The notes under the pieces are model-generated. The model made no database searches, was not told the DNA's origin, and saw nothing but the letters and a program-made list of their open reading frames with translations. From Liolophura sinensis (lineage: Eukaryota > Mollusca > Polyplacophora > Chitonida > Chitonidae), in the NCBI RefSeq assembly GCF_032854445.1, contig NC_088297.1:3533991-3597990 (forward strand): a stretch of 64,000 bases of DNA, given 5' to 3'. Position numbers and translations under genes: made by a program. Shown piece after piece: positions 1 through 64,000 of this stretch; within the stretch, counting starts at the first letter, position 1, and every line of letters starts with the position of its first letter.

Positions 1-79
1 ATACAATTGCCTCTTGCATAGTATTGTTTTCAAATGCTAAAATTGGACAACAAAAAAGAAAAATACAATCCACCCCTAC

Positions 80-111
<32 letters not shown>

Positions 112-949
112 TATGAAAAGATAATGCTTTTATTATTAATGGAATTGGGTGCGATCGATGATCGAATTGGGTACGATCAATGATTTTAGATAAGGACGTT
201 TTTGTCTCCACTCGTTAAAGGTGTAGCCTGTGTTTGTTTTATCAGATTTTTCCAGCCATGTGCGGTGAATGTGGACAATCTGTGTACGGTATGTTAGTTG
301 TTGTTGTTTCGCCTTAGCTGTCCATCTTTGAAAGAATAGACAACACTATAGACCAGGTGAAGGCTGATATGTGTATTGATAAAGTATCCCACATCAATTA
401 AAAAAAAAACATGACTTTTTATTTTTATAATGTTGCAAAACCGAGATATCGTAGCTAAAAGTAATCAAAATCGCTCAATAAGAAAATCGAAAGCGCCGCC
501 ATGTTATCAATTTTAACCAATCAAGCGTGCGTTATGTCTATAACCCGAGAACGCAGCTGTTTCCGCTGACGTCACCCGAAACTTGTTTTGCCTTCAACCA
601 TATATGCGTGGAATAGGAGTGACATGGGATCGTGCTTCCGATTGCCCCATAACAAATCATGTCCCATAACCTCGCGTGAATTCCAGACTCAAAGTTAATT
701 TAGGGCGTTACCAAGTACCTCAGAACAAAATGGAGGCCTCTTTCCAAACTTCTTCGGAAATGACTATAAGGTTAGCTTATACCATTTGTCTTTTCTTTTA
801 AAGAAACTTCTAATCGACTGGATAGTGTATTCATCCATGTTCAACAGTTAATGAGTCAAGTGGATCGGTCATTTGTACCTGTATGATTAAAACGGTAAAT
901 GCAACTTTATATTCGAAGTGTTCGACATCATACAATGGAGATGTTTATA
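1..949. other. No gene recognised; contains a CA microsatellite
   Basis: I see no splice-consistent coding sequence here. The only clear structure is a (CA)n run at 86-111 and a short imperfect direct repeat around 146-183 built on GAATTGGGTRCGATC. Confidence 0.6.
86..111. repeat. (CA)n microsatellite
   Basis: About 13 uninterrupted CA dinucleotides are read directly from the sequence. Confidence 0.95.
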
Positions 950-1217
950 TTTATTTATTTATTTTTTGATTGGTGTTTTACGCCATACTCAAGAATATTT
1001 CACTTATACGACGGCGGCCAGCATTATGGTGGGAGGAAACCGGGCAGAGCGCGGGGGAAACCCACGACCATCCGCAGGTTGCTGCACACCTTCCCACGTA
1101 CGGCCGGAGAGAAAGCCAGCATGAACTGGACTTAAACTCACAGCGACCGCATTGGTAAGAGACTCCTGGGTCATTACGCTGCTCTAGCACACTAACCCAT
1201 TGTGCCAAGGAGGCCCC
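950..1217 (-). mobile_element. SINE-A, full length
   Basis: This is a tRNA-derived SINE read on the - strand. Its tRNA-like head lies at the right end (GAGGCCCC on the + strand is the reverse of GGGGCCTC), its body contains GGTTTCCTCCCACC, and its 3' tail is an A/T-rich TTTA run at the left. The same layout recurs throughout the window and defines the family I call SINE-A. The body resembles the widely conserved SINE central domains (Nin-DC/Deu type) described in metazoans. That link is from memory and unchecked. Confidence 0.9.
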
Positions 1218-2159
1218 GAAATATTTATAAATTGTTAATCAGAAATATGCATCTCGGTTGTGATTTGATTGATCTTAGACTAAATAGGATAGATTTTGTT
1301 CCGTGGACGAGATGTTAATCTTAACAATATAGTAATGGGGCATACATGTCGCTTTTGTCTAAAGCAAGCGTGCAGTTCAATAGCTAACTTCAAACATTTT
1401 ATACAAGGCTTTTAACCGCGTTTATCAATTTAATGGCATATATATAAAAAAAACAATTCAGCATTTGCGCGTGGCAATAATCTTATTTGGTTTTATTTAT
1501 TCAGTTGAAAATCCTCCGAGCGGACCTCATCCATTCGAGCATGTCACGATGCTCTTTGTACCGAATGTAATGCATCTGAACAGCATTGGATTTCAAAGAA
1601 CGGTATTTTTCCCGTTATTCAAAGTTCACCTTGTCTCGTCTGACATATGCTCGTCTGTGCTTTGAGTTCGGGTCTTAAATGAAAGAAAGAGGAACAAAAA
1701 TCATATCCACATAGTCATGAGAAGAATCCCCTTTGTCATAAGGAGAAGTCAGGCAGATATCAACGAATGAATCTCTCGCGAAATCAATGTTTTGTCCAGA
1801 ACTACAGGCTTTTTGTAGAATAATCCATCTTTATTCGTTTGGTAAAAACTGACCGATTTCTAGCACATGTGCATTAGAAACGTCTGAAGTCTTAATACCT
1901 CCATTAAGGCTGGTGAAACGTTGGCTATAAATCTGAGGATTATATCCCACTGAGCAAAGACCATGACCATGTTATAATATTAATTATTTTTTGTCATGTA
2001 TCTCAGACACGGTTAGCGCAAGAAAAAATTCAATCAATAATACAAAGAAATCCTTTTGCAAACACACGCAATGTTCAGATTAACCTTGAAATCTAACTCA
2101 CAATCTTATAAACCAATAAAGATATGACGTTTTTTCGCCGTTCTCCATGACTATAATAA
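1218..2159. other. No gene recognised
   Basis: The stretch is A/T-rich. A 66-codon frame at 1465-1665 has no recognisable features. No repeat structure was seen. Confidence 0.5.
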
Positions 2160-2256
2160 GTCGCGTGTTCGAATCCAGCTCTCGCTATTTTGGCTGGGGC
2201 TTTAAGCCTAGAGGTTTGTCAGGTCAGGTGCCTGCATGACGAAGGTCTTTTTTATA
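2160..2256 (+). mobile_element. Possible SINE fragment with Pol III B box
   Basis: GTTCGAATCC at about 2168 matches a tRNA B box. It is followed by a hairpin-prone stretch (GGCTGGGGCTTTAAGCC) that looks like a SINE body. No A box or tail could be defined, so this is a tentative call. Confidence 0.35.
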
Positions 2257-2317
2257 CTTTAGAGGTTTCTTCGGCTATATCTTTAATTCAAGAAACTATA
2301 CTGGAGATTTTCTGCTT

Positions 2318-2915
2318 TGGGCAGTTATGTGTATTTGATTGTTGTCTGTAACCCATTCACGGGTTATATATATATTTGATTGTTGTCTATATCGCCATCA
2401 TCAGTTATGTGTATTTGATTGTTGTCTGTAACCCATTCACGGGTTATATATATATTTGATTGTTGTCTATATCGCCATCATCAGTTATGTGTATTTGATT
2501 GTTGTCTGTAACCCATTCACGGGTTATATATATATTTGATTGTTGTCTATATCGCCATCATCAGTTATGTGTATTTGATTGTTGTCTGTAACCCATCCAC
2601 GGGTTATATATATATTTGATTGTTGTCTATAACGCCATCATCAGTTATGTGCATTTGATTGTTGTCTATAACGCCATCATCGGTTATGTGTATTTGATTG
2701 TTGTCTATAGCGCCATCACTGGTTATGTATATCTGATTGTTGTCTATAGCGCCATCATTGGTTATGTATATTTGATTGTTGTTTTTAACGCCATGACCGG
2801 TTATTTGTATTTGTTTGTTGTCTATAACGCCATCTTCGGTTAGGTGTATTTGACTGTTCTCTATATCGGCATCACCGGTACCAGTTATGTGTATTTGATT
2901 CTTGCCTATGACGCC
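2318..2915. repeat. Minisatellite, 80-base then 39-40-base units
   Basis: Near-identical 80-base units at 2320-2640 contain two related half-units, each carrying TTTGATTGTTGTCTRTA. They give way to diverged 39-base units up to about 2915. Because 39 is a multiple of three, the - strand at 3014-2604 stays open for 136 codons with a 13-residue repeat (IDNNQI-IT-DGV). I regard this as repeat read-through, although the frame is kept across diverged units. Confidence 0.9.
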
Positions 2916-3721
2916 ACCACAGGTTATGTGTAAGACCACATAAGGGTCTATGTCAGTGCCATCTGTTTGCACGGTCTTAAGCTTTCTTTGTAGTTGACTC
3001 CTAAGCTGTAACACCTGTACTTGTCACACCAACAACCTTGGAAACATGGACAAAGGTCATATTGCATATGTCAAATGTTGACCCGATGTCCAGATGTCAA
3101 ATATTATCACGAACTCCACCACGTGATGTCCACCTCAGGAAAAAGAAGGCCCATCCTATACCGCATTGGTAGACTCCAGAAAGTTCTAAATTCTGAAACT
3201 TGCATGTTAGACTGGATTAGGCCATCATCGTACCATCAGGCGATGGTACAAGGATGGCCCTATCCGGCTTCCGTACCTATAAGTAGACCTATGGAACAGT
3301 GTATGTGTGGCGGTGTGGGCGGGGAAATAGGTGGGGGAGGGGGAGGGGCTTTATCTAAGCCAGTCAGGCGGTGGTTGTTGAGGGGTAATCAAGGCCCGGG
3401 AAGCTAGGGATCTTACATAGCTCTACATGCGCTTGAGTGTGTTGTAGGAGCGAAAAATATCCAATCTCAAAAATGTATCGTGCATATCGTGACCCAAATT
3501 AAGTTACTGGATCGCTTCCATACTTTTTGTATCTTCTTTCCGTTCAGTACAAATACAGTTGAAATACATAATATGTGTATAACCGCTCGTGCGGTTAAAC
3601 TGTGCAAAGATTATGGTACACATATGCAGTAACTGGTTCTAGAATCAACTGATAAACATACATCAATTTGTTCGTTTGTTTGTTCAGTCGTAAAATCGTT
3701 GAAGAACAATAGGGAATTAAG
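2916..3721. other. No gene recognised
   Basis: A 128-codon frame at 3021-3407 ends in a G-rich stretch (about 3320-3352) and shows no domain, splice or composition support. Confidence 0.5.
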
Positions 3722-4063
3722 GCTCGAGAGTTCGAACTCTTTTATCACTGAAGATAAAAACAGTCCTATTCTATGATGTTTTTTTTATAGAAATGTTAGG
3801 CAGCCATTTTTGATTACATGTACAATAACATGGGACCTGAAAAAGTTTCACAAAATGTTTATTTACAGCAGACGAGCGATGGAGAAAAGTGACCTGAACG
3901 TTTGTGAACTTAATACGTTTCCGAAGTAAAACGGTGTGATTTCTGCCTCGAGAACACGGAGAGACAGGTGATCGCTAAATTAATGTCAACAAAGGTTGCC
4001 TAACATGTGAATTGCCTAACATTCACATTTAACAGCAAAAGAGTTCGATCTCAAACTCTCCAA
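3722..4063. mobile_element. Foldback element family 3, copy A
   Basis: The left end carries GAGTTCGAACTCTTTT. The right end carries an inverted, imperfect match (AAAAGAGTTCGATCTC). The body, especially TTAATGTCAACAAAGGTTGCC, is similar to 7525-7842. Two copies with inverted ends suggest a non-autonomous DNA transposon. Confidence 0.5.
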
Positions 4064-4403
4064 TTGTTTCTCGCTAATATGGTGCGCGTATATTTGTATG
4101 TCATTAGTAATGTGTAAAATGTCGTTCGTTTATCCCGGGCAATCCGGTTTCCCTCAACCATAAACTGATCATCGTGGTACAAGTGACACAAATCCTGAAA
4201 ATGGGCACTTATTGTCTCCAGTGAATCGTTCTTAAAGCTGTCCAATCACTAGTCAGGAATACAGGTATTCCACAGTCTGCTATTCCGCAAAGTTCCACGG
4301 GGTGCGCTCCTCACCCTTGATAAGGTCTTCATAAGGCCTTGTAATCAACTCTCACCTGGTCAGTTCACCTGGTCAGTTCAACTGGTATACCTTCTCTGTC
4401 ACC

Positions 4404-4506
4404 ATGAAACTGTATCTTCTCTTCGCTTGTGTGGCCGCTGCCTCGGCTCATATGTGTATGATTAGCCCGCCACAGAGAGGGTCACTCTCTGGCATTAACA
4501 AGTCAG
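4404..4506 (+). CDS. Exon 1 (signal peptide and mature N-terminus)
   Basis: It encodes residues 1-34 plus one base. Donor CAG|GTTGGT was chosen over TTG|GTAACA four bases on, because only the first keeps exon 2 open. Immediately upstream, 4354-4379 is an exact 13-base direct repeat (ACCTGGTCAGTTC). No convincing TATA box was seen. Confidence 0.75.
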
Positions 4507-7500
4507 GTTGGTAACAATATTTCACTAAGATAAATTATATTTTTCCCGCTTCGACTTTTTTCAAGGAAAAGATAGCTCAAAATTGAAGTTATCATCCCAA
4601 GATGATTGCTAGACTTTTTAAAATGAAATCAAAAGCATTCAAATGTTTGAATTCTAAGATGGGCAGCATGGACCATAATGCCAGTGGCAAGTACTCTGAG
4701 ATAACATTACTTTGTGGGATTATTTTTCTGTTTATATTTCCCCACAGGCAAATTTAGTACGAACACTATAATATTTTATACCTCGGGACAGTCGAGGGTG
4801 CCCCCAGGTCTCTGCCCGGTTTCCTCCCACCCCTTCCCCGTCGTATAAGTTAAGTGTCCTGGAGTGAGTCAAATAAATAAATAAATATAATATTTTACTT
4901 CAGGGTAATAATTGACATCCTAACGTTATAATTCAAACTATAATATTAATAGCTGGAAAAAATTGTAACGTAAGGATACACAAAGGATACACGGTTTTAT
5001 GGCTCATTATGCCAACTATATGGATTTCAAGCAGTCGATGCATTTGACTCTCTTTGAAGAAAAGATGAAAGTAAAAAATATCTTTACTCATACGGTCCGT
5101 CAATTGAACCATACAGAAATTCGCTTTTAGCTTTTAATACATGCATGCGTTTTTTGTTTTGTTTCTTTTTTTTTTACATTTTTTGACCGAAGAGTAATGG
5201 AGCATTTGTACGATTTGTATTTTCCAATTTCAAGAATCGATTATATTGTTTAAAAAATATAATAACTGATTATTAATGTAATATTAGGAATCGTGACAAA
5301 ACAGACATGCCCAGTTGTTAGAAAGTGTATCAGTTAATGCTGGTATTAAGTCATACTTTATGTTAATGCTTTTAGGCAAGCCCAGCAGCCAATGCAGTTC
5401 TCCGAGGTCAGAGTTCAACAGCAGCAGTTTTGGTTCATGTTTAATACAATATTACACATTTGCTTTTAAGCTACGTGCAAAACTGAAAAGAGTCGGCTTA
5501 AACTTAAACCTGGCATTACCTCTTAAACCAGTTTTGAACAACCAGGGCCAGGCCTATAGGCTTTGATGAGTCGAAGAGGATTTCTGTATGCGCTCTTCTG
5601 GCATCGAACCAACTTGCAAAGCGGACAGGTACACATGGAAGCCTATCGGGATCCGACCACTCGCATTTTCTCGGGTTTTGACTTCGCTTTTTTGATACTT
5701 CGTTTCTCACCACCGGGCTTTTGACCGTCGTACTTTCGTGTATTCGCATTTTCAACCCTGCACTGTCGTATTCTTCAGTTTTATCTGAACTTACATTTGT
5801 ACAAAGGCCAAAACGGTTTCCTCTCTCGCAGACTTTACGACAAGAGGGATAGTTTCAATTTTGACATGGTAAATTATCCATATTTGGTCAGCAATTGACC
5901 GAAGGTTTCTGTATATGGCGTGTTCGTGTCTTGCATTGTAGCATTTGTTAGATCCTGCGTGTTGTGTGACGATTTCAATGAACGTGGCAAGCTATTACTG
6001 TAAAACTAGTGTTTCAATGTTATTCCATCAAGCGCCTACACTCCAAGTTTCGTAAGTTTTACAATGGGTATAATTCTCTTGTAAGTAAATATGGACAGAG
6101 CGTCCAGAATCTCTGGCGCTCTTCTTCATGATTGTGTCTAATTCCGCTAAACCCGTGGCTTGGGCCTGTATCTTCATCGTGTTGAATCAGACTGCCGCGT
6201 TGAACATGTGAACAGTTGCAACCAAACTGTGATAATATTTTGTTATTGACAACTGATATTCTAGCATGGTACACGATTTGAATCTGTGCGTCGAAACAGA
6301 CATTCGTATACCAGTCGTCACTCCAACATCACTCAAAACTTTTGACAGCTTCTCTTTGCATATTCCCTCCTATTTCCGTGCTTTATATACTTTCATAGTT
6401 CTTTGGTGGTTTGCGTTATACGTCGTTTTGGAAACTGGCCTTGCGATTATTGACCTGGAACGTTCTCATCGATTGACGGCTGGTGTACGATTGTCTATAG
6501 ATTCGACCTCATATTTATATTGTCGAAACTATGAAAACGCGAGTGGTGGCATTCCACTTCCATAAGTGCGAGGGAAAATTCCTTTACGTGTCCTCTGTCG
6601 TCAGGAACAATGCCTGTGAATTCAATACCTGTAGTTCAGATACAAATGCTCTAAAGAGTAAAAATACTTTCTATGACGTTCCTCGAGCAATAGCTTACAA
6701 AGAATTTTTCTCATAGGCGTGAAGCAGGCACAACAATAATAGTATACTCCTTAAAGTGCACGTGAACTTTCTACGCCAGCTTTGCATCATTACCGCCATT
6801 AGATAAGACTAACCTATGGAGCCTTGGCGACGCACGTAGGCTTATGTAGGCTTAGCCTCGCCACTTGTGTCTTTGCGCGGAACTGTTTATCAGTATTCAT
6901 CAACGAAATTTTCCCAGGTGTTGGTTAGAATTATGATTTACATACTTCAGATAAAGAGAATGGTAGTGCGTAAAGTAACAAATGTTGACACAGAGTTTTT
7001 ATGTGTTCTGACATCACTTCCTGTCTCATCATCCTGACCCAGTGACCAGTTGGATTTACTTGGAGTGGCAGGGATGTAAAACAAACGTGAGATTGGCGCA
7101 TGCGGTGTAAGGAGTATGCAATCGTAGATATATAAGCCGACTGAAATTTTTTATTTGAACGAAGATGCCGCTTACTTGTTTATTGGAGATGTGCTATTAT
7201 AAATGGATGCGTTTTACAGAATAATTTCCTGCAACTAGAAGATACTGCAGACCATTGCTGTGAAAGACAAAAACAAAACTAAAATCGACCAAAGTGAACT
7301 GGGAAAAGGACACCGACGGCGCTGGTTAGCCCGCATGTTCAAGATTACTTGTTTTCAACTAATATGGCACGCATGTCTGTTTGTCACGAGTGGGAAGAAT
7401 GTCCATTAACTGTGTCAAAGGTCGGTAGTTACTGCGGATTCCTCCTACCGAAATAAAACCCGAACACCACAGTATAAGACGTGGCCTTAAAGGACAAATA

Positions 7501-10500
7501 TTGAAATTAATTCGCTCAAAGATTTCAACCCAGTTTGGGATCAAAAATGGAGGTAATTATTATTTTTTGCATGCATCATAGCATGGATGTTGGAGACATC
7601 CACAAAAGTTTCACATAAAGATTTATTTGCATAGACGAACAAGATAGACAAAAGAGGAGCTGGGCTTGTGTTCCTTTGGAAAAAAGGGTGTCATTTGCTC
7701 CCCCGGAGCACAACGAGACAAATGATCGGAACATAATGTCAACAAAAGTTACCTAACATTTTTGGCTAGTCACATGATACAGTAAAACTTCTTTTTGCCG
7801 TTAGCAACAAAATCGTTTGATCTCAAAACTCCCCTATTCGTCTGGGATGGGAGTTTGAGTGGAATTGGAAAATCATCAGCACTGATAGATATAGTTTCTA
7901 AGCTTTTTATTTAAAGCACACATTTCCCAACCACAACTTCGGATGATATTGTCGCACGTCTACAGAATTTTTCGCTGCCGAACACATGCCTCTTCCCATT
8001 CGTATACGCGGCCTTACGTCAGGAGGTTGTCAAATACCTAATTGGGTGCGTGATATGCCTGCCCTCTTTCTTCCATACAAACATAAAACCGACTGTTACC
8101 ATATTAATGAGTACATCATTCTTGAGTTCGGCGTCAAATTTGAACAAATATAAAAAAAAGAATTGTAATAGTGGAAATAATTCATAATCTAACTATAAAG
8201 AAAATATTCTATTTAGGCATGTATGTCCGAATTTCTCCTCAATTTTTATCCAATATCCAAGTACATTGTTTGGTATCCAACAAAATACATTAAAAATTAT
8301 TAAAAATATTAAAAGTATTAAAAATTGCATGTGCAAATTCTGAAATGATCTATCTTTTCAACGTGCTTAGCTGGAGAATGAACACTTTTTTAAGTAGAAT
8401 GTGCATACTTGAGGATTGCCGTCGTACTTTGTAGAAGGATAATTCCATTTTACAACCTGTGTCAGATAGGATATGAATGGAGATGCACTTTTAATAAATT
8501 TTTATTTGATTGGTATTTTACGCCGTACTCAAGAATATTTCACTTATACGACGGCGGCCAGGGTGGAAGCCGGGCAGAGCCCGGGGGAAACTCACGACCA
8601 TCCGCATTTTGCTGCAACATCTTCCCACGTACGGCCGGAGAGGAAGCCAGCAAGAGCTGGACACGAACTCACAGCGACCGCATTGGTGAGAGACTCCTGG
8701 GTCATAACGTTGCGCTAGCGCGCTAACCAATTGAGCCACGGAGGCCCCAATAAACAAATAAATAAATAAATACGTTTTCTTTTGAGATAATGTACTTGAC
8801 TGTATACGTAAATACTGGTTCTTTTCAGCCTCGCCTAACTGCATTCGGTTGACGGCTCCCTGTGGTAAACCTGTGACAAGCCCCATCATCAGTATCAAGT
8901 GGGTATTATATATATACTGTTATCCTGACTAGAAGCCTAGGGCTAATCTGTTATCTTTAATGTTTATTGTTATAGACCTTATCTTCAATGTTCTACATGA
9001 AATCAGAAGTCTGAAGCCGATGTGTTATCTTGAATATTAATTGGATTGATCAAAACCAGACGCCTATAGCTCAGCTCTTATCTTTAATATTTATTGTTCT
9101 ACATCAACCCAGAAGCCTTTTTTATTATTATTGTACCTCAAATCAGGAGCCTTTTTACTGTTCTGTCTCAAACTAGAAGTTTATTGTTCTGTATCAGACT
9201 AGAAGCTTAAGGTGATCTGTTATCTTGTATGTTTATTGATTTATTTATTTCCGGGCAAAACCCGTGGGAAACCTACGACCATCCACAGGTTGCTAGAAGG
9301 CCTTTTCACGTACGGCCGGAGAGGAAGCCAGCATGAACTGGATTTGAATACACCGCGACCCTTAATGTTTGTTGTTCTAGATTAACCCAGAAGCCTGAAG
9401 CAGATATGTTGTCTGTTTTAGTACTAGATCCGTTCTGAAGCCTCTAACTGATCTGCTGTCTTCATTGTTTGTTGTTCTAGATCAATCTAGAAGCTTAAAG
9501 CTGTTATTTGTTTTAGTACTAGATCCGGCCTGAAGCGTTTAACTGATCTGCTGTCTTCATTGTTTGTTGTTCTAGATCAATCTAGAAGCCTGAAGCTGTT
9601 ATCAGTTTTAGTGCTAGATCCGACCTGAAGCGTTTAACTGATCTGTTGTCTTCATTGTTTGTTGTTCTAGATCAGGACAGAACTTTACCATGACTGTGCA
9701 GAACCACTGGCTGTTATCTGTTGTTGTGCTAGATCCGACCTGAAGCGTTTAACTGATCTGTTGTCTTCATTGTTTGTTGTTCTAGATCAGGACAGAACTT
9801 TACCGTGACTGTGCAGAACCACTGGCTGTTATCTGTTGTATGGCAAGATCCGACCTGAAGCCTTTAGCTGATCTGTTGTCTTCATTGTTTTTTGTTCTAG
9901 ATCAGGACGGAACTTTACCGTGACTGTGCAGAAGAATTCGAACCACAGGCTGTTATCTGTTTTGGTACCAGATCCGACCTGAAGCCTTTAGCTGATCTGT
10001 TGTCTTCATTGTTTGTTGTTCTAGATCAGGACGGAACTTTACCGTGACTGTGCAGAACCACTGGCAGTTATCTGTTTTAGTGCTAGATCCGACCTGAAGC
10101 CTTTAACTGATCTGTTGTCTTCATTGTTTGTTGTTCAAGATCAATCCGTACGGCTGAAGCGGTTATCTGTTTTAGGACCAGATCCGGCCTGAAGCCTTTG
10201 ACTGATCTGTTGTCTACATTATTTGTTGTTCTAGATCAGGACAGAACTTTACCGTGACTCTACAGAAGAACTCGAACCACTAGCTGTTATCTGTTTTAGT
10301 GCCCGATCCGATCTAAAGCCTCTAACTGATCTGTTGTCTTCATTGTTTATTGTTCTAGATCAGGACAGAACTTTACCGTGACTCTACAGAAGAACCTGAA
10401 CCACTGGGTGTCATCTACACCGGTATGTCTCTACCCACACTCGAAAAAATGCTAATTTTAACAGACAGTCTGTTGTCTTAGTGATTCAAGAAAGTATTCT

Positions 10501-13500
10501 GTTAATGCAACTTAATGTGTCTTATTCAACAAAATATTCTGATAGTTCAAAAGAGTCTTTATGTTGAATCAAAAGAATTTTTGAACTATATTTAACAGAA
10601 TAATCAGCTCCTACAACAGAACACTTTCAAGCATCACTCAAACTACAGAATTTCTGTTAAATTTAATTCATTATAAAGAGAATCGAGAATTTTTGTGCAA
10701 ACTTGAGTGAGAGAAAAAGGTAAAGTGTCGATGAAATTATTTATACAGTGTGCTGCACTTGATGTGATTCAAATACCGCGAAACATGAGCAAAAATACAA
10801 ACAAGCGAATGATCAAAATAAAAAGCAAACAGCACAACAAACAAACCAGTCTGTTTTCAGATGACCTGACCCTTAATTGTGAAGGCAGTTTTTAAGGGTT
10901 TCATCTTTTCTGAGATAATTGGCCTTCGTTGATGTATTATCAGATTTTGGGTGTATAGAACACTACACCTCGTTGCCTTCTTTCTGTGTTTATCTGTTAA
11001 GGCAATGTCACCAAGGGTGGATGTGTGGCTTATCGGTCAGCACGGCCTTGTCGTGATAACCCATATGTTTGCCTGTATAGATAAAAGGGGGATATTTATT
11101 TATTTGGTTGGTATTTTACGCTGTGCGACGGCGACCAGCATAATGGTGGGGAGAAACAGATTTATTTATTTCACTGTATTAAAGAATATTTCACTCACAG
11201 GAACAATCTCAGATCAAGACCGCTTCGGTGTCCTAAAATGATTGGTCTCCCTCGAAGTCAGGAGACCAGGGATCAAACCCGCTGATACCCAAGATTTCAT
11301 GGTACTTTTTCCTGCCTTGCTTGGTGCTCAGCACTGAGAGATTAAAGCAAGGAAACAGGACTGGCTGGCCTATTGGCAGTAAAATGTGACTGGTTGGGGT
11401 GTCATGCATGGTGTCTTGGGCATGATGATTCAGTGGGGCAGCACTTTGGCGGCATGAACTCTTCCAGCCACAAGAAGAAACAGAATATCTACATACATCT
11501 AAAGGCTCCTCGTCGTCATACATACATACGTACATACAAGGTTAGATTAATGTGTGGAGGACTTTTTACAAGATTCCCACATGTTATTACACCAGAAACC
11601 ACCGTTCTGCTCCAGTCACCTGATAAATCTCCTAACGTACGATCACACTCACCGCCTCATCGGTCAAGCAACAGTTGATTATTCGTGACGTGACAAACAC
11701 TTTTGGGAACTGAGTCAGCGACGGAGAGTTGCTCATTGCGGTATAAAATGTTTGAGCCCTCAGTGGGTTGGAGCATTGACCAATGGGAGTCAATCCAGCT
11801 GTCGTTAGGTCGACTGCCGCTTTAAGTCAGGGAGTTTGTCAAGGAGTAATCGTGCTTTGACGTTCTAACATGCCTAACCTCGATCTAATCTGGACTAAAT
11901 CTGAAACTGTGGTTCGAATATCGTTGTTACTTGTTTAGGGTAAGTATGTGAAAGAGAACACGGCCTCAATCCCGAACACGCTAGGCAAGTGTGCCAGCAA
12001 GGGACAGCTACAATCGGGCCTTTTGTTCATGGCAGTATAAAAGATTGGGACCTGGACAATGAGGCTAGAATCCAGCTGTCATGAGGTCGGCGGCCAATTT
12101 AAGTCGGGAAGTTTTTCAGATCCCAGTCAACAGGCTGTAGAATTCCATACTCAATCCGTTTTCATATTTACTTATTATTTTACGCCATAATCAAGAATTT
12201 AAGGTCGTATTGGAGTAAGGCTTGCACCATGGCGGTCAGCAAATAATATATATTTATTGATTGATGTATTACGCCGTACTAAAGAATATTTCTGTGGTAC
12301 GACGACGGGCAGCATGGTGGGAGGAAACCGAGAAGAGCTAGGAGGAAACACACGACCATCCGCAGGTTGTTGGAAGACCTTCCCACTTACAATCTAGCAA
12401 GCCAGCATTAAGGTGGGAGGATGCACTGTATATAGTAGATATATATTTCTCCACAAATAACAAATTGTTACCGTAAGTACAGGGAAGATAAAGTGGGGAT
12501 AGGGTCTGCTATTTTTGTATCCGAAAATTGTCATTGATTTCGGTGAAAGAATCAAAACATGTCAAATATAAATAATCTGGAATACATTTACCCGCAACTT
12601 AAAGTTTCCTAGATGTCTGTATGCTTTGTTTTGATTTCTTTCATTAAAAAAGAAATGATTTTGTACATTTGCAGGGTTACTTTACGGTAGGAGTTGCATC
12701 TTCAGCCTTTGAGAATTACAAGGAATTGGCCAGAATTCCTGATAACGGGGAAGCGGCTCTTACGCTGTATACCGCTAATGTCAACATCCCAATGTCAATG
12801 TGAGTATAAAACATTACCAGTGTCAACACCCCACTGTCTATGAAAGTATAAAAGTACAACCAATGTCAACATCTCCATGCCTATGTAAGTATAAAGCACA
12901 ACCCGTGTCAATATATCAGTGGCTATGTAAGCATATAGGCACAACCTATGTCAACATCCCAATGCGGAGGTAAGTATAAAGCACAACCCGTGTTAATATA
13001 TCAGTGGCTATGTAAGTATATAGGCACGACCAATGTCAACATCCCAATGCCTTGGTAAGTATAAAGTACAACCCGTGTCAATATATCAGTGGCTATGTAA
13101 GTATATAGGCACAACCAATGTCAACATCCCAATGCTTAGGTAGCTGTATAATAATGCCACTGTCAATTTCTTTTTGTAAGTATATTTATTTACTTTATTT
13201 ATTTGATTGGTGTTTTACGCCGTACTCAAGAACATTTCATTTATACGACTGCGGCCAGCATTGTGGTGGGAGGAAACCGGACAGAGCCAGGAGGAAACCC
13301 ACGACCATCCGCAGGTTGCTGTCAGACCTCTCCACTTACGGCCGTATGTGAGTATATAACAGCCAAATATCGAAATATCATTTTCTATAGAAGCATCTCT
13401 CCCAACTACTGCCAAGATTCTAAATGTCAGTACATATAATTATATAGGATCATATGCCTGTGGAAGCATTGTTAATATCAAGATGTCATTGTAAGTATAT

Positions 13501-15787
13501 GTGTTTCCGCATAACGGGAAATAACCCCCTCATTTCGTTTATGACATCAGCAGAAATCATTTGCTTAAGACTTTGGCATAGGCAATAAAACTTCAACCGC
13601 ACGGAATGGAACCAAACTCAAACCTTGTAAAATAAGAGGAGAACCACAGAGTTTGATTGAGGAAGTATTGATTTCGCAATGACAGTGACATTAAGCACAG
13701 ACAATTTCAGTCTAATTCCTATGCTCTGTTGTCAGACGGACTGCCTGTCAGCTATTAAATTGCACTCATTAAAAATAGATACATTCTTATCTCGTGCTAA
13801 ATGATGGGAATTGTTTTCCATAGATGTGAGCGTACATGTAGCTGCCAGGGCAAAGGGAACATTCCGCTTGTGTGGGCGATTTGAACATTGTTGTCTTCAT
13901 ATTATGGTGATGATGTGTCAAAGCTGTGTAATTTAATGATTAACTGTCTAGACAACCGTGTATCAAAATGCATAATGTGCACATTTGGAAATTATCCGCA
14001 CATTTGGAAATAATCCTCACATTTACACATAACCCGCATGTTTGTTTATAATTCTCATTTTTTTTTGTACAATGCGCACATTTGTACAGATTCCTCACAT
14101 TTGTACAAATTGATTACATTTGTACAGATTCCCTACATCTGTACAGAATCCCCACATTTGTACAGATTCACCACATTTCTACAGATTCCCCACATTTGTA
14201 CAGATTCCCCACATCTGTACAGAATCCCAACATTTGTACAGATTCCCCACATTTGTACAGAATCCCCACATTTGTACAGATTCACCACATTTGTACAGAT
14301 TCCCCACATTTGTACAGATTCTGCACGTTTGTACAGATTCCCCACATATGTACAGAATCTCCACATTTGTACAGATTCTGCACGTTTGCACAGATTCCCC
14401 ACACCTGTACAGAATCCCCACATTTGTACAGATTCACCACATTTGTACAGATTCCCCACATTTGTACAGATTCTGCACGTTTGTACAGATTCCCCACATC
14501 TGTACAGAATCTCCACATTTGTACAGATTCTGCACGTTTGCACAGATTCCCCACACCTGTACAGAATCCCCACATTTGTACAGATTCCCCACATTTGTAC
14601 AGATTCCTCGCATCTGTACAGAATCCCCACATTTGTACAGATTCTGCACATTTGTACAGATTCTGCACGTTTGTACAGATTCCTGACATCTGTACAGAAT
14701 CCCAATATTTGTACAGATTTCACACATTTGTACAGATTCCTCATATCTGTACAGAATCCCAACATTTGTACAGATTCTGCACATTTGTACAGATTCTGCA
14801 CGTTTGTACAGATTCCTCACATCTGTACAGAATCCCCACATTTGTACAGATTCTGCACATTTGTACAGATTCCTCACATCTGTACAGAATCCCCACATTT
14901 GTACAGATTCTGCACATTTGTACAAATTCTGCACGTTTGTACAGATTCCTCACATCTGTACAGAATCCCCACGTTTGTACGGATTCTGCACATTTGTACA
15001 CATTCCCTACATCTGTACATAATCCCCACATTTGTACAGATTCCTCACATTTCTACAGATTCCGCACATTTGTACAGATTCACCACATATGTACAAATTT
15101 TTCACATTTGTACAGATTCCCCACGTTTGTTTAGATTCCGCACATTTGTACAGAAAAGATAAGGCAATTCTAGACCTCTAGGTATGTTGGTATACACACC
15201 TGCTGACGTCTATCATTGTTTCTTTCAGGCAGGGACAAGCTATTATTCAGGTGAGCAATGTACTAGTCAAATTCTGGTAAAAATGTCACACATACCGCAG
15301 ACGCAGGCGATATTATTGTTTCGTCGATTGTCAAAATTTGACGGCCACTTTTTATATTTTTACGGCATTTATATACAAAAAATGACAGTGTCCTTTATAA
15401 TATGTGAGATTTTGAAATGTTTACAACATTGTACACATGTGTACACAAGGTATTAAACAAAAATAAATTAATAAATACATTTTTGTGTACAGGAAAATAA
15501 CAGCATATTATGTAAAACAAGTAACATTTACCTTCGTATCTTACCACGCGATCAAACGGAATACTTGCAATCTTTTACCGTTTATCTTAGATTTTTCTTT
15601 TATTTGTTTTGGGTGATAGGGCTTGAAAAACGTGAAAGAATAGAAGAGGCTGTTTTTTTTTTAAATAGATCATTGATTACCGGCTATTACGAATCACTAT
15701 CTGTTTCGTTCCTAGGCTCAGTACGTCACCAAGAACCCGAATGCGCCCGCCATCTTTTACCAGTGCTCTGACGTGAACATCAACTAA
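4404..15787 (+). CDS. Secreted histidine-brace copper protein, BIM1/X325-like (6 exons, 151 aa)
   Basis: I assembled this by hand: 4404-4506, 8829-8898, 10359-10422, 12675-12799, 15229-15250 and 15716-15787. All junctions are GT-AG and the frame is continuous through 456 bases. Residues 1-15 form a signal peptide ending ASA, so the mature chain starts at His16 (HMCMISPPQRGS). Mature cysteines are C18, C39, C46 and C145; N62-F-T is a glycosylation sequon; N72-H73-W74 and Y143-QCSD lie where the family has its second histidine and acidic ligand. From family knowledge, BIM1/X325 proteins are LPMO-like and bind copper through the N-terminal amine, His1, an inner His and an Asp. I infer copper binding through H16, H73 and perhaps D147, outside the cell or at the cell surface. 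Enzymatic polysaccharide cleavage is not implied. The ATG has a good context (CACCATGA). An alternative is an LPMO-like lineage of unknown role. Confidence 0.72.
4796..4890 (+). mobile_element. SINE-A 3' fragment
   Basis: It contains GCCCGGTTTCCTCCCACC, GTCGTATAAGT and a terminal AAATAAATAAATAAAT, in + orientation. The tRNA head is absent. Confidence 0.75.
5307..5552. mobile_element. Foldback element family 2, copy A
   Basis: The ends are inverted: GCCCAGTTGTTAGAAAG at the left and TTTTGAACAACCAGGGC at the right. The interior aligns with 23932-24152 (shared AATRCTGGTATT and CAGCAGCCAATG). It is a probable MITE, superfamily not assigned. Confidence 0.6.
5553..7524. other. No gene recognised (within intron 1)
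   Basis: No repeat family or coding exon recognised. The short frames at 5516-5755, 6059-6274 and 6266-6716 lack supporting features. Confidence 0.45.
7525..7842. mobile_element. Foldback element family 3, copy B
   Basis: The left end CAGTTTGGGATCAAAAATGG and right end TTTGATCTCAAAACTCCCC are imperfect inverted repeats. The inner stretch AATGTCAACAAAAGTTACC matches copy A at 3722-4063. Confidence 0.5.
7843..8499. other. No gene recognised (within intron 1)
   Basis: A/T-rich, with simple TTAAAAATATTAAAA runs near 8290-8325. Nothing else identified. Confidence 0.5.
8500..8748 (-). mobile_element. SINE-A, near full length
   Basis: The tRNA-like head lies at the right (GCTAACCAATTGAGCCACGG) and the tail at the left. 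The body has a short deletion: CATTATGGTGGGAGG is replaced by GGTGGAAGC. It ends 80 bases before exon 2. Confidence 0.9.
8829..8898 (+). CDS. Exon 2
   Basis: Acceptor TTTTCAG|CC and donor AA|GTGGGT. It encodes residues 35-57 with parts of the flanking codons, including C39 and C46 (TAPCGKP). The P-C-G motif is typical of the BIM1-like family. Confidence 0.75.
8935..10358 (+). repeat. Tandem array of intron 2 end plus partial exon 3 (pseudo-exons)
   Basis: Units of about 115 bases contain TCTGTTGTCTTCATTGTTTG, the acceptor TTGTTCTAG and, in five copies, the first part of exon 3 (ATCAGGACRGAACTTTACC). Exon-like segments start at 9671, 9786, 9901, 10025 and 10235; the true exon starts at 10359. 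Copies at 9671, 9786 and 10025 lack 9 bases in frame relative to exon 3. The copy at 10235 has a stop (AACCACTAG). None shows the true GTATGT donor. Older, weaker units without exon sequence run back to about 8935. Confidence 0.85.
9236..9360 (-). mobile_element. SINE-A fragment
   Basis: Shows a TTTATTTATTT tail, AAACCTACGACCATCC and TACGGCCGGAGAGGAAGCC, then stops at the start of the array unit. The outer body and tRNA head are missing. Confidence 0.75.
10359..10422 (+). CDS. Exon 3 (contains Asn-His-Trp)
   Basis: Acceptor TTCTAG|ATC and donor CCG|GTATGT. It encodes residues 58-79 and holds the N62 sequon and H73, the likely second copper histidine. Of the six tandem copies it is the only one with a full-length exon, an intact frame and a consensus donor. 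Confidence 0.75.
10438..10709. mobile_element. Foldback element family 4, copy A
   Basis: It starts with CACTCGAAAAAATGC 15 bases after the exon 3 donor and ends with GAGTG. The inner inverted arms contain TTTTAACAGACAGTCTGTTG and its reverse, and match the copy at 36596-36810. The flanking TA expected for the family is not intact here. Confidence 0.55.
10710..11088. other. No feature recognised (within intron 3)
   Basis: Includes a short A-rich frame (10707-10895) without support. Confidence 0.5.
11090..11205 (-). mobile_element. SINE-A fragments, rearranged
   Basis: TTTATTTGGTTGGTATTTTACGC plus CAGCATAATGGTGGG is followed by a second piece with TTTATTTATTTCACTG and AAGAATATTTCACT. The order differs from the intact element, suggesting two partial insertions or a rearrangement. 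Confidence 0.6.
11217..11535 (+). mobile_element. SINE-B copy
   Basis: A tRNA-like start (AGGGATCAAACCC as B box at about 11270) is followed by a body shared with 46585-46942 (AAAGCAAGGAAAC, GGCAGCACTTTGGCGGCAT) and a terminal CGTCGTCATACATACATAC. This family has a different body from SINE-A. Confidence 0.7.
11536..12162. repeat. Diverged tandem duplication; otherwise empty
   Basis: About 11723-11850 and 12025-12125 align (shared AATCCAGCTGTC, TTTAAGTC and GTATAAAA). No coding sequence recognised. Confidence 0.45.
12163..12235 (-). mobile_element. SINE-A tail fragment
   Basis: Contains ATTATTTTACGCCATAATCAAGAAT and CATGGCGGTCAGC, a degenerate tail and body edge. Confidence 0.5.
12249..12408 (-). 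mobile_element. SINE-A, lacking tRNA head
   Basis: Tail and body are clear (TTTATTGATTGATGTATTACG, GGTGGGAGGAAACCG, CGACCATCCGCAGGTTG). It breaks off after AGCCAGCAT. Confidence 0.8.
12675..12799 (+). CDS. Exon 4
   Basis: Acceptor TTTGCAG|GGT and donor AAT|GTGAGT. It encodes residues 80-120 (GYFTVGVASSAF through VNIPMS), a beta-rich looking segment without cysteine. It is the longest exon and the frame is open throughout. Confidence 0.75.
12778..13500 (+). repeat. Minisatellite derived from exon 4 edge and its donor
   Basis: The last bases of exon 4 with its donor (TGTCAACATCCCAATG then GTGAGTATA) recur about every 42 bases downstream, alternating with a related unit (GTGTCAATATATCAGTGGC). 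Many units keep a consensus-like GTAAGTATA donor. A SINE-A at 13186-13346 splits the array; weak units continue to about 13500. Confidence 0.8.
13186..13346 (-). mobile_element. SINE-A, 5'-truncated
   Basis: Tail, body and ACTTACGGCCG are present and the tRNA-like head is missing. It lies inside the exon 4-derived array. Confidence 0.85.
13501..14037. other. No feature recognised (within intron 4)
   Basis: No coding or repeat structure seen before the 19-base array starts to appear at about 13980. Confidence 0.5.
14038..15165. repeat. 19-base minisatellite, about 59 units
   Basis: The unit is close to ATTCCCCACATTTGTACAG and contains the palindrome TGTACA. Because 19 is not a multiple of three and no phase of the unit makes a stop, frames stay open on both strands (374, 350 and 188 codons on +, up to 222 on -) with a 19-residue period. 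That is an array property and gives no evidence of a protein. The array lies wholly in intron 4. Confidence 0.95.
15229..15250 (+). CDS. Exon 5, 22-base microexon
   Basis: Acceptor TTTCAG|GCAG and donor CAG|GTGAGC. It completes M121 and encodes QGQAIIQ. A second possible acceptor four bases on would shift the frame. Only this choice links the frames of exons 4 and 6. Confidence 0.65.
15251..15715 (+). other. Intron 5
   Basis: GT-AG intron of 465 bases. Frames at 15184-15456 and 15565-15771 cross the exon edges in other phases and are not supported. Confidence 0.6.
15716..15787 (+). CDS. Exon 6 (C-terminus, YQCSD motif)
   Basis: Acceptor TTCCTAG|GCT. It encodes residues 129-151 and TAA, with NPNAPAIFYQCSDVNIN at the end. 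C145 should pair with a mature cysteine, and D147 is a candidate copper ligand by family analogy. Confidence 0.75.
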   Translation, partial: AQYVTKNPNAPAIFYQCSDVNIN

Positions 15788-15830
15788 CCATGACGTCATG
15801 GGTCACATGTTACATATTTTCATTTAGCAC

Positions 15831-15836
15831 AATAAA
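15831..15836 (+). promoter_or_regulatory. Polyadenylation signal AATAAA
   Basis: It lies 44 bases after the stop codon, giving a very short 3' UTR. Confidence 0.75.
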
Positions 15837-16194
15837 GTTTCATATTGTATGTAAACCGTTTTTAATTTTGTTATATTTTACCGACATCTTATTCAGAATA
15901 GCCTATCAAATTTAATTTGTGTGAGCTCTCTTGCCCAGTCTGCCTTAACAAACTAAAGATGGTATTTCTGTTTCATCGGCTTTTGTGACAACAAGCGTGA
16001 GAACGCTCGTGAGACCATTTGCGGACTTCCACCAGTATGGTGTGTGTAATTCAGCACCACCTGAGATAAAGTTCATCAGTAACACGCCGAAGGTCGGTGT
16101 TTAACTCAGTCACTACGACATCCTCAACACATAAAACTGACCGCCTTTCTATAATAAAGCAGCTCTTGGGCATGGTAGAAAGCAACCATGAATA
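15837..16194. other. No feature recognised
   Basis: Downstream flank of the secreted-protein gene. Nothing identified before the (AAAT)n run. Confidence 0.5.
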
Positions 16195-16480
16195 AATAAA
16201 TAAATAAATAAATCGCAGTCTCCGATAACAGCACATAGGATAATTGTGTCCAGTAATGGCTGACAGGTAGATGCCTCCCATAGCACTAACCGTCATTGTA
16301 TAAGTGAAAACTTCCTTGACAAGGTGTAAAACAACAATAAATAAATAAATGAATGAATAAATAAATCGCTATCTGCGATAACAACACAGACATAGTTTTT
16401 ATGTGTCTTGTAACAGTTGATAGGGTAGATGCCTTCCATAAAAGTGACCGTCATCGTATAAGTGAAAACTTCTTGTGTAT
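16195..16480. repeat. Tandem duplication with (AAAT)n
   Basis: Two diverged copies of about 120-170 bases share AAATAAATCGC, GGTAGATGCCT, ACCGTCAT and GTATAAGTGAAAACTTC. Each starts at an AAAT microsatellite. Confidence 0.7.
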
Positions 16481-16509
16481 AGCGTTCAATAGCGATCGAT
16501 TAACATTCA

Positions 16510-17315
16510 AAGGAGAAAAAAACATAAAAGTGATGCTAATATCAGTTGAAGGGGCTTGACAAGTCATTTACAAATATAGCCTTTCATACTTTTTTCTTTC
16601 AGGAGAAAAGGGTATTCGAAAAATATTTTTGTATGGTGGGTACTTAGGACCACCTGTTATATGTTCTAAATAAGGATATGTTGCATGTGTAATACATTTA
16701 TTTCAATCTAAATTTGTTGTTTATATCCACAGACATGCATTTAATCTGAATTATTATAATTTTTATGAACATATTAATATAAATATGATTAAAATTCAGG
16801 TTGAGCTCATTTGTTAGATGAAATGACCAAATTGTAGCACACACATATATATTTATTAAACATGCATTACATCCTCATTTAGAACATTATTGTATGAGGG
16901 GCCAAATTAACATTTAATCGAGAATTATCGATATCGATAAATAAATTATAGATATCGCTAATTTATTTAACAATATCGATAAATAGCCATATTTATCGGT
17001 ATCAATAAATGAATTATCGATATCGATAAATGAATCAGCGATAATTTATTTATCGATATCGATAAATATTTATTGGTATCGATAAATATTTATCGATATC
17101 AGTAATTCTTTTGTCGATATCAATAAATGAATTAGTGATATCGATAATTCTCGATTAAATGTTAATTTGGCCCGCCACATTATTGTGCAGAGAAAATATA
17201 CGTGGTCCCAAAAAGCCACCATAAAACATTGTTTTCAAATGTCTTTTTCTCATTAAAGAAAAATCAAAAAAAGTATTTAAAGTGAAAGACAACATCTGAT
17301 TAATGTTAATGTCTA
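16510..17315. mobile_element. Foldback element family 1, copy A, split by another element
   Basis: The left arm begins AAGGAGAAAAAAACATAAAA and carries GGTATTCGAAAAATATTTT. The right arm carries the inverted, diverged match. The copy aligns with 30003-30601. An unrelated element at 16894-17176 was inserted in its right half. Confidence 0.7.
16894..17176. mobile_element. Nested palindromic element with 10-base duplication
   Basis: The ends are inverted (GGGCCAAATTAACATTTAAT on the left, its reverse on the right). The exact 10-base ACATTATTGT at 16884-16893 and 17177-17186 flanks it. The interior is nearly all variants of ATCGATATCGATAAAT. A 9-11-base duplication would fit a Mutator-type or similar DNA transposon, but no class is assigned. 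Confidence 0.8.
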
Positions 17316-19180
17316 CTGAAAAACTACCATTCAAAGTATCTTAAACCGCAATTAAATATTTTTTTAGACTTTTTCAACCTAGTAAAAGTTTAATGAAATT
17401 CCGTCTTGACAGCTTCAGCACGTCTTCATTACTGAGGGCAAGGTAACGTAACGTTTACTCTAGCTCTCTAATGACGAAGATATTTTCCTTATAACAGTCT
17501 AAGCAGTAGCCTATGGCAGATAAAGGTTGTGGACCTCTCCCATGAAGGCCCAAGTGATAAATATAGTTTTCTCGAAACTGGACATACTGGAAGAATATTT
17601 CTTCCACTTCTCGAACTGCTGATACAGCAGGTCTGCTATATCATTAACAAGGAACTCTATCGACACTGTTTCAATGGCCTAGATGCAGATGGACGTTGTA
17701 AATTCAGAGAAAAACTATATGATTATACCATAAGATTTTTAATTAATTTTAAGTCTTTTCATTCCCATTAACCTTCGGCATCCCTAATGAATTTTGCTGC
17801 AATGACTGATATTTGTTATTTAGAAACTTCTGACTAAACGCTAAAATGAACGCGAAAAAAATGTATTTGGGGATATAAATGCGGTTTGGGCCGAGACGGT
17901 ATGCGACTGTCTGACATAATTTGTGATACCATCGTTGCATATTAGATGGCTTGTAAATCAACTGATTTTTGATCTGTGGTGGCCTGTAAATGACGCAGAC
18001 CTGCCCCACAATATTGTGTGACATGGCGGTTCGGCTGTACCTAACTAAACCCTTGTGAACGATCTCAGATTGATGTCCTATACAGTAGCTTTGTGTTATC
18101 ATATGTCACTTCATGGAGTGAATGTTCAAGGCTACGTCACAGCTTAGGCCTGCGCTACCTGACGGCAACTTGTTTGGTTGGATAAAAATATCAAGATGTC
18201 TGTCTTGATTCACACCAACTATTTGTGCAGTACTATCATTTTGTTTTACTTGACATTCGGTGAAATCTCGTTCAAATAACAACGTGTGGTACTTTTTAGA
18301 AAGCTTAAATATCCTGCTTTCGATTGAAATATGTTTTAGCCAGGTGCTGTGTTGTCCTTTAAGGCCATATACATATGACTAACGTTTCAACATCTTCATC
18401 TAAACTTCATGTAATTTTTTTTTCTTCACTTTAAGTCTAGGAAAACCTCACATCTCACCGGGTACCGGACAAGTTTCTTGATGTAAAACCGCAGCGTATC
18501 AGACTGGGTTGTGCACGATTATATATTGGTGAGAGGCTGGTAATCTCCAAAGAATATTCACGTGGTTGGTTGGTGTTTGGATATTGGCGTATGCCAATCC
18601 CTTTACGGGACTGGCTTACAACCGAGACAGTATGAGCGTCAACCCAATCTGTATATTTCAGGTTATTGTGTATCTAAAATTACACGAAAAAAAAAAGAAA
18701 AAAAAACTAAAATCTTCTGGAGGACACATCAAACTTTGAAACTGCCTGGAGAATTTCTTCTCTAAAACAAGCAAACCGTGCATTGTAAGATGCTTAACCT
18801 CAAGCCAGGCTACCCACTGTTGTAGCTTCAAACTTTCAAACGAAACTGCCTGAATTTATTACACCTAGGTAAAATGTAGTCCAGATTGTTCCACTTGGAA
18901 TACTCACTTGGCTAGCGAGTTACTACTTTTGACTGTTTAAGTTTACTCGTCTTTCAACGCTTTTTGCAGACTGCTTTATGTGACTCGTGTTACAATAGAA
19001 AAACATTCAACATATTAAGCCATATTAATCTCTCTTCAGCTGATCTAAGCCAAAGAAGTCCAGGGAAATTCGGCGGAAATAAATAAATAAAATTGTACAG
19101 TTATCGGTTTTATTAAATGAGGAATTAATGAATCATTAAGGTTTAAGGCCAGTACGGTAATATTGCAACCATGTCCTGCT
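17316..19180. other. No gene recognised
   Basis: Frames at 17529-17771 (80 aa), 17749-18102 (117 aa, -) and 18562-18765 show no motif, splice or composition evidence that I can use. Confidence 0.45.
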
Positions 19181-19193
19181 GAGAACATGTTTA

Positions 19194-19459
19194 TTTATTT
19201 ATTTATTGGATTGATGTTTTACGCCGTACTCAAGAATATTTCACTTATACGACGGCAGACAGCATTATGGTGGGTGGAAACCGGTCACAGCCCGGGGGAA
19301 ACCCACGACCATCCGCAGGTTGCTGTCAGACCTCCCCACTTACGGCCGGAGAGGAAGCCAGCATGAGCTGGACTTGAACTCACAGCGACAGCATTGGTGA
19401 GAGGCCCCTGAGTCATTACGCTGCGCTAGCGCGCTAACCGACTGAGCCACGGAGGCCCC
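19194..19459 (-). mobile_element. SINE-A, full length, with target-site duplication
   Basis: The exact 13-base GAGAACATGTTTA occurs at 19181-19193 and 19460-19472. The head (GCGCTAACCGACTGAGCCACGG) is intact and the tail is (TTTA)n. This is among the best preserved copies in the window. Confidence 0.95.
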
Positions 19460-19472
19460 GAGAACATGTTTA

Positions 19473-20369
19473 AGACAGAGATCATTGACTTAGGAAGAGA
19501 CTTTTGTAAGCCATAATGCTGCAACAGTATCTGATTAACTCTGTCCCAAAATTGTGTCACAAACAGCAGGTAATTCGAACGGGGAAATCTGACGTGCCAA
19601 CGACTAAGGGAGTTAACTGAGGCACCTGACAGGGATAAATTGTTAATCGATATGATTTAAATCTTTGTAGACGACAGTAATTCTGATAAAATAAGATACA
19701 AAGTCAGAAACAACTGTCAATGGCTGAAGACCTAAACCTCGAGAGCGTTGAACGTGGAGATTGGAGCTTGTAGAATTTAAAATTTCGAAATGAATCGGGT
19801 CGTGGATGGCGACCCGATTTTCACTAGGTGTTGGTTTAGATTACCCTGCTTCCATTGTTGTCGGGCCCGTTGTGATAATTAATGATCTTTGGCGTTCTCT
19901 TACACGAAGTTTCCTCCAAACATTTATAACATTTGTTATATACAATTCGGAGTATTTCCATTTCCACGGATAAGCGTCACAAAGTAGAGTATTGTGGTAA
20001 TTCCAACAAAAGATTTCAAGCTAGAAAATGGTTTAAATTAAACAGAAATATTGAATTATGCATCGCTTTGTGTGTTTTGTTGGAGTTCCCACAATACTCT
20101 ACAATGACGGAAAGTTCTCCAGCAACTCGCCAAATTTCGGTGGTTTACCCCGAACACCCCAGTTTTCTCCACCCCCAAAACTGGGCTATCGCAGAAATGA
20201 ACAATTCTTGACAATGGTATTAATCAACAATCAAATAAACTAACTAAATAAATGATCCAAAAAATCCTGGTAATTCCTTGTTTGGTCCTCGCCTCGAGGG
20301 GAACGCTGTTTGTCTTAGTGTCATGCGGTATATTGTGAACTGGTAAGGTGTCATGTACAAAGGTGTTCG
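19473..20369. other. No gene recognised
   Basis: Frames at 19933-20211 and 20058-20243 have no recognisable content. Confidence 0.5.
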
Positions 20370-20462
20370 TGACACGTACCCCGTGACACCCTGTACAGGG
20401 TGACACGTACCCCGTGACACCCTGTACAGGGTGACACGTACCCCGTGACATCCTGTACAGGG
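20370..20462. repeat. Tandem repeat with palindrome, about 31-base unit x3
   Basis: Units contain CCCTGTACAGGG (a perfect 12-base palindrome) and GTGACACGTACCCC. Confidence 0.85.
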
Positions 20463-20539
20463 TAAAGCGTTATATCATTATAACCCTTGTAAGTCATGTA
20501 TTTCAAATGAAATACCGTATGGTGAACATTTTATGTGAC

Positions 20540-22235
20540 GGTCAGGCGTGAGACAAGGGGGAAACTTATCCTTCCTTTTATTTTCATTCTTCTTGAACGA
20601 TTTCGAGATTGTTTACTGACGAATAATGCAACTGGACATATCTACATTCCTGAAGAAATTGAAAAGAACTTACATATACATATAATCATCTTTATAATGC
20701 TATATGCTGACAATACAACTATTCTACATGTAGATGAAACTGGAAATAATCTCTCTCATGCTTTAAGTGCATTTGAAGAATATTGTAACGGTCTCTCAAA
20801 GTAAATCTGGATAAGGTCAAAGTTATTATATTTAGTAAACGTAGAGGACGAGTACCTGTTTTTAAAGTTGGAGGCTCGGAAATTGAAATTGTGGATACAT
20901 ATCGTTATTTGGGTGTTGCAATGAAGTTTAAGCTAGTTTTGGAATGCTAGAAAGCTCTTGATTAATCAGTCTAGTAAAGCATAGTTAGCAAGCTACAAAT
21001 TTATCGCTACCTGTAAACTGTACCATTAAACGTTTTGTTCGAATTTCGCCCAATTTTGTTTGTGTTTCTGTGAGATTTGGGGTTTTGAAAAATTACAATT
21101 ATGTTAAAAAATCTTTTGTAGATTTTTGAAAAATCTGCTAGGCTTGAAATCGAGTACAGCGAAGTTTGTAGTTTATGACGAGGTGAGAGCGGCCCGGATA
21201 GCACAGTTGGTAGAACGTCCGCTTCTGGAGCGGTAAATACAGGATCAATCCTGGGTGGAATCACACCTAAGACTTTAAAAGAGGAAGTTGTAACTTCCTC
21301 GCTTGGCGTTCGGCATGAAGGGGACAGTGGAACGACTGGTTGACCTGTATCAGTATAATGGCTCGGTCAGGGCGGCTTACATACCTTCGGTAAGTCGTCT
21401 CAGTGAAGCAACACTAGATAAAAGAGCGGTGGAAATCCGTCCTGCTACGAGGAGGCACATTACACATACATGCACCCTAATGATTCCTTCGTCGTCATAT
21501 AACTGAAAAATTGGTGGGCACGACGTTAAACCCCAAGCACTCACTCACTCACTCGCGAGGTGCGCGTTTTCCTTTGTATGTTCATGTTTATAAGCGTACT
21601 ATATCATAATTGTTAGGAATAATTAATGGAAGTGACACAAAGCTGTGTTATTAATATAGATAGATAATTATCTATAATATAGATAATTATATGTAGAATT
21701 TTCATTTGTTATAAATAACGTTGGCAAATTTCCAATTAAAAATATTTTCAATAACGCTGGCTATGGCTATATTTGGAACAATCAATTTGTTCCCAATGCT
21801 GTAAGTTTCTTATCCTACTTTGAACAACGCATAAAAGATCAGTTTCTACAAAATTGGCACGCCGATATATCCTTATCATCAAGTGTTACATACAAAATAT
21901 TTAAAAACAAATTTTGAATTTGAGTTCTATTTTTCGCATTTTGGCTCAAAAGTACATAAATATTTATCTAAATAACAGCATTGGTGATGAATACCACTTT
22001 ATAATGATTTGCCCAAACTACATAACTTTGGCAAGAAATACATACCCAAAAATATCAGACAGAGGTCAGGGGTATAGTAAGTGCAACAGTCATTCCAGTC
22101 TAAGGATATTAAAAAAATATATAATGTATATAGGCTTATTTATGAATGAATTTATGAAGTAATATTTATTATGTATCAATGTAAATTTACAGGTTTACCT
22201 CTGAAATAAAGTGAAATAAAGAAAGAATGAATGAA
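20540..22235 (+). pseudogene. LINE (non-LTR retrotransposon) remnant, 3' part, frameshifted
   Basis: Conceptual reading in shifting frames gives reverse-transcriptase landmarks: VRQGGNLS, then MLYADNTT (the YADD catalytic box with D to N), then DTYRYLGV and CEIWGFEKL. After a SINE insertion it continues with YGYIWNNQFVPNAVSFL, a DQFLQNWHADISLSSSV stretch and DEYHFIMICPNY near the 3' end. It closes with a (GAAT)n-like tail at about 22220-22237. Several frameshifts and stops make it dead. The clade is not determined from this. Confidence 0.85.
21186..21551 (+). mobile_element. SINE-B, full length, inserted in the LINE
   Basis: The tRNA-like head has A box TAGCACAGTTGG and B box GGATCAATCC. The tail is ACGACGTTAAACCCCAAGCA followed by (CTCA)n. 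It is flanked by CGAGGTG at 21179-21185 and 21552-21558. Removing it rejoins the LINE reading (VYDEV then FLCMFMF). Confidence 0.9.
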
Positions 22236-22782
22236 TGACAACAAAAACTTGTGTTAAGATATTCACGTTCAGCTTGACACAGAAAAAGACGATCTATGCT
22301 GATTTCTAGGTTATCAGTTACCTTGACATTGTAGTAGATTATAAAACGGTGATAAATCCAGAATTTATAATCTGATAGCTTGCACGAGTACATGGTCATG
22401 TCAGACAATATAATAGCTGTATTTAACCTTTATGCGAAAGGCGCTGCCTTTTAACTTTTCAAAATATCTAAAATAATCACGATTTTAAAGTAAATATTTA
22501 TTTGTTCATTTAATTGGTGTTTTACGTGTATAGGTTTGAGGTGTTTGTCTGATGAAATATATTTCATCTTTTAACTTTCTTTGACTTTTTTCAGACGACA
22601 AAATTCTATATTCCTGGTTAGGTACGAAATCTGTACATTGCGAGGTGTCCCACACGAAGAAATATCATCTAAAAACCTCTATGGCCTGTCCCCATGAGGC
22701 GTCATGTCTGTTGTCTTTAACGTGTTGTAGCTTACCACTTCGCGGAGATACCATCGTGAAATCACCAAAACTTTTATTCATA
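22236..22782. other. No gene; small SINE-A tail fragment
   Basis: 22498-22532 carries TATTTGTTCATTTAATTGGTG and TTTTACG, a remnant SINE-A tail. The rest is unassigned. Confidence 0.5.
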
Positions 22783-22900
22783 TATTTGATTGGAGTCTAA
22801 TGCCGTACTCAAGAATATTTCACTTATGATGGGAGAAAACCTGGCAACACCCGGGGAAAATCAACGACGATTCGCAGGATGCTGACAGACCTGTGTTTCC
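22783..22900 (-). mobile_element. SINE-A, degenerate
   Basis: Shows TTTGATTGGAGTCTAATGCC, TACTCAAGAATATTTCACTT and GATGGGAGAAAACC. It is truncated before the head and clearly old. Confidence 0.7.
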
Positions 22901-23931
22901 CTTGACAACAACAATCAAGACCGTTTGAAGGATTATCTGAGCTGGCTGTTCAAGAGACAGACCTCGCGTAAACAATGAGAAACTGAGGAAAGTATCCACA
23001 GATACATCCCAGAGTCCAACAAAAAAACTCCATGACAAAGATAGATCAGGTGGCTTAAGATGCCATGGCAGTTGTGGTATTTTGTGACGAGTCCGACGAA
23101 AGGTGTTACCGCGTTTTCTGTATGTAACATACAGGAACTTTATATTACTTCTTTGCGTGCAGATATGAGCTTTTCTTCGTAGAATCTCGTGTGTCTCACG
23201 CTACCCGTATGCGCAATGGTACAGTTTATTTCCCACGCAAACTGTCGAATTAGAGAAATATTCTCAAGAACGCTGTTCATCTCCAAATAAAACTAACTAA
23301 ATAAATAAGTATAAAGAAAATATCAACTCTACTTCACAACAGCATGGGAAGGCGGAGCCAGGTCATTCAGAAATACGTCATTCAATATATTTGGAATACA
23401 TTTACACTGTTACAAGTATACATATCTTTTGGTTTTATACACAGACAACAGGAAATACCCGTCAGTTATGTTAGAAATACACAGTGTGTCACTGTCACGT
23501 CTGGTCATTCAGCCCTCCTCACCCTCCCCTCTCCACGCCCGGACCGGGCGGAAGGGTAACACACTTTGGTGAGTTATACAATCCACTGGGCCTGGAACCA
23601 GAATGGGGTGTAACTTTACCCCTGTGAACTTTTTGATGACTGCAATTTATGTGGTATAAAGTCCATGGATATTTGTGACCGAATAACATGTAACGATCAT
23701 TAAACAGAGGGTATAATATGACGGAGGCAATTTGTAACACAATGTCTGGGTTGGCTTTAATGAGATTTATAAAAATCCAAGCCAAAGATCAGCCTGTGAA
23801 ACAGATCACGATTAAAAATCATCCATTATTCGAATGCTCTAACGTCAACACCATGGTAGTTACGATGACTATATTCAGAGGGAGTTAAAGATCAAATAGA
23901 GCCACAGTCCTTTGTCACTGAAGGGTGAACC
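22901..23931. other. No gene recognised
   Basis: Short frames at 22820-23038, 22933-23130, 23344-23559 and 23519-23785 lack support. Confidence 0.5.
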
Positions 23932-24152
23932 CAGTTGTTCGAAAGTGTATTAGCTAATACTGGTATTGGGCCACTTTTTCTATTTATATTTTAGCCAAAT
24001 TCAGCAGCCAATGTAATTGTCCAAAGCAGCAGACTTAGTTCATATTTAATGTACTATTACGGAATTATTTTTGGACTAATTACTAAATTGAAGACTTGGC
24101 TTGAAGTTAAATCTGGTATTAAGTCTTAACACAGTTTTGAACAACCGGGCCC
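23932..24152. mobile_element. Foldback element family 2, copy B
   Basis: The left end CCCAGTTGTTCGAAAG and right end TTTTGAACAACCGGGC are inverted repeats. It aligns with 5307-5552 along its length. Confidence 0.65.
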
Positions 24153-24175
24153 AGAAACTTAAACAAACGTCCTAT

Positions 24176-24255
24176 ATTTAATTCATTGATGTTTTACACT
24201 GTACTCAAGAATATTTCACTTATACGACGGCGGCCAACATTATGGCGGAAGGAAA
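24176..24255 (-). mobile_element. SINE-A tail fragment
   Basis: TTCATTGATGTTTTACACTG, CAAGAATATTTCACTTATAC and GACGGCGGCCAACATTATGG; it then stops. Confidence 0.75.
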
Positions 24256-24394
24256 AACACCTCTGTTATCTTAAGGGTCCTTTTGAAATATTTAGTTAGC
24301 GCCTAGTATAAAGGTTGTATATACGGTCATTATATTATCAGAGAGCCATGCACAAGATCAACAAAAGTATAAATTCTTCGTTATTGTAGTCGAA

Positions 24395-25288
24395 AAAGTA
24401 CAGACTTATTCCATTTTACAGTAAAAGTCTAAGAAATGCTTACATAACTGTTCCATTCCAAAGCAGGAGTCCAAGAAATACTTATAACCGGTAAGTAGCC
24501 CATTTTGCAGTAACAGTCGAAGATATACTTACAGAGCTATTCCATTTTACAGTAACAGCCCAAGAAATACTTACATAGTTATTCCATTTTACGGTAACAG
24601 CCCAAGAAATACTTACATAGTTATTTCATTTTACAGTAACAGCCCAAGAAATACTTACATAGTTATTCCATTTTACGGTAACAGCCCAAGAACACTTACA
24701 TAGTTATTCCATTTTACGGTAACAGCCCAAGAAATACTTACATAGTTATTCCATTTTACGGTAACAGCCCAAGAAATACTTACATAGTTATTCCATTTTA
24801 CGGTAACAGCCCAAGAAACACTTACATAGTTATTTCATTTTACGGTAACAGCCCAAGAAACACTTACATAGTTATTCCATTTTACAGTAACAGCCCAAGA
24901 AACACTTACATAGTTATTTCATTTTACGGTAACAGCCCAAGAAACACTTACATAGTTATTCCATTTTACGGTAACAGCCCAAGAAACACTTACATAGTTA
25001 TTCCATTTTACGGTAACAGCCCAAGAAATACTTACATAGTTATTCCATTTTTACGGTAACAGCCCAAGAAACACTTACATAGTTATTTCATTTTACGGTA
25101 ACAGCCCAAGAAACACTTACATAGTTATTCCATTTTAGGGTAACGGCCCAAGAAACACTTACATAGTTATTTCATTTTACGGTAACAGCCCAAGAAACAC
25201 TTACATGGTTATTCCATTTTACGGTAACAGCCCAAGAAACACTTACATAGTTATTTCATTTTACAGTAACAGTCCAAGAAATACTTAA
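24395..25288. repeat. 42-base minisatellite, about 21 units
   Basis: The unit contains CTTACATAGTTATTCCATTT then TACGGTAACAGCCCAAGAAA. Inner units are nearly identical and the edges are diverged, as expected for an array still homogenising. CCATTT and TCATTT variants partly alternate. Confidence 0.95.
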
Positions 25289-25604
25289 TTAGCTATATAT
25301 ATATTAGCTATATTAAATTAGCTATGTTTTGAAGCAAAACAGCTTCCCAAAAGCGACTGCAGGCTATAAAGTTTATGTTGCTATGGAATTTACAGTCAGT
25401 GTATCTTAATATTACTCTGTGAAATCAGAGACGTTAGTTTTCTACAGTTGATGGCATCCATATGTAGGACGCATGCGCGTTGCAAGACATTGTTTTAAGC
25501 TAGTTTATCATATATAAAAAGGTGCGGTCTACAATTTTGCCTGGGAATGTCAAGAAAAATAGCACTGACTGAACATGTCCCCAAAGTGAAAGAAGTCTCA
25601 TTTT
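25289..25604. other. No feature recognised
   Basis: Apart from a short ATTAGCTATATTAAATTAGC repeat at the edge of the array, nothing identified. Confidence 0.5.
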
Positions 25605-25770
25605 TACCGGGTTGAGCCCGGTGGAAACCCACGACCATAAGCAGATTTCTGGAAGTCCTTCTCACTAACGGCCAGAGAGGAAGCCAGCATGAGCTGGACT
25701 TGAACTCACAGCGATCGCAATGGTGACAGGCTCCTGGGTCATTGTGTCCCTCTGGCGTGCTAACTCCCAA
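25605..25770 (-). mobile_element. SINE-A, head half
   Basis: Contains AAACCCACGACCAT, GAGAGGAAGCCAGCATGAGC and CTCCTGGGTCATTG, with a degenerate tRNA head. The tail is missing. Confidence 0.75.
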
Positions 25771-26009
25771 GAAGAGTGTAGCAGACATTAATTTTTACAA
25801 ATATTTCTATATAAATACACAAAAGCAGTAAACCAAACTTAGTACTTTGAGAAACACAATACAAATAAATATACAATCAATAATTTTATACATGTTAACA
25901 ATTGCTATTTAATATATTATATTTTTATTTGATAAAATGAACCAAATCTATTTCTAAGATTCTTTACAAAGGTGAATAAAGTTACATGTAGTATAAATGG
26001 CAGCTAGGC

Positions 26010-26530
26010 TGATATCACTGTATAATGGTCATCTTGGATCAAATAGTAACTGTGGGGCCTCCGTGGCTCAGTTGGTTAGCGCGCTAGCGCTGCGTAATGA
26101 CCCTGGAGTCTGTTACCAATGCGGTCGCTGTGAGTTCAAGTCCAGCTCATGCTGGCTTCCTCTCCGGCCGTATGTGGGAAGGTCTGTCAGCAACCTGCGG
26201 ATGGCCGTGGGTTTCCCCCGGGTTCTGCCCGGTTTCCACCCACCATAATGCTGGCCGCCGTCGTATAAGTGAAATATTCTTGAGTACGGCGTAAAACACC
26301 AATCAAAAAAAAATATATAGTAACAGGTGCCCTCTCAAACATTGATCATCCTGGATCAAATAGTAACTGGTGCCCTCTCATACAGTGATCATTCTGGATC
26401 AGATAGTAACTGGTGCCCTCTCATACAGTGATCATCCTGGATCAAATAGTAACTGGTACCCTCTCATACACTAATCATTCTGGATCAAATAGTAACTGGT
26501 GCCCTCTCATACACTGATCATCCTGGAAAA
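26010..26530. repeat. 43-base minisatellite, split by a SINE-A
   Basis: Units contain ATCATCCTGGATCAAATAGT and AACTGGTGCCCTCTCATAC. One unit lies left of the SINE and about five lie right of it. Confidence 0.85.
26053..26309 (+). mobile_element. SINE-A, full length
   Basis: It reads 5' to 3' on +: GGGGCCTCCGTGGCTCAGTT with a perfect A box (TGGCTCAGTTGG), B box GAGTTCAAGTCC, body, then GGCGTAAAACACCAATCAAA and an A-rich tail. ATAGTAAC on both sides is a probable target-site duplication within the 43-base array. Confidence 0.92.
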
Positions 26531-28145
26531 TAAAAGGATCTCGACACTATGTAGAGACCACCATGTGACGAATGGAAAATAAGACTGTCTCAACACTAAA
26601 TAGTGACCATTCTGTCTCAACACTACATAGTGGGCACTCTGTGATGAAAGGAAAATAAGAGGATCTCGACTCTACATACTCTGTGATGAACGGAAAAAAA
26701 GATGGTCTCAACACTACATAGCGGCCACACTGTGATGAATGGAAAATAAGACGGTCTCAACACCACATAATGGGCACCCAGAGATGAATGGAAAATAAGA
26801 CGGTCTCAACACCACATAATGGGCACCCAGAGATGAATGGAAAATAAGACGGTCTCAAAACTACATAGTGATCACCCTGTGATAAATGGAAAATAAGACG
26901 GTCTTAACACCACATAATGGGCACCCAGAGATGAATGGAAAATAAGACGGTCTCAACATTACATAGTGATCACCCTGTGATAAATGGAAAATAAGACGAT
27001 CCCAACAGTATATAGTGGGCACCCTGTAATGAATGGAAAATAAAACGATCGTGGGCATATATAGTGGGCACCCTGTAATGATGGAAAATAAGACGGTCTC
27101 AACACTACATAGTGGCCACCCTGTGATGAATGGAAAATAAGACGGTCTCAACACTACATAATGGGCACCCAGAGATGAATGGAAAATAAGACGGTCTCAA
27201 CACTACATATTGCCCACCCTGTGATGAATGGAAAATAAGACGATCCCAACAGTATATAGTGGGCACCCTGTAATGAATGGAAAATAAGACGATCTCAACA
27301 CTACATAATGGGCACCCAGAGATGAATGGAAAATAAGACGGTCTCAACACTACATAATGGGCACCCAGAGATAAATGGAAAAAAAGACGGTCTCAACACT
27401 ACATGGTGGCCCCACTGTGATGAATGGAAAATAAGACGGTCTCAGCACTACATAGTGGGCACCCTGTGATGAATGGAAAATAAGAATGGAGTCTCTCACC
27501 AATGCGGTCGCCGTGAGTTCAAGTCCAGCTCATGCTGGCTTCCTCTCCGGCCGTATGTGGGAAGGTATGCCAGCAACCTGCGGATGGTCGTGGGTATCCA
27601 CCCACCATAATGCTGGCCGCCGTCGTATAAGTGAAATATTCTTGGATACGGCGTAAAACACCAATCAAATAAATAAATAAATAAATAAATACACCCTGTG
27701 ATAAATGGAAAATTAGTCGGTCTCAACACTACTTAGTGAGCACCCTGTGATGAATGGAAAATAAGACGGTCTCAACACCACATAGTGATCACCCTGAGAT
27801 AAATGGAAAATCGGTCTCAAAACTACATAATGATCACCCAGAGATAAATGGAAAATAAGACGGTCTCAACACCACATAATGGGCATCCTGTGATGAATGG
27901 AAAATAAGACGGTCTCAACACTACATAGTGGCCACCCTGTGATGAATGGAAAATAAGACGGTCTCAACACTACATAGTGGGCATCCTGTGATGCATGGAA
28001 AATAAGACGGTCTCAACACTACATAGTGGGCACCCTGTGATGAAAGGAAAATAAGACAGTCTCAACACCACATAATGGGCATCCTGTGATGAATGGAAAC
28101 TAAGACGGTCTCAACACCACATATTGGCCATTCCGTGATAAATAG
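26531..28145. repeat. 49-base minisatellite, roughly 28 units
   Basis: The unit contains TGGAAAATAAGACGGTCTCA followed by ACACTACATAGTGGGCACCC. There are several higher-order variants (ATAATGGGCACCCAGAGAT against AGTGGGCACCCTGTGAT). It is interrupted by a SINE-A at 27487-27690. Confidence 0.95.
27487..27690 (+). mobile_element. SINE-A, 5'-truncated, inside the 49-base array
   Basis: It begins within the head (GGAGTCTCTCACCAATGCGG), continues through the body with a short deletion and ends in (AAAT)n. Confidence 0.9.
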
Positions 28146-29357
28146 AAACTAAGGAGATCCAACGCTATATAGTGGCCAACATAGTGCGAGGGCAATGTCA
28201 GTACTATTTAGTTGATATTCTGTGATAAATGGCAGTTGCATGTGAGACTTGTAAGCCTAAAATGATTGTAAATTACTAAGTTCTCAATCGTAGTTTTAGA
28301 TAACAAGCTGACAAAACTTACAATCAGAAATTACGATCGGATCCACCCTGTTGGACGTATTTACAATCTTGCTTTAGGTAGACTGTTTGAACTTTTCGAC
28401 CCGGTTTGCAAAGATGCGCAATGCAACTGTTTCAAAAGGATGCTACAAGTATTTCTTCACCTGTCGTTGTTTACTGCTGAATCATTATGATGCAGAACTC
28501 TTTGGAAAATGAAGGTAAAAAAGTTATTGACCAGTACATTGTCCATTTACACAGGCCACTTTTATGTTCGAGTCAAATTTGGCCTACGATCGCGATTTTA
28601 ACGTCAAAAATTTACAATCGCCTTACAATTCCTTTGTGCTAGCGGAGCAACTTATCCATATAATCGATCTACAATCGATTGCAGTTTCAATCTCTTTGTG
28701 CAAGCGGGACCAGCACTGTAAAATTGCCATCCTGGGATAAGTGACGATTTGCAGAGAAAAATTCAGGCATACAAGAATGCTAGAGCAAAGTTATCACTTT
28801 GACATATACAATAATTGTAGCTGACAATTTCGCCAGTAATAATAGCTTAATATATAGTTCCTAAGGGCTTGATTAAAGGTTTTGTATACCTTATTTCTCT
28901 GTCACTGCCATTTGTACCATGGGATATGTGTTCTTCTCTATGGATCTGGTTCACCGATGCCACATTATTTACTTATTTAAGTGCATGTTTGTAAACATTT
29001 ATTTCAAAGGAATAATTAGACTTAGATACTTAGATAACGAAACTTGTTCGGTGAAGCGCACAAATGCCCCCGATATAATGAAAAACAAAACAAACAAAAA
29101 AACAATAAGTTTTGACCGAAGGACAAAGATATGCAGAACGCCATCTGGATATTGTCTAAAGGAAGATAACTCAGTGATACACGTACATTCAAGATAACGC
29201 GCCTTTCTACGTGATCCTACGGTACCGAGACAAGGGTCTAAATCAATGTTAATGATATAAAATCAAGCAAATACCTGCATCTAAATAATCAAAAACATCC
29301 AAAATAAAATTGAACTATTTACTTACGTATTAGCTAATGAATATTAAGTTATTCAGC
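28146..29357. other. No gene; possible old foldback element
   Basis: Between about 28250 and 28720, motifs such as TTACAATC and ACAATCG recur in both orientations, suggesting a degraded inverted-repeat element. The 92-codon frame at 28919-29197 is not supported. Confidence 0.35.
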
Positions 29358-29510
29358 ATGGCGGCGCCCACGAAAGACTGCATGAAAAGAGAGTTCGAAA
29401 AAGTAATCGCGTATGCCAAGACCAGCGGTGGCGTTTCTGTACAGTTGGAGGCAAAGCAGGTCACCACTCTTCATGCAGCATGTGAGAAAAGAAGTGTCAT
29501 TGCAGTTTAG
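29358..29510 (+). pseudogene. Possible RecQ-like helicase N-terminal fragment (50 aa)
   Basis: An ATG in good context opens a 50-residue frame starting MAAPTKDCMKREF and ending EKRSVIAV before TAG. The pattern Q-L-E-A-K-Q, then A-A-C-E-K-R, then V-I-A-V resembles the stretch just before the Walker A box (PTGYGKS type) of RecQ-like helicases in invertebrates. The Walker A box does not follow: a stop comes instead, then ACTAG|GTATGG, which could be a donor. It may be a first-exon relic or chance; confidence is low. Confidence 0.3.
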
Positions 29511-30002
29511 TCGACTAGGTATGGTTAAAGTCTTGTATATCAGATCAACACCGTGAAGAAATCACGATAACTATTGTGAATTCTGTTATGCAAAATCAAG
29601 TGGTTAGTGTGTAAATATATTTAAATTTCCATGGTTCAGCTTGAGCACGGACGGAGATGATAATAATGCCCACGAAGCCTGTAAAAAGCGCACTGCTCAA
29701 CAATTCGGTACATTCGCCATCGCGTGCAGTTGTTCACTTAAGGCGAAAGTAATAATCTCAGATCAGGTGACGTAATGCACGTCTCGTTTTCGTCATCGCT
29801 GTTGTAAAACGTATGGCACCCAAGTCTATTAGAGATGTAATCTCAAACGGAGGCAGTAGGTACATCTATGTTTTAGAATGACACAGGTATACATCTACAA
29901 TGCTATATCACTCAGTTATCTTTCTTTAGACTACATCCAGATGGCGCTGTGACTATCCGTCCACAACTCCAAGTGTCCGGTATAAAAGGGCTCCGCCCTT
30001 TA
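29511..30002. other. No feature recognised
   Basis: Nothing identified between the short helicase-like frame and the foldback element. Confidence 0.5.
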
Positions 30003-30601
30003 AAGATGGAGAAAACGTAAAAATGACATAAAGTTCATATGAAAGAGTGCGAAAAGTTATTCCCAAATGTGGTTTTCAATATTTTTTCCCGATTTTTCCT
30101 TAAGCAGAAAAAGACACTTGAAATAATTTTTGTATGGCGGGTATTTGGGACCATTTTTTGGTATTTATAGTCTTTGTTTAATAATATCATAAACGAGGAT
30201 GTAACACAGGTTTAATAAGTATTTTTGCACTACAATTTGTTCTTTTCAGCTAACAAATGTATTAAACCTCAATTTGGATCATATGTATATTTTTAATATG
30301 TTCATAAATATTATCACAATTTAGTTTAAATGCATCTGTTTTGATATAAACAACAAATTTATATTCAAATATATTTATTAGACAAGCATCAAATCCTTAT
30401 TCAGAACATTATTATGCAACAACGATAAATACCAAAAGTTGGTCCCAAATACCCACCATACCAAAATATTTTCAAATACCCTTTTCTCCTGAAAAAAAAA
30501 ACTAGAAAAACAAAAAAATATTAAAGATATCTGCAAATAAGTTTTGACGCTCTTTCATCTGATTTTAGCATCAGATGTTTTTTTTATGTTTTCTTCTCCT
30601 T
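30003..30601. mobile_element. Foldback element family 1, copy B (intact, TA-flanked)
   Basis: Inverted arms of about 200 bases: the left has AAGATGGAGAAAACGTAAAA and GTATGGCGGGTATTTGGGAC, the right has the inverted match ending TTTTCTTCTCCTT. TA at 30001-30002 and 30602-30603 fits a Tc1/mariner-type duplication. It has no coding capacity. Confidence 0.75.
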
Positions 30602-30947
30602 TAATCAAAGGTGAACTAAATGCTGTGAAGAATGGCGTACTGATATCCATCGTAAAGCAACGCCTGCGTCTATAAATGATCACAACATTAGCAATGTCCG
30701 ATAGGGGTGTAATCTCGTAGAATCTCGTTCCTCTGGCGTTACCGACATAGGTAGCAGAGCTGTTATTAAATTCCGAATACAATAATTAAACAGGCCTACA
30801 CCTAGTTTTTTGTCCGTATTGTTTACATATACGGATGAAAAAGACTTCTCAGGGCAAGTGAAATGACGGGGAGCTAATCAGAATTCATTTATATTTACGT
30901 TGTTGTTGCAGTCTCGGAAAATTTTCCCGTTACATGAACATGCGCAA
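30602..30947. other. No feature recognised
   Basis: The - frame at 30555-30782 overlaps the foldback element edge and is not supported. Confidence 0.5.
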
Positions 30948-31013
30948 AGCTGTGTAACAGTGTAACTGTGTAGCAGTGTAACTGTGTAACAGTGTAACTG
31001 TGTAGCAGTGCGT
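30948..31013. repeat. 9-base tandem repeat (GTGTAACWG)
   Basis: About seven units of GTGTAACAG, GTGTAACTG and GTGTAGCAG. Confidence 0.9.
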
Positions 31014-31467
31014 GGATCTGCGGGATCTCCAATGGTTGAATATGGCTGGTTTTACCAGAGGACGGATCGAAACACTCGAGTAAAAATGTTTATGGCCACA
31101 ACAACAACAACAGCTTGTGACCACCACGGACAGAAATTACTGTATTCAATAACAACAACACCAGAATCCTATTTTTAAGGCCTATATCAACATTGTCCTT
31201 CACTTAACAATGTACCAACTGTCTGTTTCACAGCCAATATATATTTACAAATGATATATACATATATATATATACATCTCTTGTTTCCAGCTCCAGTTCA
31301 TAGAGATTAGCTAAAATAGTTCAAATACATAGCTTTATAACGTCAATACACGTATTATTCCTCGCGGACATTACCGTCATCGCAAATATACTTTGCAATT
31401 TGTGTGGATTTCAATATTGCCTTTCCTTCACACTTTTAAAGAGCTTAAAGACAATTTTACCATAATT
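31014..31467. other. No gene; AT microsatellite
   Basis: A short (AT)n run lies at about 31255-31276. Otherwise unassigned. Confidence 0.5.
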
Positions 31468-31550
31468 CTTCCCACCATAAAGCTGCCCGCCGTCGTACAG
31501 GTGAAACATCCTTGAATACGACGTGAAACTAAATAGCTCATTAAATAAAT
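31468..31550 (+). mobile_element. SINE-A tail fragment
   Basis: CCACCATAAAGCTGCCCGCC, GTCGTACAGGTGAAA and CGTGAAACTAAAT, followed by TTAAATAAATAA. Diverged. Confidence 0.7.
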
Positions 31551-31814
31551 AACGTCATCTCGTCAGAAATAACCCTTGTACTAATAAAGCTAGCAGTTCC
31601 ACAAAAAGGCGATTTTATATAATCACATGAACGAGCATCGAAAAGATATAGATTGGAGTTCTCAAGTATTTTTTTTGTTTGTTTTTTATTTACAGTTTTA
31701 TTTTAAATGGTCGTAATGGTAACAGGGAATGAATCAGTGTGTAAGTGTCTATGCAGGTCTGGATGTAAATGGACACAACAGAGTCATTAATTGATGAAGA
31801 AAATTAAGCTGGAA

Positions 31815-32520
31815 ACAATGCCGTCATCAAGTGTAGTAACAGATCTAGCTGGGAACAATTTCGCCATCAAGTGTTGCCGATGTAGCCAGAAACAGTGCCG
31901 TCATCAAGTGTAGTAACAGATCTAGCTGGGAACAATTTCGCCATCAAGTGTTGCCGATGTAGCCAGAAACAGTGCCGTCATCAAGTGTAGTAGCAGGTCT
32001 GGCTGGGAACAATTTCGCCATCAAGTGTTGCCGATGTAGCCAGAAACAGTGCCGTCATCAAGTGTAGTAGCAGGTCTGGCTGGGAACAATTTCGCCATCA
32101 AGTGTTGCCGATGTAGCCAGAAACAGTGCCGTCATCAAGTGTTGTAGCAGGTCTAGCTGGGAACAAATTTCCCCATCAAGTGTTGCCGATGTAGCCAGAA
32201 ACAGTGCCGTCATCAAGTGTAGTAGCAGGTCTAGCTGGAAACAATTTCGTCATTAAGTGTAGCAGCAGATATACATTGTGTGGCTGGAAATAATGTCGTC
32301 ACCAAGTGCTCAGTAGATGCAGCTGGAAACAATTTCGTCATTAAGTGTAGCAGCAGATAGACATTGTGTGGCTGGAAATAATGCCGTCACCAAGTGCTCA
32401 GTAGATCTAGCTGGAAACAATTTCGTCATTAAGTGTAGCAGCAGATATACACGTGTGTAGCTGGAAACAACGCCGTCATCAACTGCTCAGTAGATCTAGC
32501 CTGGACAAAATCCTATCATG
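31815..32520. repeat. 77-base minisatellite passing into 60-90-base variants
   Basis: Five to six units contain GCCGTCATCAAGTGTAGTAG and ATTTCGCCATCAAGTGTTGC. From about 32230 the units change to longer forms with TTTCGTCATTAAGTGTAGCA. Confidence 0.92.
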
Positions 32521-33029
32521 AAAACATATTACAGCAGATCTACCTGGAAACAATCAAATGCTGCAGTGGTTCTGATACAATGCCGTTGCTGCACAAGATC
32601 TAGCTGTATTGGGAACAATGGTTTTATATAGCGCTATACATCTAGTCAGGAAATTGTATCATCAGATCAAAATCTGACTTGAAGGAAGAGCAATATTCAT
32701 ATGTTGTTAGAGGTGTATCTGAACACAATACAGATATTACACATGCTGACAGGTCTAGCTGGTAGCAGATTCACTATCAAGTTTTGGTACTATTCAGCAG
32801 GGAAACAGTTATAGCTGAAGCCAGTTTCATCAAGTAGAGTTTACACATATCTAGCAGGACACAGTTCGGAAGCCACGGAACTTCAGTTCATGCGAGTTTC
32901 TGAAGTTTTCATCACGTTTCAGCTAAACTTGATCGTACGGCAACTGCGTATTTCTGGTGTGGATCTGTCGTCACCCAAATTAAAGTTAGTTTTTGTTAAC
33001 TCATGGAACTCAAGGAGATTCTTTCATCA
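32521..33029. other. Diverged array edge; no gene
   Basis: Scattered relics of the previous array (AGATCTAGCTG, GGAAACAAT) continue to about 32870, then nothing identified. Confidence 0.5.
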
Positions 33030-33155
33030 CAGAACAGCAGATGCACACGTCACCCTCGCACACGTCACACACGCACACTTCACGCACGAACACGTAACGC
33101 TCGCACACATCACGCTCCCACACGTCACGCTCGCACACAACAAGCCGGCACGCAT
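33030..33155. repeat. About 15-base tandem repeat (ACACGTCACGCTCGC)
   Basis: Eight or so imperfect units, C/A-rich. Confidence 0.85.
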
Positions 33156-33164
33156 CACGCGAAC

Positions 33165-33345
33165 TACTGTACAATTCTGTGTGGATACCGTGCAGTTCTG
33201 TGTGGATACTGTACAATTCTGTGTGGATAATGTGCAGTTCTGCGTGGATACTGTACAATTCCGTGTAGATACAGTTCTCTGTTGATATTGTAAGTTCTGC
33301 GTTGATACTGTATAGTTTTGTGTTGATTCTGTACAGCTATGTGGG
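33165..33345. repeat. 21-base tandem repeat
   Basis: About eight units of CTGTACAATTCTGTGTGGATA with variants. As 21 is a multiple of three, frames remain open on both strands. Confidence 0.9.
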
Positions 33346-33594
33346 GATAATGTACGGTGTTCTGTGTGGATACCGAAAACATGGCACGAAGGTGTTCACA
33401 CTGTTTAGTATGTATACGAACACGCACAAGACGCAAACTAAACACTTCTGTATAGATGTATGGTCAAGAAGTTGTAATCCTCAGGATGAGCACATAAACC
33501 CAGCATATATCTGTGTGCAGGTGGTCACACTGTCGTACAGCTATTAACACGATTGACACCTATACGAGTAACCATATCAGCCCAGGGCATAGTC
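33346..33594. other. No feature recognised
   Basis: Short spacer between arrays. Confidence 0.5.
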
Positions 33595-34650
33595 CGTGTT
33601 TCCCAAGATGAAGTCCCTTCATTCAGTTACAGGAACACAGCGCACACACAGGTCCAGTACGAGTCCCAATTCACGAAGTTGTAGTGCGCACACTGTCGTA
33701 CAGGCAGATAAACACAGCAAACATAGAGGCCCTGTTCACGAAGTAGGAGTGCTCACATTGTCGTACAGGGAGATTAACACAGCGCACAAACAAGCCCAGT
33801 ACGAGTCTCTGTTTACAAACTTGGAGTGGGCACACTGTCGTACAGGCAGATAAACACAGACACTGGCCCCGGACGAGTCCCTGTTCACGAAGTAGGAGTG
33901 CGGATACTGTCGTACAGGCAGATAAACACAGCACACAAACACAGGCCTAGTACGAGTCTCTGTTCACGAAGTAGGAGTGCCCACACTGTCTAACAGGCAG
34001 ATAAACACAGCACACAGGCACAGGCCCAGTGCGAGTCCCTGTTCACGAAGTAGGAGTGCGCACACTGTCGTACAGGCAGATAAACACAGCACACAGACAC
34101 AGGCCCAGTACGAGTCCCTGTTCACGAAGTAGGAGTGCGCATACTGTCGTACAGGCAGATAAACACAGCACACAGACACAGACCCAGTACGAGTCTCTGT
34201 TCACGAAGTAGGAGTGCACATACTGTCTAACAGGCAGATAAACACAGCACACAGACACGGGCCCAGTGCGAGTCCTTGTTCACGAAGTAGGAGTGCGCAC
34301 ACCATCGTACAGGCAGATAAACACAGCACACAGACACAGACCCAGTACGAGTCCCTGTTCACGAAGTAGGAGTGCGCATACTGTCTAACATGCAGATAAA
34401 CACAGCACACAGACACAGGCCCAGTACGAGTCCCTGTTCACGAAGTAGGAGTGCGCATACTGTCTAACATGCAGATAAACACAGCACACGGACACAGGCC
34501 CAGTACGAGTCCCTGTTCACGAAGTAGGAGTGCGCACACCATCGTACAGACAGATAAACACAGCACACAGACACAGGGTCCAGTACGAGTCCCTGTTCAC
34601 GAAGTAGGAGTGCGCACACCGTCGTACAGGCAGATAAACACATTGCACGT
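33595..34650. repeat. 79-base minisatellite, about 13 units
   Basis: The unit contains TTCACGAAGTAGGAGTGCGC and CAGGCAGATAAACACAGCAC. The first units are diverged and the middle is uniform. Frames of 60-141 codons here are array read-through. Confidence 0.95.
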
Positions 34651-34724
34651 CCTTATTCATCACGTTGTACCACAAATCATAATTCCGTTGTCAAACACTT
34701 ACCGTATCGATACAGTTGTACTCC

Positions 34725-35040
34725 ACATTAGAAGTCCTTGTCTATACAGCTGTACCACGAATAGTTTGCCAAACACTTGTACCACATATTACAAGTCCAT
34801 GTTCTCACTGTCGTACCACATATTACAAGCCCTTGTCCATAAAGCTGCACCACACATTATATGTCCTTGTCCATAGAGCTGTACCACACATTACAAGTCC
34901 TTGTCCAAACAGCTGTACCACACATTACAAGTCCTTGTCCATAGAGCTGTGCCACACATGACAATTCCTTGTCCATACAGTTGTACCACACATTACAAGT
35001 CCTTGTCCATACAGATGTACCACACATTACAAGGCCGTGC
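34725..35040. repeat. About 35-base tandem repeat
   Basis: About nine units of ACCACACATTACAAGTCCTT plus GTCCATACAGCTGT. It follows directly on the 79-base array. Confidence 0.9.
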
Positions 35041-36483
35041 TGATACGGATGACCTTAATTGGCGTCTGTGGTGATAAAAGTTCGACAGGAGATCGATTCG
35101 GGGATGGTGGAAGAAGCTTCGGCGACATCTTCTGAAAGGAACCCAATATCATTTACTTTACGTCCACAAAAAGGGGGAACAAATCATACAGTACTTCACA
35201 ATACCCAAACCCCATAACAAATGAGAAAAGAGCTCTTAGCCTTTCCTTAAGCTTTTTTCAATTTCTATAGGACGGTTTTGGCTATTTGTATGTCTAATTA
35301 AATTAAGAAAAACTTTCGCAATTCATTCAGGATTCTCTTCCGTACACGATTCTGGTTCACCATTTGTATGAAGCCTCTATTTTTTTCAAATAAGCTTCTA
35401 ATTCCTAGGGCAAAGTAATTTTCTGATTATATCTTCTAAACCCGAGCCTAGCACATCACAAATGTAAGGGTATCTACATGAATCTGCCCTCGTAATAGAG
35501 AACCCGACCCGCTGGCTGCATAGTTATAAAATTTGGATGGGCTAAGGCAGCGGAAGTAGTATATTTGCCCATGAGGCGAGGATCCAAGGGCCAACTAGGC
35601 CCCGGAAACTCTCGCCCTTTATATTGCTGGAGACGCACCTCAGGCGATTTCTGGTGAAAATAATTGTGATAAATCCGGGATAAGCTTTATTTAATAAGCA
35701 TTTCTTTAGTTCATTATCATTACAGTTCGCTATTGCAATTGTATAGGAAAACTTTTTTCGACTAACAAAGAATAAAATCGGCTAGTAAGGTATCCATTCC
35801 ACACAAACATTGTGTGACCTATATATGTCGGTATCATGTGCGAAAACGATATCGTGTGACAAACGCGTTAGGAAGACGCACAAAGTGGTGACGTATTCAA
35901 TAGCGTATAGGTCATAATCCTTGACGTCACTGTAAATGTAAACATGTACGACATATCATAGAAGCGGGCCAAGTTCTTCATTTACAGTTCACAGAAATAA
36001 AAAAATCACATTGTATGAATAGTTGCTAAATATGTCTAAAATGTAGCCAAATAAATTGACAATTTAAAGTGATAACCACAAGCCAAGCCACACACGTATC
36101 AGTATCATATTAAGACGTATTTTCTTAGGTCGCTCAGCAATTCCATGCACATTTCATTCAATAGAAATAGGTACATGTAATATAACAAATATACCTTTAA
36201 AAATACCTTTAAAAATCCGGAAATTGACAGATGTTATATATTCAAGTTCACCCAAAACGTTCAAGAACAACACGTACAAGGAAAGATTTTAACAAGGAAG
36301 GAAGGAAGGAAAGGGCAAAATAGATAACAGAGAAACGAAAGCTTTTGTTCTGTGACACCCTGTGGTATCAAATAATAGCGTGATCTGCTAATTGATATGA
36401 CAATTGCGTTTAGTGGAATCTTGGTTTGACGTCTTTGGCATTCTGAATGAGACAATGTTTTCCTGCGCAATGGCAGCTCGGCT
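35041..36483. other. No gene recognised
   Basis: 1.4 kb without recognisable coding sequence or repeats. Confidence 0.5.
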
Positions 36484-36548
36484 CCAAACTGAACTGAGTG
36501 AGTGAGTGAGTGCTTGGGATTTAACGTCGTGCTCAACAATTTGTCAGT
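36484..36548 (-). mobile_element. SINE-B 3' end fragment
   Basis: (GAGT)n followed by GCTTGGGATTTAACGTCGTG and CAATTTGTCAGTCAT: the reverse of the SINE-B tail. Confidence 0.75.
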
Positions 36549-36595
36549 CATCAAAGTGAACAGACCATTGTTCCCTAGCAATGAATAATGTGTTA

Positions 36596-36810
36596 CACTC
36601 AAATAATTAATGCGTTAAATTTAAAGTCTTTTGCATGAGTGATACTAGGGAGTATTCTGTTATTGTAACACAATACGGCAGCCTATCGTTGTGTTGAATT
36701 AACAGTATATGTGTATTTAACAGAATAATCTGCTGCAATAACAGAATACATTCCAGAATCACTCAGACAACAGACTTTCCGTTAAATTTAACAGATTAAA
36801 TTTTTGAGTG
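36596..36810. mobile_element. Foldback element family 4, copy B (TA-flanked)
   Basis: Begins CACTCAAATAATTAATGCG and ends AAATTTTTGAGTG, with TA on both sides (36594-36595, 36811-36812). The arms contain GTTAAATTTAA and TATTCTGTTA inverted. This pattern fits a Tc1/mariner-derived MITE. Confidence 0.75.
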
Positions 36811-36812
36811 TA

Positions 36813-38904
36813 CCAGTTTGCCCTGAAAACGTCACGATAAACGAAATAAAGAACGATAGACTACACAGCTTGGACCTGCAATTACTGAAGTCGGGAAGCG
36901 TCCTCCATTGTAAGGTTTTTATGCTTCATCTTTTAACCACACACGGCGGGGATCAGGACAGACACTGCTTCAGATACTTGAATGGTAATTTAAAACGTTA
37001 AAACACGTTTTGATGTGATCAGGAATTCGTGTCTAGAATGATGTTATAGGTTTTACCGATGTTGCACTGAAAGAGGGTTTTGCGAGTATCCTTAAAAAAC
37101 AGTCTCTTTATCTAACGGCTAGAATGCAATTAGTGTCATATTTGATGTTCAAATTTCTACACAGGATATGCCACCGGTACAAAACGAAAACTTTCGTTTC
37201 CTGGAATCGAGGGACTTAAAAGCTGACTACCATCACAACATTTCAGGAATTTAACAGTAGAACAAACGTCACTCAGGATAGTACATACACATGCTTTGTG
37301 GCAAAATGCAGTACAATGGCAAATGGCATTTGTTAAAGCTACGAAAAAGGGAAAATGTGAGGGGAAAATTTCAGCTTTTTTCCCCTTTAAGCATTAATGT
37401 GTGCCGCTAATTTCAACTGGCTACCATCCAGTTATTCTCTGTGCAAATTAACAGCGATAAAATCATAGGTAATTTAATGCTCAAATTCAAAAACTCGTTT
37501 TAATACAAGCGTCGTTTCGTGCTTATAAAGTAATATTTAAAAGGGAACACGAAAACAAAAATACGATGCAGGTGGTTAATGGGTTGGTGAGTGGGTTAGT
37601 GTCTAAATGACTAGAAGTGGAGACAATAACTGAGCTATCGATCTATCTATCTATCTATCAGACACACACCTCACGTCAGTTACGTTTTCCTTAGCTGCAT
37701 CAGTGGTATATCATTGCACGTGCGACCTGGCTGTTGATGGGCATCAGACGTCTGAAATATGTGTGGCAGAAGATATGTCAATAGTCATTGAAGGATAAGT
37801 GAAAAGTCTGTTAGAAAAGAGAGAGAGAGAGAGACGAAGAGATGTCAGCAGTTATAATCAAAGACATCAGTTTGTCCTGTTTGAGGACAGCTGACATGTT
37901 GTCAGTAGTCATATTTACGGGCATTCGAGCGGTTCCCATTTTCCATTATTTTGCCACAGAACTTGTTTCATTCAAGCAGAGCTAATTATGTTCAGTGGAC
38001 AAATCATCCATGTTACATTTAACAGAAATGATGTTAAAGCTCTTGTAAGCATAACTTAAAAGACGCAACCCAGTTATACACACGCTCTTGACCATGGTAC
38101 TAGAACGTATCCGCTGTATTCTGCTGAAATCCTTTCAGAAGAGTGTACGAAATGTGTCGGTCATTTTAAAGCCCTTTCATGAATATCAATGATAAATAAT
38201 TAATTTATATCACAGAAAAAATACGAGGTTTAGTACAGTGATTTCCGTGAAGAAAACTCTTAGCTAAATTATCTCCATGCGTTCGGAGAGTGGTATCAAA
38301 TTAGTTTAATCTCAGCGAGGAAATGCTCCCATAGTTTCTGCGCAACCCATTGGGCTAATGGTAAGTGGACAGTTTCTTTTTCTTACGAAAAACCAGCTGA
38401 ATGTCATTAAAGCTAGCCGGAATAATGTACCGATTTATATTTTGCCGATAATGAGAGTTGCCATTTGGGTTCAGTAATTCACCCGGAACACGCCGGATAA
38501 TGACGATCTGCGCCATGTGCTATTGCTAAACCTTTTTGAGTAATTCAGAATGGCCGGGGGGAATAAACCAATTAAGGGTTCTTTGAGCAAGATGACTGCC
38601 GATTGGGATAAAACATGTATGTTTGCCAGATCTGATGAAATCTAGGGACATGTTTAAATGTCTACCGCGGCCGCAAATGGTACATTTGCAAATATCCCAA
38701 TGCCCGGAAAGCCTCTGAAGAGAAGCGAATACATTGATAACACAAATGTAATGTCAAACACATCAGATGAAACACATGTACTTGGGTAAACTGTTTCCGA
38801 AAAGAGCAGCTTACGTCCGTCTTTAGAATTAATCCCTGTTAGTCTTTGTATAAATGTCAAGGTGTGGTGCCAGTATATAATGACAAAGGCAGGGTTAATC
38901 AGAG
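36813..38904. other. No gene; microsatellites
   Basis: (CTAT)n at about 37639-37658 and (GA)n at about 37819-37834. The short frames at 36804-37001 and 38654-38860 are unsupported. Confidence 0.5.
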
Positions 38905-39185
38905 GTGTAAAACGTTATGTGATAAGCTTATGTATATGTCTAAACATTATGTGATAAGCCAATGTATACGTCTAAACGTTATGTGATAAGCTTATGTATA
39001 TGTCTAAACATTATGTGAAAAGCTTAAATATACGTCTAAACATTATGTGATAGCCTAATGTATACGTCTAAACTTTATGTGATAAGCTTATGTATATGTC
39101 TAAACGTTATGTCATAAGCTTATGTACATGTCTAAACATTATGTGATAAGCTTAAGTATATCTTTATACATTATATGATAAGCTT
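38905..39185. repeat. 32-base tandem repeat, about 9 units
   Basis: Units of TAAACATTATGTGATAAGCT followed by TATGTATATGTC, increasingly diverged to the right. Confidence 0.92.
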
Positions 39186-41320
39186 GTTATGAAATGTTCA
39201 GAATGTGAGGAAATTAAATATAAGTTTAAGACATTAAGTGACAAGACAGTGATGAATAGTTCAAGGTAAAAAAAAGGGTATGTAAAGGGATACAAAGATA
39301 TAGTGTCTCATTTTATTTTAAATAGTTCCAAGGAGGAACCGCAATGGATTTCCTGACTTCCGTCTAAACTTGAAATGCGATCTAAGAGGGTGTTTTTATG
39401 CCCTTGAAACGACAATTTTGACCTCCTCGTATATTTTATTCGAAGACAATGACGTCAAAATTTTAACTCTCAGTACCAAAACTTAGCATTGAATCAATTG
39501 TTTTCCGAAATTATTCATTGACATATACACTGCTGTCAAAACTCTTCAAACACAAACAGACGGAGATACGTTTAAGGTTATAGAACACGCGCGTGGAAAA
39601 CACATAAGACAGTAACCAGTCAAAGAACAAAGAGAAGCATTTCTCGATCACGTGACCAAACCTTCCACCGCCATTTTGACGGGAAGGATCAACCGCAAAA
39701 ATATAGTTGTTGATGTTGACATTTTCAATCGATACATTTCAGCTTTTATCATCGCTAATTACAAATCTCGTCAAAGTCACGTGATCAATGAATACTATCT
39801 CAAAAGGGGAGATAAAGCACATTTGGTTATTACAACAACACCAACAAAAATTACCATGTATTACCATGGAAATATGGGGTCTTCCGTCTGTCTTTACACT
39901 TGCGCTTTAAAGTAAGAAAACGAGATTAAAAAAACGTGTAATATAAGGTAGGGAGTACTGGGTAAAAGCTGGACGACAGACTTATCTACGAAGGAAGTGC
40001 TACCATGCCGCTATTGTCTACATGTCAACACCGAGGACAGACTTACACAATGGTACATGACAGGTCACTAATTGTCAGCGTGTCCACGTTAAATTATTTA
40101 AGAAATCTAAATACTGAAAGAAAACGTTTCGTAGAGTGCTCGTCACCAACTGATGGCTGGGTGCTTCTATAAGCACATGAGCTTCAGTAAACAAAGAATA
40201 CATAGAAGCTTACCCTGGCGGATTAATATTTGGCGTTGTTTTATAAATAGTCGGCTTATCATTGCGAATGCATTTGCGAAAATGTAGTTCTAGAACTGAT
40301 ATGAACGGATTGTTTATCTTCGACACTTAAAAGGGAATACTAAAAGAATAAATCCAAGTATTTTCCTGGGCAATGTTTCATGGCCTTTCATCTGACATAT
40401 ACTTCGTTTAAATATTCATGATCAAATTTTTAATATTTGCTTTGCCTTTATCTCGAAATCTCAAAGCAATCTCAAATAACCGACTGATAGGTACTCTGAC
40501 GGCATAAAGGGAGATCAAAATATAACCTAACCAAACTGACTTAACTTATCTATCGTGTATTCACGAGCATATAGCCAGCTTTGGGGACTGCAGTCAAAGG
40601 AAGATGAAAATCACGCAACGGAGATTTTTGCAAAGCCCTGGTTAATCAGATATATTTTAAATTTACGAGAAGCTGTTTAAAGACAAACGACAACTAAAGT
40701 CTGTGAAAGTCTTTTTTGGGTAAGTACTTTTGTCTAAATCATTTTTAAATTCTTTATCGCAAAAAACTTAATTAAGAAAAATATTTAAGGTACACGTTGG
40801 GATTTTAGCTACTATTGTTGGCTATTTTCATAAACGAATTTATTTACATTAGAAACCAGTATTTATCGACGGAATAGACATTTAAAGGCAAGGTAGACAC
40901 TAAACCAAAGTGTATACAGATCAAACACCATTAAGCACTGTCCAAGAAAATACTTTTTAAAAAAGTTTTCCAACCGAGAAAAATGGTTTTAAGAAAAGAA
41001 AAAAGAGATTCTGTTGTGGTCTTCAGTGACCCAGAGGAAGTATCGGTGACGTCACATCCGTAGCTTTGCTGGAATAGTTCGTTTTAAGTTCCATTCGGTG
41101 GGTGCCTTCGTAGATCTATACGTATACGCTTTTACAGTGACGAAACCTAGCAGTCTGTGTTTGCTACGTGACAAAAACTTGATGTGACGTCAGTGGTCTC
41201 GATATGGCCACAAAAATCTAGCGTAAAATCCAAAGTTTCAAATGCATTTAACCAGGTTGAGGTATTTTCATGGGTAGTGTTTAATGATATTTTATATGAC
41301 AAATACTTCACATTAGTTTT
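39186..41320. other. No gene recognised
   Basis: Downstream flank of the receptor gene. The 87-codon frame at 39652-39915 has no support. Confidence 0.5.
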
Positions 41321-41326
41321 TTTATT
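41321..41326 (-). promoter_or_regulatory. Candidate polyadenylation signal of the receptor gene
   Basis: TTTATT on +, AATAAA on -, lies about 125 bases past the receptor stop codon. Confidence 0.4.
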
Positions 41327-41450
41327 GCCTTTAATATACGTTATTCATGGCGTCCAAAAGAAACTGAGGGAATGTAGGAAAAGGACGGTGCTATCTGGGA
41401 TGTAATACATAATACCAGCTCTACGTCATAGCAGAATAACAAAAAAAAGT

Positions 41451-42791
41451 TTAAGAATAGGTTATCAACTTTGACTGAAGACGCAAACTTCCTGTCGAGG
41501 AAATTCCCGGAAGCTCTCGGTGTTTGGGACACACAGATCTAATCAACGAGGTGAACAAATAGAAACAGGAAAAGCAGGTTTGGCCTGTGGGAGTACGACA
41601 TTTAGAAAATTTGCAAAATGTAATCAGATCTGAGTAAAGTTTTCGTACCCATGTTTGGTTTGTTTGGGAATTCTGGTAATGGGCTTTGGAACACTTGGAA
41701 TACCCTCCACCTTGACCCATCTTGTATCGGAAAATCATCTTCACTTCGCGCCGGAAGTAAGCTCCTGTTATACTGTACAGGAAGAAATTCACACAGTAGT
41801 TCATGTAGAAGATAGCTCTGACGATGTACAGCACTCCCGTGGTGTGAGACTTGCTCGTCAAGTCGTAGGCACTTTTCTGAGTCTTGCTTTCGAAGACGGT
41901 CTGAATCCAGAACGTGAAGTAAGGCAGATTAAAGGCGATGAAGCAGAGGGAGATGGCAAGGAGGATGAGAGTGAACTCCAGGCGGATGATGCTCTCCTCT
42001 GTCATCACGCTGCACTCCCTCTGGCGACGGTTCCGCTGCACTAGTTTGCGGATGATTAACAGGTTGAGGGCGGTTATGAGGATGAAGGGCACAAGTGTGA
42101 TGAGGACGCCATAGATGCTGTCGAGAATCTCGGAGACTTTTTTGTGCTCGGGTAAGCTCACGCAATGCTTTTCGCCGACCATCTCGATCGGACCGCTCAG
42201 GATGGGCTTGTAGATTAGAAGAACGGCTGATACCAAAACTAGGCACAGGATAATTTTCCGGCTACTGGCCGTGGAGATACTCCGCCGTCTGAGGGGATGG
42301 CAAACGCCGATGTAACGTTCCACGGTAAAGATGACGACCAACCACGCCGACAGGAAGCGGAAGATGTAGCCTAAATACATGAGGAGATGACAGACGCCGG
42401 TCACGGCCAGAAAATCTACCCTCACATGCCCGGGTAACAGTTTTAATCCTCTCTGCAACCACTGAATGAAGACAAAGAATATAAGCGTCATGAGATCCGA
42501 TAGTGACAGAGCCGCGAGGTAGTTACTCGCCGACAGTGACCTCATGTTCTTTGATGTGAAGACGCTGAGAGACAGGGAGTTACCTAAGATACCAATGATA
42601 AGGATAACAGGGGTGAGCCAGGCGTACATGGTTTCCCCGAACACCTGGATGAACAGAGGCTTGCCCGAGTGCGTCCAAGTGTGCAAGGTACCGCTACAGT
42701 TCGTGCGGTTGCGCACCGAGGTAAAGTCCATCTCGAAGAAGTCATCGGAGATGAAATCCATCCTATCGAACTCTTGGTAGCAGGGATCCAT
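41451..42791 (-). CDS. Class A GPCR, probably neuropeptide-type (446 aa)
   Basis: Seven membrane segments are visible, roughly residues 57-79 (with GN at 70-71), 91-112 (D99), 130-156, 180-198, 223-248, 271-299 (P290) and 320-341. The DRY box is E158-R-Y. C134 and C210 should form the usual extracellular bridge. The NPxxY region reads N335-F-F-L-Y, a form seen in FMRFamide-type and related peptide receptors. N28-R-T and N31-C-S are glycosylation sequons in an acidic N-terminus. The roughly 105-residue cytoplasmic tail is cysteine-rich. It would sense an extracellular ligand and signal through G proteins; the ligand is unknown. On the - strand, TTTTCCAG ends at 42816 and the frame stays open from 42815 (DSNTSLNL before M1), so a spliced upstream exon and an earlier start are possible. 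Confidence 0.85.
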   Translation of the reverse strand: MDPCYQEFDRMDFISDDFFEMDFTSVRNRTNCSGTLHTWTHSGKPLFIQVFGETMYAWLTPVILIIGILGNSLSLSVFTSKNMRSLSASNYLAALSLSDLMTLIFFVFIQWLQRGLKLLPGHVRVDFLAVTGVCHLLMYLGYIFRFLSAWLVVIFTVERYIGVCHPLRRRSISTASSRKIILCLVLVSAVLLIYKPILSGPIEMVGEKHCVSLPEHKKVSEILDSIYGVLITLVPFILITALNLLIIRKLVQRNRRQRECSVMTEESIIRLEFTLILLAISLCFIAFNLPYFTFWIQTVFESKTQKSAYDLTSKSHTTGVLYIVRAIFYMNYCVNFFLYSITGAYFRREVKMIFRYKMGQGGGYSKCSKAHYQNSQTNQTWVRKLYSDLITFCKFSKCRTPTGQTCFSCFYLFTSLIRSVCPKHRELPGISSTGSLRLQSKLITYS

Positions 42792-42844
42792 CAGGTTAAG
42801 GCTGGTGTTAGAATCCTGGAAAACAGTAAAACGTTTTAATATTT

Positions 42845-43600
42845 GATGTATTGATTGATGGGTTCATTCATCGATGGACTGTGTGATTGATTGATGAATT
42901 GATTGATGGATTGATTGATTCATTCATTAATGGGTTCGATTTTTGGAAATATTACTGAAAATCTTCGGAAACAATAAACATAAATGTCACAGACTGAATG
43001 GCTGATTGATTTACTGGGTGATCAATTAATTTGCTCGTTAGCTGACTGCAAACTTAGCTGAAAAACCTGGGAAAAAATGGAATATGAATTTTACAGATCA
43101 ACTAGGTATGGGTTCATATGTTGATTAACTGATTTACTAATTAGCTGACTGGAACCGTTACAGAGAGTGAGTGAGTTAGTGAGTGCTTGAGGTTTAACGT
43201 CGCACTTAACAATTTTTCAGTCATATGACGACGAAGGAATCCTTAGAGTGCATGTAATGTGCCTCCTTATTCCGTTACAGAGAACACTGGGAAGCAATAG
43301 AATGCCACAGATTAAATGACTGATTCGCTGATTGATTTATTGATTTATCGATTGATTGATTGATTGGGTGACTGGAAATGTTACAGAAAACTATGCGAAA
43401 GAATAGAACACCATAGATAAAATGACTGATTTGTTGAGTTGTTGATTGGGTGTCTGGAAATGTTACCGAAAACCCTCGGAAGAACATAAAATAAAACTGA
43501 TTTATTGAATGGCTGACTGGAAACGTTACAGACAACCCTCTTAAAAAAGGGAAAGCCTTAGATCAATTGACTGAGTAACTGACTGTCTAAACTCATGAAC
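42845..43600. repeat. Diverged repeats with GATT runs
   Basis: (GATT)n-rich stretches (42850-42930, 43320-43370) alternate with a unit of about 110 bases containing CTGGAAATGTTACAGAAAAC. At least five units are seen, one opened by a SINE-B piece. Confidence 0.75.
43168..43271 (-). mobile_element. SINE-B, 5'-truncated, with target-site duplication
   Basis: The exact 12-base CCGTTACAGAGA occurs at 43156-43167 and 43272-43283. The insert is (GTGA)n, then GGTTTAACGTCGCACTTAAC and CAGTCATATGACGACGAAGG, the 3' part of SINE-B. Confidence 0.92.
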
Positions 43601-44327
43601 TGGCTGATTAGAAAGAACTTCCATATTTTTTTCTAAAGCTTCCTCTGAGGTGATGAGTGACACCAGAATACGGCTATGGAAAGGTCACCACGATTGTGAA
43701 AGAGAGTTACATATATTTTTTAAACAGCGGATGATTTTTTTTGCGGTTCGAAATTCTTACCGTGTTTGTCGAGAAGTTATCCCGTATACCCATATTGCTT
43801 AACTATTCCATTTTGGAACAGTCTAATATTTTCGGACAACGGCAGAATATTTTTTTATCATGGTTTCTTTAACGTTATACGCAAGAATTTGCCACTTACA
43901 CCATGGCCGTCAGTTTTGATAGTGGTGGAAACCGGAGTTCCTGGAAAAAAACCTCTGATATTTGGAAAGTTATTAACAAACTTTTTCACGAGTGACCTAC
44001 AGATAAACACACCTTTATCAGTCACCCGATACAAATGTCACCATTGTATTAGATATACATCTAAACAATGTATAGCAATAAGAACAGAGAGCCAATCAAG
44101 AATAGCAAGCGAATGAATTCATGCTGAAAAATGCCGATATCACAATTCTGATATCACAAAACAGGTTAAATATCGACAGTGAAAATTCGCCGCAACTTGA
44201 AGAAGGTGACTTCAAAAACAAGGGTAAAATAGAGCAGTGTTTATATACATGTAGCTTTAGAAAATTGCCATGCATCGATGACTTAGATGGTTGAAAGCAA
44301 CAGGCACATATCACTTATTTGATTCAT
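43601..44327. other. No gene; degenerate SINE-A piece
   Basis: 43868-43950 retains CGCAAGAATTTGCCACTTAC, CCATGGCCGTCAG and GTGGTGGAAACCGG. The rest is unassigned. Confidence 0.5.
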
Positions 44328-44441
44328 ATACTTGATTGCCATTTTACGCCGTACTCAAGAATATTTCATTTATACGACGGCGGGAGGAAACCACACAGAG
44401 CCAGGGAGAACCTACGACCATCCTCAGTTTGCTGCAAGGTT
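44328..44441 (-). mobile_element. SINE-A, head missing
   Basis: TTGATTGCCATTTTACGCCG, TACTCAAGAATATTTCATTT and ACGACCATCCTCAGTTTGC, with an internal deletion. Confidence 0.85.
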
Positions 44442-44475
44442 GGAAATATCAGGCTGTAGACTAATGATGTCACGC

Positions 44476-44722
44476 ATTTATATATTTGATTGGTGTTTTA
44501 CGCCGTATTCAAGAATATTTCACTTAGGCGGCCAGCATTATGGTGAGAGGAAACCGGGCACAGCCCGGGGGAACCCACGACCATCCGCAGGTTGCTGAGA
44601 GACCTTCCCACTTACGGCCGGAGAGGAAACCAGCATGAGCTGGACTTGAACTCACGGCGACCCCAATGGTGAAGGGGTCGTGAGTTATTGCGCTGCGCTA
44701 GCGCGTTAACCAACTGAGCTAT
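44476..44722 (-). mobile_element. SINE-A, near full length
   Basis: All parts are present from TTTGATTGGTGTTTTACGCC to the head (GCGCGTTAACCAACTGAGC). The final CACGGAGGCCCC is lost. Confidence 0.9.
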
Positions 44723-45499
44723 TTAAAAGTAAGCATGTCGATTACTATCGGGATTCCAAGGAGTGCGTTTCCATGCCAATTCCCAAAACATGAGTGTAAA
44801 ATCCAAATGTGCTTTCAAGCATCTCCAAAAATTCTACGGCTTACGAAAATAAAAGTTATTTTAAAATCCTACTTTTGTGACTAAAAAAAAAGTCCAATAA
44901 CCGTCTCATGCGTCTTACCGCGGCCATTTTGCTGCAGGAAATGCCGTAATTACGCCCATCACCAGAAAGCGTACAACAGAGACATTGTCGGATGAGCCTT
45001 TCAATGCGTATGGAAACCGGATCCTTTTTAGACAGCGAGGTCTTTTAATATCCTTTATATATTATTGATAGTTTTTATTGTACGGTCGGCAGAAACGTCA
45101 ATAATTTAATCACATGGCCGATAAAGAATCATCTTGATCCACCCCTTATTGTCGTCTTCCACGACCTAAATTCTCCCACACATCTCTACCTCAGTGTCTT
45201 TTTTTCTCTTGTTTTTTTTTCTTCATATACAACAATACTGAACGTCAATTCTAGTATCGTCTAATCCTTAATACATGTATATGTGGCCAGAACAAAGACA
45301 TTCCTGACTTCGGCTATAAAATCTAATAAGATATTTACCAAAGTCGTTGGAATGCATTCAGAAATGGCCCGCACTCCTTATCGATTTCCAGTCAATGTAC
45401 TTTCTGAACAGCTCATTTATTTGAGTTTACAAAAGCCATCTTACTTCACAAGAACAGACATGATGGTGGAATTTTTAAAAGTATAGTTTGTTAGATTAT
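44723..45499. other. No gene recognised
   Basis: Nothing identified; the frame at 45283-45486 has no support. Confidence 0.5.
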
Positions 45500-45690
45500 T
45501 TTATTTGATTTTTGACCTCGGCATGAACTCACAGCGACCACATATGTGAGAGCCAGATTTATAGGTGGAGTGCCTGACAAAAATCCTGCCTTAAAGCTGC
45601 AACTGACTCTCCGCGGTAGTTGGATTCGAACCCGGGACGTCACTGATCAAGTCCTTAAACCTCATATCAGAAAATCCGTTAATCCGCTCA
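45500..45690 (-). mobile_element. SINE-derived fragments
   Basis: 45500-45552 has a TTATTTGATTT tail joined to GGCATGAACTCACAGCGACC of SINE-A. 45612-45640 carries GGATTCGAACCCGGGAC, an inverted B box, from an unidentified tRNA-like element. Confidence 0.5.
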
Positions 45691-46212
45691 GCAACAGTTC
45701 TACATGTGTGTATGTTTAAAAAGGAAAATCCTAGAACAGCGAGGGTTTTGTCGAAGCTCTTTTTATTTCATCCATTCTTGTTTCTCAGAGTCGAAAAGAT
45801 CAGTGACGTTTTATCCATTAGTCTACGCGCATAGAAAAAAAAAGATGTGCCTATTTCCATATTACTAATTACATTAGCCTTAAAGTTTTGATTACCCCGA
45901 GGGTTTAATCTATCACAGATGTATTTGTCACAGTCTTTTCAACACTTTTCACTCTCAGCAATAGACGAAAAAAATATTACCTTTTCTCTTGTATACGGCA
46001 TGTTCATTTCATCACTGGCAAACCCAATTTCCGATACGTTATCCTTGGTAATGAGCTTAAACTTACGACACAGGCTACAAAACACATGGATTCCTATTTT
46101 AGGGTCAACGTTAAATGTGATGAAATAATATGATATTTTGAACACGGCGAGAATCGTTAGACTAAACCTGGTTATACTGGATGTCTTCCATCTTTCCGAC
46201 ATGTTTGAGTGA
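45691..46212. other. No gene recognised
   Basis: Nothing identified apart from overlapping short frames. Confidence 0.5.
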
Positions 46213-46462
46213 TATAAATCAATCAATCGATAAATCAATCAATCAATCAATCAATCAGTCAGTCAGTCAGTCAGTCAGTCAGTCAGTCAGTCAGCCAGTC
46301 AGTCAGTCAGTCAGTCAGTCAGTCAGTCAGTCAGTCGGTCGGTCGGTCAATAAATCAATCCAGCAATCAATCGATCAATCGATCAATCAATCAGTCAGCC
46401 AGCCAGTCAGTCAGTCAGTCAGTCATTCAGTCAATCCAGCAATCAATCGATCAATCAATCAC
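46213..46462. repeat. (CAAT)n/(CAGT)n microsatellite
   Basis: Long compound tetranucleotide run (TCAATCAATCAGTCAGTCAG type) with a second, shorter block. It produces a spurious QSVSQSVS frame. Confidence 0.95.
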
Positions 46463-46584
46463 AATGTTCATCTATCTCCCTTGCATGATTTTGGATCATC
46501 ATCTTCTGGTAGATGGTTTATTTAATCTTCTTATTATAGGTTGCTTCACATTCTGTCATATCATTTATTTTGGATGCATGTATG

Positions 46585-46942
46585 GTTAGGTTTCTACGCC
46601 GTGCTTAACAATTTTTCATTCATATGACGACGAGGATTCATCAGATGTGTGTATATATTCTCTGTCTTCTTGTGGCAGGGCAACTCTATGCCGCCAAAGT
46701 GCTGCCGCCATTGAAGTATCATGCCGAAGACACCAGACACTCCACCCAGTCACATTATGCTGACAACGGGCCATCAAGTCAAGTTTCCTTGCTTTAACCT
46801 GTCAGTGTTGCGCATTAAGCAAGGCAGCAATAAGTTTTTTTCTTTTACCATTTTGTCTTTGCTTGGTATGACCCAAAACGGGTTTGATCCGGGGTCTCCC
46901 GACTTCAAGGCGAGTGCTCCAACCATTAGGCCACCGAAATAA
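46585..46942 (-). mobile_element. SINE-B, full length
   Basis: On -, the head reads CGGTGGCCTAATGGTTGGAG with B box GGATCAAACCC. The body carries the AAAGCAAGGAAAC-type stretch and GGCGGCATAG, and the 3' end is CGTCGTCATATGAATGAAAA. Confidence 0.85.
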
Positions 46943-47195
46943 TATAATTTGTTTTATACTAAATCTACAGTGTATAGCTGGCAATAGGCATACGAACGTA
47001 AATTTAAAAGCCAGTAATTTATTTACCAAGGTCAATTTTATAGTCTGATAAAGCGAATGATATAAAAGTGTAGGCATATCTATTGATCAGGTGTAGATCA
47101 ACCGTGTAGTGTACAAAATAAACAGACAAACAAATATACGGGGCAACATACCAAATGGAAGCAAGGCCTAGATGGAAACCGGGGTTAGACGTGTG
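46943..47195. other. No feature recognised
   Basis: Unassigned spacer between two SINE-B copies. Confidence 0.5.
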
Positions 47196-47590
47196 TATGT
47201 ATGCTAGGGTTTTTACGTCGTGCTTAAAGGAGAAGTAAACATAAAATGTTGTCCAAAAATATATTTATTAAACACGTGTCACATGCTCATTTATAACATG
47301 ATTACACAAATGCTATATATACTAACAGGTGGTCTCAAATACCCATCGTACAAACATTTTTTTCATGTGGTTCTTACTCTTTAAAGAAAAATCGAAAAAA
47401 AATATTGAAGGTCACATTTACGACGGACTTTTGGCACTCTTTCACCTTTTTTTATTTTTCACATTTTTTATTGTAATTTTTTTATGTTCTCTAAAACCTT
47501 TATCAACTTTTCATTCATGTGACGACGAGAGCTCATTAGGTATGTATACACATTCTGTGTCTTCTTGTTACAGTGCGAGGCCATGACCCC
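47196..47590 (-). mobile_element. SINE-B, split by a foldback element
   Basis: The left part (GTATGCTAGGGTTTTTACGT and CGTGCTTA) and right part (CAACTTTTCATTCATGTGAC and GACGAGAGC) are contiguous in other SINE-B copies. The gap is filled by 47227-47500. Confidence 0.8.
47227..47500. mobile_element. Foldback element family 1, copy C, internally deleted
   Basis: Begins AAGGAGAAGTAAACATAAAA and ends near CTCTAAAACCTT, with TA at both edges. The right arm shares CAAATACCCATCGTACAAAC and TTTGGCACTCTTTCA with copy B. Confidence 0.75.
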
Positions 47591-47591
47591 G

Positions 47592-49992
<2,401 letters not shown>

Positions 49993-50142
49993 GAACCACT
50001 TCGGAAACTTCCACCATCTGCAAGTTGCAGGCAGGCGGAAAGGAAGTCTGCCTGAGCTGAATGCATAGCGACCGCTTTAGTAAGAGGTTCCTGAGCTATG
50101 GTGTTACTCTACCACGCTAACCGCTCGGCCACGGAGGGCCCT
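49993..50142 (-). mobile_element. SINE-A relative, head half, diverged
   Basis: CCACCATCTGCAAGTTGC, GGAAAGGAAGTCTGCC, AGCGACCGCTTTAGTAAGAG and CGCTCGGCCACGGAGGGCCC in family order. Confidence 0.7.
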
Positions 50143-50814
50143 TCAAGTCGACTAATGATGTAAGAAAATATGATACTCGTCATATAAATAATAACTCTCT
50201 TCAAAAAAGATTACTTTCATGAACTTCAAATATATATTTTTGCGCAGTGCGCCCGAGGGTTGGAGGGTTGGCAGGGGAGGGATGTTGATCAAAAGTGTAA
50301 TAAAGCGCTGTAAACGATTTCTGCACGTAACTATACATTATTAAGTGTTTGTAACATTTATAAGTGGACGTAGATCATGAACACGAAATCCCTCTTGGGC
50401 AAAGTGTTAAGTTACGGCTGCAGTCATGTAAAAGTTTTTTTTATCTGATCACATTTTCTTATAAACACAGAGCTATTTCTTATCATTAACTGTGTTTTTT
50501 TTGAGGGAGTTATAGAGAGATTTTATGCATTTAAACTAAAACCGCCAAGTACACAAATAAATTTGTGAAATTAATATCCATGTGGCGGACTCTTTAACAA
50601 ATCTGTCACAAACACCCCTTTAAAGAAGAAATCTCATTCCAGACAATATTTGTCTTTTTTTTTCGAGTATTTCTTAAAGTAAAAACACATTCCTATAATT
50701 CATTGTAGCATAAACTTTATAAGTTTGGTGATAAGTTACCCTTTATGTCTTTTTACGTTTATTGTTTATCGGGTAACCCTTGGGCGAGTAGTAATATCGT
50801 GCTTGTACAGCGCA
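50143..50814. other. No gene recognised
   Basis: A/T-rich; nothing identified. Confidence 0.5.
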
Positions 50815-50945
50815 TTCATTGACTCAGGAGCCTTTCAACAATGTGATCGCAGTTCGTTCAAGTCCAGCTCATTTTGGCTTCCTCTCCGACCTGTGGATGG
50901 TTTTCGGTAACCCCCGGGCTGTGCCCGGTAACCCCACCTTAGTAG
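50815..50945 (+). mobile_element. SINE-A fragment, diverged
   Basis: ACTCAGGAGCCTTTCAACAA, TTCAAGTCCAGCTCATTTTG, GGCTTCCTCTCCG and CCCCGGGCTGTGCCCGGT. Middle part deleted, tail absent. Confidence 0.75.
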
Positions 50946-51014
50946 CGTTCATCTTGGTGACTTCGAATATTAAACATGTTTTGAGTTTTCACCGCAACGG
51001 CACTCTACATACTT

Positions 51015-51240
51015 CGTTTTCTTCGTATAGAAAGTTTTCTTCGTATAGAAAGTTTTCTTCGTATAGAAAGCACAAACCGAATAAGGCTGTACAGTTTTAC
51101 ATACAGCACGAATAGGGCTGTACAGTTTTACATACAGCACGAATAGGGCTGTACAGTTTTACATACAGCACGAATAGGGCTGTACAGTTTTTCATACAGC
51201 ACGAATAGGGCTGTACAGTTTTACATACAGCACGAATTGG
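51015..51240. repeat. Two short arrays, 19-base then 31-base units
   Basis: TTCTTCGTATAGAAAGTTT x3-4 (to about 51070) is followed by six units of CGAATAGGGCTGTACAGTTT plus TACATACAGCA. Confidence 0.93.
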
Positions 51241-52025
51241 GCTCAGTTATACTTACGCCACGTATCAATGTCATTGCCCTAAAGATACCATTTTTCATAC
51301 ATATCATATTGATATGAAAAACAAGTTTTCTAGTCATTTTGTAGCTCATTTCATCACAGGTTGGAGACTAACGCTTACACAGGAAACATTTGTCTATCAG
51401 ATTACAAACTGCACAGGACAGCTTTGGGGGTCTCTACCAGAAAAGTGAATGATATAACATGTTCAATTTCCAAGCAAGCAGGATAAGCGCACGTCTCGCC
51501 TTGCATATACAAAACCCACTTTTTAATGATCTTAATAATAAGTTTCTTAAAATCAAGTTCGAATTGCTTAATGCTCTGAATGCGTGAGATTGGTCAGTCA
51601 GCTAGAGAGCAAACTTTATTTTTGAACACGTGCCCATTCACACGAATATAAGACCAGTGCTATAACCTGGTATCGCAAAACCTGAAGTAGCGGAGTGAAA
51701 ACGAATCAGTTGCACTGTCAGTGTGATACGGATATGTGTCGTTATTCACAATCTCTCATGCCCAGCTTCAGCCTTCTTATCTTCACGGGTGAATACGGTT
51801 GTTTCTCTTGCCCTTGTCAGGCGCAATTCGCTTTAGGAGGTTCGTGATGTTTCCTGCGTAAGGCAGGTCCTAATTGACTTAATCCAAGTACATCCAAGTG
51901 CTCAAGTACATTCGTCTTTACCTGCGCGTCCAACTATAAAGTAAGGCTGTCGTGCTGAACAACAGTAGCGGGTTCGAATCCAGGACCCGACATGTCGCGC
52001 CTTTGTTTCAACTGCTTTTTCTTCG
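51241..52025. other. No gene; tRNA-like B box at 51972
   Basis: GGGTTCGAATCC at about 51970 matches a B box. The upstream sequence does not fold as a tRNA by eye, so I treat it as a relic of a tRNA-derived element. Confidence 0.4.
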
Positions 52026-52898
52026 GGATATTTACCCCGGATAATCATGGATATATCCCACCCAAAAAGCTGGAGTTAGCATGTTAAAAAATGAAGCTTA
52101 TGGCAGAAAGAGATAAAAACAAAAGTGGAACTGGCTCCGCTCACTACGTAGTAGACCATTTCCGTCATCAGACAAGCTTGATCTTTGAAGCCTGTGCGAT
52201 TCACGAGGACACGTTTAGGACTAGGCTTATCTTGACCCCTAATCTTCTCGTGCGGACCTATAATCAGTATTCACAAATAAAATTGCTTTCTAAATCTAGT
52301 TGTACATGGTTTAGATAAACAGAATGAATAGGTATCAAATGTGCATTTTTCCAGAAAAAAGGTGAGACAGAGTTATTGTCACTTCTTGCAACATTGCCAT
52401 GAACCCAGTGACCTTGGTGTTGTTGAAGAGTTCTGTACAAAATTTGCTAGTAGTGGAAGTGCGGCGCATGCGCTTTTATATTCGTCACAATGCAAGTTTG
52501 AATGTCGGCAGTTTTTGGCCACACTTGAATACCCCACAGTGTAGGCGAATGCCACTTGAGATATTGTTCTTGTGTCATCATCTGTAAGGCAGAGAAGCCG
52601 AGGTAACCAACAAGACGTGGCAGGTCGATAGAGTTGGGGATTAGCTCTAATCTCCACTAACTGTCGATACTGACAGCAAACAGGGGATAACGGGATATTC
52701 AGGCGAACAGAGGGCCTTACTCGGGCCACAGCACATCGCGCGGGATTTGTTTTTATACGAGATAACTTGAAGAACGTCGTGTTTCGATAGTGATTAGGAG
52801 CAAGTCTCTGGTAATCATGGATAAATCCTTCCTAAAAAGCTGGAAATGTCGTGGATGAAAGCAAAACTAATCGGAGAAAGAGATAAAAAAATTGACTT
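52026..52898. repeat. Two copies of a dispersed sequence about 765 bases apart
   Basis: 52026-52132 and 52793-52898 share AATCATGGATAWATCC, AAAAAGCTGGA and GGCAGAAAGAGATAAAAA (or a close variant). Frames between them are unsupported. Confidence 0.6.
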
Positions 52899-53773
52899 GT
52901 GGAAAGGTATGGGTTTAAACAGCTTACGGATTCACAAGGGAAGGTGCTGATCAAAACGGAGGATTTGAACCACGGCGATTAGTGGTGCCTCGTGTTTGGC
53001 GATAAGCATAGAGACGATGAAGTTTGGGATGAGTGTCGCTGTATGACGATACTGATGCACGTGCTGTACCTTGGGGACGGAACGTAAATTAAGCACACTG
53101 TTAAGATGGCATCAGTCCGAATTAGGCATTAATCTCCATTAGCGCGGCTCGAGAGAACGGCTTTGATGACGCCGCCATGTCATGAAGCGTTCCCAATCTG
53201 CTTTTGAACTTTGGCCCTTTGCCTGCAAGTCTTCGGCACCCTCGACCTCCATCCCAAGCCAGGGAAGGAACTGAAATGATGTTCTATACATACGAACAAG
53301 AAATTCCAAAGCACTGCTCCTCAAGTAAGACAGCTACAAATATATATGACACTAGTAGTCTGTCAGATCTAGGCATTTGACTGTATAGCTTAATGAGAAA
53401 GCAAACTTGATAAAACAGCTTTCCCTCTTGTGTAATTACCATAGAATATCACTCAGAAGATGATTAAAATAACTGAAGGTTTTCGGTTATCATTGTGGGA
53501 CACATTTGTTCTTCGGGCTGTTATTAATGAGTTAACATTTTCATTTCCGGCCGGGCAAGTCAATGCATGATTGGTAAACACTAGGAAAGGTAAAAACGTG
53601 ACAGAACAGTGACCTCCGGGATCGAATATGGCCTCAGTGTACCCACATCAACTTGAGGGGTCAAGAAACGGTGGTCTGCCTCATAACAAAATCACTATGT
53701 ATTGTTTCAATTTAAGCCGAAGTCACAGCCGTTTGATTAAGCAAGAAATTATACCACACATTAAAATAAAATT
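52899..53773. other. No gene recognised
   Basis: Nothing identified; the frame at 53139-53324 is unsupported. Confidence 0.5.
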
Positions 53774-53786
53774 GCTACATAATTTA

Positions 53787-53795
53787 TCTATTCAT

Positions 53796-53830
<35 letters not shown>

Positions 53831-53968
53831 TTACATTGGTGTTTTACGCCCTACTCAAGAATATTTCACTTATACGACGGCGGCCAGCATTATGGTGGGA
53901 GGAAACCGGGCAAAGCCTGGGCAAAACCCACGACCATCTGCAGGTTGCTGCAGACCTTCCCACGTACC
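53787..53968 (-). mobile_element. SINE-A, 5'-truncated, with target-site duplication
   Basis: The exact 13-base GCTACATAATTTA occurs at 53774-53786 and 53969-53981. The tail is (TTTA)n; the copy stops after CTTCCCACGTAC, before the tRNA head. This is what incomplete LINE-driven reverse transcription leaves. Confidence 0.95.
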
Positions 53969-53981
53969 GCTACATAATTTA

Positions 53982-54985
53982 AAACTAATTGCTATAATAC
54001 ATTCTGTACATTATGGATGCTGTCGCTTTAAGAACGGATTTCTTTATAAAGAAAAAAAAAAACGTAAACAACCCTACAAGCAATCTGGAATTACGAAAGG
54101 AGCCCATAAACGTTATAACTCTGGTAGCTGTGATAAAACAAGTATGCAGCAACACCACCCGTATTCAAACCGACATCTGCCTGTGGAATGTGGTTGCATT
54201 GGTTCGCCGGCTTTCCGATCAGCAATTGTAAAGCGGTAACGAAGCTATTTTCTAATGCAAATGAGCAGGGTTAATCACATTGCTCTTTACCCGAACCACC
54301 AGACGGAGACATCGTGATAGAATACAGGGGGAATCTGATCCAGAAACTTTACCAAATTACTGAACATCGTCCGGATGACATGCCATTTCCAGTCGGGAAG
54401 AAATAGCAAGAGTCTCTGAATGATGTCGACCGATGGGCGTTTTTAAGTTTGCTTGGCACTATAACATATGAGGTCCAGACATTCTCTAATGACAAGTAAG
54501 ATTATTTGTAGACTAATTGTTGACAGTTTATGAAAACCCCAGGTTCTTGTATCAAATGACGAATCCACAGAACGGTTATCAATCACAGATGATCGTTACA
54601 GAAATAAAACCAATATATGGACCGAAAACTTCACTGCATCACCTTTTAAATGGAAACCATCTTCTTACCTCTATTTGGCTTTTTCCTTCGTCCATGTTTT
54701 GACAGGTGTTCTATACCTTGCGCATTAATTCTAGGGTATCTGATGTTTAATACAATGTGTTCAACCACCATTAGAAACAAAGTCCTAAGTAAACCTTTAG
54801 ATAGGCTTCATTCTCTTTGTAGCTATTGCTCAGAAGTTAATCAGCGAATGTGCTGCGATAAAAAGCTTTCAGGAACCTCGTGTTCTTTAATGGTACGAAT
54901 GCCGTTAAAGACTTCCGTTAAAGAAAAGTGGTCGATGTATGCATAAAAATAGAAAGAATATGAAAAGGAATATAGAAGAAATATC
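53982..54985. other. No gene recognised
   Basis: Frames at 54013-54231, 54517-54702 and 54650-54946 are not recognised. Confidence 0.45.
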
Positions 54986-55069
54986 GTAGAGTTTAAAAAA
55001 ATATTAGCTGCACAACATTCTAGAAAATTTAGAATGTTATAACCCAAATTTTCGAAAGATGACAAACCC

Positions 55070-55800
55070 AAATACACGTTGATGACTACAGCACGGAGAG
55101 TAAAACCAGAGCAACTGCGACGGTGTGACAATTGACAAATGGTCACACGTTAGTGGGGGATATCTCGTATTTTGCCGGAGCTGAAGCAGAATTCAGTCAA
55201 AAAAAAAAAAACAGTGCTGTTAATTAAAATTTATTATCAGTGGTCTAGGAATACTCAATATACTGTGATGTCATCACATTTAATAATACTCTAATAAACC
55301 GCATTCACACATATAATATTTGTATGTATACTTGGGGTTTAACGTCACACATAACAATGGGGAGTCATTCGGTGTGTGTATGCATGGCGTCTTCTTGTGG
55401 TAGAGCCAGTCCCAGCCAGTCACATTACACTAAGATGGGGCCAACCAGTCCTATTTAATTGCTCTAGCCTCCTGGGGCTGAGCGCCAAGCAAGGTAGCAG
55501 CAGCAAGCACCATTTTAAAACATAAAGACGTCCAGCACAAAGTAAAACCAAAAGACAGTGTGATAGCTGCCATGGCAAATGGTCACACGTAATCGGTGAA
55601 ATACAGCCTCTTGTTAATTTACCTCAGTCAGGGTTTTATTCTAACTGTTCATGTAAATGCATAAATGGTAGCAATCTACACGCTTCCTTGCATCATGGTT
55701 TACGCAGAATGAGGTAAAAAAACTGCACTGATGTTAACTGCAATATATTACACGTCACCGGTGTAGAATTACTCAAAATGCTGTGTTGTCATCACATTTA
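55070..55800. repeat. Diverged segmental duplication around a SINE-B
   Basis: About 55070-55300 and 55525-55800 share CAAATGGTCACACGT, ATTACTCAA-like and GTCATCACATTTAA stretches in the same order. Confidence 0.6.
55327..55520 (-). mobile_element. SINE-B, partial
   Basis: CTTGGGGTTTAACGTCACAC, GGCGTCTTCTTGTGG, CAGCCAGTCACATTACACTA and GCCAAGCAAGG in the order of the other - strand copies. The head is missing. Confidence 0.8.
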
Positions 55801-56588
55801 ACATACAATCACATTAAAACAATTAAAAGGGACCAGGCCTCCAGGATGATTAGTCCACCAGCAGAATTCTGGTTTATGCAGGAATACAATATAATTAAAA
55901 ACATACAGCACAGAGGGTAAAGTCTTTGGTACAAATATAGCAGTTCACGGCGATAAAATTATGTGGCTGACTGCTGTGATGCTGTGTATTTCTGGGAATC
56001 TTTCGTTTCTGTTAGCTGCAAAGATGACGTCACTATTTCAAGAGCCTAGCATGTAAACCCCCTATTCAGATGTTCATCGGCAAAAACAAAGTTAAACACG
56101 TGCATTAATGACGTTATGTCTGAAGCTCGTTTAGAGCACTGAAACGGGTCAGCGCGTTTGATTTATGGCAACATCGCAGTAGTGGTAATTCGTATGCACA
56201 AATCGATAAATCACCAAACTGGAGAAAACCTAACAGTAATTGAAACTGAACTGCGATGGGATGTAAATATATCACAACAGACTTGAGGTAATGAGTTGAC
56301 CTGCACTGAACCCGAAAACGGCTGCCATTGAAGAGTTAATAAGATTAAATTTGACTTCAAAGGCACAAGAGCGGTGAACTCATGGGAGATAATCACTTAT
56401 TTGTGGACTGGTAATCTAATTGTATGCAGATTTTCTAACGTTTTCTGACAGGTTAACTTTATTTCAAGACATAATTACAGGGGAAAAGAAAACGATCACA
56501 GACAATAATTTGCGTTGAATATAGTCCTATTAACTGGCAGATTTAGAATTGTGGGCCGAAACCTGGTATATACAGAAACGAATATAGC
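55801..56588. other. No gene recognised
   Basis: Nothing identified. Confidence 0.5.
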
Positions 56589-56832
56589 CACACACACACG
56601 CACAAAAAACAATCTAACACAACAACATGTGCTCTTTTTATTCAACACAGAAATGGGTTAACCCAACACAAACGTGTTAAATAAATGTGAAGTAGACAAG
56701 ACCTTGTGTTAATTTACCACAGTTAAATAGAGTTGTTCAAATATGACACGAGACTTTTGTTAGAAATGACACGTTTGTGTTCAACAACAACCAGGTGTTT
56801 TTTGTGTGCAATAATTTAACACAATATAACCT
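56589..56832. mobile_element. Possible foldback element
   Basis: CACAAAAAACAATCTAACAC at the left and GTGTTTTTTGTGTGC at the right are inverted. AACACAAACGTG and CACGTTTGTGTT are further inverted pairs inside. Single copy in this window. Confidence 0.5.
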
Positions 56833-57007
56833 GTAAAATAAAAAGGGAAACGGTGTATTCTTTAAACGGAATATCAAAATACAAAGAGCGTTTGTATTTT
56901 TATGGTCTCTTTAAAATGTCTCTCACAACTAGTTCGCCCTTAATCTACGCAGTTGTATAATAGCACTCGTTTTTTTGGAGGACAACAGTTTTACTGCGAA
57001 ATGGTAC

Positions 57008-57272
57008 TGCATTAATATTTATTTATTTATTTGATTGGTGTTTTACGCCGTACTCAAGAATATTTCGGCGGTCAGCATTATGGTGGGTGGAAACCGGGCA
57101 GAACCCGGGGGAAACCCACGACCATTGCAGGTTGCTGACAGACCTTTCCACTTACGGCCGGAGAGGAAGCCAGCATGAGCTGGGCTTGAACTCACAGCTA
57201 CCGCATTGGGGAGAGACTCCTGGGTCATTACGCTGCGCTAGCGCGCTAATCAACTGAGCCACGGAGGCCCCC
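57008..57272 (-). mobile_element. SINE-A, near full length
   Basis: Complete from (TTTA)n to CTGAGCCACGGAGGCCCC, with a small deletion after CAAGAATATTTC. GCATT on both sides may be a short duplication. Confidence 0.92.
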
Positions 57273-59395
57273 CGCATTCATAAAAAAAAACATTGTTTAT
57301 GGTAATGGTGAGTGACGGTATACTCAGTTAGTTAGGTCTGGGCAAATACTAGAAGAATTCGTCGCATATGACCGCGATAGAATATTGTGTGATTAACATG
57401 TAGACTGCGTAAGCGCATAATAAACGTATACTCAAGAGTTCCCGGATGTCTCAAGGGTCTAGATATGCCCAGGCATCCAGCTGATATATAGCGGAGACGA
57501 ACAGCACTATAAACATGGGGATCCAGTATCATCCAATCAAACGAACTCTAGGCTTCAAAAGTGCAGCCGGAATATATTTGCAAAGACAGAAGAAAAGGCA
57601 AATCTCTCTTTATTTGATCTCATCTTAGCTGCTCTACGTCAGAAAAACACTGTTATCTGTTGTAACAACTGACTTTTGCCACGCAACACAATCTCTAGGA
57701 CAGATCTGGCATGCTCCCTGGACTAACATCTCGTCTACTAGATCTTAAGTAACAGCTGTTAACAATTCACCCCTTAACCCCTGCTAGGAGGTAAAGTTTG
57801 ACCTCAGAGAGAACCAGTCAGACTTGTTGTTTAGCACTCAAATGAGTAAAGGATTGCTACAATGCTGCCAAAATAGTGGGACGCACTTCACCTCGGAATG
57901 GCGAGTCGGGTCAGAGCTGGAGACACCATTGTTCTTTTGTAGTACATGCCTACTACATGGCCAGACAATCGTTTTGGAACTGTATTTTTTTTTATTTTTG
58001 CAACAGTTTCACATATTTCTGTATAATATTATCGCATGAAGAGGTAATTCTAAGACTGCAAGTCTGCTGGGTTTAACTGAAGCTTAATCACTGTAAAATA
58101 CATTATCGGTTCAATATGCGCAGTCGCAACATTTGTTCGTTTGCTAAACGATACAGAAACAGAGAAGTGACTTGTCACAACGCATGGCTTGTCACCTGCC
58201 CTTCACAGATAAGGTATAAAAGTGTCCTGAAGCCACTATCACAAAGCGGCGTACAACATTTTCTATCGTACATTTGTCGTACGATATTTTGTACCGTACC
58301 GCTATCCTATAAGTGCAATTATCGCACATGTACTACATCTTTGTGAAACTGAGCCCTGTCCTTCACAGTTTTAACCTTGTCTATTTATGGTTCACAGCTA
58401 AATGATTCCTAATATCTGAGTCCTGTTTTTCTGGGCGTAACTGAAGAAAATGCGACCAGACAACGTCGCAAAACCACATGACGTGGGTCTGCAATGGCAT
58501 CCTGGTGGACATATGTACTTGTGTTTCGTTTCCGTTAACTCGTTTTTCCACGGCTTATTCAAGAATTTTTCACTAACACCACCGACAGGAGGCACAGTGT
58601 GACTCAAATTCGGGGTTCTTTTTAAAAAATTAACATTTTACAACCTGATAGGTTTAATGCACCCTAAGGAAAGTATGGTTTTTCAGTTCGTTACCCGATC
58701 AACGATAAGTAACTCCTTTTCCCCAATACGTGCAATACTCTTTTTTTTCAGCCTACTGCTCGTTTTTCACGATTCTTTCCACATCTTTGTCAACAGGGCT
58801 CTTTCCAAATAATCCTTTAACGCCTGAAGCACGTTTCTTTCCGCTGTTAGGATAGGTCACTGACACCCTCTCTTGTGATTACGCACAGCGGCTGTGTGAT
58901 TGCTCCACAGTGAAATAACGGGAGACAACTCAGTGAGCTGAGGGGATTAGGCACGATGGACGACCTGCTTGGTTGGCGGAAGAAATCAAGGAATTGGCCT
59001 CTAGTACGAACGGCATCAACTACGTCGCGAAAATTACCGCTGACAGCTGCCGTCGTTACACACCCCGTAACCAGGGACGAGTTAGATGTGGTAATATTCT
59101 GTGTGAAATTCTCTGCGGTCGCCTTGACCCAGAGGTGATACATGTACTTCAACTTCAAAAGACACCGTGCTATAGGCCTACCACCGTTAGAAAAGGTTAC
59201 ACCAGCTGTGCATGAATACTGAGTTCAGATCTACAGGTTCTGACTTTTGCTCGGAGTCTTTCCAATTATCACTCATGCAGACATCTTCTTACTTCCAGGG
59301 CCATTGTTTGACTAGTAGTGCAGAACGATGTGTTTCAAAATGCATACACACAACACGTACTGCGGATTTCGTATTATGTACTTTTGGAAATAATA
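57273..59395. other. No gene recognised
   Basis: 58545-58600 vaguely resembles a SINE-A tail. Overlapping frames at 58847-59215 on both strands are the densest in this stretch but match nothing I know. Confidence 0.45.
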
Positions 59396-59592
59396 TTTTA
59401 TTTATTTGATTTTTTTTCATTGTTGTTTTACGCCGTACTCAAGAATATTTCCCTTATACCACGGCGGCCCTGGGGAAACCCACGACCATCCTCAGGTTGC
59501 TGCAAGACCTTCCTATGAACGACCAGAGATGAAGCCATCATGAACTGGACTTGAACTCACAGCCACCGCATTGATGGGAGGATTCTGGATCT
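59396..59592 (-). mobile_element. SINE-A, partial and diverged
   Basis: TATTTATTTGATT, GTTTTACGCCGTACTCAAGA, CCCACGACCATCCTCAGG and TGAACTGGACTTGAACTCAC. An internal deletion lies around 59470. Confidence 0.85.
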
Positions 59593-60037
59593 TGGCCAGA
59601 ATAATAGCCAAACGCTGTGCTGTATATAGCCAGGCTGTGATGGCTTTTTAATATCCTCCTAAGTATTAGACAGCAAGAAACATGCCTCTAAAGCAACACT
59701 GGTCAAACATTAATGGCTATCTTCCCGTCCAGTTTCCATATTTCCGTGGTTTGTGTACAATGCGTTGTCCCAGATGACCCGCTGATCACCTGTAAACAGT
59801 TGCCGAGCAAAGACTCAAACCCGGCACCTTGTATGTTGGATGTTTTGAGCCATTTCGTGTTTTCTTTTAATTTCGCCGCGAAGACAAATGGAAACGCAAA
59901 AATATGAAAAGCGGGTTTTCTTGTTTTAATGGTGATAGTTTGCGTAATTTTTTTATATCAGCATATACATATATGGCTCCTTATTACCCTGTATTCTTAG
60001 TTTCTTTATTTCATTTTGGGCAACTGTTTTCGCAGAC
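59593..60037. other. No feature recognised
   Basis: Unassigned. Confidence 0.5.
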
Positions 60038-60122
60038 AAATTTATTTATTTATGTGGCTGGTGTTTTACACCGTACTCAAGAATATTTCACTTAAATATG
60101 ACGGCGGCCAGTATTATGGTGC
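60038..60122 (-). mobile_element. SINE-A tail fragment
   Basis: TTTATTTATTTATGTGGCTG, GTTTTACACCGTACTCAAGA and GACGGCGGCCAGTATTATGG. Confidence 0.85.
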
Positions 60123-60732
60123 TGCCAAATTAAGAAAACACAATTAGCCACCGTAGCCTAGCCTCTCTAGATCAGCATAATTAATCTGACCATAATAAGC
60201 CTGTGGTATTCTCCAACCCTGGAATTCTAATCCACAGCCACGCCGCGAAAATATCGGGCTCACTGCCATACACGCGAAGTCCCAGTGTCCTCGTCAAAAT
60301 GAAATCTACACTTAGTCCGACGTAACCAGAGCGATGGCCTCCTTTCGCTGGTTATACCCTTACCAAATGCATACCTTTCACACCCTAGACCCGTTACTGT
60401 TCCCTGGTCACGGGACATCAACAGGAGAATGTACATCAGTCTGATACGTGAAAGAGATCTAACAGTAAAGTTCGCTGCAAATAAGCCCTATTCGAGTTGA
60501 GCGGAAATCTCGCGAGAGTCACGTGATACTATAAAATAGTATAGTATCCAACAACAATATCCAAACTTACAGAGAGAATAATAATGTTAAGTTAGCCAAA
60601 CTATATGTGTAGAGTGAACAATGTAGTAAGAACTAAGTCGTTTCAGTTGTACACATATTCAAGCAATTCAGTCAGCAAATCAGACATGGGTCTGATCCTA
60701 GGACATTTGTAACTATCTCAGTATTAGTAGTC
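60123..60732. other. No gene recognised
   Basis: Nothing identified. Confidence 0.5.
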
Positions 60733-60968
60733 GGCCTCCGTGGCCTAGTGGTTAGAGTGATAGCGCAGTACAATACCCTGGAGGTTCTCAGCAATGTAAT
60801 CCCTGTTAATTCAAATTAATATCATGCTGGCTTGTTCTCCGGCCGTACGTGGGAAGGTCTGACAGCAACCTGTGGATGGGTCGTGAATTCCCCCCCCCCC
60901 CCCCCCCCGGGTTCTACCCGGTTTACTCCCACCGTAATACTGGTCGCCGTTGTACAAGTGAATTACTC
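60733..60968 (+). mobile_element. SINE-A variant with different head and poly-C tract
   Basis: The head reads GGCCTCCGTGGCCTAGTGGT, with A box TGGCCTAGTGG. The body and GTCGCCGTTGTACAAGTGAA follow. An 18-C run at 60891-60908 replaces the usual CCCCCGGG. The A-rich tail is lost. Confidence 0.85.
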
Positions 60969-61802
60969 GTTCACTACAAGTGTGACAAGGGATTGCTGTA
61001 ACAAGACTGCGTGGGTTGACTGACTCTCTAACTGCTTGATTTATTGATGTATTCACTCATATTGTGTCGAATGCTACAATGATCCGTAATTACATTTCTA
61101 TATACACACAGAATATAAATCAATAGTGTTCTATGTGCCTTAACGAACAATGTACTTAAAAGAATTCCCCTGACAATCAATCAGCCAATAAATCCATAAA
61201 AACATGTATCAACAAATCGTCTCCACCTGAGTCTCAGCTGGAGGTCTTTTTAAGACCTGTTATCTTATACGCTTAAACAGAAAGCTTATTTTGCATCCTC
61301 AGCCTTCTGTACGTGTCACGAAATCTCATTACACTACAACCTGGCTAGATTTCCCTCAACGAGAACTTGTCGTGTCGGCGAATTCCAGGTTATAAATAAA
61401 TCGAAAAAAAACCCTTTCGGAAAACATTTTTTCTCCTGAAGAGGACAATCAAATTTTCGTGTTTTTGCAACATTCGCGTCGGCTTGGTGTCGGCTCATTT
61501 GTTTCAACACCAGACACTAAATATTTATTTATGTAGCCATATTTTTTTTTGGGGGGGGAGGGGTCAAGATAGCGCCCTACGTAGTCTGTCTATTGCAGTG
61601 TTTTATCCCCATTCACATGCGGTGCAGGGCGGTTACAGAGCGCACCCGCTGGTACACTGTGGCAATGTGCTGTCACATGGTAGCGCGCGGTTGCCAAGCT
61701 GTAACGTACGATAAAAACTTTGTATCCATTAGGAGTTGGAAATAATGAGCAGTTACAGCGCAGTACCATCATGATCATACATTTGTGAACGTAACAATTC
61801 TA
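60969..61802. other. No gene; G-rich tract
   Basis: A T/G homopolymer stretch at about 61540-61563 (TTTTTTTTTGGGGGGGGAGG). Otherwise unassigned. Confidence 0.5.
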
Positions 61803-62790
61803 TAGTTACCACCCAAACGTGTGCAGATACCACCCAACAGTGTGCAGCTACCACCTAACAGTGTGGAGCTACCACCAAACAATGTGCAGCTACCACCCAA
61901 CAGGGTGCAGTTACCACCACCCAACACTGTACAGTTAACACCCAACAGTGAACAGTTACCACCCAAAAGTGTACAGGTACCACCCAGCAGTGTGCAGCTA
62001 CCACCCGACAGTGTGCAGCTACCACCAAACAATGTGCAGCTACCATCCGACAGTGTGCAGCTACCACCCGACAGTGTGCAGCTACCACCAAACAATGTGC
62101 AGATACAATCCGACAGTGAGCAGCTACCACCCGACAGTGTGCAGCTATCACCCAACCGTGTGAAGCTACCATCCGACAGTGTGCAGCTACCACCCATCAG
62201 TGTACAGCTACCACACAACAGTGTGCAGCTACCACCCAGCAGTGTACAGTTAACACCCAACAGTGAACAGTTACCACCCAAAAGTGTGCAGTTACCACCC
62301 AGCAGTGTGCAGTTACCCCAACAGTGTGCTGTTACCCAACAATGTGCAGTTACCACCCAGCAGTGTGCAGCTACATTCAAGAGTGTGCACTTAAAACCCA
62401 ACAGTGTTCAGTTACCACCCAAAACTGTGCAACTACCACACATCCAAGTTACCACATACCCAAAAGTGTGCAGCTACCACACATCCAAAAGTGTGCAGTT
62501 GCCACCCATCAGTGTGCAGTTACCCCAACAGTTTGCTGTTACCCAACAGTGTGCAGTCACCTCAAAGAGTGTGCAGCTACACCCAAGAGTGTGCACTTAC
62601 TACCAAACGGTGTGCAGTTACCACCAAAAAATGTGCAGCTACCTCCCAGCACAGTGCAGTTACCACACATCCAAAAGTGTGCAGTTACCACACACCCAAC
62701 AGTGTGCAGTTACAACCCAAAAGCGTGCAGCTACCACCCCACAGCGTACAGCTACCACCCAGCAGTGTGCAGCTACCACCCATTACCACA
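61803..62790. repeat. 21-base minisatellite, about 47 units
   Basis: Unit close to CAGCTACCACCCAACAGTGTG. As 21 is a multiple of three, one + frame runs 358 codons, with a heptapeptide repeat (QLPPNSV) until about 62340 and shifted frames after indels. The - strand is likewise open (208 codons). No start context, signal peptide or splice evidence sets any frame apart. Confidence 0.93.
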
Positions 62791-63730
62791 CACCTGCTAC
62801 CCAACATCAAACCTTAATACACACCCAATGTCCCACAGTGTCTTCGTACAACTGCGCAAACAGCATTAATCAGTTTCCACACCTTATTAAACAATGATCA
62901 CGCAGTACTAAAGATTTGCCGACCAGTGTTTTTGCAGTCAGTGAGACAAAATTGCCACGAATGAAAAGTTGATAGTTGCGGTGTCTGATGGTATCGTTTG
63001 CAGCATGCTTAATACAGAAAAGAAAGAAAACAAAAGCAGGCACTACACTTCTGTCTTTCGCAGTTTTCGCGAGTAAAATGATAAGATGAGTAAGATATTC
63101 TCAATCACAAATTATCTCATATCACAAGTGAGATAAAAGCGATCAAAACGGCATGTAGTACAACACTTTGGTGTCAGTAGGTGACATGGCCGTTGATAAT
63201 GACCCAGGTAAATAAAAAAAGATGGGAACCCAGTCTCAACGTAGGAAGCAGGTGATTCGATAATGAGTAAACATGACTGCTCAGAAATATAACCTGAATC
63301 AACAGAGAAATGGCCGCCTATAGAGAGCTTTGTTTTTTTTTGCTTTGTTTTGTTTTTTGTTATCTGTTATTTCCAAACATAATTGTAACTCAATTCGTGA
63401 TGGCAGAAGACTCCGTTTTTTAAATGTTTAGCTTTGAATAATGTATGAGCGAAACATATGTTCCAAAATCCATGTTATTTCCATGAGCGTTTTTTTTTCC
63501 GCTGACTGCCTGCTTTAAACAGTACAATTCCGAGTGTCTTTCAAGCACCGCGTGTTTTGTCAAAATGGTAAAGCCCGCTTATCTAGTCTTAACTTGTGAA
63601 ACATCACAGCATCATTTAATACTGCTAATACTCCATTCATTTCCATCAAATTCAATTGTTAAACTAAAAAAGAAAGACGAAATTTACTGTGAGCGTGCAA
63701 GTATGATTTCTTCATACTGTCAGAGTCAAG
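62791..63730. other. No gene recognised
   Basis: Nothing identified; the frame at 63565-63822 runs into the next array. Confidence 0.5.
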
Positions 63731-63842
63731 GTGTAGGATCTTCACAAAATACAGGTTCTTCACAAATACAGGTTCTTCACAAATATAGGTTCTTCACAAG
63801 TTTTGGTTATTCCCAAGTATAGGATCTTTACAAACATAACGT
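63731..63842. repeat. 17-19-base tandem repeat
   Basis: About six units of AGGTTCTTCACAAATAT, the last ones diverged (AGGATCTTTACAAACAT). Confidence 0.9.
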
Positions 63843-64000
63843 TTCTCACAAGTATATGTTTTACCAGAAGTCCATTACCTAGAAGCATGCAACTTCCCTA
63901 TAGCTAGCCTCCACGGCACTTTACACTTTTTTTCATCTGTAATACATTATGAAACATATCTGCGCAGCCACAAAGATTTTTCTCTCTATTGCGCAGATAA

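Follow-up and report, generated by a model that had tools for sequence, protein, structure and literature searches.

A candidate soluble histidine-brace copper protein of the LPMO/BIM1-like group encoded by a six-exon gene of the chiton Liolophura sinensis

The window analysed here, a stretch of 64,000 nucleotides of the chiton Liolophura sinensis (contig NC_088297.1, positions 3,533,991 to 3,597,990), contains a gene (gene A) whose product, protein A, is placed by profile searches in the LPMO/BIM1-like group, carries a predicted signal peptide and probably holds one copper ion between two histidines. Our preferred reading, to which we give a probability of about one half, is that protein A is a soluble secreted BIM1-like/LPMO-like protein in which H16 and H73 would form a copper brace, serving to bind copper and hand it on.

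The preliminary description of this DNA had proposed a six-exon GT-AG chain encoding 151 residues, and rechecking the exons and splice sites confirmed it: all five introns are GT-AG and their phases are 1-2-0-2-0. The exons lie on the forward strand. From the start context CACCATGA, exon 1 (4404..4506, donor GTTGGT) encodes the signal peptide (residues 1-15) and the beginning of the mature protein, HMCMISPPQRGSLSGINKS; exon 2 (8829..8898) encodes ASPNCIRLTAPCG..., Cys39 and the PCG motif (Cys46); exon 3 (10359..10422) encodes SGQNFTVTLQKNLNHWVSSTP with the second brace histidine, H73; exon 4 (12675..12799) encodes GYFTVGVASSAFENYKELARIPDNGEAALTLYTANVNIPMS, including D102; exon 5 (15229..15250) is a 22-base microexon (QGQAIIQ); and exon 6 (15716..15787) encodes AQYVTKNPNAPAIFYQCSDVNIN and the stop, with F142 (the LPMO axial position), C145 and D147. 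An AATAAA polyadenylation signal can be read on the same strand (15831..15836), starting 44 bases past the stop. Intron 2 harbours, also on the forward strand, five partial and decayed copies of the acceptor and first half of exon 3 (9669..10280, with starts at 9669, 9784, 9899, 10023 and 10233). Of the GT/AG choices enumerated near the splice sites, 12 stay open as far as the stop codon. A single one of these yields the 151-residue product, and it is the only one that was aligned with the paralogues.

Two more complete genes of the same family, B (153 residues) and D (164 residues), lie on the same contig some 300 kb from gene A and share its six-exon layout and its five intron phases, so that gene A is a real animal gene and not a product of chance. 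Exons 1 and 2 have matching exons in both genes, as does exon 3 (DHW in B, AHF in D), and the microexon has counterparts of 25 bases in B and 28 in D, each the sole candidate above the splice-site score of our script. Identity to protein A is 56% for B (84 of 151 aligned residues) and 33% for D. Between A and B, its nearest paralogue, pS is 0.85 against a pN of 0.29, and on this comparison of coding sequences gene A is under purifying selection.

The predicted signal peptide of protein A ends in ASA immediately before H16 and leaves a mature protein of 136 residues with four cysteines (18, 39, 46 and 145), C9 falling within the signal peptide. The ASA ending, mature His16, PCG motif and four mature cysteines of the preliminary description are all present. 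As read from the sequences, a predicted signal peptide followed by His also occurs in B, with AxA before the His as in A, and in D, where the signal cleavage site is less usual. A hydrophobic C-terminal tail, looked for by hydropathy in A, B and D, was not found: over the last 44 residues the highest 15-residue Kyte-Doolittle mean is 0.55 in A, 0.68 in B and 0.87 in D, compared with 1.7-2.2 for the signal peptides by the same measure, and in A six residues follow the last Cys. There is thus no sign of an anchor of the X325 type. An excerpted account of X325 (PMC8615602) gives all its members a C-terminal GPI anchor; filing protein A as X325 proper fails on this point, as judged by hydropathy.

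The family assignment comes from curated models. In each of the three paralogues the match to BIM1-like (Pfam PF20238) spans almost the entire mature protein, at 25.0 bits for A (E 2.9e-5), 27.8 for B (E 3.9e-6) and 28.9 for D (E 1.8e-6); against the curated cut-off of 27 bits B and D are above and A is 2 bits below. LPMO_10 (PF03067, cut-off 23 bits) gives A 31.7 bits (E 3.1e-7), passing the cut-off, and leaves B (12.6 bits, E 0.23) and D (no match) short of it. B and D thus pass through BIM1-like and A through LPMO_10, A itself scoring higher on the enzyme family than on BIM1-like. The placement of A in the LPMO/BIM1-like group, as first proposed, is supported overall. However, the BIM1-like model separates its own group from AA10 uncleanly, since P0001, a genuine AA10 enzyme, gives a weak match to it as well (20.0 bits, E 0.001). 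The bacterial model SCE4755 (NCBIfam NF043005, cut-off 75) matches A below its cut-off (25.1 bits, E 1.5e-5) and D at E 0.0041, and does not match B. Among eight bacterial SCE4755 proteins, at E up to 1, seven match BIM1-like and none matches LPMO_10.

Searches of PDB sequences add weak support. With profile A3, at E up to 10, seven matches were obtained (three named GH61, three named endoglucanases and cPMO2, the last four of which we take to be AA9 LPMOs), all of one kind, though mutually related. Their E-values are weak (best 0.0044), because the reversed-profile control also gave one match, an amidase at E 0.0079 with no stretch passing alone. Profile A1 returned one match, 8b7p, presumably an LPMO, at E 0.87, and profile A2 none. 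Single-sequence searches gave two capsid proteins for A (E 0.15 and 0.17), a phage tail fibre (E 0.7) and a dihydrofolate reductase (E 2.1) for B, and for D one AA9 LPMO (E 0.3). X325 itself is absent from the matches of all these PDB sequence and profile searches.

In genomes, a first scan of contigs with profile A1 gave no match. The BIM1 family model matched neither the chiton's own genome nor any control genome, as may be expected for an intron-split gene. NF043005 matched none of five bait genomes, and profile A3 none of the 297 genomes searched from the phylum to which G001 belongs, a result that is uninformative without a known positive. An animal-only profile matched four of the same 297 (E 0.0016-0.0071) and none of the seven genomes carrying the bacterial family, so it failed to recover that family when the best candidates per genome were scored. 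No relatives were confirmed in viral contigs, and the best matches among plasmids (searched with A and B; E 5 and 6) and phages (searched with A and D; E 0.4 and 7) were not taken as relatives. Around nine bacterial loci no neighbour was seen to recur in more than two, family searches aside, which lends no support to a copper operon. Two of these loci share a two-component regulator pair, named by reading the sequences, beside the gene or its remnant.

How might such a protein work? Removal of the signal peptide would create a new N-terminal H16, whose amino group and imidazole, together with H73, could form a T-shaped histidine brace around one copper ion. F142 would occupy the axial site, an arrangement known from AA10 enzymes; C46 and C145 would pair in a disulfide common to the bacterial relatives, and C18-C39 may be an extra disulfide of the animal branch. 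That H16 and H73 are the likely brace histidines was already suggested from the gene alone and is strengthened here: they are the sole histidines of A, and both positions are kept in all 11 proteins compared (three animal, the second His being H73, H74 and H75 in A, B and D, and eight bacterial). An alignment of the three animal proteins with five of the eight bacterial ones leaves H1, P7, PCG, H58, G65, G89, P103, C130 and D132 invariant (mature A numbering).

The Asp ligand is another matter. Protein A has only two aspartates, 102 and 147, and the preliminary description had named D147 as a possible ligand. This we consider unlikely, and we reject D147 as the best choice, since the Asp is shared by an AA10 enzyme, where it stands two residues past the last core Cys: in the alignment D147 falls on the Asp of the P0001 motif NCSDI, and on that of CAD in all eight bacterial relatives. 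D102 would be a better candidate, albeit unproven: it lies in a DxG motif constant in the three animal proteins (DNG, DMG, DPG), its position being E, E, P, A and D in the five bacteria aligned. In fungal Bim1 the ligand Asp is placed on a Gly-rich loop by a homology model and mutants, according to PMC7529816. The axial position, three residues back from the last core Cys, is F142 in A, Phe in B and Leu in D; it is Phe in P0001 and Tyr in all eight bacterial relatives, the latter by counting back from the Cys, as MAFFT gaps the bacteria at that column. The copper ligands given for a Photorhabdus AA10, in an excerpt of PMC12377627, are His26, His115 and Phe188.

Protein A shares traits with three known systems. 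Like BIM1-like proteins (PF20238: fungal Bim1/Cbi1 and X325, LPMO auxiliary-like), it has an N-terminal His after a signal peptide, and its Hx5PxxR start resembles the X325 peptide HTVIVYPGYR (PMC10349129, in part); it differs in showing no sign of a GPI anchor, in its axial Phe and in having only a candidate for the Gly-rich-loop ligand Asp. With bacterial SCE4755 (polysaccharide monooxygenase-like) it shares H1, PCG, an equal spacing to the second His, the Gly and the aromatic residue that follow this His, and the C-x-D end, whereas the bacteria have an axial Tyr and a longer loop and lack C18 and C39. With AA10 LPMOs it shares, besides the LPMO_10 score, the Hx5PxxR start and an FYxC(S)D end whose Phe is axial; B and D, however, stay under that cut-off. 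An animal AA15 LPMO is probably encoded at other loci of the genome: LPMO_10 gives 12 exon matches above cut-off among 13 listed, all elsewhere, and in one of them (L035, AA15 by eye) a single open frame spans profile positions 59-171, a region that gene A divides among several exons.

The substrate face of LPMOs is built by the region between the brace histidines. These are 57, 58 and 58 residues apart in the animal proteins and 55-63 in the eight bacterial ones, against 107 in P0001, so that most of the substrate-face loop region would be missing from A. Extracellular copper binding and hand-off is then the most likely function, rather than polysaccharide cleavage. Bim1 is described, in portions of PMC7529816 and PMC7924993, as binding copper and not cleaving cellulose.

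A less likely rival, to which we still give some weight, is that A is a minimal copper oxygenase or peroxygenase, in which a brace with axial F142 and a free fourth site would react with O2 or H2O2 to oxidise a glycan or another surface molecule. The LPMO_10 score of A, the AA10-like axial Phe, the lack of an obvious fourth ligand in D147 and the uniformly GH61/AA9 matches of profile A3 (four of the seven taken to be AA9) speak for it; yet LPMO_10 barely sees B and misses D, a region shortened by about 50 residues relative to AA10 leaves little substrate face, and the genome has its LPMO_10 exons elsewhere. More speculatively, and with little expectation on our part, the animal family may comprise minimal soluble brace proteins with axial Phe, no fixed carboxylate ligand and an open, reactive copper, acting as small oxygenases or peroxygenases on a non-polysaccharide target. 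Equally improbable to us is a secreted protein that binds no metal and has a structural or defence role, its fold and histidines being kept for other reasons: the axial Leu of D, its Phe after the second His and a small, locally duplicated family, as often seen in fast-evolving secreted proteins, would fit, but A's only two histidines are retained in all 11 animal and bacterial proteins compared, and a structural role would not require an N-terminal His. Finally, that the exons were joined by eye and form no gene, an idea fed by a chain known from genomic sequence alone, a 22-base exon and the exon 3 copies in intron 2, is next to untenable given the paralogues B and D, both complete and sharing the intron phases of A, which speak strongly against it, the strong synonymous excess and the curated family matches.

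Returning to the copper-carrier reading, our literature search found Bim1/X325 described from fungi, with no animal case among the matches listed, and a 2023 review table, as far as it is excerpted (PMC10952591), lists fungi only. The animal branch and its bacterial relative suggest that the histidine brace is used for copper handling beyond fungi, and protein A, with only two histidines, may allow what separates a carrier from an LPMO to be probed residue by residue.

The gene under study (4404-15787, protein A) lies on contig C3 of a 609 Mb genome in 632 contigs. The six-exon chain proposed in the preliminary description is exact: exons at 4404-4506, 8829-8898, 10359-10422, 12675-12799, 15229-15250 (22 bases only) and 15716-15787, all on the + strand and separated by GT-AG introns of phases 1-2-0-2-0, encode 151 residues. 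The start context reads CACCATGA (+ strand) and an AATAAA is found 3' of the gene at 15831-15836. The product has four mature cysteines, as previously counted, two histidines (positions 16 and 73) and two aspartates (102 and 147). Inside intron 2, just upstream of the real exon 3, the acceptor and first half of this exon recur as five partial copies in tandem (9669-10280, repeat unit of about 95-124 bases), which could compete for splicing. Between 14070 and 15150, a long array of tandem repeats related to CCCACATTTGTACAGATT leaves several frames open on each strand; its ORFs of up to 374 aa are repeat artefacts.

A search of the genome with protein A gave 13 matches, including A's own exons, one exon 3 copy, more exons on C3, about 300 kb away on the opposite strand, and a sole match on another contig (E 4.66). 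Joining exons from genomic DNA yielded two complete paralogues, B (3243625 down to 3234062, 153 residues) and D (3228090 down to 3219734, 164 residues), each with six exons and the intron phases of A. The counterparts of exon 5 have 25 and 28 bases, each being the only candidate over the splice-site score threshold. Identity is 84 of 151 aligned residues between A and B (pS 0.85, pN 0.29), 50 of 150 between A and D (pS 0.78, pN 0.47) and 45 of 152 between B and D (pS 0.74, pN 0.47). Because complete paralogues share the same phases and show a synonymous excess, the family goes beyond chance and, on sequence evidence, is under purifying selection. The same cluster holds a partial tandem copy of D (exons 3, 4 and 6 seen, C3 3212800-3216080) and a lone BIM1-like last exon (C3 3229347-3229424), for which partner exons were not found. 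Besides this family, the genome appears to hold a sizeable LPMO set: LPMO_10 exon matches occur on C1, C2, C10 and C11 (loci L035-L046), 12 of the 13 listed scoring above the curated cut-off, and L035 is AA15-like by eye.

In profile searches A matched two Pfam models, LPMO_10 above its cut-off (31.7 bits against 23) and BIM1-like below (25.0 bits against 27). With the same cut-offs, B reached 27.8 bits for BIM1-like and 12.6 for LPMO_10, and D reached 28.9 bits for BIM1-like and matched no other Pfam family. The three thus have only one family in common, BIM1-like, in a match that spans almost the entire mature protein (positions 1-122 of the 140 in the profile). The model does not separate cleanly from AA10, because P0001, an AA10 LPMO used for comparison, scores 138.9 bits with LPMO_10 yet also 20.0 bits (E 0.001) with BIM1-like. 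The bacterial NCBIfam family SCE4755 matched A along its length, though with 25.1 bits (E 1.5e-5) it stayed far short of the 75-bit cut-off; D gave a weak match (E 0.0041) and B none.

In 297 bacterial genomes of one phylum, taken to be Acidobacteriota, SCE4755 matches reached E 0.01 or lower in 11, and seven encoded a member above cut-off (eight proteins in total). At E up to 1, seven of these eight matched BIM1-like, the first at 26.4 bits, just below cut-off, and none matched LPMO_10. Compared as profiles, the animal and bacterial sets aligned in the N-terminal half (probability 71%, E 3.7e-5); an animal-only profile did not recover the bacterial family in the same genomes, giving chance-like matches in four of the 297 (best candidates scored only). 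No neighbour recurred in more than two of nine bacterial loci. Two of them (L115 and L118) have in common four neighbours and, beside the SCE4755-type gene or its remnant, a pair of genes that probably encode a two-component regulator.

A profile of three animal and five bacterial proteins matched seven distinct PDB sequences with E-values up to 10, the best being 0.0044. Three of them are named GH61, three are named endoglucanases and one is cPMO2, the last two kinds being presumably AA9 LPMOs. The E-values alone are not convincing, because the reversed-profile control, its reversal verified, also gave one match, an amidase (E 0.0079), with no stretch passing alone. The argument is rather that all matches are of one kind, and it is weakened by their mutual kinship. 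D alone matched an AA9 LPMO (E 0.3) over the C-terminal strand, and an alignment of the animal set with P0001 covered the 42 columns at the C-terminal end (probability 86%, E 4.9e-6). The entry 2yet is TaAA9A, according to a passage of PMC7529816.

Several features point to a copper site: (i), in the three animal and five of the eight bacterial proteins, H1, P7, PCG, H58, G65, G89, P103, C130 and D132 (mature numbering of A) are invariant, including both histidines assigned to the brace. (ii), these are spaced by 57, 58 and 58 residues in animals and 55-63 in the eight bacteria, against 107 in P0001. (iii), the third residue back from the last conserved cysteine is F in A, B and P0001, L in D and Y in all eight bacteria, where the alignment column is a gap and the residue was assigned by counting back. 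Going by AA10 alignments, Phe188 of a Photorhabdus AA10 would occupy this axial position. In that enzyme, His26, His115 and Phe188 are described as copper ligands (PMC12377627). (iv), A (HMCMISPPQR) and P0001 (HGWSEYPNAR) share an Hx5PxxR start, also present in a fungal X325 protein (HTVIVYPGYR; excerpt of PMC10349129), of which bacteria keep the H and P and not the R. Together these make H16 and H73 well-supported putative brace ligands and F142 a well-supported candidate axial neighbour.

D147, earlier offered as a possible ligand, gained no support: lying two residues past the last cysteine, it aligns with the D of NCSDI in P0001 and of CAD in all eight bacteria, and because Asp stands there in both, it is on these alignments a feature of the fold and not of X325. 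Homology modelling of Bim1, backed by mutants, locates the ligand Asp in a Gly-rich loop, which sets Bim1 apart from LPMOs in a key respect (PMC7529816). D102, which might be the counterpart of that ligand, lies in DNG/DMG/DPG and is invariant in the three animal proteins; the residues of the five aligned bacteria at its position, beside an invariant Gly, are E, E, P, A and D, in a stretch that a second alignment places differently. C46 and C145 are common to animals and bacteria, and C18 and C39 occur in all three animal proteins and at those places in none of the eight bacteria; the simplest pairing would be C46-C145 and C18-C39.

We propose, at roughly even odds for the statement as a whole, that A is secreted and soluble, signal peptidase exposing H16, that H16 and H73 would hold copper, and that copper capture and hand-off is the favoured function. 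All X325 members carry a GPI anchor, according to a passage of PMC8615602; hydropathy shows no C-terminal anchor tail in A, which would thus act in solution. The main rival, that A is an oxygenase, is judged less likely. The short inter-histidine region would offer scant space for the substrate face of an LPMO. Neither the nine bacterial neighbourhoods nor the neighbours of the gene in the window gave clues to function. The window also contains an intronless GPCR (41451-42791, - strand, 446 residues, Pfam 7tm_1, E 2.7e-25), and upstream of the window, at C3 ~3522293-3525877 (L034, L033), lies a long open frame, scanned in two parts, in which a GRF zinc finger and an SNF2 helicase domain were recognised.

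Among the papers listed by searches of PMC, none described a Bim1/X325 protein from an animal; automatically named animal members are probably present in animal protein databases. The animal branch is distinguished by an absent GPI anchor (hydropathy), an extra cysteine pair and an axial Phe (Leu in D).
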